Positions 1 to 64,000 of a stretch of 64,000 bases of DNA are shown here, piece after piece. Position 1 is the stretch's first letter; each line of letters begins with the position of its first letter. Below the pieces are notes generated by a model. The model was not told where the DNA came from, did not search any database, and saw nothing but the letters and a program-made list of their open reading frames with translations. A program made the translations under genes and the position numbers. Origin of the DNA: Flavobacteriales bacterium (GTDB lineage: Bacteria; Bacteroidota; Bacteroidia; Flavobacteriales_G; JALEGO01); assembly GCA_020628935.1 (NCBI GenBank), contig JAHDEG010000011.1, forward strand, positions 20,952 to 84,951. Direction: 5' to 3'.

Positions 1-404
1 CAATTAAAATGTTTTCTCATAGTAGCTCTTAAACCTTCTGCTGTAAGAGGTTTAGATAAAAACCCCTCTGAAACACCAAGCGAATCTGCCCTGTCTTTAT
101 CATCTTGTAGTATAGATGTACTCAGCATTAATATAACAACCGATTTTTTTAGTGAGTCACTAAAATCATTGTACGCTTCAAGAAACTCGAAACCATTCAT
201 TTTAGGCATATTAATATCTAAAAATATTAGCGAAGGAATATAACTGCTATCCTCAGTTCCTTTTTTAATATAGTCTAAAGCCTCTAAACCATTTTTCGCA
301 GTTTCAACTCTATCTGTAATTCCAAGAGTTAAAATTAATTCTTTATTAATTAGGTTTGTAGCTAAGCTATCATCAACTAATAAAACACTATCAATCTTTT
401 TCAT
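1..404 (-). CDS. Response regulator receiver protein (CheY-like), partial, runs off the left edge
   Basis: Reverse-strand translation from ATG at 404: MKKIDSVLLVDDSLATNLINKELILTLGITDRVETAKNGLEALDYIKKG...IPSLIFLDINMPKMNGFEFLEAY...VVIMLSTS...GFLSKPLTAEGL; acidic DD pocket, LDINMP phosphoacceptor Asp, conserved Lys (SKP). Not in ORF track because it is open at the edge. Confidence 0.93.
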   Translation of the reverse strand, partial: MKKIDSVLLVDDSLATNLINKELILTLGITDRVETAKNGLEALDYIKKGTEDSSYIPSLIFLDINMPKMNGFEFLEAYNDFSDSLKKSVVILMLSTSILQDDKDRADSLGVSEGFLSKPLTAEGLRATMRKHFN

Positions 405-406
405 TT

Positions 407-2515
407 TTATACTTTAAGTGTAAAATAGAAGGTGGTTCCTTTATTTAAGCCTGATTTTAACCATACTTTTCCATTATGATCTTTAATTATTTTTTTACAA
501 GTAGCTAAACCAATACCCGTTCCCGAATACTCATCTCTTGTATTTAATCTCTGAAAAACCTCAAAAATTTTATCGTGATATTTCTCATCTATTCCTATTC
601 CATTATCACTAATACTAAATTGCCAAAAAGACTCTTTCACAGTACAGTCAATAGTAACCAACGGATTTTCAGATTCGTTATACTTTAAACCATTAGTTAT
701 AAAATTTTTGAACAAGAGATAGAGGTGAGATTTTGAAGCAACTATATCAGGTAAATCAGTAATTTCAATATTAGCATTTTTTTCAGTTAAAACTTGTTCT
801 AAATCAGCTTTAACATTTTGTAATAATTCGTTAGTATTAATTTTTTCTTTTTTAAGCTCACTATTATTAAATCTAGAATACTCTAAAATATCTGTAATGA
901 GAATCTTTAGTCTTGTTGCTGCATCTTTAGCAAAACTTAAAAACTGTAACCCCTTGTCATCAAGAACAGTGTTATACTTTAACTCAAAAATTTCTATTGT
1001 ACTCTGAATTGTTCCTAGAGGTTCTTGTAAATCGTGAGATATCATATAACCAAATTGCTCTAACTGTTTGTTACTCTTTTGAAGATTTGATATTGCTAAA
1101 TTACGTTCTTCATTTGCTTTTCTGAGTTCTTTTTCTGAGTTGACTTGATTGTTGATATTTTCGAACAGTACAACTGCACCAGAAGGTTTATTAGCCAAAT
1201 CTTTTAACTGAACAGCTCTAACATCTAAATAGGTAATATCATGAAACCCTGGACGTTTCAAAATTAATCTTGTTCTGACGTCTTGTTCACCGTTTAGGGC
1301 TCGAACTATTGGTAAATCAGTTTCTTTTAAAGGGGTAACTGCATCTAATTCGAACACTCCGAATTTACTAACCATTTCACCTTTGTTTACTCCTTCAATA
1401 TTGTCATCTGCGATTATTTCTCTTCCCGACTGATTTGATAATATGATATCACCTTTCATATCAGCAACCACAACTCCAAAGGGGGATTGCTGCAAAACTG
1501 CATCTAATAATTCTTTCTTGTCTCCCAGTTCCTTTTTCATAGCTTCCCTTTCTAATGCAGTACTTATCCATCCTCCTAATAAACGAAGTAAATTTATCTC
1601 CGACTTATTAAAAGCTACTCTAGTTGTATCACTTGAAAAATTGAGCGTTCCGTAGGTTTTACTATTTACTAAAAGTGGTATTCCAATATAAGACTCTAAC
1701 TTAAATGCTCCATAGCAAGGATGTGCATTGTAAACAGAATCTTTCATACTATCAATATGAATTAATTTATTCTCCTTTAATACTATATCACAATAGGTAT
1801 TACCAATATCAAAAGTTTCGCCACCAGTAAGTAAACCAGCTTCATGAAATGTATATTTAACAACATACTTATTGTTTTTAACCTCACTTATGATACCAAT
1901 TTTAAGGTTTAGCATTCTAGTGACCTCCTTCAATAAATGAATTACATCTTCGTCAAAATTGTTAGAAAAATTTGCGATCAAACCGTATAGCATTTTCAGC
2001 TGGCTATTGTTTCTTTCGATTTGAGCTAATAACTTTTTAACCTCTTCTTTCTCTTGAACTTCTTTGGCAAATTGTTCTGGTGATGGCACTTTTAATGCCT
2101 TAGGTAAAATTGGAACTAAAATTATTGCAGTTGCTATTGATATTAAACCTGTTATTAGCTTTAATATAGACTGCAGTCTGTAGGTAGGAGTCCAGATGGT
2201 CCAAATATCAATCATGTGTGTTAATCCACAAGAGATAATAAATGCAGCAAAAAGATAAAAAATACCCTTCAGCTTTAAATCTGTTCTTTTTCTTATAAAT
2301 ACAATCATCATGATTGGAATAACCATGTAAGCAATTGATGTTAATAAATCACCAACTACGGTAGTCCACAATACTTCTGGCCGCCAAAAATAGCAGTGCC
2401 CATGAGGCATAAAATCACTACTTTCAAAAAAGTTTTTGAAATAGTCAACAATGGGACTGTTAGTTGCTTCAAGTACTTCTTTGTGATTATGGCCTTCATG
2501 CTGTTTCATAAACAA
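407..2515 (-). CDS. Sensor histidine kinase with ethylene-receptor-like membrane domain, GAF and PAS domains
   Basis: N-terminal TM domain PHGHCYFWRPEVLW..GDLLTSIAYMVIPI...FIISCGLTHMIDIWTIW; GAF region, PAS region, H-box SHDLQEPL, N box NFITNGLKYNE, G boxes DNGIGID / GTGIGLATCKKI. Confidence 0.93.
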   Translation of the reverse strand: MFMKQHEGHNHKEVLEATNSPIVDYFKNFFESSDFMPHGHCYFWRPEVLWTTVVGDLLTSIAYMVIPIMMIVFIRKRTDLKLKGIFYLFAAFIISCGLTHMIDIWTIWTPTYRLQSILKLITGLISIATAIILVPILPKALKVPSPEQFAKEVQEKEEVKKLLAQIERNNSQLKMLYGLIANFSNNFDEDVIHLLKEVTRMLNLKIGIISEVKNNKYVVKYTFHEAGLLTGGETFDIGNTYCDIVLKENKLIHIDSMKDSVYNAHPCYGAFKLESYIGIPLLVNSKTYGTLNFSSDTTRVAFNKSEINLLRLLGGWISTALEREAMKKELGDKKELLDAVLQQSPFGVVVADMKGDIILSNQSGREIIADDNIEGVNKGEMVSKFGVFELDAVTPLKETDLPIVRALNGEQDVRTRLILKRPGFHDITYLDVRAVQLKDLANKPSGAVVLFENINNQVNSEKELRKANEERNLAISNLQKSNKQLEQFGYMISHDLQEPLGTIQSTIEIFELKYNTVLDDKGLQFLSFAKDAATRLKILITDILEYSRFNNSELKKEKINTNELLQNVKADLEQVLTEKNANIEITDLPDIVASKSHLYLLFKNFITNGLKYNESENPLVTIDCTVKESFWQFSISDNGIGIDEKYHDKIFEVFQRLNTRDEYSGTGIGLATCKKIIKDHNGKVWLKSGLNKGTTFYFTLKV

Positions 2516-2711
2516 ACTAAATAATGTATTTGGGCTAACTTTCTATTTAAAAACTCAAAAATAGACATTTATTAAGCGAATAAACCATAACAGATATGAT
2601 ATTAACCTGGAGCTTTATAAATAAATATTAATTTCTGCTGATTTAAAATGAAAGGATATGGCCCCATGTAAAAACAACGAATAAATATTTTTTTATAAGA
2701 GCAACGTATCA

Positions 2712-2719
2712 TATTTTTG
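2712..2719 (+). promoter_or_regulatory. Putative Bacteroidota -7 element (TATTTTTG) upstream of terB-like gene
   Basis: TAnnTTTG consensus, 38 nt upstream of ATG 2757. Confidence 0.5.
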
Positions 2720-2756
2720 CAGTAATTATATCAATACAATATCAAATTCAATTAAA

Positions 2757-3182
2757 ATGGCTATAGCTGACTTATATCAATCTAGTGAACATAAAAGTAA
2801 TTTATCACATTTCGCAGCTATAGTTAAACTTGCTTCGGTTGATGGTTCAATTAACGAATCAGAAGACAGCATAGTTAAGGGGTTTGCCAAAAAATTAGGT
2901 ATTACAGACCAAGAATACATAGATATAACCAGTGGAAATAAACATTACCCCATTCATACCCCAGTTGATGCAATGGATAGAAAACAGCACCTGTTAGATT
3001 TCTTTAAAATCATTTACAGCGATCACGTTTTAGATGAGCCTGAAATGAAAATGTTGATGAGTTATGCTGCAGGATTAGGCTATAACTCTGAACAAGCCAA
3101 CGAAATAGTTACTAAGTCCATCAAAATTTTTACTAATAAGTTTGATGTAGAGGAATATGACGCTATCCTTAAGATAGTTTAA
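2757..3182 (+). CDS. TerB family tellurite resistance-like protein
   Basis: 141 aa helical protein; HFAAIVKLASVDGSINESEDSIVKGFAKKLGI... typical TerB-like repeats with acidic motifs. Confidence 0.8.
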   Translation: MAIADLYQSSEHKSNLSHFAAIVKLASVDGSINESEDSIVKGFAKKLGITDQEYIDITSGNKHYPIHTPVDAMDRKQHLLDFFKIIYSDHVLDEPEMKMLMSYAAGLGYNSEQANEIVTKSIKIFTNKFDVEEYDAILKIV

Positions 3183-3392
3183 ACATTTCATACTTAAGGT
3201 TAACTCTGCTACTTCTAAACACAAAAGAATCACTCAAAAATACGTAAAGGCAGGTTATTAATTTCTTTTTAACATCAATAGTTCCTAGCTCTTTATAATT
3301 TGGAATACAAAAGCGCTGTAAAATTATTATTGAGGAAGGGATGAAAAAAAGCATTAACTATTAAATAATTAATACCTACTAAATTTTTAAAG

Positions 3393-3479
3393 CAGAGAGA
3401 GAGGGATTCGAACCCTCGGTACGCGTAAACGCACACACGCTTTCCAGGCGTGCTCCTTAAGCCACTCGGACACCTCTCT
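3393..3479 (-). tRNA. tRNA-Ser (anticodon GGA)
   Basis: Reverse strand: AGAGAGG acceptor pairs with TCTCTCT; T-arm GAGGGTTCGAATCCCTC; anticodon stem-loop ACGCCTGGAAAGCGT gives GGA; long variable arm (TGTGCGTTTACGCGTAC) as in class II tRNA. Confidence 0.96.
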
Positions 3480-3486
3480 AAATATA

Positions 3487-4125
3487 TTACTCACCTAGCA
3501 TTCGTTCAATCATAGCCGCAGAATCTTCTGCAGTGTTTGCGCTCTCTAAATGCTCTTCTATATCTTCTACTTTTATTTCTGGCTCTTCAACTGTTGTTTC
3601 AACATTATTTTCTACTTCTTCATGAACAGCGTCTTCTTTATGATCACCAGAGAGCATTGGCTTTACAAAAAACCATCCTACTAAAGCAAGAACTAAAACT
3701 GCAATTATGCCTATTATTAATCCCTTTTTACTTTTTTTAGGAGTATCATTTAACTGATCATCCATAAAATCGAGCGAAGAATCTAATTCAGAAACTTTTC
3801 TTTTAGAACCAAAACTTGGAACTGGCTCTCCTTTAACCAAAGCATTAACCTTAGTTACATATTTATAATTAAGATAAGCCATAACCTCAGCTTCCTTACC
3901 TTTAAACTCAGAAACCAATTTAGGCACATGCTTAAGCTTACTTTTTCTGTATTTAGTAAAAAATACTTCTAAATTTTCTTTCAAAGATTTAGATGCATCG
4001 TAGTAATCAACAGTAGAATCTTCAACTACTGATTTAATTTCGCTAGTTGTTTCTTCTATATTTGATAAAGACTCGCTGTTTAAGCCATCTTCCGCATCAA
4101 TATTATTTTCATCTTGCATAGCCAA
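3487..4125 (-). CDS. Hypothetical membrane protein with single TM helix and acidic C-terminus
   Basis: 212 aa ORF; KKGLIIGIIAVLVLALVGWFFV TM segment, acidic tail. Confidence 0.75.
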   Translation of the reverse strand: MAMQDENNIDAEDGLNSESLSNIEETTSEIKSVVEDSTVDYYDASKSLKENLEVFFTKYRKSKLKHVPKLVSEFKGKEAEVMAYLNYKYVTKVNALVKGEPVPSFGSKRKVSELDSSLDFMDDQLNDTPKKSKKGLIIGIIAVLVLALVGWFFVKPMLSGDHKEDAVHEEVENNVETTVEEPEIKVEDIEEHLESANTAEDSAAMIERMLGE

Positions 4126-4222
4126 TAGTTGTAGGATTAACTCAAAAGTAATAAAAGCATTTATATAATACTAAAGCTATTTAATAAATGCTTCAAATGT
4201 TATCTGAATAAAAGTGAAAAAG

Positions 4223-6613
4223 TTAATATTTAATCCATTTTTGAGTAGCTACTTTTATGTTATTATCGTAAACTGAAACCTGGTAAGTTCCGGTGGCTAA
4301 ACCATTAGCGCTGTTAATTTGACCTTCCATTGATATTATTGGCTCTTGCAATACAACTTCACCTAATATATTTCTTATTTGAATATATTTTGTAGTACTT
4401 GTAGCGTTTGCAAAAGAATAATTCAACAGCCCACTACTAGGGTTAGGGTAAAAGATAACATTCGTCTTTGTTGAAACCTCTTTTTGAGATAATGCTGCAT
4501 CAAACACTTTAAAATCATCAAACCCGGCTTCTGTAATGTTTCCTTCAGGAATATCAACTGCTGTTACAATTAACTGAAGAGGTAAGGTTGTATTTACATA
4601 GTCTGACAAGGTATATGTATCTGACAACCATTCAGACATTGTTGAAGTAGCATCTCTAAACATCAATGTAACTGTTTGATTTCCGTCAGAAATTTTCACA
4701 TCCATATAATCATTTAACGGATTATTACCCTGCGAATTGAAAGAAGAAAACCAATGACTAAAACTTAGTTGAGCAGAGCCGTATCCATCCACATTAAAAA
4801 GAGGAGATTTTAATACTGTAATTCCATCATCAATATCATCCTCCCAAGGATTATTGGTCATGTTATTTCCTGTTATATAAGCTTTTTCGCCACAATCGGT
4901 TGCTGCATCTGTATCTGGATTAGAAAGTGTTCCATCATCTTGTGCTGAACCATTAGGAATGCCTCTTTCCCAATCGCCACTACTTGCTGTTGTTTCAACT
5001 ACCCATCCCAAATCATTTTCAAAATTATCTTCATACCCCTCAATTAAAGAATATGATAAATTTGTATTTGAAGCATCTATAACTGTACTCGGCAAGCAAA
5101 CTGGCTTGTATCCCCACTTAGAAACAGAAACTTCGTAAGTACCAGAAGGAATACCACAACGCTCAAAATTACCACTAGCATCTGTTATGAAATTATAACT
5201 AATGGCTTCATTGTACACCACTACTGAAACTCCTTCAACTGAATTACCTTGAGCATCTTGAACTATCCCTGCTAAATCTACCGCTGAAGAAACAGGTACT
5301 AATTCTACATCTAAATTAGTGGTTTGCCCATTCGTTAAGGTAACTCCAGTAACTTCTTTAGTTTCGTAACCAAACTTCGAGAATCGTATTGTATACGTGC
5401 CTAAGGTATGATAACCAGTGTTAAACGCACCGTCTTGTAGTGAAAATTTTTCTATATCTGTTCCTAAAATTTCTACTTTAACTCCATCCAAATTCGCTCC
5501 ACAAACACCATCTGTTACGAATCCTTCTAAATAGCAGCCTCTCTTATAAATAGGGAACAGCACAAACAATCCTTCTTCCATATCTGTTGCCAATATATTA
5601 CCCGATGGTAAATAAGGGTAAGCTCCCCAACAGCCATTAAAACCATCTCCGCTCAAGGGAGATGTATCATAATTGCCCACTTCTATAAGGTTGTAAGGAT
5701 GGTTTGCATCCACAATAGTTACGCCATCCCTATAATAAGATGTCACTAAATATTTATCGTAATAGTGTGTGTTATGAGGAATAACATTTTCACCTGGACT
5801 GGATTGATAACGATCTAATTCCACCACATTTGACAAATCCGACACGTCATACGATGCAACATATGCATTTGAAACCTCATCGGTAGTAAACACATAATTA
5901 CCATCATCAGAAACCCAAACATTATGTGAAAACTCACTTGGTGTATCCCAAGCAGCCATAGTTACAGGGTTTGTTTTACTTGTTACATCTGCAGCTATTG
6001 TAATACCGTCATATACTGCTGAACCCCAAAGTGTATCTCCTCTAACTACTCCATCGTGAAAATAATACTCATCGTATAAACCAGCTTCTGTAGGGTTCCA
6101 AGGATCTTGGCTTAAATCTAAAATTATTGCTCCTCCCTCACTATAATTTGCTCCAAAAACATAACAATATCCATTTTCATCTATATATAAATTATGTGCA
6201 CTTTGAAAAGGATAATTTACTCCTGTATAGTATTTTGAAGCAATCGTATCAGATGTAGCTAGTGTGCTCATATCTACAATTAACAAACCAAAACCGGTAC
6301 CATCTTGGGTTCTATCTGTTGTTACATACGCATAATGCTTCCATGTTTTAATATCACGCCAAGTTGAGTTAAAGCCATCTCTATAAAATAACTCAGGCAT
6401 TCCGTTTACCGGATCGGTAACATCTAGTATTGAAAAACCTTTTCGAGTTCCCACTAAAGCGTATTCATTTCCAAGAGAATCGGCATAACCCCAAACATCA
6501 TTTAGTTTTTCGTTAGGATAAGTTCTGCTACCAAACGAGCCCATGTTTAATTGAGCCACTAATAAAGTTGTAAAAAATGAAAATGTGAGTGAAAACGTAA
6601 GTTTTTTAATCAT
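4223..6613 (-). CDS. Choice-of-anchor B family secreted protein with carboxypeptidase-regulatory-like domains and T9SS type A sorting domain
   Basis: Signal peptide; LVI-repeat propeller-like N-terminal region (NEYALVGTRKGFSILDVTDP); two carboxypeptidase-regulatory-like repeats; C-terminal VIFYPNPSSGLLNYSF...GTYQVSVYDNNIKVATQKWIKY. Confidence 0.87.
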   Translation of the reverse strand: MIKKLTFSLTFSFFTTLLVAQLNMGSFGSRTYPNEKLNDVWGYADSLGNEYALVGTRKGFSILDVTDPVNGMPELFYRDGFNSTWRDIKTWKHYAYVTTDRTQDGTGFGLLIVDMSTLATSDTIASKYYTGVNYPFQSAHNLYIDENGYCYVFGANYSEGGAIILDLSQDPWNPTEAGLYDEYYFHDGVVRGDTLWGSAVYDGITIAADVTSKTNPVTMAAWDTPSEFSHNVWVSDDGNYVFTTDEVSNAYVASYDVSDLSNVVELDRYQSSPGENVIPHNTHYYDKYLVTSYYRDGVTIVDANHPYNLIEVGNYDTSPLSGDGFNGCWGAYPYLPSGNILATDMEEGLFVLFPIYKRGCYLEGFVTDGVCGANLDGVKVEILGTDIEKFSLQDGAFNTGYHTLGTYTIRFSKFGYETKEVTGVTLTNGQTTNLDVELVPVSSAVDLAGIVQDAQGNSVEGVSVVVYNEAISYNFITDASGNFERCGIPSGTYEVSVSKWGYKPVCLPSTVIDASNTNLSYSLIEGYEDNFENDLGWVVETTASSGDWERGIPNGSAQDDGTLSNPDTDAATDCGEKAYITGNNMTNNPWEDDIDDGITVLKSPLFNVDGYGSAQLSFSHWFSSFNSQGNNPLNDYMDVKISDGNQTVTLMFRDATSTMSEWLSDTYTLSDYVNTTLPLQLIVTAVDIPEGNITEAGFDDFKVFDAALSQKEVSTKTNVIFYPNPSSGLLNYSFANATSTTKYIQIRNILGEVVLQEPIISMEGQINSANGLATGTYQVSVYDNNIKVATQKWIKY

Positions 6614-6718
6614 AAAGTATAGTTGTTAGGATGGTACTAAATATAACTAATAATTACAGTCATATGCAACCAAATTAAAAATGAAACTAACCGCTTAAAT
6701 AGAAATTTGTTGATTTAA

Positions 6719-9439
6719 CTAAAATTCTAACTCAAATTGATTTAATAAATCATCGTCATTAGATTTAGGTTTTTTAGTCTTCTTAGGTTCTTTTTTTAGC
6801 TCAGCACCCTCGTTATTAACTTGAAGAGTTTCTTCAGTATTACCATCTACTGACTCTTCAGCTGGCTCTTTCATCTCTACCAACTCACCCAAATTAGGTT
6901 GCAGAGGTTCTAACCTATTTATTGACTTTACTTTATTGGTTGTAAGTCTGTTACCTATAGCTTTTAATCCTTTTACAGAAATAAATTCTGCTACATTTAT
7001 TGTTTCAGATTCTCTTTCTTTACCTTTTTCTTTTTTAAACTCTAGTTCTACCATTGGTATCCAATCAGTAGATGCAAACTCCAAGTATGACTTTTCGTGC
7101 TCCGTTATAAAACTGACTTTTTTATCTGAATCTTCGGCTAAAAACCTTTTTACATTAAACTGTTCTTTTTCTCCATCCCAATATATACAAGAGATAGGTT
7201 TATTAGGCTTCCATTTTTCAATATGTATTAAATCATCATCAAAATGAGTAGATACATCTAATCCTACTAAACGATAATTACCTGATTGATTAATGGTTAG
7301 TATTTTATCTTCGGCACCAAACTCCCCTAAGTAATCTCCTCGCTCTTGCTTATTTAACCGCATTACAGAATCGTCAAACCATAGTTTAAGAGCTCCTAAA
7401 GTGGACAAGCCTTTTTCTTTTTGTTCGATTTTCTTTACCGGATATTTTGTTACCGTATTACCGGCTGCTCCTCTACCCTTAATGGCTAGTTCTCCAAAAT
7501 CTTGTTCAAATTTTAGCTTTCTAACTTTAGCAATAGGTTTTAGAAGGATAGATACCACCTCAGCTTCGCCATTAGGATTTACTGATAAATACAGTACTTC
7601 AGAGCCTTTAGCGCCTTTGGTTAAGGCATATTCTTTATCTCGGGTTATGGATGTAACTTGAAAACGTTTAGCATATGCTTTTTTACTTTCGCCATCCTTA
7701 TAAATTAAATTATAAGTGGTGCGTTTGTCGCCTTTTTTCCAAACTGCTACGTGAATAATATTTTTACCTACAAATGTTTTATTGGCAATTTTAGTGATTT
7801 GCATTACGCCATCCTTTCTAATAATAATTACATCATCAATATCTGAACAATCGCACACAAACTCTGATTCTGACTTTTTGAGTCCCATGCCAATAAACCC
7901 TTCAGATCTATCAACATATAGTTTTGTATTAGCGACTGCAACATTTGTTCTTTCAATGGTGCCAAACGATCTTATTTCTGTTTTTCGATCCCTTCCTTTG
8001 CCGTATTTTTTCTTAATATCCTCATAAAACTTTATGCTAAAGTTTATGATATCAGCGAGGTTTCCTTTTACAACTTCTAGCTCCTCTTCTAACCCTTTTA
8101 TATAATTATCTGCTTTGAAGCTATCAAACTTTGAGATTCGCTTAATTTTAATCTCAACCAAACGCTCTACATCTTCATCTGTAACTGGTTTAATAAGATG
8201 CTTAATGTGAGGTTTTAATCCTTTGTGTATGGTTTCTATAATTTCATCCCAAGTTTCGCACTCTTCAATATCGCGATAGATACGATTTTCAATAAAAATT
8301 TTCTCTAATGAAGCAGCATGCCAAGAGTTTTCGAGCTCGTTTTTTCGTATTTCTAATTCGAGTTGAAGCAGGTTACGGGTGTTTTCTGTATTTTTTCTTA
8401 GAATATCTTCAACACCAATGAAATGTGGTTTATCATTTTCAATGATACAGGCGTTAGGCGAAATAGATATTTCACAATCTGTAAATGCATAAAGTGCATC
8501 AATCATTTTATCAGGAGATAAACCAGCATTTAAATGAACGAGTATTTCAACATTTTCGGCCGTATTATCTTCTATCTTTTTTATTTTTATTTTGCCCTTA
8601 GTATTTGCTTTAAGAATAGAATCAATTAGGGAGGAAGTTGTTGTATTAAAAGGTATCTCTGTTATTACCAACGTTTTTTTATCAAGAGCATCAATTTTAG
8701 CTCTAACACGAATTTTCCCCCCCCTTAGTCCGTTATTATATGCAGAAAAATCTGCAGTACCGCCTGTTAAAAAATCTGGTAAAAGTGTGAATTTTTTCCC
8801 TTTTAAATGTTTTATTGAGCAATCTATAAGCTCATTAAAATTATGAGGCAAAATTTTGCAAGCCAAACCTACGGCAATACCTTCTGCACCCTGTGCTAAA
8901 AGCAATGGAAACTTTACGGGTAAGTTTAAGGGTTCCCTATTTCTACCATCGTAAGATAATTGCCAGTTTGTAGTTTTCGGATTAAATACTACATCTAAAG
9001 CGAATTTAGAAAGCCTTGCTTCTATATATCTCGGTGCTGCAGAACGATCTCCGGTAAAAATATTACCCCAGTTTCCTTGCATGTCAATTAACAAATCTTT
9101 TTGTCCTAATTGAACCATCGCATCACCAATAGAAGCATCACCATGTGGGTGATATTTCATTGTGTTACCAATTACATTGGCAACTTTATTGTATCGACCG
9201 TCTTCCAATTCACGCATTGAATGAAGAATACGTCTTTGTACTGGTTTAAAACCATCGTTAACCATTGGCACCGCCCGTTCTAAAATAACGTAAGAAGCAT
9301 AATCAAGAAAGTACTCATTGTACATACCTGATACCGGAATAATTTTATCTCCTTCAGAACCATCGCTTGCTGAGGCATTTAAAAACTCTTCGTCTTTCTC
9401 TTCTTCTTCGTTATTTGAATGATCATCTGCCATATACAT
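6719..9439 (-). CDS. parC: DNA topoisomerase IV subunit A / GyrA-like protein
   Basis: 906 aa; GFKPVQRRILHSM, YHPHGDASIGDAMVQLGQ, SAAPRYIEARLS (active-site Tyr); basic/acidic C-terminal tail. Confidence 0.93.
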   Translation of the reverse strand: MYMADDHSNNEEEEKDEEFLNASASDGSEGDKIIPVSGMYNEYFLDYASYVILERAVPMVNDGFKPVQRRILHSMRELEDGRYNKVANVIGNTMKYHPHGDASIGDAMVQLGQKDLLIDMQGNWGNIFTGDRSAAPRYIEARLSKFALDVVFNPKTTNWQLSYDGRNREPLNLPVKFPLLLAQGAEGIAVGLACKILPHNFNELIDCSIKHLKGKKFTLLPDFLTGGTADFSAYNNGLRGGKIRVRAKIDALDKKTLVITEIPFNTTTSSLIDSILKANTKGKIKIKKIEDNTAENVEILVHLNAGLSPDKMIDALYAFTDCEISISPNACIIENDKPHFIGVEDILRKNTENTRNLLQLELEIRKNELENSWHAASLEKIFIENRIYRDIEECETWDEIIETIHKGLKPHIKHLIKPVTDEDVERLVEIKIKRISKFDSFKADNYIKGLEEELEVVKGNLADIINFSIKFYEDIKKKYGKGRDRKTEIRSFGTIERTNVAVANTKLYVDRSEGFIGMGLKKSESEFVCDCSDIDDVIIIRKDGVMQITKIANKTFVGKNIIHVAVWKKGDKRTTYNLIYKDGESKKAYAKRFQVTSITRDKEYALTKGAKGSEVLYLSVNPNGEAEVVSILLKPIAKVRKLKFEQDFGELAIKGRGAAGNTVTKYPVKKIEQKEKGLSTLGALKLWFDDSVMRLNKQERGDYLGEFGAEDKILTINQSGNYRLVGLDVSTHFDDDLIHIEKWKPNKPISCIYWDGEKEQFNVKRFLAEDSDKKVSFITEHEKSYLEFASTDWIPMVELEFKKEKGKERESETINVAEFISVKGLKAIGNRLTTNKVKSINRLEPLQPNLGELVEMKEPAEESVDGNTEETLQVNNEGAELKKEPKKTKKPKSNDDDLLNQFELEF

Positions 9440-9538
9440 ACAAAATAACTAAAATTTTTGAGCTATATCTAACGTATCGATTATATTTTTATTACAGACT
9501 TTAAATGGTAATATGTCAATTTTCAGCACCTTTGCACT

Positions 9539-10705
9539 ATGAGATTAATGATTTTATTGTCACGAATTCCATATCCCCTTGAAAAAGGAGACAAATTGCG
9601 TGCATTTAATCAAATAAAATTATTAGCAAAGGAAAATGAAATTACCCTTTGCTGCTTAACTGATAGCAAGCCTCATAAAGAAGCTCATAAAATACTAAGC
9701 GAGTTTTGTAAAAACACCTATTTTATTAAACTAAATAAGTTTAAGATCTATCAAAATACGCTCTCTTCTTATTTTGATAAGAAACCTTTACAAACACACT
9801 ATTTTTATCAAGAGGAAGCACAAAAAAAGATAGACCAAATAATACAAGATCATGCACCTCAACATATTTACTGCCAGCTTATTAGGGTTACTGAATATGT
9901 TAAAAAGTATAGCTTTATCCCTAAAACGCTAGACTATATGGATTGTCTATCAGTTGGAATGAAACGAAGAAGCAATAAAACTTCACTGTTATCTACCTTT
10001 TTTAAAGATGAAGCTAAAAGATTAGCTAACTATGAAAACCTAATATTTGATTTATTTGAACATAAAACAATTATATCAGAACAAGATAAACAGGAAATTA
10101 AACACCCTTTAAAAAATAATATTCACGTTATACCTAATGGAATAGATACATCTTTTTTCTCGCCAACAGCAATTTCAAGAGATAAAGAATTTGACCTAGT
10201 ATTTACAGGTAATATGGGATACCCACCCAATATTGATTGCGCCCAATACTTAGCTTCTGAAATAATGCCACTACTAGTTAAGAAAAAACCTGAAATAAAA
10301 TTATTAATTAGCGGGGCAAACCCCAGTGCAAAGGTTCGTAAACTAGCAAACAAAAACATAATTGTGACCGGATGGGTAGACGATATTAGAGAATCGTATG
10401 CTAAAGGAAAAATATTCATCGCTCCTTTAAAATTAGGCTCAGGATTACAAAACAAACTCCTAGAGGCTATGGCCATGCAAATACCCTGCATAACTTCTCA
10501 ATTGGCTAATGGAGCCTTAAATGCGAATCAGAATGAACAAATTTTAATTGCTGAGAAAGCTCAAGAATATGTTCAACACATTTTTAAATTATTGGAGGAT
10601 AAACCACTTTACAATCGTATTTCTAAAAATGGGTACGAGCATGTACTTGAAAATTTTAGCTGGCAATCTTCAGTCAATAAATTGAACAATATTTTACACA
10701 CTTAA
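9539..10705 (+). CDS. Glycosyltransferase family 4 (TIGR03087-like)
   Basis: MRLMILLSRIPYPLEKGDKLRAFNQIKLLA...; donor-binding FTGNMGYPPN...VTGWVDDIRESYAKGKIFIAPLKLGSGLQNKLLEAMAM. Confidence 0.88.
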   Translation: MRLMILLSRIPYPLEKGDKLRAFNQIKLLAKENEITLCCLTDSKPHKEAHKILSEFCKNTYFIKLNKFKIYQNTLSSYFDKKPLQTHYFYQEEAQKKIDQIIQDHAPQHIYCQLIRVTEYVKKYSFIPKTLDYMDCLSVGMKRRSNKTSLLSTFFKDEAKRLANYENLIFDLFEHKTIISEQDKQEIKHPLKNNIHVIPNGIDTSFFSPTAISRDKEFDLVFTGNMGYPPNIDCAQYLASEIMPLLVKKKPEIKLLISGANPSAKVRKLANKNIIVTGWVDDIRESYAKGKIFIAPLKLGSGLQNKLLEAMAMQIPCITSQLANGALNANQNEQILIAEKAQEYVQHIFKLLEDKPLYNRISKNGYEHVLENFSWQSSVNKLNNILHT

Positions 10706-10712
10706 TAAGCAA

Positions 10713-11837
10713 ATGAATCATTTTAAAACGATAATAATTATTTTTTTCAGCCTGTTATCTTCAATCTCAATAGCCCAAGATAAAACAGAAATATCAATTA
10801 TAACTTGTTCAGCTGGTGATGAGTTATACTCAGCCTTTGGCCATACAGCTATTAGAATAAAAGATTTGTCAAAAAACAGAGATGATGTTTTTAATTTTGG
10901 AACATTTAATTTTAGTGAGCCTAACTTTTATATAAAGTTTATGAGAGGAAAGCTGAATTATTACCTAGATGTTGACGAATACAAACGATTTATTAGAACA
11001 TATGTTTATGAACACCGAGAGGTAAGAGAGCAAGTTTTAAACCTAACGGAAGACCAAACCAACAGATTTATTAAGATACTTGAAAAAACCTATGAAAGTG
11101 AAGACCGATATTATAAGTATGATTTTCTTTATAACAATTGCTCAACTAAAATATGGGAACTTATTAAAAACGTAGTAAATAACGATTTAATTATTGATGA
11201 GGAAAGCGAGAACAAAACATTTAGAAATGCTATACATTCTTACCTTTTAGAAAAACAATGGGCACAATTTGGCATTGATATCGCTTTAGGAATGCCTACA
11301 GATAAAATTATGAATAAAGAGGAAGAAAATTTCTTACCTGAACTTTTAGAAAACAACTTAAACCACACTTATACAAACGGTAATAAAATAGTTAAAAGCT
11401 CTTCTAAACTAATACCCGGGGCTGACTTTAATAAAAAGTCTCTTCACTACCCTTTAATAGCAAGTATATTACTATTAATTACTTTTTTTGCTGTTGCTAA
11501 AAGCAAAAAATTAAAGTTACTACGTGTATTGTATGGCATTTTTCATGTTATTATTTTACTAATAATTATAGTAGTTCTTCTGTTGTGGTTTTGGACAGAT
11601 CATGATGCTACACAAGTAAATCAAAACCTAATATGGCTAATTCCAGCTTTAGCCTTTTTATTTTTCAGAAAATGGTTACTACAAAATGATAAAAAAGCAA
11701 CTTACATTGGCTTTGGGATATTAATTGTTGTGAGTTTTATGATTTTAAACGGGCTTTTAAATATTGCAATAGCTCCATTACTAATAATTAGCTTACTCGT
11801 ACCTACTTTACTATTAAAAGCGGGGTTAAAAACTTAG
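10713..11837 (+). CDS. DUF4105 domain-containing membrane protein
   Basis: ISIITCSAGDELYSAFGHTAIRI...YNNCSTKIWE; several C-terminal TM helices. Confidence 0.85.
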   Translation: MNHFKTIIIIFFSLLSSISIAQDKTEISIITCSAGDELYSAFGHTAIRIKDLSKNRDDVFNFGTFNFSEPNFYIKFMRGKLNYYLDVDEYKRFIRTYVYEHREVREQVLNLTEDQTNRFIKILEKTYESEDRYYKYDFLYNNCSTKIWELIKNVVNNDLIIDEESENKTFRNAIHSYLLEKQWAQFGIDIALGMPTDKIMNKEEENFLPELLENNLNHTYTNGNKIVKSSSKLIPGADFNKKSLHYPLIASILLLITFFAVAKSKKLKLLRVLYGIFHVIILLIIIVVLLLWFWTDHDATQVNQNLIWLIPALAFLFFRKWLLQNDKKATYIGFGILIVVSFMILNGLLNIAIAPLLIISLLVPTLLLKAGLKT

Positions 11838-11869
11838 TATTTCTTAACTTTACACATAAAAATTTACAA

Positions 11870-13135
11870 ATGATTAAAGCAAACAATCCTAATTTAAAAA
11901 GCTGGGCACCTATTGATAAAAACAGTGACTTTTCTTTACAGAATTTACCCTTTGGCATTTTTAAAACCAAGCAACTTACTAAAAGAGTGGGCGTGGCTTT
12001 GGGCGATAATGTAATTGACTTACACACACTTTCAGAATTAGGATACTTGAGTCGTTTACAGCTAGGAGAGGTTTTAAATCAAGAATATTTAAACCCGCTA
12101 ATGAAATTTGGAAAATTAGCGACTAGAGAGTTAAGAAATCGTATTTCAGAGTTATTTACCGATTCTAACGATGAACTTAAAAAAAATGAACACCATGTTA
12201 AGCAGGTTTTAATCCCCATGAATATGGTAGAAGTGTGCTTACCGGTAAATATTGGAGACTACACCGATTTTTACTCCAGCGAGCAACATGCCTACAATGT
12301 AGGATGTATGTTTAGAGACCCAGATAATGCACTCCTCCCAAACTGGAAGCATTTACCTGTTGCATATCACGGTAGAGCCTCCTCTATTATTCCTTCAGAA
12401 CAAGATATTTATCGCCCAAAAGGACAACAAAAACCAGATGATAGTAACCCTGTATTTGGAAACTCCAAATTATTAGACTTTGAATTAGAAATGGGCTTTA
12501 TCACTTATGATGGTAAACCATTAGGAGAATCAATTAGCACAAAAGAAGCCGAAGACTATATTTTTGGAATGGTACTTTGTAACGACTGGAGTGCGAGAGA
12601 TATTCAAAAATGGGAATATATTCCGTTAGGTCCATTCTTAGCAAAAAACTTTGCAACATCAATATCTTGCTGGGTTGTAACATTAGATGCATTAGCACCA
12701 TTTAAAACCGAAGGGCCAGTTCAAGAGCCTAAGGTACTTCCTTATTTAGAATACGAAGGCAATAACCATTATGATGTAAATTTAGAAGTAATTTTAGAAA
12801 CACCTGAAGGCAAGCAAAAGTCTGTGAGCAAATCCAATTATAAAAACATGTATTGGAACATGAATCAGCAATTAGCACATCATACTGTAAATGGCTGTAA
12901 TGTTAGAGCAGGAGACATGATGGCTTCAGGTACTATTAGTGGCAACGATGAAACTTCTTATGGCTCTATGTTAGAAATTAGCTGGAAAGGCACAAAACCT
13001 GTTGAAATGCCTGACGGAACTACCCGAAAGTTTATTCAAGATAATGATACCGTAATAATGAAAGGTCATTGCATTAAAAATAATATTAGAGTTGGCTTTG
13101 GAGAAGTAAAAAGTAAAGTTTTACCTGCTAAATGA
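11870..13135 (+). CDS. fahA: Fumarylacetoacetase
   Basis: DYTDFYSSEQHAYNVGCMFRDP, LPVAYHGRASSI, GMVLCNDWSARDIQKWEYIPLGPFLAKNF, MYWNMNQQLAHHTVNGCN. Confidence 0.96.
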   Translation: MIKANNPNLKSWAPIDKNSDFSLQNLPFGIFKTKQLTKRVGVALGDNVIDLHTLSELGYLSRLQLGEVLNQEYLNPLMKFGKLATRELRNRISELFTDSNDELKKNEHHVKQVLIPMNMVEVCLPVNIGDYTDFYSSEQHAYNVGCMFRDPDNALLPNWKHLPVAYHGRASSIIPSEQDIYRPKGQQKPDDSNPVFGNSKLLDFELEMGFITYDGKPLGESISTKEAEDYIFGMVLCNDWSARDIQKWEYIPLGPFLAKNFATSISCWVVTLDALAPFKTEGPVQEPKVLPYLEYEGNNHYDVNLEVILETPEGKQKSVSKSNYKNMYWNMNQQLAHHTVNGCNVRAGDMMASGTISGNDETSYGSMLEISWKGTKPVEMPDGTTRKFIQDNDTVIMKGHCIKNNIRVGFGEVKSKVLPAK

Positions 13136-13551
13136 GCTCTCGCTTAGTAACAATTCATCAGTTTTCATACCAGCATGAAATCATAGGGCTCATACCCCTT
13201 CTTGAATCTCATAATATAAATTTTCATTTTGCAGATTTAGAGACTGTTACTATAGACCCTCTTCTTTCTCAGGCAATTGGAGGTATAAGACTGCAAGTAA
13301 ATTCTAATCAAGTTAATGAAGCAAGAGAAATAGTAGACGAGTTTTTAATTAACAAAGCAGAAGCAGAACTTGAGTCTGAAATTATATTAAACAACGAATT
13401 CTATTACAAGACAGATGAAGAAAAATGCAAAACCTGCAATTCTGAAGATAAAGTTTACATTAAACAAAAAAGCTTTTTGAGTAAACTATTTGGCAACAAG
13501 CAACATAACTATTACTGTAAAAAGTGTGCAAATACTTGGAAAGGAAAATAG
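13132..13551 (+). CDS. DUF2007-like (putative signal transducing) protein with C-terminal zinc ribbon
   Basis: ATG overlaps fahA stop; GGIRLQVNSNQVNEAREIVDEF; C-terminal CKTCNSEDKVYIKQ...YYCKKCANTW. Confidence 0.75.
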   Translation: MSSRLVTIHQFSYQHEIIGLIPLLESHNINFHFADLETVTIDPLLSQAIGGIRLQVNSNQVNEAREIVDEFLINKAEAELESEIILNNEFYYKTDEEKCKTCNSEDKVYIKQKSFLSKLFGNKQHNYYCKKCANTWKGK

Positions 13552-13557
13552 ATTAAA

Positions 13558-13950
13558 ATGAGAAAAACAATTAGCTCAAGAGAAGATATTTCAACTTTAG
13601 TACATGCATTTTACGGTAAAATAAGATCTCATGAAACTTTAGGTCCTATTTTTAATAGCCATATTACTGATACAGACTGGCCAATTCATTTAAATAAGTT
13701 AACAGATTTTTGGGAAACTAATATTTTTGGCATCCCAAAGTTCAAAGGCAATCCTACACAAAAACACATTCAGGTAGATAAAAACCTACATCATAAAGTC
13801 TCTTTTAATCATTTTGAACAATGGCTAGCACTTTGGACAGAAACCCTTGACGAAATGTTTGAAGGAGAAAACGCCATAAAAGCAAAAAATAGAGCCAAAA
13901 ACATGGCTGTTGGACAATACACCACTCTGCTTAATTTTAGAAATAATTAA
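13558..13950 (+). CDS. Group III truncated hemoglobin
   Basis: 130 aa; FYGKIRSHETLGPIFN...W..HLNKLTDFWETNIFG...KNLHHKVSFNHFEQWLALW. Confidence 0.85.
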   Translation: MRKTISSREDISTLVHAFYGKIRSHETLGPIFNSHITDTDWPIHLNKLTDFWETNIFGIPKFKGNPTQKHIQVDKNLHHKVSFNHFEQWLALWTETLDEMFEGENAIKAKNRAKNMAVGQYTTLLNFRNN

Positions 13951-13995
13951 TATGAATAATCCAATTCAAAAAAAAGTACATTTGCTTTAACACAA

Positions 13996-14955
13996 ATGCT
14001 TAGCAAAACCAATATATCGCTCTCTATAATTACGCCCTGTTTTAACGAACAAGAAAATGTCTCTATACTAGCCAACCAACTAAGAACTAAGGCACTTATT
14101 AACTATCCTAACTATGAAATTATTTTCATAAATGACGGAAGCACAGATGGCACGTTAAACGAATTAAAAAAGCTCAATAAAGAAAACAAAAAAGTTAAAT
14201 ACATTTCTTTAGCCAGAAATTTTGGGCACCAAAATGCCATAAAAGCAGGTTTAGATCATGCAAATGGTGATGCCGTAATTATGATGGATGCAGATTTACA
14301 ACATCCTCCCGAAATAATTGAGCAACTAATAATCGAGTGGCAAAAAGGGTTTGATATTGTTTATACACAACGAAAAGACGGGCAAGAATTAGGTTTCATT
14401 AAAAAAATAACGGCTAAGTACTTTTACAAGTTCATGAACTACTTTTCCGATTTAAATATTGAACAAAACACAGCAGACTTTAGGCTACTAGACCGAAAAG
14501 TGGTAAACGTAGCAAAAAAGCTTAAAGAAAACGACTTATTTTGGAGAGGTCTTGTTTTTTGGTTCGGATTCAAAAAAACAAAAATAGATTATAAGGCAAA
14601 TCAAAGAATACATGGTAATACAAAGTATCCATTAGCAAAAATGATAAGTTTTGCAATAAACGGAATTACATCCTTCAGTATAAAACCATTACGATTTGCA
14701 ATATTTTTAGGAATGGGTATTTCTGTGTTGGCTGCTATTTATGGCTTGTATGCACTTCTACTTTACTTATTAACTAACGAACCAATACAAGGCTGGACGT
14801 CAATATTACTTAGTGTTCTTTTTATTGGAGGCATACAATTATTAATACTAGGTGTAATAGGCGAATACTTAGGCAAGCTATTTATGCAATCAAAAAACAG
14901 ACCTAATTACATTATTGACGAATCAACATTATCATCAAATGAGCACGAGCGATAA
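13996..14955 (+). CDS. Glycosyltransferase family 2 (DPM1/GtrB-like) with two C-terminal TM helices
   Basis: SIITPCFNEQENV, IIFINDGSTDGT, VIMMDADLQHPPEII, FRLLDRKVV, GVIGEYLGKLFMQSKNRPNYII. Confidence 0.93.
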   Translation: MLSKTNISLSIITPCFNEQENVSILANQLRTKALINYPNYEIIFINDGSTDGTLNELKKLNKENKKVKYISLARNFGHQNAIKAGLDHANGDAVIMMDADLQHPPEIIEQLIIEWQKGFDIVYTQRKDGQELGFIKKITAKYFYKFMNYFSDLNIEQNTADFRLLDRKVVNVAKKLKENDLFWRGLVFWFGFKKTKIDYKANQRIHGNTKYPLAKMISFAINGITSFSIKPLRFAIFLGMGISVLAAIYGLYALLLYLLTNEPIQGWTSILLSVLFIGGIQLLILGVIGEYLGKLFMQSKNRPNYIIDESTLSSNEHER

Positions 14956-15628
14956 AAAAATGTACTTCTACGAATCGTTTTCGAAAGATTTCGATTCAAA
15001 AATGAACATGTACGACACCAATAAACGGTTAGATGTGTTTTATAATGAATTATTAACCGAAGACATTAGTAATAAAGATGTGCTAGATGCCGGTTGTGGC
15101 ACCGGTTGGTTTAGCAAAGCAGCAGCAGAAAGAGGCGCAAATGTAACCTCTATGGATTTAGGAGAAGGCCTGTTACAACAAGTATCCATAAAATGTAAAT
15201 CAAACAGAGTAGTTGGTTCTATTTTAAATATTCCGTTTAGTGATAACACGTTCGATTATATTGTTTCTAGTGAAGTTATAGAACATATACCTCAGCCTTT
15301 AGATGCTATTGATGAATTATATAGAGTGCTTAAACCAGGAGGCAAGCTAGTATTATCTACCCCAAACAAAGTATGGTACTTTTCTATTTGGATAGCAAAC
15401 GCACTTAAACTTAGGCCATATCAAGGCTTAGAAAACTGGGTTAGCCGTTCGCAATTAAAAAACAAATTAAAAGAAACAGGCTTTCAAATAGACGAATTTC
15501 CTGGCATTCACCTTTTTCCGTTTGTACACAAACTAACCTACCCCATTTTAAACTACTTTCATAAGTTTAACAAAACATTAGCTCCAGTAATGCTAAACAT
15601 GGCTGTTAAATGCACTAAACCCAAGTAA
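14939..15628 (+). CDS. Class I SAM-dependent methyltransferase
   Basis: VLDAGCGTGWFSKAAAERGANVTSMDLGEG; VIEHIPQPLDAIDELYRVLKPGGKLVLSTPN. Start taken at ATG 14939 rather than the TTG at 14915 of the ORF track. Confidence 0.92.
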   Translation: MSTSDKKMYFYESFSKDFDSKMNMYDTNKRLDVFYNELLTEDISNKDVLDAGCGTGWFSKAAAERGANVTSMDLGEGLLQQVSIKCKSNRVVGSILNIPFSDNTFDYIVSSEVIEHIPQPLDAIDELYRVLKPGGKLVLSTPNKVWYFSIWIANALKLRPYQGLENWVSRSQLKNKLKETGFQIDEFPGIHLFPFVHKLTYPILNYFHKFNKTLAPVMLNMAVKCTKPK

Positions 15629-15630
15629 CT

Positions 15631-16395
15631 ATGGCACACGAAATGCGAAAAGCATTTATCTTATTTTTTTTGGGCCTTGCAGGTGTATGTTCTTTGTTAC
15701 TATCTAATATTGAATTAAGTGCAGAAATACAAAAGGCGTTAGCACAATACTCCAACCTACAAATTAGGTTGTTGCTACTAATAAACCCAACTATATTTTT
15801 AATAACAGCCATAATGGTTGGTAGTTATTTAGGTCCAAAAGTAAACTTAAAGGCTCCCGTTATTGAAGGATTTATTCAAAAGATTCCCAACACACTAAGC
15901 ATTTTTACAAGTCAAATAAAATACGGTTTTATATTTGGTTTTAGCTCAGCATTAATTGTAGTGATTACCATTTTAATCACTAAAAATTATTTACCTAAAG
16001 AACTAATAGAAAGTAATAAAATTAACCTTCACCCCATAAGCAGGTTTTTGTACGGAGGCATAACCGAAGAAATACTTATGCGCTATGGTTTTATGACTTT
16101 ATTCACATGGCTACCAATCGCTATTTTTAAACCAAACATATCTAACACAAAATGGCCTTATATTCTTGGTATTATTGTTTCTAGCGTGCTTTTTGGGCTT
16201 GGGCACTTGCCACTTGCGTATAACTTAGTTGGTTATATTAACGCCCCTATATTTCTATATATTTTACTGGGTAATGGCTTAGTTGGTGCTGTTTGCGGTT
16301 GGCTATTTTGGAAAAAAGGATTAGAAGCTGCTTTTATTGCGCATATCAGCGCTCATTTAGTTTTAATCACTTTCGACTTTTTTATAAGGTCTTGA
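15631..16395 (+). CDS. CPBP family intramembrane glutamic endopeptidase
   Basis: Multi-TM; GITEEILMRYGFMT (EExxxR), FGLGHLP, HISAHLVL motifs. Confidence 0.9.
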   Translation: MAHEMRKAFILFFLGLAGVCSLLLSNIELSAEIQKALAQYSNLQIRLLLLINPTIFLITAIMVGSYLGPKVNLKAPVIEGFIQKIPNTLSIFTSQIKYGFIFGFSSALIVVITILITKNYLPKELIESNKINLHPISRFLYGGITEEILMRYGFMTLFTWLPIAIFKPNISNTKWPYILGIIVSSVLFGLGHLPLAYNLVGYINAPIFLYILLGNGLVGAVCGWLFWKKGLEAAFIAHISAHLVLITFDFFIRS

Positions 16396-16644
16396 GTTTC
16401 TCATAAAGTATAATTCTTGCTTAAAATCACATTACTCCTAAAATAATAAAGCCGTAAATAAACAAAATGTTAAACACGAGAGTTTATGGAGTGATTTAAT
16501 AAATAAATTCATCTCTATTTAGGTTTGAAACCATTAAATCTATTTTAGACATTTGAATACTATATTTTAGCTAAATTTATATTAACACTTGGCATGTAAC
16601 GTTTAAAATATTATAACGTACAATCGAAGTATAACCCAAAGATT

Positions 16645-18378
16645 ATGGATAGAACTATATTTATTTTTAGACTTTTTCTTATAGCAGGAACAGTATTACT
16701 GTTAAATCAGTCAATAAATGCACAAGCATTCATTACAACATGGAAAACAAATAATCCTGGTTCATCCAACAACACTTCTATTACTATACCTACAACTGGA
16801 GCAGGATACAATTATGATGTAGATTGGAACAATGACGGAACTTTTGACGAATTTGGTTTAACAGGTGATAAAACTCATGATTTTGGTGCCACAGGCACTT
16901 ATATTATTCGTATAAAGGGCACGTTTCCTCGAATATACTTTAATAATACTGGCGATAAATTGAAAATCATCAATATTGTTCAATGGGGTAATATAGAATG
17001 GGACAATATGAACAACGCATTTTATGGTTGCTCAAATTTAACTTGTACCGCTACAGATGTTGCTGATGTGCAAGGAGTAAATGATTTTTCTAATGCGTTT
17101 AACCTGTGCACTGTATTTAATGGAGACTTGAGTGGATGGTACATGGCAGATGCTTTGTACTTGGATGCAATGTTCCATAGTGCAACAGTATTTAACACAA
17201 ACGTTTCATCATGGCAAGTTGATAGGGTAAGAGATTTTTCAGATATGTTTAACAGCGCAATTTCATTCAACCAAAATATTAACACTTGGAATACTTCAAG
17301 CGCGTCAAACATGGGTGGAATGTTTGCAAACGCAGTTAATTTTAACCAACGTTTAGACGCCTGGAACACAAGTAGTGTATCAAATTTCAAAGGGATGTTT
17401 TTCCAAGCTATCGCATTCAATAAAGATATTGGAGGATGGGAGACTGGCAATGCAACAGTAATGGATTTAATGTTCTCCAATGCAATTGCTTTTAATCAAG
17501 ATATTAGTTCTTGGAGAACCAGAAGAGTCGAAAATATGTCTAGAATGTTTGAAGGAGCAACTGATTTCGATCAAAACCTTGGAGGCTGGGATATTTCAAA
17601 TATTCCTGCATATACATCCGCAAATACTTCGCTCGATAAAATGTTTGATAATTCTGGTATGTCTGTAACCAACTATGATAATACTATAATTGGTTGGGCA
17701 AACTTGGCCAATACTCCAAAAACGGCAGCTGTGAATTCTGGAGTTAGAGTTACCGCCGTGAATGTTAGTTACTGCAATTCAGTAGCGGAGCGAGCCGATT
17801 TAATATCCAATTTTGGCTGGACGATAAGTGGAGATGCTAATGATTGTACGGGACTTCCTATTGAACTAGCTCATTTTAATGTTAAGTTCGAAAATAACGT
17901 TACCAATATTTATTGGGAAACACTAAGTGAAATAAATAACGATTATTTCACTATCGAAAAATCTTCTGATGGTAACACATGGATAAACTTACTTAAAATT
18001 GATGGTGCAGGAAATTCAAATATAAGCTTAGAATATAAAGCTGTGGATGAAAATCCAAATTTAGGTCAGAACTATTACCGACTTAAACAAACCGATTTTG
18101 ATGGAACACACAGCTACTCAGAAATTAAAAGTATAAACTTTAATAATGAAGAAAATTTAGATTTCGTTCTCTTTCCTGTACCCTCAACCAATGAACTATT
18201 CATTCAAATAAATGATAGAACAGAAGAAAATATTAAAGTATTTAATTATTTAGGTGAAAATATAAATTTGAAGAGCACATCTAATAATAATGTAATTAGC
18301 CTAAATGTATCAAACTTGCCGCAGGGCGTGTATTACGTTGAATTAAATGGTGTAACAAAACCATTTGTAAAAAATTAA
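16645..18378 (+). CDS. BspA family (DUF285) repeat surface protein with T9SS sorting domain
   Basis: Repeats of the type MF..A..FNQ.I..WNTSS.SNM.GMF; C-terminal DFVLFPVPSTNELFIQI...LPQGVYYVELNGVTKPFVKN. Confidence 0.92.
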   Translation: MDRTIFIFRLFLIAGTVLLLNQSINAQAFITTWKTNNPGSSNNTSITIPTTGAGYNYDVDWNNDGTFDEFGLTGDKTHDFGATGTYIIRIKGTFPRIYFNNTGDKLKIINIVQWGNIEWDNMNNAFYGCSNLTCTATDVADVQGVNDFSNAFNLCTVFNGDLSGWYMADALYLDAMFHSATVFNTNVSSWQVDRVRDFSDMFNSAISFNQNINTWNTSSASNMGGMFANAVNFNQRLDAWNTSSVSNFKGMFFQAIAFNKDIGGWETGNATVMDLMFSNAIAFNQDISSWRTRRVENMSRMFEGATDFDQNLGGWDISNIPAYTSANTSLDKMFDNSGMSVTNYDNTIIGWANLANTPKTAAVNSGVRVTAVNVSYCNSVAERADLISNFGWTISGDANDCTGLPIELAHFNVKFENNVTNIYWETLSEINNDYFTIEKSSDGNTWINLLKIDGAGNSNISLEYKAVDENPNLGQNYYRLKQTDFDGTHSYSEIKSINFNNEENLDFVLFPVPSTNELFIQINDRTEENIKVFNYLGENINLKSTSNNNVISLNVSNLPQGVYYVELNGVTKPFVKN

Positions 18379-18805
18379 ACAAACTTTATCAGCCACAAAA
18401 TAATTGGTTTAAATACCTAAAATCTAATTTAGCTTTAGTAGTTGATTTAAAGCACATAGGTATAAGAAATGAGTAAACAAAATTATTGAAGACTTACTTT
18501 TTAGATTAGCGTTGTGCTTTAAACTAGATAAAACTACTTTTTAAATACATAGGAACCATAAGAAAAACCAGGCGCTTACGGTTAACAAAGTAAATACATA
18601 TTATTAGAAATGACATTACAATAAAGGAGTACATTAGTCTGCCTGAAAAAGTATTTTGAAAAATTAATTAATTCTGGTAAACACAAGTTACTGGCTAAAT
18701 TACTTTCATTAACTTTTACGCATACTTTTAAAAAGAAAAGGCACTAAAGAATAAAATAACTTCAATTTTTCAGATCAAACTTTATATTAACTTTAGCTGC
18801 CATTT

Positions 18806-19162
18806 ATGGATGCAAAAAACGCAAATAAGAAAGAACCTACTAATAAGCCAAAGCAATCAGACCAGATGTTTAAGCCAAAAACTAATGAAGAGTTAAATGA
18901 AGAAAACCCAAAAAGACAAAACAGAAGGCAAGCTACCGAAGAGCAAGTAAACAATCCTTTTCATGGAGTAAAACTAGTGCAAATTTTAGAACGCTTAGTT
19001 GATTACTATGGCTGGGAGTATTTACATGAACGTGTAAAAATTCGTTGTTTTAAGTATAACCCTACTATGAAATCGAGCCTTGGATTTTTAAGAAAAACTG
19101 ACTGGGCTCGCAAACATGTTGAAGACCTTTATTTAGATATGCTAGATGAGAAAGGCTTATAA
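18806..19162 (+). CDS. VF530 family (DUF2132) putative DNA-binding protein
   Basis: NPFHGVKLVQILERLVDYYGWEYLHERVKIRCFKYNPTMKSSLGFLRKTDWARKHVEDLYL. Confidence 0.88.
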   Translation: MDAKNANKKEPTNKPKQSDQMFKPKTNEELNEENPKRQNRRQATEEQVNNPFHGVKLVQILERLVDYYGWEYLHERVKIRCFKYNPTMKSSLGFLRKTDWARKHVEDLYLDMLDEKGL

Positions 19163-19174
19163 AAACCTTTTAAA

Positions 19175-20059
19175 ATGGAGTTTGGAAAAGTAAAACCAGA
19201 ATACTTAGATGAAATAGATTTTACACTTAAAAAACCTACTATATTAAAGAGTAATTCTGAGTCTGGCTCAATTCATATTGGCTGTACCTCCTGGGTTAGG
19301 CCTGAGTGGGTCGAAATCGTTTACCCTGAGTACATAAGAGCAAATGAATACCTTAACTACTATAGCGATGCTTTTAACGCTATTGAGTTAAATGCAACCT
19401 ATTACAACGTACCAGCAATAAACCGAATTATTAAGTGGAAAGAAAAAGTAAACTCTGATAACTTTTTGTTTTGCCCAAAAGTAAGCAAGCTATTTTCTCA
19501 TGAAAAACGCTTGCAAAACTGCGATGATCAATGGAAAATTTTCTCAGAAAACATAAAAGCATTTGAAGAATACTTAGGGCCAACCTTTTTACAATTGCCT
19601 CCTGATTTCGGTACTAGAGAAGCAGTCATATTCAAAAATTTTATAGAAAACATCTCAAACGAACTCAACTTTTTTGTAGAATTTAGAAACCCAAGTTGGT
19701 TTAAACCAAACATAATTGAACGAACAGCAGCTTTTTTAAACAAACAAAATATAGGTTTAGTAATTACAGATACTACTGGCAGAAGAGACGCTGCTCACAT
19801 GCAAATTGCAGCTAATAAAACAATGATAAGATTTGTAGGAAACGGTTTACATAGATCAGATTTCGATCGGATTGACATATGGGTAAATCATATTCATGAG
19901 TGGATTTATAAAGGAATAAATATTACCTTTTTCGTACACCAAAGCAACGAAGTTAAAGCAGCTTTACTTACTTCATACATGATTAAAGAACTTAAAAAGT
20001 TAGGTGATTACAGTTATTTAACAGATCCGTTATTGCCAAACTCAAAAATTTTTATTTAA
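19175..20059 (+). CDS. DUF72 domain-containing protein
   Basis: IHIGCTSWVRPEW...NAIELNATYYNVP...FLFCPKVSKLFSHEKRL...FLQLPPDFGT...FFVEFRNPSW. Confidence 0.92.
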   Translation: MEFGKVKPEYLDEIDFTLKKPTILKSNSESGSIHIGCTSWVRPEWVEIVYPEYIRANEYLNYYSDAFNAIELNATYYNVPAINRIIKWKEKVNSDNFLFCPKVSKLFSHEKRLQNCDDQWKIFSENIKAFEEYLGPTFLQLPPDFGTREAVIFKNFIENISNELNFFVEFRNPSWFKPNIIERTAAFLNKQNIGLVITDTTGRRDAAHMQIAANKTMIRFVGNGLHRSDFDRIDIWVNHIHEWIYKGINITFFVHQSNEVKAALLTSYMIKELKKLGDYSYLTDPLLPNSKIFI

Positions 20060-20065
20060 AATTTC

Positions 20066-20161
20066 ACGTTAGCGATTGCAGTGGTTAGCCCACAGTGAGC
20101 TCGCGAGCGAGGACTATGAACGGAAAGTGCGACCCAAGTTTTACACTTGGGGAACGCCCAA
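20066..20161 (-). repeat. Intergenic repeat element, copy 1 (TTGGGCGTTCCCC...CTAACG)
   Basis: Reverse strand TTGGGCGTTCCCCAAGTGTAAAACTTGGGTCGCACTTTCC...GCAATCGCTAACG; matches 36867..36960 in 13-nt head, GGGTCGC block and CTAACG tail. Confidence 0.75.
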
Positions 20162-20167
20162 AACAAT

Positions 20168-21772
20168 TTACTTAGCTTTTATAGCTGTATAGTTTAACTT
20201 AACACCTTCGTTACCAATCATTATTGGATCGTCATTAATTCGTCCTTCTTCTGGGCCGTTTTCTAACTTTAAAACACCACGAGGGCAGACTGCAGCACAC
20301 ACACCGCAACCTACACAAGAAGATCGTACAATATTCTGTCCTTTTTGAGCATATGCTCTAACATCTATACCTTGTTCGCAATAGGTTGAACAATTACCAC
20401 AAGATATACACTGTGCACCATTGGTTGTAATTCTGAAACGAGATTTAAAACGCTGAACCAAGCCCATGTAAGCAGCTAATGGACAGCCAAAACGGCACCA
20501 AACACGATTACCAAAGATTGGATAAAAACCCGTACCAATTACGCCAGAAAAAATTGAGCCAATTAAAAAACCATACCAACTTCTTATATCAAAAACAGAT
20601 ATACCTAGTAAGGAAGCTTTAACATTTTCTGAATCACTGGCATTTAACACATTGTATGTGTGATAACCCGTCCAAGCAGTCATTACAATAGCGAAAACAA
20701 GCACACCATGAATTATATATCGCTCAAATTTCCAAGCTTTGATTGATTTATCTGAATGCTGACGATATGGATCGCCCAACGTTTCTGCCAAGCCACCACA
20801 GCCACAAACCCATGAACAATACCAACGTTTACCATAAAAATAAACAAGGGTTGGCACAATAATTACCGATAAAAGTATTCCCCAAAAGAAAACAAATTTA
20901 CCAACGTTACCATATTCAAAAAGCTGCTTGACATTCCAATCGAACAGGAAATCATAATCTAATGGCCAAGCGTTTTTTAAATCTACCGCAGGCATATTAA
21001 ATAGTGGTAGTATTTCCACCAATAAAAAAGCAAAAATTAGCTGGAAAAAGATAACTGAAAGCGTTCTTACAATTTGGTAATTATTATGGCGATATTTAAT
21101 AATCATACGTATTCCCATTACAGTCATTACTGTACAATAGAGCACTCCATATAAAAACCACTGACTTGATTCTCCTCCAGAAATAAATTCTTTAATAGGC
21201 TCTACGATTTGTATTTGACTCACCAAAAACTGAGGATTAAAGTACAATAACACGTAAAAACCAACTAAATAGACAAAAACCAACCAAGCTATCCAGCCTC
21301 TGTTGGTAGACGGGTTCTGATACACATGATTATTTTTAATTCCGGCAGGGCCTAATGTAACAACTTGTGGTATGATATACATCAAGGCCCCAATTACACC
21401 TAAACCAAAGGTCAAAAATAAAAGTAAGCCTTGCGATGTTACAAACCAACCTACGGTATTTTTTTTAATTAGCTGATATGTAAGTTGGCCTGAACCTACA
21501 TACATTACCTTGTCCCACTCTTTTGCTTCTTTATACTTTTGATTTTTTTTATTGTAAATATCTGAAACAAGACCACTAATTTTAATAGGATTGCTAAATG
21601 TGCCCTGCAGCGCATCTGACAGCTCTGAGCCTATACTTTTATACACGTTTTCATTTACGGTTTCTTTAACACTATTTTTAGTAAACTCTACCTTACTAAG
21701 AAAGGTAGAGGATGTAAACAACACCAATGCACCTAAAAATAAGGTCATTCCAATACTCTGAATAATTTTCAT
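20168..21772 (-). CDS. Membrane 4Fe-4S polyferredoxin (NapH/NosR/CcoG-like)
   Basis: Multi-TM; CSWVCGCGGLAETLG and CRFGCPLAAYMG cysteine motifs plus two 4Fe-4S clusters CISCGNCSTYCEQGI and CVGCGVCAAVCPRG. Confidence 0.9.
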   Translation of the reverse strand: MKIIQSIGMTLFLGALVLFTSSTFLSKVEFTKNSVKETVNENVYKSIGSELSDALQGTFSNPIKISGLVSDIYNKKNQKYKEAKEWDKVMYVGSGQLTYQLIKKNTVGWFVTSQGLLLFLTFGLGVIGALMYIIPQVVTLGPAGIKNNHVYQNPSTNRGWIAWLVFVYLVGFYVLLYFNPQFLVSQIQIVEPIKEFISGGESSQWFLYGVLYCTVMTVMGIRMIIKYRHNNYQIVRTLSVIFFQLIFAFLLVEILPLFNMPAVDLKNAWPLDYDFLFDWNVKQLFEYGNVGKFVFFWGILLSVIIVPTLVYFYGKRWYCSWVCGCGGLAETLGDPYRQHSDKSIKAWKFERYIIHGVLVFAIVMTAWTGYHTYNVLNASDSENVKASLLGISVFDIRSWYGFLIGSIFSGVIGTGFYPIFGNRVWCRFGCPLAAYMGLVQRFKSRFRITTNGAQCISCGNCSTYCEQGIDVRAYAQKGQNIVRSSCVGCGVCAAVCPRGVLKLENGPEEGRINDDPIMIGNEGVKLNYTAIKAK

Positions 21773-21780
21773 AATCTTAT

Positions 21781-23139
21781 TTATTTTTGAGAGAGGTTAA
21801 ATATTCGTTTCCAACTCTTCTTTTTAGGTTTAATTGATGTATTATTTTCACTGTTAAATTGCTGAACGATTTGCTTTTCGTACTGAGAATAAAGCTCAGG
21901 ATCAAAGTTTGCGTCTTTTAAATGCTCTAACACATATTCGATTGACATTTTATCCGTTAACCAACGGTCAAACAGCTCATGCCTTAATCGTATTCCGAAA
22001 GTATTTATGCCTTTAAACTCGTGCGTTTTTGTATTAAACACAAAATAAAGACTTAAATATTTTGTAGGATGCTCCCAGTAAAAAACAGACTCGTTTTCTT
22101 GCGGTTTAGCGAACACCCAACCATAGGTTTGGTACTCAATATCAAAGAATTTGGCAGAATTAAACCAATTACCAGGTTTATAAGCTGTTTTAGCTCCAGT
22201 AAGCGTATATGCTAATGTTTCACCCATCATTTTACCTGTATACCAAACTTGCTCTAAATTTCTTCTTCCGGTAGGATGTTCTTTAAACTCTGCACAATCA
22301 CCAATTGCATAAACATCTTTAATGGATGTTTCAAGGTATTCATTAACCAAAATACCTTTATCGGTTTTTAAGGAAGTGTTTTTAAGGAAGTCGATATTTG
22401 GGCTAACTCCTGCTGTTAAACCGACCAATTGACAGTCTATTTTTTCGCCCGACTTAGTAGTAATCTTACTTACTCTACCATTTGAACCTGCATGAATCTC
22501 GGCCAATTCGGTATTTAACTGCAAATCGATATGATAGTCGGTTGTCATGTGTCGCTCAATCATTTTGGCTTGTGGTTCAGGCAAAACCCCACCCCAAAAA
22601 GCGCCTTCTCTTACTAAAAAAGTAACTGGGTAGTTTCTTGTGTGTAACATTTCGGCTAATTCAATCCCTATTAAACCGCCCCCAATAATTACACTTCTAT
22701 TAATACCATTTTTTGTGTTTTCTTCTAGTAATTCTAAATCCTTATAACTATACAAGCCTTGAACCCCCGGCAAATCTTGACCCGGCCAGCCAAATTTATT
22801 GGGTTTAGATCCTACGGCTAAAACCAACGAGTCGTATTTCATACTCGAGCTAGTTTCAAAATTCAGCTGTTTGTTTTCAAAATTAATATCAGTTACGTGA
22901 TCAAATTTTAAATCAATTTTATTTTTCTCCCAAAAATCATTCTCGTAAGGTTGCGTATCTTTCAAACGCATATGGCCCATGTATATGTACATTAGTGCCG
23001 TTCTAGAAAAAAAATATTCTGTTTCTGAGGATATGATTGTGATTTTGCAATCGCTATTTTTGCGTACAAAACGAGCGAGAGTAACTCCAGAAATACCATT
23101 TCCTATAATAACAATATGATCATTTGAACCTGCACTCAT
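21781..23139 (-). CDS. NAD(P)/FAD-dependent oxidoreductase (pyridine nucleotide-disulfide family)
   Basis: IVIIGNGISGVTLARFVRK, SVIIGGGLIGIELAEMLHTR, DVYAIGDCAEF. Confidence 0.93.
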   Translation of the reverse strand: MSAGSNDHIVIIGNGISGVTLARFVRKNSDCKITIISSETEYFFSRTALMYIYMGHMRLKDTQPYENDFWEKNKIDLKFDHVTDINFENKQLNFETSSSMKYDSLVLAVGSKPNKFGWPGQDLPGVQGLYSYKDLELLEENTKNGINRSVIIGGGLIGIELAEMLHTRNYPVTFLVREGAFWGGVLPEPQAKMIERHMTTDYHIDLQLNTELAEIHAGSNGRVSKITTKSGEKIDCQLVGLTAGVSPNIDFLKNTSLKTDKGILVNEYLETSIKDVYAIGDCAEFKEHPTGRRNLEQVWYTGKMMGETLAYTLTGAKTAYKPGNWFNSAKFFDIEYQTYGWVFAKPQENESVFYWEHPTKYLSLYFVFNTKTHEFKGINTFGIRLRHELFDRWLTDKMSIEYVLEHLKDANFDPELYSQYEKQIVQQFNSENNTSIKPKKKSWKRIFNLSQK

Positions 23140-23307
23140 TTAATAAATTTAATTTAAAGGTATAAATACTTTGTTGCAAACCTAAATTCCCAAAACAATA
23201 GAATTCAATAAACGGTCTAGAACTAATTTCCTTACAGTTGAATCAATGAATTTCACCTCATAAAGTATTAGGTTGTATTCTAGCTTATGTAATTAGGTAA
23301 AAAGTGT

Positions 23308-23315
23308 TACTTTTG
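23308..23315 (+). promoter_or_regulatory. Putative Bacteroidota -7 element (TACTTTTG)
   Basis: TAnnTTTG consensus 17 nt upstream of ATG 23333. Confidence 0.5.
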
Positions 23316-23332
23316 TTGCAAATTGAGTTTTT

Positions 23333-24115
23333 ATGAAACAGATTGGCAAACTTTTATTTCCTGCATTACTTATAATTTTAGGACTAATAGCTATTATAAT
23401 TGGAAACAATACTGATCAAAATGGGCTATTTCTTTTTGGAGCTTTTGTAACACTAATTATTGGCGTAACCGCACTACTTGCTATTCTTAATGTTTTTAAC
23501 AAAACTGTTAGAATTATTTTACTTGTTGTTTTTTTAGCAGGTTCTGGTTTATTAGCATTTTACGATGTAAATTCAATTCAAAAGCCTCTTGAGTTTGAAA
23601 AAACGAAAGAAGCGAGATATGCAGCGGTTGTACAAAGAATGAAGGATATAAGAGAAGCTCAAAAAGGATATAAATCTGCCAAAGGTAACTATGCACCAAC
23701 ATTAGATACTTTAGCAATGTTTATTTTGCAAGACTCTATGCCAATTGTAAAAGCAATTGGAGATAGACCAGACACATTAACAGAAGCTAAAGCGTTAGAA
23801 TTAGGAATAATGAAAAGAGATACTATTCAGGTTTGGGCTAAAGAGAAGATTTTTAATAGTAAATATTTAGCTACAAGGAACTCGCAGTTTGCACTTGCTG
23901 TGGATTCTTTCGAGTACATTCCCTTTACAAAAGGAGAAAAATTTAATATGTCTGTAGGTGAAGTCGAAAAAAACAATGTTAAAGTAAAAACTTTGTATGT
24001 ATCTGCACCTAACGCAGTAATTTTCCCTGACTACGACAAAAACTTTTATGTTAGCCTTAGAGATTTAGAATTCGGATCTACAACCGATCCTGTATTAAAC
24101 GGTAATTGGGAATAA
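23333..24115 (+). CDS. Membrane protein of unknown function
   Basis: 260 aa, two to three N-terminal TM helices then soluble domain; sits upstream of DUF3822-rsmD. Confidence 0.8.
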   Translation: MKQIGKLLFPALLIILGLIAIIIGNNTDQNGLFLFGAFVTLIIGVTALLAILNVFNKTVRIILLVVFLAGSGLLAFYDVNSIQKPLEFEKTKEARYAAVVQRMKDIREAQKGYKSAKGNYAPTLDTLAMFILQDSMPIVKAIGDRPDTLTEAKALELGIMKRDTIQVWAKEKIFNSKYLATRNSQFALAVDSFEYIPFTKGEKFNMSVGEVEKNNVKVKTLYVSAPNAVIFPDYDKNFYVSLRDLEFGSTTDPVLNGNWE

Positions 24116-24121
24116 CACCTA

Positions 24122-24907
24122 ATGGGTCAAAACGCTGAGCTAATAGCTCAACAACTTATTATTCATGTAAATCAAAAAGTAGCTGAATACTTATTAGTAT
24201 ACACTAACAAATCAGTTTATGGCTGGATAGAGTCTATTAAAGATGAACACGATCTAGTAAACAGAATTTTACACCACCGAAATAAAAATAATCTTTCTGA
24301 AACTCGTATTAAGGTTTTGATTAACCCAGATGAGTTTTTAATAATTCCTAAGGCGCTATTTGATAAAAACAATATTGCAAAAGCTTGGAATACCGTTAAT
24401 AATTCGACTCCAGAAAAGCTTTTTCAAGAGTACATAGACTTTATAAATGGATTTTTTGTTTCGAATATTTCTAACAAGCTAATCAAAATTTTAGAGAACA
24501 AACATCCTGAAATTAATATTTCAACGCATCACAAATACATTATAGAATCGCTCTCAGTTTTAGATTACACCACAGCTTTTTTTGTTTTTAAATATGACAG
24601 CAAAATTCTATTACTCAGTTTAAAGGATAACAATCTTACTTTCTATAATGAATTTCTAATAACGTCACCCAATGACGTAGCGTACTACATTTTATCAGTA
24701 TTTGAACAGCACAATATTAGTCCTACATCAACTGTGTTACTATATGACACTGTAAATACCGACTTTGATGAGGAACTATCAGTTTTAAAATCGTACATTA
24801 AAAATTGTAACCCATTAAATCTTGATTTAGTCGCAAACATTACAAGAATACAGAATAAAAATAATCTAATATCTTATAACACCATAAGCACTTTATTATG
24901 CGAATAA
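24122..24907 (+). CDS. DUF3822 family protein
   Basis: 261 aa; immediately upstream of and overlapping rsmD, a synteny I associate with DUF3822 in Bacteroidota. Confidence 0.78.
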   Translation: MGQNAELIAQQLIIHVNQKVAEYLLVYTNKSVYGWIESIKDEHDLVNRILHHRNKNNLSETRIKVLINPDEFLIIPKALFDKNNIAKAWNTVNNSTPEKLFQEYIDFINGFFVSNISNKLIKILENKHPEINISTHHKYIIESLSVLDYTTAFFVFKYDSKILLLSLKDNNLTFYNEFLITSPNDVAYYILSVFEQHNISPTSTVLLYDTVNTDFDEELSVLKSYIKNCNPLNLDLVANITRIQNKNNLISYNTISTLLCE

Positions 24908-25431
24908 TAGGAGGTAAATTTAAAGGGAGAAGAATTGTAGCCCCAAAAAAATTACCTATAAGGCCAACTACAGATTTCGCTAAAGAGGCTTTATTTAATA
25001 TTCTAAATAACCAGTTGAATTTTGAAGAGACAAGTGCATTAGACCTATTTTCCGGATCAGGAAACATTTCTTTTGAATTACTCTCCAGAGAAACAAAACA
25101 AATAATTGCTGTAGATCAAAATTACTTGTGTACAAAATTCATCTCAGAAGAATCTAAAAAATTAGAAGCTGGTAAGGTCAAATGTGTAAAATCTGAAGCT
25201 ATTAAATTTTTAAATCGCTGCGAAATTAAGTTCGATCTTATTTTTGCAGATCCTCCTTACGACTACACGTTATACACAGAGTTAATTAACGCAGTATTTA
25301 GTAATAATTTACTTTCGCCTGACGGCTTATTTGTTTTAGAACATTATACAAAAACCAACGTAGAGCATCCTAAACGATACAACACAAGAAATTATAGTGG
25401 TGTTTCTTTTAGTATGTTTGACAATAAATAA
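24898..25431 (+). CDS. rsmD: 16S rRNA (guanine(966)-N(2))-methyltransferase RsmD
   Basis: MRIIGGKFKGRRI...RPTTDFAKEALFNIL; ALDLFSGSGNISFELLSR; FDLIFADPPYDY. Confidence 0.95.
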   Translation: MRIIGGKFKGRRIVAPKKLPIRPTTDFAKEALFNILNNQLNFEETSALDLFSGSGNISFELLSRETKQIIAVDQNYLCTKFISEESKKLEAGKVKCVKSEAIKFLNRCEIKFDLIFADPPYDYTLYTELINAVFSNNLLSPDGLFVLEHYTKTNVEHPKRYNTRNYSGVSFSMFDNK

Positions 25432-25445
25432 GATTTGAGGTATAT

Positions 25446-26195
25446 ATGGGATTTTTAAAGAAATTGTTTAAAAAGAAAGTAGAAAGGTTAGATCCTATCA
25501 ATTTCGAGGTTTTTCATACTGATGTGCATTCACATCTTATTCCCGGCATTGATGATGGTGCGCAAAACATAGATCAATCTATAGAGCTTATTGAATCACT
25601 TATTGGATTGGGGTATAAAAAAATTATAACAACCCCACATATTTATATGGACTATTACCAAAATACCCCAGAAATTATTTTGGAAGGATTGAATGCCGTA
25701 CAAATAGAACTAAAAAAAAGAAACATAAATATTCAAATTGAAGCTGCAGCTGAATATTTTTTAGATGACCATTTTTTAAAAGAAATTGAAAAGGAAAACC
25801 TATTAACTTTCGGTGATAATTACGTGCTATTTGAACTACCTTTTTTAACAGAAACACCTTATTTAGCTGATGCTATATTCCAAATGCAACTAAAAGGTTA
25901 CAAACCTGTTTTAGCTCATGTTGAACGATACAATTACTGGCATCAAAGCCATGAAGAACTACACAAAATAAAAGATAAAGGGGTATTATTTCAGCTTAAT
26001 ATAAATTCTTTATCAGGAGCTTATGGGCCAGGATGTAAAGAAACAGCACAATACATGATTGAAAAAAACATGTATAATCTTGTAGGATCAGATTGCCATC
26101 ATCTCAAACATATTGAATTACTGAAACAAGCTTCTCAAGAAAAGGCTTTACACGATTTGGTTGCTCAGGGTGACTTAATAAATAGCGCGTTATAG
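25446..26195 (+). CDS. CpsB/YwqE-type tyrosine-protein phosphatase (PHP superfamily)
   Basis: DVHSHLIPGIDDGAQNIDQSIELI, KIITTPHIYMDYY, PVLAHVERYNYW, LVGSDCHH. Confidence 0.92.
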   Translation: MGFLKKLFKKKVERLDPINFEVFHTDVHSHLIPGIDDGAQNIDQSIELIESLIGLGYKKIITTPHIYMDYYQNTPEIILEGLNAVQIELKKRNINIQIEAAAEYFLDDHFLKEIEKENLLTFGDNYVLFELPFLTETPYLADAIFQMQLKGYKPVLAHVERYNYWHQSHEELHKIKDKGVLFQLNINSLSGAYGPGCKETAQYMIEKNMYNLVGSDCHHLKHIELLKQASQEKALHDLVAQGDLINSAL

Positions 26196-26203
26196 TACAA
26201 GTA

Positions 26204-27091
26204 TTAGACTGAAGTAAAACTCATCACTTTCTTATCTACGTCAATTTTTCTAGCCAAACCTGTTAGAACCTTTCCCGGGCCAACTTCAGTAAAGTTAATA
26301 GCCCCGGCAGAAATCATATTCTGAACAATCTGCGTCCAGCGAACAGGTGATGTTAACTGATCTATTAGTTTTTGCTTTATTTCATTAACATTTTTGCTAG
26401 GCTGTGCGTCAACATTTTGATATATGTGACAAATAGGTTCAGAGAATTCCGCTTCTAATATTGCCTTTTCTAATTTGCTCTTTGCAGAATTCATTAAAGG
26501 AGAATGAAATGCTCCACCAACTGGCAATAAAAGTGCTCGTCTTGCTCCTGCTTCTTTAAGTTTATCACAGGCTAGGTTTACGGCATCAACTTCTCCAGAA
26601 ATAACTAATTGGCCAGGGCAATTATAATTAGCAGGTACTACTACTCCATCAACATCCTCACATATTTGTTCTACAACATTATCTTCTAAAGCTAAAACAG
26701 CAGCCATTGTAGATGCTTGTATTTCACATGCTTCCTGCATAGCCATTGCTCTTTTATAGACAAGGCTTAACCCATCCTCAAAAGAAAGAACTTTAGCTGC
26801 CACTAAGGCTGAAAACTCACCCAATGAATGCCCCGCTACCATTGCAGGAGAAAAGTCAGGTATTGTTTGTAAAACAGCAATACTATGCACAAAAATAGCA
26901 GGTTGAGTTACCCCGGTTTGTTTCAAATCCTCTTTTTCACCGTTAAACATAATATCAGATAGTGAAAAACCAAGAATTGAATCTGCTTTATCAAATAAAG
27001 CTTTACACTCTGCATTCTGCTCATATAAATCTTTACCCATACCAGGGAACTGAGAACCTTGACCAGGAAAAACGTAAGCTTTCATATTCAA
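26204..27091 (-). CDS. fabD: Malonyl CoA-acyl carrier protein transacylase
   Basis: YVFPGQGSQFPGMGKDLY, VAGHSLGEFSALVAA, GGAFHSPLM, EVGPGKVLTGLARK. Confidence 0.96.
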   Translation of the reverse strand: MNMKAYVFPGQGSQFPGMGKDLYEQNAECKALFDKADSILGFSLSDIMFNGEKEDLKQTGVTQPAIFVHSIAVLQTIPDFSPAMVAGHSLGEFSALVAAKVLSFEDGLSLVYKRAMAMQEACEIQASTMAAVLALEDNVVEQICEDVDGVVVPANYNCPGQLVISGEVDAVNLACDKLKEAGARRALLLPVGGAFHSPLMNSAKSKLEKAILEAEFSEPICHIYQNVDAQPSKNVNEIKQKLIDQLTSPVRWTQIVQNMISAGAINFTEVGPGKVLTGLARKIDVDKKVMSFTSV

Positions 27092-27151
27092 ATATTTAAT
27101 TTATTTGAGAAAAGAATTTAAAGCTGATTTAATACAACCATCAGTATAGTA

Positions 27152-27751
27152 TCAAGACAACTTAGCAGATATTAAATTAATGAATTCCTTGCGAGTTGTA
27201 TCCTTCAAAAAAGCACCTTTAAAGGCAGAAGTAGTTGTAACAGAATTTTGCTTCTGTACCCCCCTCATTTGCATACACATGTGCTTTGCTTCAATCACTA
27301 CAGCAACACCAAGAGGCCTTAAAGTTTCCTCAATACAATCGGTTATTTGATCAGTTAAACGTTCTTGAACTTGTAACCGTCTAGCAAATGCATCAACAAC
27401 CCTAGGTAATTTACTTAAACCAACAATGTGCCCATTTGGTATATAGGCTATATGTGCTTTACCAAAAAAAGGCAGCATATGGTGTTCACACAAAGAATAC
27501 AACTCTATATCCTTAACAATTACCATTTGACTGTAGTCTTCTTTAAACATGGCCGATTTTAGTATCTCTTTAGCATCTAAATCGTAACCTTGAGTTAAAA
27601 ACTGCATCGCTTTAGCAGCACGTTCAGGCGTTTTTAATAATCCTTCTCTATCAACATCCTCCCCAATTTCTTTAATGATTGATTTATAACTTGCAGAAAC
27701 TACTTTGGTTTGCTCTGCATTATATTCATGCACTTTTTTATAATTACTCAT
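27152..27751 (-). CDS. folE: GTP cyclohydrolase I
   Basis: [76 protein letters not shown]. Confidence 0.96.
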
Positions 27752-27756
27752 AATAT

Positions 27757-28167
27757 TTATCCGTAATATTCTACAAAATTATTTTCAGTTTCAGTAAGCT
27801 TTATACAATGTAAATCGGCACCTAGTTGCTTAATTTCATCCACCAAAACATTCCATATTTCAATAGCTAAAACTTCGGTTGAAGCTCGCTTATCCTTCAT
27901 AAAATCTACTTCAACATTTATGTTTTTGTGATCTAGTTTTTGAATCACATGCTCATCTACAACCTTACTCAATTGTTTTAAATCAATAACCCAACCTTCA
28001 TCATCTCTTAGCTCACCCTTAACAGTAATATACAATACGTAGTTATGACCATGCCAATTAGGGTTTGAACAGTTCCCGAAAACCTCTTTATTTTTTTCAT
28101 CGGTCCATTTAGGGTTGTATAAACGGTGAGCAGCATTAAAACGTTCTCTCCTAGTTAAGTGTATCAT
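27757..28167 (-). CDS. 6-pyruvoyl tetrahydropterin synthase family protein
   Basis: [68 protein letters not shown]. Confidence 0.92.
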
Positions 28168-28267
28168 ATATTATATTTTTGTTTCAAACGTTTGACTAAC
28201 AAAGCGGCTAAGTATATGTTTACATCATCCCTATTGCTTACAAAAGTATTCAGTTTATCTTTACACT

Positions 28268-28933
28268 ATGGCTATTTTAATAATTTCAGCATCCGCTAAA
28301 GAAATTGAATTTTTACCAGGTGTCAAAAATAAAGAAATTTTAATTGGTGAGGTAACTGACATAAATTCAAACTATAGCCTATTAATTGTTGGAATAGGCA
28401 TTGCATCTGCAACCTATAACCTAACAAAAAACATTAACACCATTAAAGAGTATTCTTTCAAAAAAATACTAAACATAGGTATAGCCGGTTGTTTTAGTAA
28501 AAAAATCTCATTAACTACTGTAGTTCACATATCTAATGATCAGTTTGGCGATTTAGGAGCAGAAGACGGTGATAGTCTCCAAACTGCTTTTGATTTGGGG
28601 TGGGTAAAAAATAATGAATTCCCATTTACTAATTGCAAGTTAAAATTGCTTAATAATGATAACAAAAACATTCAATCTCTAGAAGCTATTACAGTTAACA
28701 AAGGCTCAGGAAGCCAACACACAATAAGTATATTAAAGAATAAGTTTGCTGATGCTCAAATAGAAAGCATGGAAGGAGCCGCTATCGCTTATGTGCTCAT
28801 TAAGGAAGGAATGAATATTCTACAGATAAGAGCAATTTCCAATTATATAGCAACCCGAAATTTTTCTGAGTGGAAAATCACAGAAGCCATTTCCATACTA
28901 AATACATACATTACTAAACAATTTAAACTATGA
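28268..28933 (+). CDS. mqnB: Futalosine hydrolase
   Basis: Nucleosidase fold: KILNIGIAGCF, VVHISNDQFGDLGAEDG, AQIESMEGAAIAYV, LQIRAISNYI; adjacent to mqnD. Confidence 0.92.
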   Translation: MAILIISASAKEIEFLPGVKNKEILIGEVTDINSNYSLLIVGIGIASATYNLTKNINTIKEYSFKKILNIGIAGCFSKKISLTTVVHISNDQFGDLGAEDGDSLQTAFDLGWVKNNEFPFTNCKLKLLNNDNKNIQSLEAITVNKGSGSQHTISILKNKFADAQIESMEGAAIAYVLIKEGMNILQIRAISNYIATRNFSEWKITEAISILNTYITKQFKL

Positions 28934-29751
28934 AAATAAGCTTAGGATATTCTCCATGCCCCAACGATACATTTATTTTTCATGCCATAGCAAATAAAAA
29001 AATTGATTTAGAAGGATTAGATTTCAACATCATTTTAGCTGATGTACAAGAACTTAACGAAATGGCAATAGCAAACAAATTAACCGTCACCAAATTAAGT
29101 TACAATGCATATTTTAAAATTCACAACAACTATCAGCTCTTAAAATACGGCAGTGCATTAGGCAAAGCATGCGGACCTTTATTAATAAGTAAATCAGAGC
29201 TAAGTATTGCAAACAAGGATTCGCTAACTGTGGCTGTACCAGGAGAAAATACAACCGCGAATTTTTTACTGAATTTCGCTTACCCAAACCTAAAAAATAA
29301 AAAATTTGTTCTTTTCTCTGATATTGAAAATATGTTACTAAACGAGCAAGTTGATTTAGGTGTTATAATTCATGAGAACAGATTTACATATCAATCAAAA
29401 GGACTTAAATTAGTAAAAGACCTTGGTAAACACTGGGAAGATAATACCTCCTCCCCAATACCTTTAGGAGGAATAGCTATTAAAAGAGATGAGACCAACG
29501 AACTAAAAAATAAAATCTCTAACCTAATAATCAAGAGCATTCAATACGCAAAACAAAATACAGAAGAAACACTAAACTACTGTAAATTGCACGCTCAAGA
29601 AATGAATTACGAAGTTATGAAGCAGCACATTAATTTGTATGTAAATGAGTTCACCGAAAATTTAGGCGATCAAGGAATTAAAGCAATTGAATTAATGGGC
29701 TCTAAAGTTTTGAATACCAACTCGTTCGATTTACCTTTGATTTATAATTAA
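28930..29751 (+). CDS. mqnD: 1,4-dihydroxy-6-naphthoate synthase
   Basis: MKISLGYSPCPNDTFIFHAI, ADVQELNEMA, LTVTKLSYNAYF, LGVIIHENRFTYQSKGLKLVKDLGKHWE, PIPLGGIAIKR. Confidence 0.95.
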   Translation: MKISLGYSPCPNDTFIFHAIANKKIDLEGLDFNIILADVQELNEMAIANKLTVTKLSYNAYFKIHNNYQLLKYGSALGKACGPLLISKSELSIANKDSLTVAVPGENTTANFLLNFAYPNLKNKKFVLFSDIENMLLNEQVDLGVIIHENRFTYQSKGLKLVKDLGKHWEDNTSSPIPLGGIAIKRDETNELKNKISNLIIKSIQYAKQNTEETLNYCKLHAQEMNYEVMKQHINLYVNEFTENLGDQGIKAIELMGSKVLNTNSFDLPLIYN

Positions 29752-29759
29752 GAATAACA

Positions 29760-30719
29760 ATGATTGTCGTAACCGGAGCCGCAGGATTTATAGCCAGCAA
29801 TTTAGTTAAAAAGCTAAATTCTGAAGGATATAAAGACATCATATTAGTTGATGATTTTTCCAATCTAGAAAAAGAAAATAATCACAATACAGTAACATAC
29901 ACAAAAAAAGTAGACCGCGACATTTTTATTGAATGGATAAATTCCAATTATGAGCACATTCAATTTATATTTCACTTAGGTGCAAGAACAGACACTACAG
30001 AATTTGATTACGCTATATTTGAAAAACTAAACGTAAATTATTCTAAAGACATTTGGAATAAATGTTGCGAATTTGCAATACCATTAGTTTATGCATCGTC
30101 AGCAGCAACCTACGGTGATGGCTCACTTGGGTATGATGATAATCACGAAATAATTGATAGATTACAGCCACTTAATCCCTACGGTGAGTCGAAAAATGAA
30201 TTTGACAAATGGGCATTAAAGCAAGATAAAAAACCTTTTTTTTGGGCAGGACTAAAATTCTTCAATGTATACGGTCCTGGAGAATCTCATAAAAAAAGAA
30301 TGGCTTCAGTGGTACTTCATGCACACAAGCAGATAAAGCAAAACGGAATTGTTAAACTTTTTCGATCACACAACGAAAAATATAATGATGGAGAGCAACT
30401 TAGAGACTTCATTTACGTTAAAGACATAGCCGATGTGTGTGTATTCTTACTTGAAAACCGGAAGCATTCAGGCATATATAACTTAGGAACTGGAAAAGCT
30501 CAAACATTTAAAAACTTAGCCGAAGCTACATTCAGAGCTTTAAACAAACCCGTAAATATTGAGTACGTTGATATTCCAAAAGATATTAGAGATAAGTACC
30601 AATATTTTACGGAAGCAAACATGAATAAATTAAGAAGCATTGGTTACCATAAGTCTTTTAACAACCTTGAACAAGGAGTTTCAGATTACGTGACTAATTA
30701 CCTAGAAAGCGAATTATGA
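29760..30719 (+). CDS. hldD: ADP-glyceromanno-heptose 6-epimerase
   Basis: VTGAAGFIASNLVKKLN, FHLGARTDTTE, YASSAATYGDG, LNPYGESKNEFD, KFFNVYGPGESHKKRMASVV, RDFIYVKDIADV. Confidence 0.94.
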   Translation: MIVVTGAAGFIASNLVKKLNSEGYKDIILVDDFSNLEKENNHNTVTYTKKVDRDIFIEWINSNYEHIQFIFHLGARTDTTEFDYAIFEKLNVNYSKDIWNKCCEFAIPLVYASSAATYGDGSLGYDDNHEIIDRLQPLNPYGESKNEFDKWALKQDKKPFFWAGLKFFNVYGPGESHKKRMASVVLHAHKQIKQNGIVKLFRSHNEKYNDGEQLRDFIYVKDIADVCVFLLENRKHSGIYNLGTGKAQTFKNLAEATFRALNKPVNIEYVDIPKDIRDKYQYFTEANMNKLRSIGYHKSFNNLEQGVSDYVTNYLESEL

Positions 30720-31762
30720 AAGGGAGAGAAAGAAGTAAAAACAATCCTAGAGAAGACAAAAAATCTAGTTCAACTAGATTTTCTAAGAAAAAAGGAGACG
30801 GCAAATTCAACTCATCAAATAAAGATGAAAAAGCAAGTAAATTTGGTGACAGAAAATTTGGATCCAAAACCTCCAATAACGAACAAAGTAAATTTGGAAG
30901 AAAAAAATTCAATACTCAAAAAAGAGACGACAAACCAGGTAGTAAGTTTGGAGATAGAAATGAGCAAGAGTATATCCCTACAAAAAAATACAAGTCGAAC
31001 AGCAAAAAAAGAGTAACAGATAAAACAACTAAAAAAGGAGAGTCTGACGGAACCACCAGACTTAATAAATACATTGCAAATGCTGGTATTAGCTCAAGAA
31101 GAGAAGCTGATGTTTTAATTGCTACCGGCACTGTACAGGTAAATGGCGTTGTTATAACTGAAATGGGTTATAAAGTAAAGCCTGGAGATAAAGTTGTGTA
31201 TGCAGGAGAAAAAATAAAAAATGAAAAACTAGTCTATTTACTCCTCAACAAACCAAAAGATCATATAACAACTTCAAAAGACCCCCAAAACAGGCGTACA
31301 GTATTACAATTGGTAGATAAAGCCTGCAAAGAAAGAATTTATCCAGTAGGCCGACTTGATAGAAACACAACAGGACTTCTATTACTGACAAATGATGGTG
31401 ATTTAACTAAAACATTAACTCATCCTAAACATGGTGTGAAAAAGATCTACCATGTTGTTGTAGATAAAGCTTTATCAAAAGGAGACATTTTACAACTACA
31501 AAAAGGAGTTAAGCTAGAGGATGGCATAGTAAAAGCTGATAAAGCAAGTTTTATAGAGGGAAAGAGCAATAGAAAAGAAATAGGAATTGAGCTTCATTCA
31601 GGCAAAAACCGAGTTATTAGAAGAATGATGGAAGCTTTAGGCTACAATGTAACAAAACTCGATAGAGTTTATTTTGCTGGATTAACAAAAAAAGGAATTG
31701 AGCGAGGAAAATTCCGTTTTTTATCTGAAAAAGAAGTTCAATACTTAAAATTACAAGGCTAG
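30716..31762 (+). CDS. RluB/RsuA-type pseudouridine synthase with long basic N-terminal extension
   Basis: S4 domain RLNKYIANAGISSRREADVLIATGTVQVNG; VGRLDRNTTGLLLLTNDGDL; GKNRVIRRMMEALGY. Confidence 0.93.
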   Translation: MKGRERSKNNPREDKKSSSTRFSKKKGDGKFNSSNKDEKASKFGDRKFGSKTSNNEQSKFGRKKFNTQKRDDKPGSKFGDRNEQEYIPTKKYKSNSKKRVTDKTTKKGESDGTTRLNKYIANAGISSRREADVLIATGTVQVNGVVITEMGYKVKPGDKVVYAGEKIKNEKLVYLLLNKPKDHITTSKDPQNRRTVLQLVDKACKERIYPVGRLDRNTTGLLLLTNDGDLTKTLTHPKHGVKKIYHVVVDKALSKGDILQLQKGVKLEDGIVKADKASFIEGKSNRKEIGIELHSGKNRVIRRMMEALGYNVTKLDRVYFAGLTKKGIERGKFRFLSEKEVQYLKLQG

Positions 31763-31780
31763 AATTTTCATGCCTTGTTT
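31753..31780 (+). terminator. Possible terminator hairpin overlapping the stop of the pseudouridine synthase
   Basis: ACAAGGC...GCCTTGT stem followed by TTAAAA; modest T-tract. Confidence 0.4.
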
Positions 31781-31804
31781 AAAAGTTTATATTTGAAATA
31801 ATAA

Positions 31805-32335
31805 ATGCGCAAAACCCTATCATACATTAAACAAATATCACTCTTCGTGGTAATGTTGTTTGCCGTTCTGAGTTTTCAGAACCAGTATGATACCAATGCA
31901 AAAATTAAAAGTTTGTTCATTTATAACTTTGCAAAGTATATTGAGTGGCCTAGCTCTTACAAGCAAGGTGATTTTATAATTGGTATTCTTGGAGATCACC
32001 CTGTATATAAAGAGCTCAATAATATGGCACAAACTAAAAAAGTTTTCGATCAGCCAATTCAAGTAATAAAGTTTAGTAATGTAAATGAAATTCAAAAATG
32101 CCATATGCTTATAATACCTAGGCAAATGACCTCAAAAATATCGCAATCTAAAGCTAAAATTCAGCCCTACAATACGCTTTTGGTAACAGAAAAAATAGGT
32201 GTGGGAAAATCATCAGACATTAATTTCGTTATCTCCGAAAACAAGCAAAAGTTTGAACTGAATCAAAATAACTTAGCTAAGAAAGACTTAAAAGTAAGCA
32301 ACAACCTTGTATCACTAGCAATTGCAGTAAAATAA
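31805..32335 (+). CDS. YfiR family (DUF4154) periplasmic protein
   Basis: Signal peptide; KIKSLFIYNFAKYIEWPSSYKQGDFIIGILGDHPVYKEL...CHMLIIPR...FVISENKQKFELN. Confidence 0.87.
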   Translation: MRKTLSYIKQISLFVVMLFAVLSFQNQYDTNAKIKSLFIYNFAKYIEWPSSYKQGDFIIGILGDHPVYKELNNMAQTKKVFDQPIQVIKFSNVNEIQKCHMLIIPRQMTSKISQSKAKIQPYNTLLVTEKIGVGKSSDINFVISENKQKFELNQNNLAKKDLKVSNNLVSLAIAVK

Positions 32336-33226
32336 ATGGATATTAAAAAACATATAATATTAATCTTCTTTGCATTTACTTGCTTGGCTCCCTCCTTTGG
32401 CCAAGCGAGTAAAATAAAGCAAGCATTAGACTTGTTTAAGCAAAGTAAATTAGATTCGGCTGGTTTAATTATAGATCAAGCGATTGAGAATGAAGAAACA
32501 AAAGAAAAGTCATCTACCTATTACTATGCAGGTATTATTTATAAGGAGAAGTACAATAAGCAGCAAAAAGATGACAAAGCTTCGCCAGCTAGAGATAAAG
32601 CTATAGAGTACTTTAATACATTTTTGAAACTAAATGAAGATGAAAAATTAGTTCCCCCCATTAAAAAAAGTATCGACTATTTAATTAACACTATTTATAA
32701 CGATGCTGTGGTACTATTAAATACTGAAACCTATGATCAATCTATAACTCTTTTTGAAAAATATAAAAAACTGCAGGCATACGCAGATCCTACTAAAGAC
32801 ATCAATAAAATCAACATTCAATATAATTTAGTATTAGGTCAGGTATACTCAGATTTATACGACAAAAACGAAGAAAATAAAACTGAATTCTTCGAAAAAA
32901 CAGCAAATACTTATTTAAAAGTGTTACAAGATGACCCTGAAAACTGGGGAGCTAATTATAATTTAGGCATTCATTACTATAATGAAGCTGTAAACAGAAT
33001 TAAAGCTTTAGAATATGATGTAGATTTAGTAACTCTAGATATGCTAGAAGGCGAATACATTGGGCTTTTTAAAATGGCCTTGCCCTACATGCAAAAAGCT
33101 TATCAAATGAATCCAAACAGAAAGGAAACAATCATAGGACTATCTGGTATTTATTACAGCCTTAAAGACTATGACAGGTCAGACGAATACACTGAGAAAT
33201 TAAAGAAACTAGAGGAAGAAAAATAG
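32336..33226 (+). CDS. TPR-containing secreted protein
   Basis: Signal peptide; helical repeats (NWGANYNLGIHYYNEAV; MALPYMQKAYQMNPNRKETIIGLSGIYYSLKDYDRSDEY). Confidence 0.85.
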   Translation: MDIKKHIILIFFAFTCLAPSFGQASKIKQALDLFKQSKLDSAGLIIDQAIENEETKEKSSTYYYAGIIYKEKYNKQQKDDKASPARDKAIEYFNTFLKLNEDEKLVPPIKKSIDYLINTIYNDAVVLLNTETYDQSITLFEKYKKLQAYADPTKDINKINIQYNLVLGQVYSDLYDKNEENKTEFFEKTANTYLKVLQDDPENWGANYNLGIHYYNEAVNRIKALEYDVDLVTLDMLEGEYIGLFKMALPYMQKAYQMNPNRKETIIGLSGIYYSLKDYDRSDEYTEKLKKLEEEK

Positions 33227-33238
33227 GCCAATATATTT

Positions 33239-35011
33239 ATGGATAAATTAAAATTTTCTATAAGTTGGATTATTGGCGTTGGTTTTGGCGTATTAATCCT
33301 ATTTATACTTTTTGTTAACCTTAAAACAGTTCTAACCCTAGAGGATAGTACTAAAGTAAATAAAGAAATTGTGGAGGTTCACTCCCCTTCTGTAGATGCA
33401 CTCCAAGAGCTAAAAATTCAAATTCTACAATCAAAAGCTTTAATAAATCATTGGGTAAATAGCGATTTGGACATCAGAGATGCCAATAAACAAGAACTTA
33501 TTAAGTTAATTGAAAACAGTTATCCTGAACTTAAAGACAAAATTTATACCATCTCACAAAGATGGAGCCGAGAAGACATTTTAAGCATTGATGAAATTTT
33601 CTCTCAAGTGGGGCTTTTATTTTCTAATCACGAAGTCATTAAACAATCACTACAGTCAACTGAAGATTATAGAGACCCCTTTTTACTATTCACTGCTCAA
33701 GATTATATTGCTGAGCAAGGCGAAATAACTGTTAAAACAAATCAAATTATTGAGTTACTAGATAAACTAATAGCTGTACAGAGAGATTATACTAAAAAAG
33801 ATACTAAAGAAATGGTTAGATCTTTTGCCGATCTTGAGTTCTTTGCAAGAGATTTAGGTATTGTAATTATACTTTTAGGTATAATTATAGCATTTTTAAC
33901 CATCAGATCAATTGTTAGACCCGTTACTGAAGTCAAAAACCAACTCATACAATTAGGAAAGGGTATTATCCCAGAGAAAAAAATGAAACCAAGAGGTAAA
34001 GAGATTGGTGAAATGGCAAAAGCTCTCAACCAGCTATTAGACGGTTTTACAAGAACAAAAGAGTTTGCAACTCAAGTAGGTTCTGGAAATTTCCATGCTA
34101 ATTATGAACCACTAAGCGATCAAGATACCCTTGGCCATTCATTGCTACGAATGAGGCAGGACTTGCATGAACTAACCAGTGATCTCGAACAAAAAGTACT
34201 CGTTAGAACCGAAAAAATTGGCGAGCAGAAAAAAGAGATTGAGGTACTACTAAAACACACTACAGATAGTATTGTGTATGCAAAACGTATACAAGAAGCA
34301 ATATTACCATCAGACCAATATGTAAGAAACGTACTTCCCGACTCCTTTTTCTTCTACATCCCTAAAGACATTGTTAGTGGTGATTTTTATTGGGTGCATA
34401 ACGAAGGAGATGAAGTGTTTTTTGGAGCAATAGATTGTACAGGCCATGGTGTACCGGGTGCATTCATGACAATTATTGGACACAACGGATTAGCGAGAGC
34501 CGTACGACAAGTCGAGAACCTAACTCCAGCCAAAATTTTAGATGTCCTAAATCAAGAAGTACAAGCTACATTTGAGCAAGCAGGTGATGGCGCATCAATA
34601 AAAGATGGTATGGACGCAGCCATTTGCTCAATAAATAACAAAACTCTAGAACTGCAATACGCAGGAGCCTATAACCCTCTATTTTACGTAAGAAATAACG
34701 AATTACATGAGATAAGAGCTGATAAGTTTCCGGTTGGCGCACAGTACACCGATGAGAAAAAGCATTTTACTAACCACTCTATTCAACTCCAAAAAGATGA
34801 TGTTGTGTATATATTTTCAGATGGTTATGCCGATCAATTTGGAGGACCAAGAGGAAAAAAATTCATGTATCGAAAATTCAGAGAATTACTCATTAACTCA
34901 CATCATTTACACATGAGTAAGCAAGAGCAAATATTAAGAAAAGAATTTCTGGCTTGGAAAGGCGACCTCGAACAAGTGGATGATATTTTAGTCATAGGCT
35001 TAAGAGTCTAA
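33239..35011 (+). CDS. Membrane-anchored HAMP-SpoIIE (PP2C) serine phosphatase
   Basis: Two TM helices flanking a ~175 aa periplasmic domain, HAMP-like segment, YAKRIQEAILPS, DIVSGDFYWV, GAIDCTGHGVPGAFMTIIGH, DDVVYIFSDGYADQFGG. Confidence 0.92.
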   Translation: MDKLKFSISWIIGVGFGVLILFILFVNLKTVLTLEDSTKVNKEIVEVHSPSVDALQELKIQILQSKALINHWVNSDLDIRDANKQELIKLIENSYPELKDKIYTISQRWSREDILSIDEIFSQVGLLFSNHEVIKQSLQSTEDYRDPFLLFTAQDYIAEQGEITVKTNQIIELLDKLIAVQRDYTKKDTKEMVRSFADLEFFARDLGIVIILLGIIIAFLTIRSIVRPVTEVKNQLIQLGKGIIPEKKMKPRGKEIGEMAKALNQLLDGFTRTKEFATQVGSGNFHANYEPLSDQDTLGHSLLRMRQDLHELTSDLEQKVLVRTEKIGEQKKEIEVLLKHTTDSIVYAKRIQEAILPSDQYVRNVLPDSFFFYIPKDIVSGDFYWVHNEGDEVFFGAIDCTGHGVPGAFMTIIGHNGLARAVRQVENLTPAKILDVLNQEVQATFEQAGDGASIKDGMDAAICSINNKTLELQYAGAYNPLFYVRNNELHEIRADKFPVGAQYTDEKKHFTNHSIQLQKDDVVYIFSDGYADQFGGPRGKKFMYRKFRELLINSHHLHMSKQEQILRKEFLAWKGDLEQVDDILVIGLRV

Positions 35012-35075
35012 CTAAATACAATTTTTTAAAGAAATAAATTATTTATTATCTTAAAAAGAAACGTGCTCTAATTAA

Positions 35076-36863
35076 ATGAAACTGAAACTATCCATATTAT
35101 TTACTATAACCGCACTATTGAGTGTCCATAATTTAATTGCGCAAAACTATGTAAATAATACTGGAGGTGACATTTTTGTATCAAATGGAGCATTGCTTCA
35201 TATTAATGGAGGCATTACGAACAGCGGCATAGCAGCATCAATAACCAATAATGGAACCTTACAAGTAAAAAATGCTGATACACCCGGCAATATTAATCTA
35301 ACCAACAGCTCATCCATGCTTGGTGAAGGGCAATATAGGCTAGAAGGTGACTGGGTAAATAATGCAAACTTTATTTCCGGAGGAGCGAATAATCAAAGTG
35401 AAGTAGTATTTGATGGAGATAATCAAAAAATTAGTGGACCAGTAATTACTTCATTTTACGATTTAGAAATGGGAAATAGTGCTACTATTAAAACATTAGA
35501 AATAAATACCCGAGTAAAAAACACCCTTAACCTTAACAATAATGAATTACAGGTAGGTAATTATTCTCTAGTAGTTGAAAACCCAGCAGTAAATGCAATC
35601 TTATACGATAATATTTTCCAAGACGAAGGCTTTGTTTCAACAGATTTAGGAGGTAGATTAGCAAGATTTACAAATAGCTCAATAGAATATTTATTCCCAA
35701 TGGGTTCAGGTTTAGGAACAAAAAGGTATAGAAAAATTGAAATCACTCCAGATGGTTTAGCACCAGATACCTTCTCTGTAACATTTAAAAATAACGATCC
35801 AACTTTAGATGGATTTAACAAAGACAATATCGATAGTCAGATATGTGCCGTTAACCCCAGTTATTATCACATAATTCAACCAAGTGGGAACTCCACTGCA
35901 TCTATAGAATATTATTTTGATCCAATCAATGATGGAGCCAATTTTCAACATATTTCACAGTGGAATATCCCTCAAAATAATATTTGGAACAACATTAATC
36001 AATCAATCGCGTCCGTAACCGCAGGTAACTACCTCTCTATTAAACTTTTAAACTGGAGTACCTATACAAATCCTGAATTTATTTTAAGCCTAAAACAACA
36101 ATCGGCTCCCAATATTACAGGCCCTTCATTCATTTGCTATGGCCTCGATAGCCTAATATTTAACGCAATTGGCTCTACAGCACCTTACGAATGGAATTTC
36201 CCGCCCGGAGTAAATATATTATCAAACCCTGACTCCAGTACCGTTTTAGTAAATTGGGGGTATGCGGCAGACACTGTTTTCGTGCAAGGTAACGCAACAA
36301 GCTTATGCCCATCTTCCCCAGGTAATTTTCCGGTATTAGCAAGCAATTTATTAAACACAAATTTTACAACAGATAGCAATTATACGTTGGCACAACAACC
36401 AGTAATTTTCACTGATGTGAGTACAAGTAATATAAATTATTGGCAATGGCAATTTGGTGATAGCACAACAAGTAACGAGCAAAATCCCATTCACATATAT
36501 GCCCAACCAGGCGAGTATACAGTAATATTTACAGGCAAAGATTCAACTGGCTGCGGAGACACCTCAATGACAACAGTATTTGTTGATGAGTACATCGAAT
36601 TCCCCAACGTTTTTAGCCCCAATGGAGATGGCCTTAACGACAATTTTACCATACCATTTGCCGTTAAAGACGGGGAGTATTTATTAAGCGTTTACAACAG
36701 ATACGGCCAATTATTATTTCAATCACCCTCCTACCAATTAACCTGGGACGGTACAGCAAACTCCGGTCAGCAGGCCCCAGACGGCACCTACTACTACAAA
36801 CTTGACGCTCTTACTCCCGAAAAAAAGTACAATCGCGCAGGTTACATTACACTGGTTAGGTAA
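35076..36863 (+). CDS. Secreted PKD-containing protein with gliding motility-associated C-terminal (T9SS type B) domain
   Basis: PKD: WQWQFGDSTTSNEQNPIHIYAQPGEYTVIFTG; C-terminus FPNVFSPNGDGLNDNFTIP...YNRYGQLLFQSPSYQLTWDGTANSGQQAPDGTYYYKLD. Confidence 0.93.
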   Translation: MKLKLSILFTITALLSVHNLIAQNYVNNTGGDIFVSNGALLHINGGITNSGIAASITNNGTLQVKNADTPGNINLTNSSSMLGEGQYRLEGDWVNNANFISGGANNQSEVVFDGDNQKISGPVITSFYDLEMGNSATIKTLEINTRVKNTLNLNNNELQVGNYSLVVENPAVNAILYDNIFQDEGFVSTDLGGRLARFTNSSIEYLFPMGSGLGTKRYRKIEITPDGLAPDTFSVTFKNNDPTLDGFNKDNIDSQICAVNPSYYHIIQPSGNSTASIEYYFDPINDGANFQHISQWNIPQNNIWNNINQSIASVTAGNYLSIKLLNWSTYTNPEFILSLKQQSAPNITGPSFICYGLDSLIFNAIGSTAPYEWNFPPGVNILSNPDSSTVLVNWGYAADTVFVQGNATSLCPSSPGNFPVLASNLLNTNFTTDSNYTLAQQPVIFTDVSTSNINYWQWQFGDSTTSNEQNPIHIYAQPGEYTVIFTGKDSTGCGDTSMTTVFVDEYIEFPNVFSPNGDGLNDNFTIPFAVKDGEYLLSVYNRYGQLLFQSPSYQLTWDGTANSGQQAPDGTYYYKLDALTPEKKYNRAGYITLVR

Positions 36864-36866
36864 AAC

Positions 36867-36960
36867 TTGGGCGTTCCCCTTAAAAACGGGTCGCGCTATC
36901 ACTCATACGCTTCATTCCGCAAAAGCTACATTGCAGGGTAATCCGTTCTATCACTAACGC
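36867..36960 (+). repeat. Intergenic repeat element, copy 2 (TTGGGCGTTCCCC...CTAACGC)
   Basis: TTGGGCGTTCCCCTTAAAAACGGGTCGCGCTATCACTC...GCAGGGTAATCCGTTCTATCACTAACGC; starts 3 nt after TAA of 35076..36863. Confidence 0.75.
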
Positions 36961-37120
36961 AATAAGCTATAATAACTACTAGTTAAAGTATCACTTTTTA
37001 TAATTCATTACTCTAAATTAAACTAAACTCATTATACAATTTTATCTATATTAGTTAAAATGCTTTATTGTGCTCCACCAATAGATTTTGTATAAATACC
37101 TAGTACTAAAAACTTAAATC

Positions 37121-37453
37121 ATGAAAGAAGAAAAAAAGCAAGAAATATTCACCAAGTTTTACGAAAACGTGAATATGGCTCCATCCGAACTTGAGAAATG
37201 GCTTGAAACTGACAAATCAAAATCAGTTGGTCAGGATAGTGGTAACAGAGAATCTATTGGACATAAAAGTGGTAAAAAGATTATAGAAATAAAAAACACT
37301 AAAAAATCTGAGTTGACCAATGAAAATTACGAGCATATGAAAAAAGTAAACTCTTATATAGCCAGACACACAGCTCAAAAACCTGATGGGGATATAGAAG
37401 AATCTAATTGGAGGTATTCACTAAAAAACTGGGGGCACGATCCCTTAAAATAA
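37121..37453 (+). CDS. DUF3140 domain-containing protein
   Basis: MAPSELEKWLETDKSKSVGQ...GHKSGKKIIEIKNTKKSELTNENYEHMKKVNSYIARHTAQKP...WRYSLKNWGHDPLK. Confidence 0.85.
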   Translation: MKEEKKQEIFTKFYENVNMAPSELEKWLETDKSKSVGQDSGNRESIGHKSGKKIIEIKNTKKSELTNENYEHMKKVNSYIARHTAQKPDGDIEESNWRYSLKNWGHDPLK

Positions 37454-37537
37454 ATCTCATGATTTTTAGTTGAAAAAGTCCAACTTCCTAACAACTACCA
37501 AGATGGAACTATTTAAAAAAGAGAATACTCTAGAGAA

Positions 37538-37750
37538 ATGAGGTCAGAAATAAAATCATATAATTCAGAAGATTTCTGCAAAGAGTATTTTAATGCTAGT
37601 CCTGAGTTAGATACTAATTAAACCTACATCACCTACTGTTCATATGGTTTGAGAAGTGTGAATGTCAAAAATATTCTAAGAGAATTAGGCTTTAAGAACG
37701 TATTTAATGGTGGATCACAATCTGATTTAGAAACCATCATCAAGAAATAA
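37538..37750 (+). pseudogene. Decayed rhodanese-like protein (in-frame stop at 37619..37621)
   Basis: Frame reads MRSEIKSYNSEDFCKEYFNASPELDTN*TYITYCSYGLRSVNVKNILRELGFKNVFNGGSQSDLETIIKK*; CSYGLRS corresponds to the rhodanese CxxGxRS loop and GFKNVFNGG to its conserved C-terminal strand. Confidence 0.72.
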
Positions 37751-37760
37751 ATGAAGTGAG

Positions 37761-37970
37761 ATGATACATATATTCAAAACCTCTGTTGAAACAGTGGAAG
37801 AAATAAAAATACTTGAACCTATTATCAATGAGTTGTTCTCATCTACAAAATGGAATTTTGACTTGGAAGATTGTAATAATATTTTCAAGGTTAAAATACC
37901 CGAAAATAATATAACTCATCTTAAATCTATCTTCAAAACTCATAATTTTGAGTGTAAAGAAACATTTTAA
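37761..37970 (+). CDS. Small conserved-looking hypothetical protein
   Basis: 69 aa ORF MIHIFKTSVETVEEIKILEPIINELFSSTKWNFDLEDCNNIFKVKI; coding-like composition. Confidence 0.65.
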   Translation: MIHIFKTSVETVEEIKILEPIINELFSSTKWNFDLEDCNNIFKVKIPENNITHLKSIFKTHNFECKETF

Positions 37971-38129
37971 AGGTTCAGCATCAGATAATTTGCGTCATTT
38001 GAAGAAATAAATATCGCTTAACAAGCGTAAGAACAAGTATAAGTGATGACTCAATTTTTAATAACTTTAACAGCAAACATTTACTACTCTTTCTAATAAA
38101 CGTTAAATTGGAAGAAAATTAAACACCTC

Positions 38130-38714
38130 ATGAGATCAATTATTTTCTTAATTACCTTTTTACTATCAGCTACTTATTTAACTGCTCAAGAAAACACACA
38201 AAGTATTCAATGGATGTCTTTTTCTGAAGCCGTAGAAGCAAGAGCTAAATTTATGACTGAAAATGCTGATGCAATTCAACAGAGAAAAGTAGCTCCTAAA
38301 AAAATATTTATCGATGCGTATACAAATTGGTGTGGATGGTGCAAAAAAATGGATGCGACTACATTTAAAGACCCTGCCGTAGTTAATTACATGAATCAGA
38401 ACTACTATGCCGTTAAACTTAATGCAGAAATGCACGATACGATAGTATATAACGGGCACAAATTTTTTAACCCGGCTCCTAAAGGTAAAAAAGGTACGCA
38501 CACATTAGCATCTTCGCTAATGGATAATAAAATGTCGTATCCTACTTATGTTATAATGGATGAAAATATTAATAGAGCAGCAGTTTTCCCTGGATATAAA
38601 AGAACCCCTGAATTTTTTGGTATACTAACATTCTTTGGTTCAAACGAGTATTTGCGGTATAAAGAGCAAGTAGAAAAGGCGTATGACATACAGCAAAAAG
38701 CAGGACAAAAATAA
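38130..38714 (+). CDS. Secreted thioredoxin family protein
   Basis: Signal peptide; KIFIDAYTNWCGWCKKMDATTFKDPAV; YPTYVIMDEN. Confidence 0.9.
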   Translation: MRSIIFLITFLLSATYLTAQENTQSIQWMSFSEAVEARAKFMTENADAIQQRKVAPKKIFIDAYTNWCGWCKKMDATTFKDPAVVNYMNQNYYAVKLNAEMHDTIVYNGHKFFNPAPKGKKGTHTLASSLMDNKMSYPTYVIMDENINRAAVFPGYKRTPEFFGILTFFGSNEYLRYKEQVEKAYDIQQKAGQK

Positions 38715-38801
38715 GCCCGTGAAGTTTTTATAACTTTAATGCAAAAATTATTTTTCAAATTAGGAGTAAAACATTAACTTCGCAATTCAATTTTTTGAAT
38801 C

Positions 38802-39164
38802 ATGAATCCAATTATCAAGGAAATACAGTCAGAGTTATCGCCAATCACTGCTAATGCAGATTTCAAATCAGGTGATACTGTAGCGGTTAGTTACAGAATT
38901 AAGGAAGGAGAAAAAGAAAGAATTCAGATTTTCCAAGGTGTTGTTATTCAAAGAAACGGTTCTGGAAGCAGCGAAACTTTTACAGTTAGAAAAATGTCTA
39001 ACGGTATTGGTGTTGAAAGAATTTTCCCAATTGCTTCTCCAATGATCGCAGAGATCAAAGTTAATAAGAGAGGTGTTGTAAGAAGAGCTAAAATATATTA
39101 CCAAAGAAATCTTACTGGTAAAGCTGCTCGTATTAAAGAAAAAGTATTCGTTAAAAAGAAATAA
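38802..39164 (+). CDS. rplS: 50S ribosomal protein L19
   Basis: [33 protein letters not shown]...[31 protein letters not shown]. Confidence 0.97.
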
Positions 39165-39184
39165 TTATTACTTTGTAATAATCC

Positions 39185-39220
39185 AAAAACCCCAAAACGC
39201 GTTGCGTTTTGGGGTTTTTT
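39185..39220 (+). terminator. Rho-independent terminator after rplS
   Basis: Perfect stem AAAAACCCCAAAACGC-gtt-GCGTTTTGGGGTTTTT followed by T and G. Confidence 0.92.
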
Positions 39221-39552
39221 GTTCTAAACTACATCTCTTTCTCTGTTTTCACAAGACAAAATATTCACACATCTTCTGATAAAATTTTAAGTCAATTCGG
39301 CCGCATTTATCTCTCAGCTGAATTTCCTTCTTTGCTATATACTATTTAAAGTACCCTACTAACAGTCTTCTAATCTTATCTTCTGTAGAGATCCTTCTAC
39401 ATTCTAGGCAAATCATCCACAAACAACCATTTGAAAATTCTCAGTAAAAGAAATGATCTACTGATAAACAGATACTTAAGAATAATTAATTGTGTGGTAG
39501 AAATATTGCATTAAGTAGATTATAACAATTAAATTAATCTTAAATAATAAAT

Positions 39553-40293
39553 ATGGAAATCAAGGATAGTGTAGTAATAGTAACAGGTGCATCAAGCGGA
39601 ATTGGTAGAGCAACAGCAAAAAATCTTGCAAATGCAGGTGCTAAAGTCGTACTGTCAGCAAGAAGTGAGGACAAGTTAGAAAAGCTAAAATCCGAGATTG
39701 AGAAAAATGGTGGTTCTGCTTTAGTTGCTCCAGCAGATGTCACAAACAAAGAAGACTTTAAAAATGTAGTAGATAAAGCGATAAAGGAATATGGTACAGT
39801 CCATACACTGATTAATAATGCAGGCTTGATGCCACTATCATACGTCAAAAAATTAAAAACGGATGAGTGGGATAAAATGGTTGATGTAAATCTTAAAGGT
39901 GTATTAAATGGAGTGTCAGCTGTTTTACCAACTTTAATCGAAAATAAAAAAGGGAATATTGTAAACATTTCATCAATGGCAGCATATTCGTATTTTCCAG
40001 GAGGTGCTGTATACTGCGCTACAAAGGCTGCTGTAAAAATGTTTTCTGAGGGTTTAAGAAAAGAACTAGCCCCTAAATATGGTATTAATGTAACCTCAAT
40101 TGAACCAGGAGCAGTTGATACCAACCTAATGAATACAATCACTGATGAAGACATTAAAGAAGAGTTAAAAGAAATGCAAGAAATGACCACTCTAGAGGCG
40201 GAAGACATTGCTGAAGCAATCCACTACTCTCTAGCCCAGCCCAGTCGTGTAAACATTAACGATGTTTATATTATGCCATCTGAACAAGGCTAA
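39553..40293 (+). CDS. SDR family oxidoreductase
   Basis: VVIVTGASSGIGRATAKNLA, LINNAGLMPLS, NISSMAAYSYFPGGAVYCATKAAVKMFSEGLRKE. Confidence 0.94.
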   Translation: MEIKDSVVIVTGASSGIGRATAKNLANAGAKVVLSARSEDKLEKLKSEIEKNGGSALVAPADVTNKEDFKNVVDKAIKEYGTVHTLINNAGLMPLSYVKKLKTDEWDKMVDVNLKGVLNGVSAVLPTLIENKKGNIVNISSMAAYSYFPGGAVYCATKAAVKMFSEGLRKELAPKYGINVTSIEPGAVDTNLMNTITDEDIKEELKEMQEMTTLEAEDIAEAIHYSLAQPSRVNINDVYIMPSEQG

Positions 40294-40395
40294 AAAACCA
40301 AAAATCTACCTATACCGCAACTCTAACTTCTTAAGCTAAGTTGCTAAATAATAGCACATAACTTATTTTATTAACAAATCAAAAAATCAAATCAC

Positions 40396-40674
40396 ATGAA
40401 AAATTCACACACAAATAACACAGAGAGTAATATTACAGACCAAGACCTCAAAATTCTAGGCAATAAGCAAGAAAACTTACGAAGAGATGGAGGTGCAGAC
40501 GAAATTCTAAAAAACAGAAACAAGCCAGTAGACTTTACTGGATCAGATTTAGACGTGCCGGGCAGAAAATTACCGAACGATCGCAATCTAGGAATATCTA
40601 AAGACGAAGAGAACCAATTGTATAGCCAAGGTGGAGACGGAAATGGGCATTTAGAGTCTGGCACTAAGTACTAA
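40396..40674 (+). CDS. Small hydrophilic, probably disordered hypothetical protein
   Basis: 92 aa; LRRDGGADEILKNRNKPVDFTGSDLDVPGRKLPND...DEENQLYSQGGDGNGHLESG. Confidence 0.72.
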   Translation: MKNSHTNNTESNITDQDLKILGNKQENLRRDGGADEILKNRNKPVDFTGSDLDVPGRKLPNDRNLGISKDEENQLYSQGGDGNGHLESGTKY

Positions 40675-40710
40675 TAAATAGAGCGAAAGACACTTCTAGT
40701 AATCAATCCA

Positions 40711-40757
40711 AATATAAGCCCCCCAAAAACGCGTTGCGTTTTTGGGGGGCTTATATT
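40711..40757 (+). terminator. Long perfect hairpin terminator (22-bp stem)
   Basis: AATATAAGCCCCCCAAAAACGC-gtt-GCGTTTTTGGGGGGCTTATATT. Confidence 0.88.
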
Positions 40758-40885
40758 TGCAACAATCATTAGATCTTGCTATAAAGATTCCTTCTATACA
40801 GATTTACTTAATAAACGATAAAATATGCAAAGGATAGAGTAATTTTAAAGATTAGTAAAATATAAAATAACTCACTAACATATAT

Positions 40886-41917
40886 ATGAAACATCTTTAT
40901 CTATTCATACTAACCCTTTTGTTTGCATCATGCATATCACAGTCAATTAAAAATCCAGTTTCAGAGACAGATAAAACTTATCAAATCGCTGAATATGTAA
41001 TTGCAACATTTGAAGATTCAAAAAGAAACTTGTGGCTAGGAACAATTAAAAAAGGGGTCGCAAAATATGATGGAAGCAAATTAAAATATCTTACTACCAA
41101 GAATGGTTTACCTAGTAACTTTATATCCTCCATTATAGAAGATACTAATGGCAATATTTGGTTTGGAACAAATTCAGGACTATCAAAATACAATGGAAAA
41201 ACATTCATCAATTACACTGAAAAACATGGACTCTTCGACAACACAATAAGAAATATATTAATAGATAGTAAAGAAAATCTATGGATTGGAACAAGTAATG
41301 GAGTTTGTCTATTTGATGGGGTCACGTTTATTCCCTTTCAAGTTCCTACTCCAAAAGTCAATTCTCAGATAAATGAAGACACCAAAAACTGGATAACCGA
41401 AATCATAGAAGATTCTAAAGGGAACATTTGGTTTGGTAGAGATGGATACGGAGCAACAAAATATGATGGTAAAAACTTCACCTACTTTCTCAAGAAAGAC
41501 GGGCTTTTATCTAATTATGTTCAAGAAATTGAAGAAGACGAGCAGGGAAACATTTGGTTTGGATGTAGAGTAGCAGAAAAAGATAATCCAAATCCCAAAA
41601 ATCGTGCAGGAAAAGGTGGAATTACAATGTATACTGGTGAAGAGTTCATTCATTTTCCTAAGACAAAAGGACTAATTGATAACGATGTATACGAAATTCA
41701 TAAAGACACGAAGGATAATATATGGACTGCAACCACAAAATCAGGAGTGTATAAATTTGATGGATTAGAATTCATAAATTACAACATCCCTATATCTATT
41801 ATGAGCATCACAGAAGACTCGAAAGGAAACATTTGGCTGGGAGGAGCTGGAGGATTATACAGAATAAATAACAAAAACCAAATCAATAATATAACTCAAA
41901 ACGGACCTTGGAATTGA
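40886..41917 (+). CDS. Two-component regulator propeller domain-containing lipoprotein
   Basis: Lipobox LLFASC; repeats of GNIWFGT..GLSKYNGK.F, GNIWFGRDGYGATKYDGKNF. Confidence 0.9.
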   Translation: MKHLYLFILTLLFASCISQSIKNPVSETDKTYQIAEYVIATFEDSKRNLWLGTIKKGVAKYDGSKLKYLTTKNGLPSNFISSIIEDTNGNIWFGTNSGLSKYNGKTFINYTEKHGLFDNTIRNILIDSKENLWIGTSNGVCLFDGVTFIPFQVPTPKVNSQINEDTKNWITEIIEDSKGNIWFGRDGYGATKYDGKNFTYFLKKDGLLSNYVQEIEEDEQGNIWFGCRVAEKDNPNPKNRAGKGGITMYTGEEFIHFPKTKGLIDNDVYEIHKDTKDNIWTATTKSGVYKFDGLEFINYNIPISIMSITEDSKGNIWLGGAGGLYRINNKNQINNITQNGPWN

Positions 41918-42032
41918 AACCCCAAACCACCAAGTAAAAATCATCCTACCCTACTTAAAAATCATTCATAAATAACCTTAAAAAACCAGGTATACAATCA
42001 GGACATAACATCAATTTTTATGACCTTTGTGT

Positions 42033-45000
42033 ATGTTCTTAATATTTGATACAGAAACAACAGGTTTACCCAGAAATTTTAAAGCCCCAATTTCCGACAC
42101 AGATAATTGGCCTAGGCTAGTTCAACTCGCTTGGCAATTACACGATGAACAAGGCAATCTGTTAGAAGTTAAGAACTTCATCGTTAAACCCGATGGGTTT
42201 ACTATTCCATATAACTCTGAAAAAATACACGGTATATCTACCGAAAGAGCTAATCGCGAAGGCATCTCCTTAGAGCGAGTAATGAAAGAGTTTTCTGCTG
42301 ATTTAGAAAAGACTAAATTTATAATAGGACACAACATAAACTTCGATATAAATATTTGTGGCTGTGAATATTTCAGATTAGGGCAAGAAGGCGTGCTTGA
42401 AAAATTTAAAGCACTCGATACCGTCACCCTTTCTACTGAGTATTGTGCTATTCCTGGAGGAAAAGGAGGTAAATTCAAGTGGCCAAATCTAACCGAATTA
42501 CATCACAAACTCTTTAACGAAGGCTTTGATGCAGCTCACAACGCATCTGCCGATGTGGAAGCTACCACAAGGTGCTTTTTAGAACTTATACGTTTAAATA
42601 TAATTCCTCTAAAAACACTAGAGTGGACAAACGAACAACTCGAAAACTTTAAAAAAAATAATCCTTCACAAGTAAAAGCAATAGGGCTAAACATAGAACC
42701 CTATCACGAAAACAACGAGGAGGAAATCAAAACTGTTGTAAAACCAAAAACAACAGATGGCAGTCAAAAAGGAACTACTGTATCCGCTTCCCAAATTACC
42801 GGACCATTTGTTCACCTTCATGGTCATTCACAATATTCTGTACTTCAGAGTACTGCTTCTATAAACGGTATAGTAAAAAAGGCAAAAGAACTAAACATGC
42901 CTGCAGTTGCCATAACTGATTTAGGCAATATGTTTGGTACATTTAAATTCGTTAAAGCAGCACTAAAATCAGGTATTCAGCCCATAGTTGGTTGTGAGTT
43001 TTACTTAGCAAAAAACCATACCGATAAAACAGTAAAAGATCATTTCATTCAAGAAATTTTTATTGCAAAAAACCTAAATGGCTATCACAACCTAGCAAAA
43101 CTGAGCTCAATATCACATATTGATGGATTTTATTATGTTCCAAGAATAGATAAAGAACTCATTAAAAAATACGCAGAAGATATAATTGTAATCTCTGGAA
43201 ATCGCTTTGGTAGTGTAGGAAATGCTATACTAAATGTAGGCGAGCAAATGGCCGAAGAAGAAATAATTTGGTGGAAGGATGTTTTTGGAGACGATTATTA
43301 TTTAGAATTATGCGACCATGGCCTACCCGAAGAAAAAGTAGTTAACAAGGCTATTATTGAGCTAAGCGAAAAATACAATGTAAAAACAGTTGCTACAAAC
43401 AATTATTTTTATTTAAACCAAGAAGACTCTGAAGCACACGATGTTCTTCTTTGCGTGAAGGATGGAGAACGCCAAAGCACACCAATTGGTAAAGGTAGAG
43501 GGTTTAGATACGGCTTCCCAAACGATCAATTTTATTTCCGCTCGCAAGAAGAAATGAAACAACTGTTCGCAAACTACCCTCTGTCAATCGAAAACATCTC
43601 CGAAGTTCTTACCAAAATTGAACCATTCAAACTAGAGCGTGATGTCTTTCTTCCAAAATTTGAGTTTCCAACAGAATTTAAAACAGAAGATGAGTTCCTT
43701 AAACACATAACATACGAAGGAGCAAAAAAAAGGTACCCCGAAATAACAGATGAAATAAAAGAACGCCTCGATTTTGAGCTAAAAGTAATAGAAAACACCG
43801 GCTACCCAGGTTACTTTCTTATTGTACAAGATTTCACGACAAAAGCAAGAGAAATGGGCGTTAGTGTTGGCCCAGGTAGAGGTTCTGCAGCAGGCTCAGT
43901 AGTTGCGTATTGCATCGGAATCACAAATGTAGATCCTATTAAGTATGATTTACTATTTGAGCGTTTCTTAAATCCCGATCGTGTGTCATTACCCGATATT
44001 GATATTGATTTTGATGATGTTGGTAGATCAAAAATCATCGATTATGTACTCGAAAAATACGGCAAAACACAAGTAGCTCAAATAATCACGTACGGGTCAA
44101 TGGCAGCAAAGTCATCCATACGTGATGCAGGTAGAGTATTAGAACTTCCACTGCCAGATACAGATAGGTTAGCCAAGCTAATACCCGAAACTCCTGGCAC
44201 TACATTACAAAAAGCGTTTAAAGCCGTAAAAGAATTATCTGACATTAAAACGCAAGATAATGAAGAAGGAAGGATACTACGACAAGCAGAAATAATTGAA
44301 GGTTCTTTAAGAAGTACCGGAGTTCATGCATGCGGTGTTATTATTACTCCAACCGATATCACAGAGCTAATTCCAGTAACTACAGCAAAAGACTCTGACC
44401 TGCTACTCACTCAATACGACAATAGTGTGGTAGAATCAGCAGGCTTACTAAAAATGGATTTTCTAGGTCTTAAAACACTAACCATTATAAAAGATGCCAT
44501 CGAAATTGTTAAAGCGCGTAAGGGCATAGAAATTAACCCTGACAACATTCCGCTAGATGATCCTAAAACATACGAACTCTATCAAAACGGAGAAACCAAC
44601 GGTACATTCCAGTTCGAATCAGCGGGTATGCAAAAATACTTGAAGCAACTAAAACCAGATGCTTTTGAAGATTTAATTGCAATGAACGCCCTGTACCGCC
44701 CAGGTCCTTTAGAGTACATACCAAATTTCATTGCTCGTAAACACGGTAAAGAACCCATCACATACGACCTACCTGAGATGGAAGAATACCTGAAAGAAAC
44801 CTACGGGATTACTGTTTACCAAGAGCAAGTGATGAGACTTTCTCAAAAGCTAGCAAACTTCTCAAAAGGTGATGCCGATTTACTCAGAAAGGCAATGGGT
44901 AAAAAAATAAAAGCCTTGCTAGATGAGTTAAAACCAAAATTTATTGGAGGATGTAAAGACAATGGCCATGATGAGAAAATAGCAGAAAAAATTTGGAAGG

Positions 45001-46262
45001 ATTGGGAAGCCTTTGCAGCCTATGCTTTTAATAAATCTCACTCTACGTGCTACTCAGTTGTAGCCTTTCAAACAGCCTATCTCAAAGCAAATCATCCTGC
45101 CGAATACATGGCAGCCGTTCTTACCAACAACATGAACGACATAAAAAAAGTAACATTTTTCATGGATGAATGTAAGCGTATGAACCAGCCAGTATTAGGG
45201 CCAGATTTAAATGAGAGTTACTATAAATTTGCCGTTAATAAAAACAACGAAATACGTTTTGGTTTAGCTGCAATAAAAGGTGTGGGAGGAGCGGCAGTAC
45301 AATCCATCCTTAAAGACCGAAAAGAAAAAGGACCATATGCTTCTATTTTTGACCTAGTGAGAAGAGCCGATTTAAGAGTTGCTAATAAAAAAACATTCGA
45401 AAGCTTAGCCTTAAGTGGTGCGTTCGATTCTCTAAACGGTGTTCACAGAGCACAATTGTTTCATGAAATACCTGGTGAATCAGGCATTTTTTTAGAAAAA
45501 GCACTCAAGTACGGCAGCAAATATCAAAGTGAATTAAATTCGGCACAAGTTTCTTTATTTGGTGAATCTTCAGAAGTATCAATGCCCGAACCCTCCCTCC
45601 CAGAATGTGAAGAATGGGGACGATTAGAAGCATTATCAAAAGAGAAAGAAGTAGTTGGCGTTTATATATCAGGCCATCCGTTAGACGATTATAAGGTAGA
45701 GCTAAAATACTTTTGTAATACAACACTTGCTGAGTTAGAAGAACTAGAACACCAAGTAGATAAAGAAGTATCCTTCGCAGGTATTGTAACCGAAGCCTCT
45801 CACAGAGTAAGTAAAACCGGCAAACCGTTCGGCTCATTTACGGTGGAAGACTACAACAGCTCCATGCAAATATTTCTATTCTCACAAGACTATGTAAACT
45901 TTAAAAATTTCTTAAACCAAGGGTGGTTTTTATTTTTAAAAGGAAGAGTAAAACAAAAAGCCTATAGAGATGGCCAGTTTGAGGTAAAATTAAACAGCTT
46001 AGAGTTATTACAAAACATTCGCGAAAAGCTAACTAAATCAATCTCTATAAAAGTGACTACCGAAGAGCTAAATGAAGCGAGTATCGAAAAACTGCATAAA
46101 CTTTGTATAGAAAATAAAGGAAAGTCAAAGCTAAAAATTAGAATTGAAGATCCTTCAACAGAAATAAAAGTAGATACTTTTTCAAGAACCACTATGATTA
46201 ATATGACTAACGAATTTCTAACAGAATTAGATCATCTAAATTTTCCTTACAAAGTAAATTAA
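42033..46262 (+). CDS. dnaE: DNA polymerase III subunit alpha with N-terminal DEDD exonuclease domain
   Basis: Exo: FLIFDTETTGLPRNF, IIGHNINFDINI, AAHNASADVEATTRCF; PHP: VHLHGHSQYSVLQS; polymerase: GPGRGSAAGSVVAYC, PDIDIDFDD, STGVHACGVII, MDFLGLKTL, NALYRPGPLEYIP. ATG 42033 preferred to the TTG in the ORF track. Confidence 0.96.
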   Translation: MFLIFDTETTGLPRNFKAPISDTDNWPRLVQLAWQLHDEQGNLLEVKNFIVKPDGFTIPYNSEKIHGISTERANREGISLERVMKEFSADLEKTKFIIGHNINFDINICGCEYFRLGQEGVLEKFKALDTVTLSTEYCAIPGGKGGKFKWPNLTELHHKLFNEGFDAAHNASADVEATTRCFLELIRLNIIPLKTLEWTNEQLENFKKNNPSQVKAIGLNIEPYHENNEEEIKTVVKPKTTDGSQKGTTVSASQITGPFVHLHGHSQYSVLQSTASINGIVKKAKELNMPAVAITDLGNMFGTFKFVKAALKSGIQPIVGCEFYLAKNHTDKTVKDHFIQEIFIAKNLNGYHNLAKLSSISHIDGFYYVPRIDKELIKKYAEDIIVISGNRFGSVGNAILNVGEQMAEEEIIWWKDVFGDDYYLELCDHGLPEEKVVNKAIIELSEKYNVKTVATNNYFYLNQEDSEAHDVLLCVKDGERQSTPIGKGRGFRYGFPNDQFYFRSQEEMKQLFANYPLSIENISEVLTKIEPFKLERDVFLPKFEFPTEFKTEDEFLKHITYEGAKKRYPEITDEIKERLDFELKVIENTGYPGYFLIVQDFTTKAREMGVSVGPGRGSAAGSVVAYCIGITNVDPIKYDLLFERFLNPDRVSLPDIDIDFDDVGRSKIIDYVLEKYGKTQVAQIITYGSMAAKSSIRDAGRVLELPLPDTDRLAKLIPETPGTTLQKAFKAVKELSDIKTQDNEEGRILRQAEIIEGSLRSTGVHACGVIITPTDITELIPVTTAKDSDLLLTQYDNSVVESAGLLKMDFLGLKTLTIIKDAIEIVKARKGIEINPDNIPLDDPKTYELYQNGETNGTFQFESAGMQKYLKQLKPDAFEDLIAMNALYRPGPLEYIPNFIARKHGKEPITYDLPEMEEYLKETYGITVYQEQVMRLSQKLANFSKGDADLLRKAMGKKIKALLDELKPKFIGGCKDNGHDEKIAEKIWKDWEAFAAYAFNKSHSTCYSVVAFQTAYLKANHPAEYMAAVLTNNMNDIKKVTFFMDECKRMNQPVLGPDLNESYYKFAVNKNNEIRFGLAAIKGVGGAAVQSILKDRKEKGPYASIFDLVRRADLRVANKKTFESLALSGAFDSLNGVHRAQLFHEIPGESGIFLEKALKYGSKYQSELNSAQVSLFGESSEVSMPEPSLPECEEWGRLEALSKEKEVVGVYISGHPLDDYKVELKYFCNTTLAELEELEHQVDKEVSFAGIVTEASHRVSKTGKPFGSFTVEDYNSSMQIFLFSQDYVNFKNFLNQGWFLFLKGRVKQKAYRDGQFEVKLNSLELLQNIREKLTKSISIKVTTEELNEASIEKLHKLCIENKGKSKLKIRIEDPSTEIKVDTFSRTTMINMTNEFLTELDHLNFPYKVN

Positions 46263-47869
46263 TGAAATTATTTTCAACCAAACTGCTTTTACAATTCTTA
46301 CTGGTAATATTAATAACCAAAACTAATTTTGCACAAAAACCAAAATTAGTTGTAGGAATAGTGGTTGATCAAATGCGGTATGAATATATCGACCGCTTTT
46401 GGAACAAATTTGGTGATGACGGCTTTAAAGCACTTGTTGATGAAGGAATTAGTTACACCAACATGCACTATAATTACGTACCCACATATACGGCCCCAGG
46501 TCATGCTTCGATTTATACTGGCACCACACCCCGAAATCACGGTATAATTGCAAACGATTGGTATGATAGAGATTTAAAAGAAACTGTTTACTGCGTGGAT
46601 GATAAAAATCAAAAAACGTTAGGCAGCAATAATAACTCAGGAGAAAAATCGCCTCACCAATTACTCTCAAGTACAATAACAGACTACCTTAAAATTCAAA
46701 CTAAAGGAGAAGGTAAAACAATTGGTATTGCAATTAAAGACCGTGGGGCAATTTTACCAGCAGGTCACATGGCAAATGCCGCATACTGGTTTGATTCAGA
46801 AACAGGCAACTGGGTAAGCAGCAGCTACTATATGTCTAAGTTACCAATTTGGGTTAATGAATTTAATAATATAAAACTACCCGATTACTACATAAACAAA
46901 ACTTGGAATACCATTTTACCAATAAACGATTACACCGAAAGCTTACCTGACAACAACCCATATGAAAGAGTTTTAAAAGGAAAAAAAAGCCCTACATTTC
47001 CTTATAAACTGTCTAAACTTAAAAATAATTATGAAGGATATGAGCTCATTAAAACAACACCCTTCGGTAATACATTAACAACTGATTTTGCAATCAATAC
47101 AATAGAAAACGAAAAAATGGGTTCTGATGAAATAACCGATTTTTTATGTGTAAGTTACTCATCAACAGATTATATTGGTCATGCATTTGGCCCAAGATCA
47201 GTAGAAATAGAAGATACTTATATAAGGCTAGATAGAGAAATAGAAAAACTAATTACGTTTTTAGACAATACAGTAGGAACAGATGATTATGTATTGTTTT
47301 TAACGAGCGATCATGGAGTAGCAGAAAACCCAGACTATATATCCAACCTTAGAAAAAAAACAGGCTTTTTTAATAGAAAAAATATCACATTGCCACTAAA
47401 TAAATTTCTGTTTAATGAAACACAAATACCAGACAGCATATTTGCGCCAGCATGTTTAAAAGCAGATTACTATATAAATCAACAAATTTATTTAAATAAA
47501 AACTGTGGTGATTATGACGAAAGTATAACCAAAACGCTCAAATACGTTAACCAACTTAATGGAGTAGCTAATAGTTACTATTTAAACGAAAACTTAGGCT
47601 TTGGGGATAAAAACAAAATAGCAAATAAAATTTTTGAAGGATATCACACTAAAAGAAGTGGTGATGTGTACATAAACTTATTACCAGGTTGGATAGAACA
47701 CAAAATGAAAGGAAGCGACCATGGCTCACCATACAAATACGATTCGCATGTTCCGTTTATAATTTACAGCTCAAATATTACCGCAAAAAAAATAGACCAA
47801 GAACACAAAATAACACAAATAGTAGAGATTATAGGAAAGTTAACGGGGATTGAAATAATGAACTACTAG
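46262..47869 (+). CDS. Alkaline phosphatase family protein (PafA-like)
   Basis: LVVGIVVDQMRYEYIDRFWNKFGDDGFK, YTAPGHASIYTGTTPRNHGIIANDWYDR, SSTDYIGHAFGP, TSDHGVAENPDY, KGSDHGSPYKYDSHVPFIIY. Confidence 0.93.
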   Translation: MKLFSTKLLLQFLLVILITKTNFAQKPKLVVGIVVDQMRYEYIDRFWNKFGDDGFKALVDEGISYTNMHYNYVPTYTAPGHASIYTGTTPRNHGIIANDWYDRDLKETVYCVDDKNQKTLGSNNNSGEKSPHQLLSSTITDYLKIQTKGEGKTIGIAIKDRGAILPAGHMANAAYWFDSETGNWVSSSYYMSKLPIWVNEFNNIKLPDYYINKTWNTILPINDYTESLPDNNPYERVLKGKKSPTFPYKLSKLKNNYEGYELIKTTPFGNTLTTDFAINTIENEKMGSDEITDFLCVSYSSTDYIGHAFGPRSVEIEDTYIRLDREIEKLITFLDNTVGTDDYVLFLTSDHGVAENPDYISNLRKKTGFFNRKNITLPLNKFLFNETQIPDSIFAPACLKADYYINQQIYLNKNCGDYDESITKTLKYVNQLNGVANSYYLNENLGFGDKNKIANKIFEGYHTKRSGDVYINLLPGWIEHKMKGSDHGSPYKYDSHVPFIIYSSNITAKKIDQEHKITQIVEIIGKLTGIEIMNY

Positions 47870-47870
47870 A

Positions 47871-48083
47871 CTACTTGCGGCCAGTATCCTCTAAATCTCC
47901 ATCATCATCATCATCACCGTTTCCGTTAATGGAGATAATTTGTCTAGAAGACTTTAATTTTTTTCCTGACTCAAATTGATCATAATTATTATTTGTATCA
48001 TCAACCACATCTAAATTCTCCTTCTTACAAGAAGAAAAAATAAACAGTGACGTAACAAATAATATAGATCCTTTTTTAATCAT
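47871..48083 (-). CDS. Small putative lipoprotein with acidic C-terminus
   Basis: MIKKGSILFVTSLFIFSSCKKENLD (lipobox FSSC); tail GNGDDDDDGDLEDTGRK. Internal Met at 48083 preferred as the start. Confidence 0.65.
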   Translation of the reverse strand: MIKKGSILFVTSLFIFSSCKKENLDVVDDTNNNYDQFESGKKLKSSRQIISINGNGDDDDDGDLEDTGRK

Positions 48084-48188
48084 ATCATAAATATACATAT
48101 AATGCAATTACGAAACAAACTTAACAAGGTTTCTCAAAACTTTATGGAAAAAAATACTAAATGGCTTTTCAGTTTGATATATTAACCG

Positions 48189-48196
48189 TAATTTTG
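48189..48196 (+). promoter_or_regulatory. Putative -7 element (TAATTTTG) upstream of rplM
   Basis: TAnnTTTG consensus 21 nt upstream of the GTG start. Confidence 0.5.
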
Positions 48197-48217
48197 CAAG
48201 CCAAATATACATGAAAA

Positions 48218-48676
48218 GTGGATACGATAAGTTATAAAACAAAAAGCATTAACAAAGAGACAGCCGACAAAAAGTGGGTAATCGTTGATGCACAAGATCA
48301 GACTCTAGGAAGATTTGCCTCACGAGTGGCCTACATTTTAAGAGGTAAGCACAAACCAAACTTTACACCTCACGCAGACTGTGGTGATAATGTTATTGTT
48401 ATAAACTGTAGAGGAATCGAACTTTCAGGTAATAAATTTCAGGATAAAAAATATATCCACCATACAACCTATCCAGGTGGACAAAGAGAAACAACACCAG
48501 AAAAGCTTTCTGTTGAACATCCAGAAAGAATAATTGAAAAAGCAGTAAGAGGTATGCTACCAAAGAACAGATTGGGAAGAGCTGTATACCGTAACTTATA
48601 TGTTTATGACGGAGCTGAGCATCCACACGAAGCACAAACTCCATCAAGCTTAGATATTAATACCGTAATTAATTAA
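48218..48676 (+). CDS. rplM: 50S ribosomal protein L13 (GTG start)
   Basis: KKWVIVDAQDQTLGRFASRVAYILRGKHKPNFTPHADCGDNVIVINC; VRGMLPKNRLGRAVYRNLYVYDGAEHPHEAQ. Confidence 0.97.
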   Translation: MDTISYKTKSINKETADKKWVIVDAQDQTLGRFASRVAYILRGKHKPNFTPHADCGDNVIVINCRGIELSGNKFQDKKYIHHTTYPGGQRETTPEKLSVEHPERIIEKAVRGMLPKNRLGRAVYRNLYVYDGAEHPHEAQTPSSLDINTVIN

Positions 48677-48683
48677 GATATTT

Positions 48684-49070
48684 ATGGATACAATAAATTC
48701 ATCAGGAAGAAGAAAAGCATCTGTTGCTAGAGTTTTTATGAATAAGGGTAAAGGAAATATTACCGTTAATAAAAAAGACTACAAAGAGTACTTTAAAACA
48801 ATAACTCTTCAAAATAAAGTTACAAAACCACTTGAACTTACTGAGTTAGTAGGTCAATTTGATATTAAAGCTAATATTGATGGTGGAGGTACAAATGGCC
48901 AAGCTGAGGCTTTAAGACTTGCAATTGCAAAAGCCTTAGTTTCAGTTAATGAAGATAATAAACCAACGCTTAAAGCTGAAGGTTTAATGACAAGAGACCC
49001 AAGAATGGTTGAAAGAAAAAAACCAGGTCAAAAGAAAGCAAGAAAGAAATTCCAATTTAGCAAACGTTAA
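48684..49070 (+). CDS. rpsI: 30S ribosomal protein S9
   Basis: SGRRKASVARVFM.KGKGNITVN; GQAEALRLAIAKAL; DPRMVERKKPGQKKARKKFQFSKR. Confidence 0.97.
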   Translation: MDTINSSGRRKASVARVFMNKGKGNITVNKKDYKEYFKTITLQNKVTKPLELTELVGQFDIKANIDGGGTNGQAEALRLAIAKALVSVNEDNKPTLKAEGLMTRDPRMVERKKPGQKKARKKFQFSKR

Positions 49071-49079
49071 TTATATTTT

Positions 49080-49943
49080 ATGTCGAAAGTTGAGATTAAG
49101 ACATTACTTGATGCAGGTGTACATTTCGGACACCTCAAGAGAAAGTGGCACCCAAACATGGCTCCATACATTTTTATGGAAAGAAATAATATTCATATTA
49201 TTGATCTTCATAAAACAGCCGCAAAGATTGAAGAATCTTGTGCTGCATTAAAGCAAATAGCTAAATCAGGTAAGAAAATTCTTTTCGTTGCTACAAAAAA
49301 ACAAGCCAAAGGTATTGTAGCTGAAAAAATTAAAGAAATTAACATGCCATTTGTTACTGAAAGATGGACAGGCGGTATGTTAACAAACTTTGCTACTGTT
49401 CGTAAGTCTATCAAAAAGATGGGACAAATTGACAGAATGGAAGCAGACGGTACAATGATGAACGTATCTAAAAGAGAACGTTTAATGATTTCTCGTCAAA
49501 GAGCTAAACTAGAAAGAGATTTCGGTAGTATAGCTGAGCTTACTAGAATTCCATCTGCAATATTTATAATAGATATTAAAAAAGAACACATTGCAGTTGC
49601 AGAAGCAAAAAAATTAAATATCCCAACGTTTGGTATCGTTGATACAAACTCTAACCCAAAAGAGGTTGACTTTGTTATACCAGCAAATGATGATGCTTCT
49701 AATTCAATTGAAGTAATTTTAAATCAGGTTACTAATGCAATTAAGGAAGGTTTAGCTGAAAGAAAAGCTGAAAAAGATAAGCCTGCTCCAAAAAAAGCAC
49801 CTGCTGCACCAAAAGCTGAAGCTAAAAGCGATTCTGAAGAAGAAAAGAAAGCACCAGCAAAAAAAGCCGCTCCTGGTAAAAGAACCAGAATTGCTAGCAA
49901 AGTAAGCGATAAAGCAGTTAAACCTGCAGAAGATAAAAAGTAA
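49080..49943 (+). CDS. rpsB: 30S ribosomal protein S2 with Ala/Lys/Pro-rich C-terminal extension
   Basis: LLDAGVHFGHLKRKWHPNMAPYIF; WTGGMLTNFATVRKSIKK; NIPTFGIVDTNSNP. Confidence 0.97.
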   Translation: MSKVEIKTLLDAGVHFGHLKRKWHPNMAPYIFMERNNIHIIDLHKTAAKIEESCAALKQIAKSGKKILFVATKKQAKGIVAEKIKEINMPFVTERWTGGMLTNFATVRKSIKKMGQIDRMEADGTMMNVSKRERLMISRQRAKLERDFGSIAELTRIPSAIFIIDIKKEHIAVAEAKKLNIPTFGIVDTNSNPKEVDFVIPANDDASNSIEVILNQVTNAIKEGLAERKAEKDKPAPKKAPAAPKAEAKSDSEEEKKAPAKKAAPGKRTRIASKVSDKAVKPAEDKK

Positions 49944-49963
49944 TATTTAAAAAAGTTAGTAAA

Positions 49964-50803
49964 ATGACAACTTTAAAAATAACAGCAGCTGATATAAATG
50001 CTTTAAGGAAGCAAACAGGTGCAGGAATGATGGATTGCAAGAAAGCTTTAACTGAAGCTAACGGTGATACAGAAGCAGCAATTGATTTCTTAAGAAAAAG
50101 AGGTCAAAAATTAGCTGCAAAAAGGACAGATCGCGATGCGAAAGAAGGCGTAGTTTTAGCAATGGCTAATGATACAAACAGTGAAGGAATAATTATTTGC
50201 CTTAACTGTGAAACTGACTTTGTCGCAATAAATGAAGACTTTGTATCATTTGCTCAAACAATTGCTGATAAGGCACTTGAACACAAACCAGAGTCTCTTG
50301 ATGCATTAAAGAAATTAGCTTTTGATGACAAAGTATCTATTGAAGATAAAATTTTAGAGAACATTGCTAAAATTGGCGAAAAAGTAGAGCTTTCTGGTTA
50401 TGAGAAAATAGCCTCAGAGATGGTTTATGCTTACGTTCACCCAGGTAACAAAGTTGGTTCTTTAGTAGGAGTTAACAAAAACGATGACAAAGCCAAGCAA
50501 GTTGCTAAAGATTTAGCTTTACAGGTTGTTGCTATGGCACCAATCGCTTTAGATAAAGATGGCGTTCCAGAAGACGTTATTCAAAAAGAAATTGAAATCG
50601 GAAAAGAACAAGCTAGAGCTGAAGGAAAACCAGAGCAAATTATAGAAAAAATTGCTATGGGTAAACTTAATAAGTTTTACAGTGAAACCACATTACTAAA
50701 TCAAGCTTTTATTGATGACGGTAAAAAATCTGTTAAGCAATATTTATCTGAAGTAGATAAAGACCTTAGTGTTAAAGACTTTAAAAGATTTTCATTATCA
50801 TAA
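49964..50803 (+). CDS. tsf: Translation elongation factor Ts
   Basis: INALRKQTGAGMMDCKKALTEANGDTEAAIDFLRKRG; CETDFVAIN. Confidence 0.97.
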   Translation: MTTLKITAADINALRKQTGAGMMDCKKALTEANGDTEAAIDFLRKRGQKLAAKRTDRDAKEGVVLAMANDTNSEGIIICLNCETDFVAINEDFVSFAQTIADKALEHKPESLDALKKLAFDDKVSIEDKILENIAKIGEKVELSGYEKIASEMVYAYVHPGNKVGSLVGVNKNDDKAKQVAKDLALQVVAMAPIALDKDGVPEDVIQKEIEIGKEQARAEGKPEQIIEKIAMGKLNKFYSETTLLNQAFIDDGKKSVKQYLSEVDKDLSVKDFKRFSLS

Positions 50804-50810
50804 ATTATTT

Positions 50811-50836
50811 AAGAGGGCATTAGCCCTCTTTTTTTT
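50811..50836 (+). terminator. Rho-independent terminator after tsf
   Basis: AAGAGGGC-atta-GCCCTCTT followed by T-tract. Confidence 0.95.
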
Positions 50837-50848
50837 GCCAAATTTTCT

Positions 50849-51556
50849 ATGAAATATAAAAGAATACTACTTAAGCTCAGTGGAGAAGCTCTTATTGGAG
50901 AACAAGGTTTTGGAATTGATCAAAAACTTCTAAAGCAATACGCTGAAGAAATTAGAGACGCACACAACAAAGGCGTACAAATTGCAATTGTGATTGGTGG
51001 TGGAAACATATTTAGAGGCGTTCAAGGTGAAAGTGGTGGAATTGATAGAGTTCATGGTGATTACATGGGTATGCTAGCTACAGTAATAAATAGTATGGCA
51101 ATTCAATCTGCACTTGAGCAATTAGATGTACGCACAAGACTACTTACAGCGATTAAAATGGAGCAAATTGCTGAACCATTTATACAAAGAAGAGCATTAA
51201 GACATTTACAAAAAGGAAGAGTAGTTATTTTTGGCGCAGGTACAGGTAATCCGTATTTTACTACTGATACTGCTGCATCACTTAGAGCTATTGAAATTAA
51301 AGCCGATGTTATCCTTAAAGGAACGAGAGTAGACGGAATTTACACCTCTGACCCAGAAAAAGACAAAACAGCTACAAAATACGATAGTATTTCATTCAAA
51401 GAAGTTTATAAAAAAGAGTTAAACGTAATGGATATGACTGCCTTCACATTGTGCAACGAAAACAATTTACCAATAATTGTTTTTGACATGAATAAAAAAG
51501 GTAATTTATCTAAAATAGTTGATGGTAATAAAGTCGGAACTTTGGTAGAAGTTTAA
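50849..51556 (+). CDS. pyrH: UMP kinase
   Basis: [66 protein letters not shown]. Confidence 0.97.
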
Positions 51557-51575
51557 TATTTTTGTCATACTTATT

Positions 51576-52139
51576 ATGGAAGAAGAAATAGATTTAATTT
51601 TAGACATGGCTGAGGAAAGTATGAAAAATGCTTACACTCACTTAGAAGAAGAACTTACCAAAATTAGAGCAGGAAAAGCAAATCCTATTCTATTAGATAG
51701 TGTTAAAGTTGAATATTACGGCAGTCAAGTACCATTAAGTCAGGTAGCAAATGTAAACAGTTTAGACCCTAGAACACTAACTGTTCAACCATGGGAAAAA
51801 GGAATGATTGAACCTATTGAAAGAGGAATTATAAACTCTAACTTAGGTTTTGCACCTCAAAATAATGGAGAATCTATTATTATAAGTATACCTGCACTAA
51901 CAGAAGATAGAAGAAAGTCTTTATGCAAGCAAGCTAGAGCTGAAGGAGAAACTGCTAAAATTAGTATTCGTAACTCGCGGAAAGAAGCTAATGACAATAT
52001 TAAAAAGTTACAAAAAGACGGATACCCAGAAGATGGTGCCAAAATAGCCGAAGAAAACGTTCAAAAACAAACCGATGCATTTATTAAAAATATTGATGCC
52101 TTGGTAGTTAAAAAAGAATCAGATATTATGACCATATAA
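51576..52139 (+). CDS. frr: Ribosome recycling factor
   Basis: LTKIRAGKANPILLDSVKVEYYGSQVPLSQVANV; PALTEDRRKSLCKQARAEGE. Confidence 0.97.
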   Translation: MEEEIDLILDMAEESMKNAYTHLEEELTKIRAGKANPILLDSVKVEYYGSQVPLSQVANVNSLDPRTLTVQPWEKGMIEPIERGIINSNLGFAPQNNGESIIISIPALTEDRRKSLCKQARAEGETAKISIRNSRKEANDNIKKLQKDGYPEDGAKIAEENVQKQTDAFIKNIDALVVKKESDIMTI

Positions 52140-52160
52140 TCAGCGCTGCTGATTATATGG
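52132..52160. repeat. Perfect inverted repeat overlapping the frr stop codon
   Basis: CCATATAATCAGC-gct-GCTGATTATATGG (13-bp arms). Confidence 0.85.
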
Positions 52161-52180
52161 CGAAATACAGCTTAACCTCC

Positions 52181-54595
52181 CTAAAATTTAACTCTTAGCG
52201 TTATAGATATATTTCTTCCGGGTGCATGTATGCCCGAAGCAAAAACCCTGTAACTGTAATCCAATAAGTTATCTATATTCAATTGGACATTAAAATGTTC
52301 AGTTACATGGTACGAAGAACGTAAATTTAACGTGTACCAAGCCGGTGTACCAAAAGGAGTAGCCTTAGAAAAATTATCCTCCCCAAATAAATTATAATCT
52401 TTCACTCGTTTCCAACCATTGTACATTACAAAAAACGACCCTTCAAATTTATTCTTAGTAAAATCAAGCGAGGTTTTTCCAAATACCGGAGGAATATGAT
52501 CTAAAGGATAATCCGTAGTATCTGTTTCAATCCTTCCAAAAGTATAATTATAAGTAGAAGAAAGCGTTACGAATTTAGAAAGTGGCAAAAGAATACTAGC
52601 ACTAGTACCGTAAATATAGGCCTGTTTTGCATTTCCACTCGTAACAACTTGGCTTAACTGCCCATCATAAAACAAAGAATCTTGACCTTCAAATTGTGAA
52701 TTGATTGTCGTAATAGCATCTAAATAACGCGTATAATATCCTACCCACTCAATAACGCCTCCATTATTAAACGATTTATTTACGCTTAATTCTGCATTAT
52801 AAGTGTATTCTGGTTTAAGATTAGAATTAGGAATAATAACTGTTCCGGCAACAGATTCAAAAACTTTAGCTAAGTCGTCAATATTAGGGGCCCTGAAGCC
52901 AGATGAAAGTAATAGCGAATACTTAAAACTATTGTTCGTATTATACGTTAGCCCTAAGTTACCGTTAAGCGCTCTATTTAGCTGACTAATATTATTTTGC
53001 AAGTATGGAAACAAATTTTGATTGGTAATTAAAGCTTGTGCATTTACAACACTAAACCTAAAACCGTCAGATAATACCAAATTATCATTAATGCGATACT
53101 TGTGAGTAGCGTACCCAGAGAAAGTATTGTATTCAGAGCCACCATCAGGGTATCTGGTATCAATAATGGAGTGGTCACCTGAACTAATATTAATACCATT
53201 AGCAATCGATTTAACATTATTATAAATTCCTTCTACACCGTAATTTAAAGTGTGAGCCGCAATAGTTTTCTTAAAATCAACATTTAAAGAAGCTATATTT
53301 AATTGCTCCACCCTACTGTTTAAAACATCTGATTTGTAGCTGCGGTTGTGCCTGCTTTCTTCAATATTTTGGTAAGCTGCTATAACTTTAAATTGGTCGT
53401 ACAGTTTTGTCTTGTTATTATTCGCAAATAGGTAACTGGTTAACAACCTATTTTGTGGCCCATAATACCATTCACTAAAACGAGGCAAACCAGATCTTAC
53501 TTGAGATAAACGATCATACCGAGGTACGTTAGAGGAGGTAGAATATTGAACATTTAAAATATGATCAATATTTTGAGAGGGCTTATAGAGTACTTTCTGT
53601 AAAAAATCATATTGGCTATACCCTGATCGCTTTTGAATATTAATATTAGAATTAGGTATAATAGAATCTACTCCATTCACACGATCAACAACAAAGGTAG
53701 ATTTGCCCCAATCTCCATAAAACGGATTACGAACATTGCCTTGTCGTAAATCATCATAATTAGATGCTGTTATACTCGTTAAAGAAGCCCATTTTTTGTT
53801 GCCAAAATTAAAGTTTAAGTGAGCGTTTGTACCGTTATTTGCAGAACTATATCTCACATAAGATTCACCTAAAAACTGTAAACTATCAGTAAGCGAAAGC
53901 ATCGGTTTTCGGGTTGTAAAATGCATTACTCCACCCAGTGCGTCACTACCGTAAATTACTGACCCGGCACCAAATAGTATTTCAACATTATCCATAACGG
54001 AATTATCTAGCGTAATAACGTTTTGTAAGTGTCCACCTCTGTAAATAGCGTTATTCATACGAACACCATCAATAACAATAAGTACTTTATTCGCTTCAAA
54101 CCCTCTAATTATAGGACTGCCTCCACCCTGTTGGCTTTTTTGCACCAACACACTACCCGACTGCTGAAGTAAATCGGCAGGAGTTTGCGCATTACTTTGC
54201 TCAATTTCTTTACGACTAATTTTCTCTATTTTATGAGGAACTTCTTGGCTATTTTCTTCGAAACGAGAGCTTGAAATTGTAACAGAAGTTAAGTTATATG
54301 AATACTTTTGGAGGTAAATGACTGTATCCTTACTTATCTTTTTTCCGGGAGGATGATTAAAAATTTTGTAGCCTACATGATTAATATAAAAACCTTCTTG
54401 AGTTTTAAAGGAAGACAAACTTGCTTTACCCTCGTAATTAGTTGTTGTAAAAAAACCATTTTTTTGATTTACAACTTCTGCACCTGCAATAGGCATTAAA
54501 CCACTTTTACTTAAAACTTGTATTGTTTGCGCATTGCTATAAAATGAGAGTAAAAAAATGAAAATTAAGGTGTAAAAAAATTTACGTATTTGCAT
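52181..54595 (-). CDS. TonB-dependent receptor with carboxypeptidase-like N-terminal domain
   Basis: Signal peptide; PHKIEKISRKEIEQSNAQTPADLLQQSGSVLVQKSQQGGGSPIIRGFEANKVLIVIDGVRMNNAIYRGG; plug and beta-barrel features, C-terminal ISITLRVKF. Confidence 0.95.
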   Translation of the reverse strand: MQIRKFFYTLIFIFLLSFYSNAQTIQVLSKSGLMPIAGAEVVNQKNGFFTTTNYEGKASLSSFKTQEGFYINHVGYKIFNHPPGKKISKDTVIYLQKYSYNLTSVTISSSRFEENSQEVPHKIEKISRKEIEQSNAQTPADLLQQSGSVLVQKSQQGGGSPIIRGFEANKVLIVIDGVRMNNAIYRGGHLQNVITLDNSVMDNVEILFGAGSVIYGSDALGGVMHFTTRKPMLSLTDSLQFLGESYVRYSSANNGTNAHLNFNFGNKKWASLTSITASNYDDLRQGNVRNPFYGDWGKSTFVVDRVNGVDSIIPNSNINIQKRSGYSQYDFLQKVLYKPSQNIDHILNVQYSTSSNVPRYDRLSQVRSGLPRFSEWYYGPQNRLLTSYLFANNNKTKLYDQFKVIAAYQNIEESRHNRSYKSDVLNSRVEQLNIASLNVDFKKTIAAHTLNYGVEGIYNNVKSIANGINISSGDHSIIDTRYPDGGSEYNTFSGYATHKYRINDNLVLSDGFRFSVVNAQALITNQNLFPYLQNNISQLNRALNGNLGLTYNTNNSFKYSLLLSSGFRAPNIDDLAKVFESVAGTVIIPNSNLKPEYTYNAELSVNKSFNNGGVIEWVGYYTRYLDAITTINSQFEGQDSLFYDGQLSQVVTSGNAKQAYIYGTSASILLPLSKFVTLSSTYNYTFGRIETDTTDYPLDHIPPVFGKTSLDFTKNKFEGSFFVMYNGWKRVKDYNLFGEDNFSKATPFGTPAWYTLNLRSSYHVTEHFNVQLNIDNLLDYSYRVFASGIHAPGRNISITLRVKF

Positions 54596-54704
54596 ATTGC
54601 TAATGTCTTATTAGAATGCAAAAATACAGCAAATTTCATTCCGAAAACAGATGATTATAGCAGCCATATTTTAATCCTTCAGAATAAAAATAAACTTGAA
54701 TGAA

Positions 54705-57315
54705 TTAGTCTTCAACTACAAAGCGTTTCACAAATGTAGTTTTATTATTTTGGAGGATTTTGAACCAATAAATTCCAGAGTTTAGATTAAAATCGATTGA
54801 AGGGTTAGAGTTTACTCCCTTTTTAACCATCCTACCAGTTACATCTACAATTTCATAATTAAAAGTCTCACCGGTTAATCCGCTTATATTAATGATTCCT
54901 TTTGAAGGATTCGGATATAAACTTATAGTATTGTTGGAAACAGAGTTATTGTTATTGAAAACTAGAAAATCGGTCAAATTTAACGTCCAAATACCTCTAC
55001 CAAAAGTTGCGGCATATAAAATATTATCTTGAGCAAAATAATCTAAGTCACTTACAATTACATTGGGTAATCCTGAGCCTAAAACTGACCAGTTTAGCTC
55101 ACCTACTTCTTTATAAAAAACTCCAATATCTGTACCCACAAAAAGCTTACTTGATTCTGTACCATTAACCTGAGTAATGCAGTTTGAGGGGATGTTAGGC
55201 AGGTCGGCAGAAATATTGATCCAAGTTGTTCCGGCATCTGTACTTTCGTATATTTTTTCTCCATCTATAAATCCTCCCAAAGTAATAAAAACATGGTTTT
55301 CATCTAATTTATCAGTCTCAATAGCAGTTATGAAAAGTTCACTAGGTATACCAGAAGTTATATTTAACCATGTTGAACCACCATTTTTTGTGACCCACAT
55401 TTCAGAATTATCGCCAGTTGATTGCCATAAACGTTTAGCTACGTAAATATAATTCGTATTTGACTCCGCTACTTTCATCGCAGATGAAAGTAGCGGACCA
55501 CCAAAAGTAGGTGAACTAGGAAATGAGCTTATTGTTTGCCAGCTACTACCAAAATCAGTTGACTTAGATATATCTCCATGAGCTGCATAAAGAGTATTTC
55601 TATTTACCGGATCAATTAAAAATGGACTTGTCCATTCGCCATTATCATTAATTATTTCTGAAATTGAAACTCCTTCATCAAAACTCTTAAAAAAACGCCC
55701 ATACTGTGCCGAACCATAAATTACATTAGGTACAACCGGGTCTATAGCACAATCCATACCATCACCACCAAAGGTATTCCGCCAGCTTGTTCCATTAAAA
55801 TAAAAAGTAGAATTATCTTGTGCTCCAGCAATTACATAATTAGGATTGTTTTTACTTGTGCCTATTCTGTAGAAACTAGTTATATTCATGCCATTACTTA
55901 AGTTTTCCCAATTAGTTGTCCAGAAAATAGAAGATCCTGAAGGAATAATATCAATATTTGAGGTTCTATAAATTCCACCATCATTACACAAGTAATATTG
56001 CTTTGTAATTGGATGAATCTTTAATTGGTGCTGATCTGCATGAACGCTTTCTCCATAGGTGTACAACCAATAAGAAACTCTCCCCCAGTTTGTTCCTCCA
56101 TCTGTGCTTCCCCAAAGGTTTACACCACCCACATAAATTGTTTCAGGGTCATCTTTATCCACAACAATAGATAAGTCATACGTGCCTTGACCAGAAGTTC
56201 CCGATCCGTTAATATTACCACTTAACACATTTGGCGAAGTAGATTTTAAAGACCAGGTTTGACCAGCATCAGTAGATTGATATAATCCTCCAAATCCCCT
56301 ATTTAAATTACAGGCAATCGCATAAATGTAATTAGAATCTGAGGTAGATAAGGCTAATTCTACCCGCTGAACTCCAACTGGTGGTATTCCGGTGTTCAAA
56401 ACGGTCCATGTGTTTCCAAAATCGGTGCTTTTCATAATTGTAGCAGAACCGTCATTAAGTTTTTGTACATATCCTGAAGAAGCGTATAGAATATTTTCAT
56501 CAAATGTACTTTGCTCAATATCCCACATTAAACTATCCAATATCAAATTCCAATTATCTCCTGCATCAAATGATTTATAAATGCCTGAAGTACCCACCGC
56601 AACAAGTTCTGATTCATTTTGGTCGCTAATAAATACTCGTCTAATTAATGATCCATCAAAATCTGTATTTTCGAAAGATAGACCTGTTGGTTCCCAATCT
56701 ATTCCTCCATTATTGGTTTTAAAAACGCCCATTCCATAGTGGGTGTTTCTTTTTCTATCATCTGTATCTAAAGCTACCCCTATGTATGCGTAGTCTCCTA
56801 AACATATATACATATTATCGGGGTTTGACTTGTTAATGGCAATATCGCTTATTCTTAAGGTGGGTAATTGTTCTGAAATAGGCATCCAAGAACTTCCGTT
56901 ATTAGTCGTTTTCCAAACCCCACCCTGAGAAGCACCTATAAAAAATGTATTGGAATCTAAAGGATGAAAGGCTACACAATTTATTCGTCCTATTCCTTCA
57001 TTGTAAGGAGGATTTGGAAATTCAGGCAAGCTAAATGGTCCGAAAGGAACCCACTCTAAAGAATTTGTTTTAGCTGAACGGTTACCGTTACTTTTAAGAT
57101 GGTTGTTTACTTCATTATAGTAGGATTGCATATTTGGGAAGTCGCCTTTCGAACTTACTCGCTTTGCATTAAAATTCTCCCATCGTTTAAGCCACGTTGG
57201 AGTTGTTTCATTTTTTTTTAATTTGCTTTTGCACTTCAATAAATGAAGATGTTTTTTGGGAAAAACTGCTTGAAAAGTTGCTTAAAAGGATAGCTAAGAC
57301 TATAACTACACGCAT
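54705..57315 (-). pseudogene. T9SS type A sorted BNR/Vps10-like repeat protein; frameshifted at an A9 run near the N-terminus (57211..57219)
   Basis: ORF 54705..57239 has repeated ASP-box-like motifs (VWKTTNNGSSW, VFKTNNGGIDW, LYQSTDAGQTW) and C-terminal SLYPNPSKGIINISG...; lacks a signal peptide, which is encoded just upstream in another frame (MRVVIVLAILLSNFSSSFSQKTSSFIEVQKQIKKK*). Confidence 0.85.
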
Positions 57316-57384
57316 ATTTAAAAGGATTTAAACTAAAATAGGTTAAAATTTTACAGGATAATAACTAGTTACTAAATGATTCGT

Positions 57385-57392
57385 TACTTTTG
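57385..57392 (+). promoter_or_regulatory. Putative -7 element (TACTTTTG) upstream of tmRNA
   Basis: TAnnTTTG consensus 72 nt upstream of the mature tmRNA 5' end. Confidence 0.45.
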
Positions 57393-57463
57393 TAGTATTA
57401 GTTTAGGGTTTAGGCATGTATTTTTCATACACAAATCCTTAAGCTAATGTTCTTTGATGTAAT

Positions 57464-57863
57464 GGGGCCGACTGGTTTTGACTGCTTGATGACTGGATAT
57501 GGGTAAGCATGTCGAGCGTTGAATTTTTGCTCGTTAATAACAATTTTCAAGCCTTCAAATGGCGAAACAAACTATGCACTTGCTGCTTAATAAACCAAGT
57601 TTATTGGCTTAATTCACGCGTGAAGACAGTAGCGCTGAACAAGTATCTCGAGAAAGTATCGTCTATTTATTTTCTCTTATGAGGTATCATAACAATAGAA
57701 CCGCTTAAGTGATTGTCTTTTGCACTTAAGTTAAATGAAAAAAGTCTAAGGTTTTTGTTGGATGTCTTTAACCTGCAAAAACTCGAAAATTAAAATAAGA
57801 CTAAGCATGTAGAAGACGTATGCTTTCCAAGTTTGGACGAGGGTTCGAATCCCTCCGGCTCCA
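57464..57863 (+). ncRNA. ssrA: Transfer-messenger RNA (tmRNA)
   Basis: 5' GGGGCCGACTGGTTTTGAC pairs with 3' CGGCTCC; T-arm GAGGGTTCGAATCCCTC; tag ORF GGC GAA ACA AAC TAT GCA CTT GCT GCT TAA (GETNYALAA*). Confidence 0.97.
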
Positions 57864-57868
57864 CTACT

Positions 57869-57908
57869 AAAATCCCAAATATTTGGTTATCAAGTTTTGG
57901 GATTTTTT
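57869..57908 (+). terminator. Terminator after tmRNA
   Basis: AAAATCCCAAA...TTTTGGGATTTTTT. Confidence 0.82.
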
Positions 57909-58109
57909 GTTCCATTAAATTATATACTTTTCTTACACTTTCATTTTTTTAATTCGTTAAAAAACACTTACCAACGACTCTATCGTTTTAGGTTTGATGG
58001 AACATAATACTAATTACTATACTTTACTTTAAAAGTGAAATCTATTTTTCTACTTAGTTAACTGTAACCTTTTCCTTAAAAGTGAATTATACCGAGACCT
58101 TTTCATGGT

Positions 58110-58147
58110 GTTAAAAAGAACTAATCAATTGATTAATTCTTTTTAAC
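58110..58147. repeat. 38-bp near-perfect palindrome in intergenic region
   Basis: GTTAAAAAGAACTAATCAATTGATTAATTCTTTTTAAC, one mismatched pair. Confidence 0.85.
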
Positions 58148-58337
58148 AAACTAGAAACTAAAGACTGGTGTAACCTTTTTATGGGTCGATGTAATATACG
58201 TTTAGAAATATTCAATTTTGAAGCATTACGCAAGTTTTTCTGTGAGAGTTGTAGGTAAATTTTATTAATATAATTCTCATACACTCATATATTCAAATCG
58301 AATAATGTTAAAGAAATTGCTGTAAAAAAATATTAAA

Positions 58338-58643
58338 CTACACCACTTCACCATCCCAAGTCATCATCCCTCCAATTAAATTAAACGTATTAAAGCCCAT
58401 TGGCTGCATAATTGAACATGCCTGTCCACTTCTATTACCACTTCGGCAATAAATATAATAGGTCTTTGATTTATCGAGTTTGTTTACTCCATCCATAAAT
58501 GCAGCACTATCAAGAAAATCTAATGGAATCGCATTTTTTTGCATTCCTTCGTTTTGCTCTGCAACTGTTCTTACATCAAGTATTACTGCATTATCATCTA
58601 CACTTAACTTTTGCTTCCAATCTTCTTTAGTTATATGTTCCAT
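58338..58643 (-). CDS. Single-domain rhodanese
   Basis: AVILDVRTVAEQNEG...YYIYCRSGNRSGQACSIMQPMGFNTFNLIGGMMTWDGEVV. Confidence 0.92.
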   Translation of the reverse strand: MEHITKEDWKQKLSVDDNAVILDVRTVAEQNEGMQKNAIPLDFLDSAAFMDGVNKLDKSKTYYIYCRSGNRSGQACSIMQPMGFNTFNLIGGMMTWDGEVV

Positions 58644-58646
58644 TTT

Positions 58647-58949
58647 TCATTTTTTTATGTTTTGCCATGCTCCTGCATTATAGGCTTTAATATTATTTTT
58701 GGTTAAAATACTTTTCGCGCTTTGTGCTCTAATTCCTGACTTACAAACCAGAACAACAGTTTTATCTTTTAACTTCTCTACATTACTTGAAAGAGTTTGA
58801 AGAGGATAGTTTTCACTCCCTTGCACATGACCCGAATTAAATTCACTTGGCGAGCGAACATCAACTATTATTGCGCCATTATTGATTAACTCATTATAAT
58901 CTACCTTTTCACCAAATATAGCTGTTCTTAATTTTTCAATAAATCCCAT
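58647..58949 (-). CDS. Single-domain rhodanese (PspE-like)
   Basis: AIIVDVRSPSEFNSGHVQGSENYPLQTL...VVLVCKSGIRAQSAKSILTKNNIKAYNAGAWQNI. Confidence 0.92.
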   Translation of the reverse strand: MGFIEKLRTAIFGEKVDYNELINNGAIIVDVRSPSEFNSGHVQGSENYPLQTLSSNVEKLKDKTVVLVCKSGIRAQSAKSILTKNNIKAYNAGAWQNIKK

Positions 58950-58958
58950 ATTAATATT

Positions 58959-60368
58959 TTATAAAGTAGTTGGACAAATAAATGAAGATATTTTGGTGTT
59001 AGTATTTTTGATAGCACCAAAACCTCCCTTAATATCCACAATATTATGAATTCCTCTAGATTTGAGAATAGAACTCGCTATTACAGATCTGTACCCCCCT
59101 GCACAATGAATAAAGTTTATACCCTCAATCTGAAACTCATTTAAATAATTATTTAAATCGTTTAACGGTGTATTTTCTGCATTAATAACATGTTCAGACT
59201 TATATTCAGATGATTTTCGTACATCAAATATCTTATCATTTGCTTTATTAACTTGTTCTGAAAATTCTTCTGCTGTAATGCTTTTTATAGTATCCGTTTC
59301 TTTACTTGATTTTACCCAACTAGAAAAACCTCCTTCTAAATATCCAATTACATTATCAAAACCTACTCGAGAAAGTCGTATGATAGCTTCTTCAACACGA
59401 TTAACATCTGCAACCAATAAAATTGGTGTTTTAATGTCTGCAATTAGTGCTCCTGCCCATGGTGCAAAACCACCATCCAAACCAATAAATATAGAGTTAG
59501 GGATATGTGCTTTCACAAAATCACTTTGATGACGAACATCCAAAACAACCGCACCAGTTGTATTTGCTAAAGCTTCAAAGTCTGTAGGAGAAAGTCCTAC
59601 ATTACCTGTTTTAATTACGTCATCAATACTTTCATACCCTTCCTTATTTAATTTTACATTCATAGTAAAGTAAGCCGGGGGTGGCAATAAACCATCTGTA
59701 ACTTCTTTTACAAATTCTTCTTTAGTCATATTTTCACGAAGAGCATAATTTGTGCTTTTTTGTTCGCCAATACTACCTACAGTTTCCTTACTCATGTTTT
59801 TCCCGCAAGCAGAGCCCGCCCCATGACCGGGATATACAATAGTATCATCTGGTAAAGTCATTATTTTAGTTCGTAAACTATCGTACAATAAACCTGTCAG
59901 TTCTTCTTGGGTCATATCTGCTGCTTTTTGAGCTAAATCTGGTCTACCAACGTCACCTAAAAACAAAGTATCACCGCTAAAAAGGGCTTGTTCTTTCCCA
60001 TTTTCATCAAGCAATAGGTAACAAGTACTTTCCATGGTGTGCCCAGGAGTATGAAGCACCTTAATGATAACGTTACCCAATTTAAATTCTTGGTTATCTT
60101 TTGCTATAATGCAATCGAAATTAGGCTTTGCGTTGGGGCCGAAAATAATTGGCGCGCCTGTTTTTTCGGCTAACGTTAAGTGACCACTCACAAAGTCCGC
60201 ATGAAAATGGGTTTCAAAAATGTATTTTATTTTAGAATCTGACTTTTCAGCCATACCAATGTAACTGTGAACTTCTCTTAGTGGGTCAATAATTGCAACT
60301 TCACCTTCACTCTCAATATAATAAGCTCCTTGAGCTAAACAGCCCGTGTATATTTGCTCTATCCTCAT
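58959..60368 (-). CDS. MBL fold hydrolase fused to two rhodanese domains (persulfide dioxygenase-like)
   Basis: THFHADFVSGH, HTPGHTMESTCYLL, FSGDTLFLGDVGRPDL, VYPGHGAGSACG; rhodanese 1 VVLDVRHQSDFVKAHIPNS; rhodanese 2 FDVRKSSEYKSEHV...INFIHCAGGYRSVIASSIL. Confidence 0.94.
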   Translation of the reverse strand: MRIEQIYTGCLAQGAYYIESEGEVAIIDPLREVHSYIGMAEKSDSKIKYIFETHFHADFVSGHLTLAEKTGAPIIFGPNAKPNFDCIIAKDNQEFKLGNVIIKVLHTPGHTMESTCYLLLDENGKEQALFSGDTLFLGDVGRPDLAQKAADMTQEELTGLLYDSLRTKIMTLPDDTIVYPGHGAGSACGKNMSKETVGSIGEQKSTNYALRENMTKEEFVKEVTDGLLPPPAYFTMNVKLNKEGYESIDDVIKTGNVGLSPTDFEALANTTGAVVLDVRHQSDFVKAHIPNSIFIGLDGGFAPWAGALIADIKTPILLVADVNRVEEAIIRLSRVGFDNVIGYLEGGFSSWVKSSKETDTIKSITAEEFSEQVNKANDKIFDVRKSSEYKSEHVINAENTPLNDLNNYLNEFQIEGINFIHCAGGYRSVIASSILKSRGIHNIVDIKGGFGAIKNTNTKISSFICPTTL

Positions 60369-60419
60369 ATTACCTTTTTTTATTATTACTAAAAATAAGA
60401 ACTCTTGCTAATATAATCT

Positions 60420-60433
60420 GTGACATTTGTTAC
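60420..60433 (-). promoter_or_regulatory. Candidate Crp/Fnr operator upstream of the MBL-rhodanese gene
   Basis: GTGACA-TT-TGTTAC imperfect palindrome, shares TACATTTGTTACACA-like core with 61545..61558. Confidence 0.55.
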
Positions 60434-60480
60434 ACAGCGCTACTATCACACCAGCCAAAGTTGTAAATTCTGTTTTACTA

Positions 60481-60894
60481 TTAGTGAGGAAGTTTTTCTC
60501 TTACCAAACCATATAAAAAAGTTCCTAAAATTGCAAAAGCAAGTACAATAAACATAGAAAAAACGCCCCCTCCTACTAATACATAAATTGGTCCAAGACA
60601 AGCACCTGCAAGGGCCCAACCTAATCCAAAAATTATTCCTCCGAAAAGATAACGTGCAATACTCTTATTTTTTGGAGCTATTATTATTTCTTCCCCTTCT
60701 CTACTCTTTAAACTTAATTTTTTAATCGTAATTATGACTAGCGAACCAAAAAGCAGAGCTGTGCCCATTATTCCGTACATATGAAAAGATTCAAATCGAA
60801 ACATTTCAAAAATCCTATACCAAGAAACTGCCTGTGATTTAAACATTATTATACCAAACAAAATACCTATACTTAAATATCTTATGTTTTTCAT
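60481..60894 (-). CDS. YeeE/YedE family (DUF6691-like) membrane protein
   Basis: Multi-TM 137 aa; GIIFGLGWALAGACLGPIYVLVGGGV. Confidence 0.88.
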   Translation of the reverse strand: MKNIRYLSIGILFGIIMFKSQAVSWYRIFEMFRFESFHMYGIMGTALLFGSLVIITIKKLSLKSREGEEIIIAPKNKSIARYLFGGIIFGLGWALAGACLGPIYVLVGGGVFSMFIVLAFAILGTFLYGLVREKLPH

Positions 60895-60902
60895 CTGTTG
60901 TT

Positions 60903-61469
60903 TTAAAAAATAAGGGGTAAGAAAAAGTGAGTCATAATAAGTCCTCCTATAAAAAAACCAACTACTGCAATTAATGAAGGAAGCTCTAAATTACTTAAAC
61001 CACTAATAGCATGCCCTGATGTGCACCCCCCTGCATATCTTGTTCCAAATCCAATCATTAAACCAGAGATCACTAAAATTGAAAATCCCTTTAAAGTAAG
61101 GACATTTTTCCAACCATAAATAGTGGGAGGAACGTAACTTTTACCGGGTTTTTCAAAGCCCATTTCTGTAAGTGCTTCTAAAGTAACAGAATTGAGTTTA
61201 ATTGTTTGGTCTGGCGTTAAAAAAGTAGACGCAACAAACCCACCAAGCACAGCTCCTAACACAACCAATAAATTCCATTTTTGAGATTTCCAATCAAACT
61301 TAAAAAACGTAACAAATTTCCCCGCTCCGCATATTGAACACATTGTTCTTAGATTTGATGACATACCAAAGTTCTTACCTTCAAGTAGTAGCAAAAACAT
61401 AACCACAGCAATACCTAAACCAGAAATATACCATGGCCATGGCTTTGAGATAAAATCAATTACTTGCAT
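60903..61469 (-). CDS. YeeE/YedE family membrane protein
   Basis: Multi-TM 188 aa; MCSICGAGKFV; GFGTRYAGGCTSGHAISGLSNLELPSL. Confidence 0.9.
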   Translation of the reverse strand: MQVIDFISKPWPWYISGLGIAVVMFLLLLEGKNFGMSSNLRTMCSICGAGKFVTFFKFDWKSQKWNLLVVLGAVLGGFVASTFLTPDQTIKLNSVTLEALTEMGFEKPGKSYVPPTIYGWKNVLTLKGFSILVISGLMIGFGTRYAGGCTSGHAISGLSNLELPSLIAVVGFFIGGLIMTHFFLPLIF

Positions 61470-61544
61470 TTTAATAAATTAAGATTTGAGAAATATGTAG
61501 TGATTTCACTCAACAAATTTAAAACTATGTTTTTTGTAAGCACA

Positions 61545-61558
61545 GCTACATTTGTTAC
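61545..61558 (-). promoter_or_regulatory. Candidate Crp/Fnr operator upstream of the YeeE/YedE pair
   Basis: GCTACA-TT-TGTTAC; shares ACATTTGTTACACA with the site at 60420. Confidence 0.5.
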
Positions 61559-61567
61559 ACAACAGTG

Positions 61568-62204
61568 TTAAAATTTTAAAACCTCAATTTTTTTACGGTG
61601 TAATTTTACTTTTTTGTCGTTTTCTAATTGCTTTAGTAGCCTCGAAATTACAACTCTTGAGGTATTAAGATCACTCGCGATTTCATAGTGGGATAATATT
61701 AACTCCGTAGTTTTTAGATAAATTACTTTTCTTTTTAAATACTCGTATAATCGCTTATCCATTTTATTGAAAGCAAGAGTATCAATAGTTTCAAGCATTT
61801 CTTTTAATCGGTTGTCATAACTTTCAAAAACAAAACTTCGCCAAGATTTAAATTTTAGCCAATCTTCCATTTTTTCTACCGGAATCATAAGTATTTCAGC
61901 ATCGGTTTCAGCAATGGCCTTAATGGTGCTTTTAGCAGTTCCTATACAGCAATTTAAAGTCATTGCACAGGTATTCCCCTCTTTCTAAAAAGTACAACAA
62001 CAACTCTCCTTGCTCTTTATCTTCTCTCAAAATTTTAATGGTTCCACTCACTAGTAGGGGCATACTTTTAATATATGAACCTACATTTATTAGAGTGTCG
62101 TCCTTTTTAACTTTTTTCAAAACGCTTGCTAATGAAATCTCTTTTATTAGTTCTTCCTCAAACATGTAACCATAGTACCTATTTAAAACATCTTTTACCA
62201 TCAT
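61568..62204 (-). pseudogene. Crp/Fnr family transcriptional regulator, split by an apparent single-base frameshift
   Basis: N-terminal part MMVKDVLNRYYGYMFEEELIKEIS...LLLYFLERGE in one frame (61932..62204); continuation CAMTLNCCIGTAKSTIKAIAETDAEILMIPVEKMEDW...SHYEIASDLNTSRVVISRLLKQLE in another (61568..61963). Confidence 0.87.
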
Positions 62205-62618
62205 TTCAATGTATATAACATTATCTTATAATTTAGAAAATTCCTTAATTAAATTTGCCACCTTATTGTATTTGACTATTTAAATAAATACCATAAAACT
62301 ACTCATATCAACTGTTTCTTAGAAGCATCAGCAAATTGAGTTTTAAGTTCATATTAATTTTCTTTGATTTGAAAGAAACACTTAAGCTAAGAGCCTGCTT
62401 CAAAGCCTTATCACTGTCATTGCTATAATACTTAAAGTTCAAAACCTTTACTTTACAAAACTTACTAGTCCGAACAGGCCTAAAAATGTAGTTTTAATAA
62501 CTATTTAAACTTCAACCTTATATACTACTAGATAAAAAAGGTTTTCGTCTGAAAAAATCCATATTTTAGTTCTCTAATAAGGAATGATTTATCAATTGAA
62601 TGTCATATGCAAATAATT

Positions 62619-64000
62619 ATGAGAATAAAACTATACGTTTTTTTAGTATCAACCATAATATTCCTGTCAACCGATAATCTCATTTCACAATGTACAGATA
62701 CATCTTCTACGGGTGATTGTGATTCGGATGGAGTAATAAACTTAGTAGATCTAGACGATGATAATGACGGAATATTAGATTCAACTGAATACTGCACTGG
62801 AACATCATTCTTTTGGGAGCAATCTACAAATACTGGTGATCTAATAGGTACATTTAACTCATTAGCGGGTATATCTGGGAAAGTAGTGACTAGTCACTCA
62901 TACACGCCAAGTTCAGGATTTCCAAGCTATGTTAGCTTCCCGGATTATATGCGATTTTCGAGAAATGGTGGTAGAAAGAATTCTTTTGGGTCTCAATCTA
63001 TAATTACTTTCGATCAACCAGTTTACAATGGAAGTATTCGATTTACTAATATAGGCTCCGATGGAGCATCTTTTGATGAATCTCAAAGAGTAGTATTCTA
63101 CTTTCAAGGCACTCAAGTGAGCATTACTCCTACAACATTTAACGGTGGAGTTTGGGATGCCAGTGCCAACACTATTTTAGGTGTTAACACTAACCCTACC
63201 CCCCAAGCAGAATATGAATTTGTATTTACATCACCCGTTGATAGCTTTGTTGTAACGAATGTTTCACTCAATGGGACTTCTAACTCAGAAGCATTTTGGG
63301 ATATTAGATTTGACTTCAATTACTGTTCTAACTTTACTGATGCTGATGGTGACGGAATACCTAGTTCTTTAGACCTAGATTCGGATGGTGACATGTGTCC
63401 AGATGCACTTGAGTCTGGGCATAATGCTGTATTTGAAAATGATACTGTATTTGGTCCATATGGAACTAATGGATTTGCCGATTATCTAGAAACCTTTCCC
63501 GAATCAGGAATAGAGAATTATTCTTTGGACACAAGTGTAGGAGCAGCACCTTACTTTTTAGATAATAATTATAATGCCTGTGCTCAAGTTGTGGCAGCTA
63601 ATGACACCATTTCTATTCTTGAAGACTCTAATGTTAGTATCAGCACGTTCACCAATGATAGCTCATATACATCTACTTTAAATGTACTTTCAATTGATTC
63701 TATAGCAAACTCAGGCCCTTTCAACGGTGTAATTTCTCTTAATAATTCTACAGGCATTTTCTCCTATACTCCAAATAGTAATTTTTCAGGATTAGATAGC
63801 TTTTCATATTCAATTTGCGATAACGGATTCCCGATTGTTTGTGATACAGCTGTTGTTTATATAGATGTTACCCCAGTAAACGATCCTCCAAACCAAGGAA
63901 ACGAAAGTGTAAGTACTAATGAGGATATTCCATTAAATAATATCGATCTTGATAATAACAACACAGATCCTGATGGAGACCCTATAACCGTTAGTTTCCC
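62619..64000 (+). CDS. Large secreted protein with calcium-binding Asp-rich (TSP3-like) and cadherin-like repeats, partial, runs off the right edge
   Basis: MRIKLYVFLVSTIIFLSTDNLISQCTDTSSTGDCDSDGVINLVDLDDDNDGILDSTEYC...DADGDGIPSSLDLDSDGD...ANDTISILEDSNVSI...GIFSYTPNSNFSGLDSFSYSICDNG...VTPVNDPPNQGNESVSTNEDIPLNNIDLDNNNTDPDGDPITVSF. Frame remains open to the window end. Confidence 0.9.
   Translation, partial: MRIKLYVFLVSTIIFLSTDNLISQCTDTSSTGDCDSDGVINLVDLDDDNDGILDSTEYCTGTSFFWEQSTNTGDLIGTFNSLAGISGKVVTSHSYTPSSGFPSYVSFPDYMRFSRNGGRKNSFGSQSIITFDQPVYNGSIRFTNIGSDGASFDESQRVVFYFQGTQVSITPTTFNGGVWDASANTILGVNTNPTPQAEYEFVFTSPVDSFVVTNVSLNGTSNSEAFWDIRFDFNYCSNFTDADGDGIPSSLDLDSDGDMCPDALESGHNAVFENDTVFGPYGTNGFADYLETFPESGIENYSLDTSVGAAPYFLDNNYNACAQVVAANDTISILEDSNVSISTFTNDSSYTSTLNVLSIDSIANSGPFNGVISLNNSTGIFSYTPNSNFSGLDSFSYSICDNGFPIVCDTAVVYIDVTPVNDPPNQGNESVSTNEDIPLNNIDLDNNNTDPDGDPITVSF

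Follow-up and report, generated by a model that had tools for sequence, protein, structure and literature searches.

An ethylene-receptor-type histidine kinase paired with a receiver-only response regulator in a Flavobacteriales genome

The 64,000-nucleotide stretch of Flavobacteriales DNA analyzed here (the window) encodes a sensor histidine kinase from the bacterial branch already known within the plant ethylene-receptor family, and as a member of that branch it is ordinary and well formed. Our best guess from its sequence is that it is a Cu(I)/ethylene-type two-component sensor, and we consider it probable that this ETR1_N-type kinase depends on Cu(I) and responds to ethylene or to another soft ligand of comparable size. 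In the literature searched, the few bacterial ethylene receptors that have been tested come from cyanobacteria and Azospirillum, and no binding data were found for any Bacteroidota ETR1_N member; the kinase and its receiver partner are a simple system in which to ask whether the Bacteroidota also sense ethylene.

The kinase open reading frame (ORF) is open from end to end on the reverse strand (407 to 2515; 702 aa counted from a TTG codon), and the more likely start is the ATG at 2509, two codons inside, which gives a protein of 700 aa (Table 1). Residue numbers are counted from the TTG unless ATG numbering is stated. Family assignment of the sensor domain rests on its Pfam match: the ethylene-receptor-type membrane sensor that an earlier note had proposed from the letters alone was recovered in a hidden Markov model search far beyond chance, PF25487 scoring 116.5 bits over a curated cut-off of 27 and covering profile positions 2 to 97 of 97. 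The proposed order of transmembrane (TM) sensor, GAF, possible PAS, and kinase holds for the TM, GAF, HisKA, and HATPase_c domains, with GAF confirmed after the membrane sensor, whereas the PAS match is weak and falls below its curated cut-off; from the sequence, a PAS domain between GAF and HisKA is plausible but not proven. A search for the kinase sub-family with NCBIfam returned only generic kinase-domain matches, all under curated cut-offs. HisKA and HATPase_c are intact and a response regulator is adjacent, as in two-component histidine kinases.

Table 1. Coordinates of the kinase locus in the window and of the ATPase fusion genes found in another Bacteroidota genus
Feature	Coordinates	Strand	Residues, match, or basis
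Receiver-only response regulator, 135 aa	1..404	(-)	Response_reg E=1.2e-14
Sensor histidine kinase gene, ETR1_N-GAF-(PAS)-HisKA-HATPase	407..2509	(-)	700 aa from ATG
HATPase_c catalytic domain	413..730	(-)	residues 596-701, PF02518 E=6.6e-25
HisKA phospho-acceptor domain	866..1063	(-)	residues 485-550, PF00512 E=3e-8
Weak PAS-like region	1148..1495	(-)	residues about 341-456, PF08448 (PAS_4) E=0.0017, under curated cut-off
GAF domain	1553..1936	(-)	residues 194-321, PF01590 E=1.8e-9
ETR1_N membrane sensor domain, three TM helices	2087..2374	(-)	residues 48-143, PF25487 E=6.7e-34
Lys119 = ETR1 Lys91, putative partner of Asp25	2159..2161	(-)	alignment and D25-K91 covariation
His100 = ETR1 His69, putative Cu(I) ligand	2216..2218	(-)	alignment to ETR1
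Cys96 = ETR1 Cys65, putative Cu(I) ligand	2228..2230	(-)	alignment to ETR1
Asp56 = ETR1 Asp25	2348..2350	(-)	alignment to ETR1
MPHGHCYFW motif just before TM1	2384..2410	(-)	residues 36-44
Small TerB-like gene	2757-3182		upstream of kinase, divergent
tRNA-Ser	3392-3479		beyond TerB-like gene
P-ATPase-ETR1_N-histidine kinase fusion, complete copy	L150:3440-8038	(+)	
P-ATPase-ETR1_N-histidine kinase fusion, complete copy	L192:4389-8987	(-)	
P-ATPase-ETR1_N-histidine kinase fusion, third copy	L191		ended by contig edge

An AlphaFold2 model agrees with hydropathy analysis on three long membrane helices (44 to 74, 81 to 106, and 110 to 139 in the model, ATG numbering), placing three TM helices before the cytosolic kinase as in ethylene receptors. 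The model, which covers residues 3 to 167, has a pLDDT of 92 to 98 across the three helices and the linker helix that follows; the GAF-PAS fold predicted from single sequence has a pLDDT of 35. No solved structure of an ETR1_N membrane domain was found by sequence search or fold search.

With residue numbering based on the ETR1 sequence, all seven ETR1 binding residues are in register: D25, Y32, I35, P36, I62, C65, and H69 correspond to D56, Y63, I66, P67, I93, C96, and H100. The ligand set and spacing read by eye in the earlier note were therefore correct, and the equivalent of Lys91 is present too. Ethylene binding by ETR1 requires seven conserved residues, D25, C65, and H69 among them, and K91 is named as well (PMC11819568); a passage of the same paper cites a predicted contact between D25 and K91 in ETR1. 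Covariation of these two positions among relatives is what would be expected if that contact also holds in bacteria: of the 113 domains that have D25, 110 carry Lys or Arg at position 91, as against 4 of the 9 that lack D25 (Fisher P = 3e-5; P = 0.002 when the fusion clade described below is counted once; apart from that clade, the test ignores kinship among domains). The bacterial motif MPHGxCYxW precedes TM1, and its Cys (HGxCYxW) is kept in 42 of the 43 relatives with letters there, in a set not selected by the motif. No kinase residues align at ETR1 C4 and C6, the Cys4/Cys6 pair of the disulfide-linked dimer in plant subfamily I; a single Cys elsewhere in the kinase N-terminus, Cys41, lies inside the bacterial motif.

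An intact seven-residue set is typical of the family and not special to the window kinase. One peptide pattern run against 84,980 species genomes gave 442 relatives, the best 80 of which span many phyla, and the tree includes Myxococcota, Pseudomonadota, Verrucomicrobiota, Cyanobacteriota, Bdellovibrionota, Acidobacteriota, Bacteroidota, and Eiseniibacteriota. All seven residues are found in 107 of 123 distinct domains (87%) and in 38 of the 46 domains whose selection did not involve the N-terminal motif, with Cys65 kept in 122 and His69 in 123 of the 123. Because the set is near-universal among relatives it is not distinctive, and its treatment as a rare feature was rejected by this census. 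The earlier note had held a full ligand set in a Bacteroidota protein to be notable, a view that does not survive: 15 of the 20 domains from the Bacteroidota genome sample have the same set. Its remark that the family is not new, with related domains in cyanobacteria and other bacteria, is borne out by evenly drawn samples, in which ETR1_N was detected in 53 of 194 genomes from the phylum of the cyanobacterium Stenomitos, in 16 of 200 Pseudomonadota (the phylum of Pseudomonas), and in 21 of 396 Bacteroidota (about 5%). Among 41 genomes of the same order, ETR1_N was above the cut-off in the window genome only.

Several relatives stood out in these surveys. The Bacteroidota genome of Flexithrix dorotheae (G439; L082/L102) encodes four ETR1_N domains, and the cyanobacterial sample includes a genome with as many as nine (G571). 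A degenerate ETR1_N kinase in genome G188 (L032; L155:2701-4371, minus strand) retains Asp25 and His69, lacks Tyr32, Pro36, Ile62, and Cys65, and is a candidate natural non-binding variant. Five loci form a long-branched Bacteroidota subgroup (L015, L017, L019, L023, and L025), four of them with ORFs of just about 390 to 420 aa; RWxCGxWT (PPRW or MPRW, then Cys) replaces MPHGxCY in L015, L019, L023, and L025.

In the tree, the window domain is found inside an all-Bacteroidota set of 19 rows (support 99/84) that contains Saprospiraceae and families f27 and f11 and adjoins Pontibacter and Adhaeribacter, although the alignment is short and the finer branching is therefore unsure. This position within a Bacteroidota clade indicates no recent cyanobacterial or plant origin, and horizontal gain from either source was not supported. 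The ETR1_N kinases of Pontibacter, Adhaeribacter, and Saprospiraceae share the supported clade, and those of Pontibacter and Saprospiraceae have 52 to 59% membrane-domain identity to the window domain. The kinases from these three groups are shorter (422 to 506 aa), whereas the window kinase has 700 aa with a GAF and a weak PAS; several Hymenobacteraceae ETR1_N loci have an adjacent small response regulator, as in the window.

The earlier note had overlooked the receiver-only response regulator downstream, whose start codon is 2 bp past the kinase stop; its last 4 bases are outside the window, and the gene is complete in L010:2949-3356. Downstream sequence was long enough to judge in 73 relatives; a receiver is fused to the kinase in 15 of these and encoded by a gene directly after it in 26. 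Across 80 loci, response regulators were the only enriched neighbors apart from small clusters of four or five. Copper genes as general neighbors were rejected, a P-type ATPase being present in 0 of 80 other loci within the flanks examined, and nothing in the kinase neighborhood points to ethylene. A Cu P-ATPase query gave no match, and thus no sign of a RAN1-like copper supply, in the window's own genome (G000); this genome is 82% complete and offered no positive control for the query, and an empty result of that kind is no evidence of absence. The sister genome G001 conserves ParC and its neighbors and has other signaling genes in place of the kinase-regulator pair, and a fixed gene order around the kinase was rejected on that evidence.

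The reading as a two-component sensor of the ethylene type has its closest experimental support in AzoEtr1/AzoRR-etr1 of Azospirillum brasilense: AzoEtr1, with the same seven residues and a 135-aa response regulator, shows saturable 14C-ethylene binding (PMC11819568). Like the window kinase, it combines an ETR1_N-type domain carrying a Lys91 equivalent with a cytosolic sensor module and a histidine kinase, and its adjacent regulator is receiver-only without an output domain; D35A and C75A were built as variants predicted to be non-binding (PMC11819568). AzoEtr1 has 525 aa and a PAS but no GAF, unlike the longer window protein, and it is a tested ethylene receptor of a plant-associated proteobacterium. 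In SynEtr1 of Synechocystis, too, a membrane domain of the ethylene-receptor type is joined to a histidine kinase with a response regulator as its signaling target, but SynEtr1 in addition has a photosensor module through which it responds to light, and it controls a small RNA (PMC11819568, PMC6508509); for the window kinase, in contrast, the GAF assignment is plain and the regulator is receiver-only. Arabidopsis ETR1 shares the seven residues and Lys91 in register and the TM-GAF-kinase order, but signaling in plants is mainly through CTR1, with no adjacent response regulator gene.

From the domains, binding residues, predicted helices, and kinase-regulator linkage described above, we infer the copper, the ligand, the direction of the response, and the output. 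Most likely, Cys96 and His100 of a dimeric three-helix membrane domain would coordinate Cu(I), and the Cu(I) would in turn hold ethylene or another soft ligand of similarly small size. Ligand binding would alter helix packing, an Asp56-Lys119 contact may couple the binding site to the output, and the signal would travel along the linker helix and across the GAF/PAS modules to change autophosphorylation of the HisKA histidine. The phosphate would then pass to the adjacent regulator, which would act through contacts with other proteins rather than by binding DNA.

Because the seven residues are near-invariant in the family, they cannot by themselves predict whether ethylene, copper, or another ligand is sensed. 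A gene from another Bacteroidota genus (g138) bears on the copper question: in its single ORF of 1532 aa, a Cu(I)-type P-ATPase is followed by ETR1_N, PAS, HisKA, and HATPase_c. It was found in 3 of the 164 genomes of its order, complete and 94% identical in two (G224 and G414) and cut by the contig end in the third (G872). The ATPase has the HMA motif MTCTNC, CPC at 449, DKTGT at 493, HP at 532, GDGIND at 705, and MAFSS at 792, a set that is the established signature of P1B-1 class Cu(I) pumps, and an extra hydrophobic segment (824 to 851) between ATPase and ETR1_N would fit a topology with the fusion kinase in the cytoplasm. Both complete copies stand after cydA/cydB-like genes, identified by eye, and before a receiver-only response regulator gene. 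Ethylene binding by the fusion's ETR1_N is doubtful, since the fusion lacks the N-terminal HGxC motif and has Asn in place of D25 and Asp in place of K91. We found no mention of such a fusion in the literature searched; it is a by-product of the analysis and more surprising than the window kinase. Plant ETR1 receives its copper from RAN1, a Cu P-ATPase that is a distinct protein (PMC13012798). The fusion bears on the hypothesis that ethylene perception arose from copper transport, which was described in 2023 as lacking further support (PMC10452086).

The fusion to a complete Cu(I) pump and that hypothesized origin (PMC10452086) would suit a domain that senses Cu(I) availability in the membrane or periplasm, with ethylene binding incidental or absent, as would the nearly invariant soft-metal Cys/His pair and the extracytoplasmic Cys of HGxCYxW, which could add a ligand. 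We regard this as unlikely: SynEtr1 and AzoEtr1, the family members characterized from bacteria, are ethylene receptors (PMC11819568), the other loci lack a P-type ATPase in their examined flanks, and with both D25 and K91 changed the fusion domain may work differently. A broader proposal, that the Bacteroidota ETR1_N sensors, among them the window's, are fundamentally sensors of Cu(I) loading tied to copper handling and that ethylene sensing is derived, strikes us as a long shot; if it were true, the g138 fusion would correspond, within one chain, to the RAN1-ETR1 pair of plants.

It is rather unlikely that the domain senses another ligand or state through the same metal site (for example O2, CO, NO, another alkene, or membrane redox) or mainly anchors sensing GAF/PAS modules. 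That the exact residues for ethylene binding hardly vary from phylum to phylum speaks for a conserved metal/ligand site and against a domain that is only an anchor, even though ETR1_N kinases carry varied cytosolic modules (GAF, PAS_3, PAS_4, receivers, or none) and are widespread in bacteria without an evident plant link. That the gene is a decayed or non-functional copy is hardly credible, for although it is absent from most of its order and other signaling genes replace it in the sister genus, its frame is open throughout, its domain signatures and seven residues are intact, and it is paired with a response regulator.

Elsewhere in the window, positions 16645-18378 on the plus strand encode a protein of 577 aa that carries a type IX secretion tail and DUF285 repeats, a repeat type named after Mycoplasma proteins.
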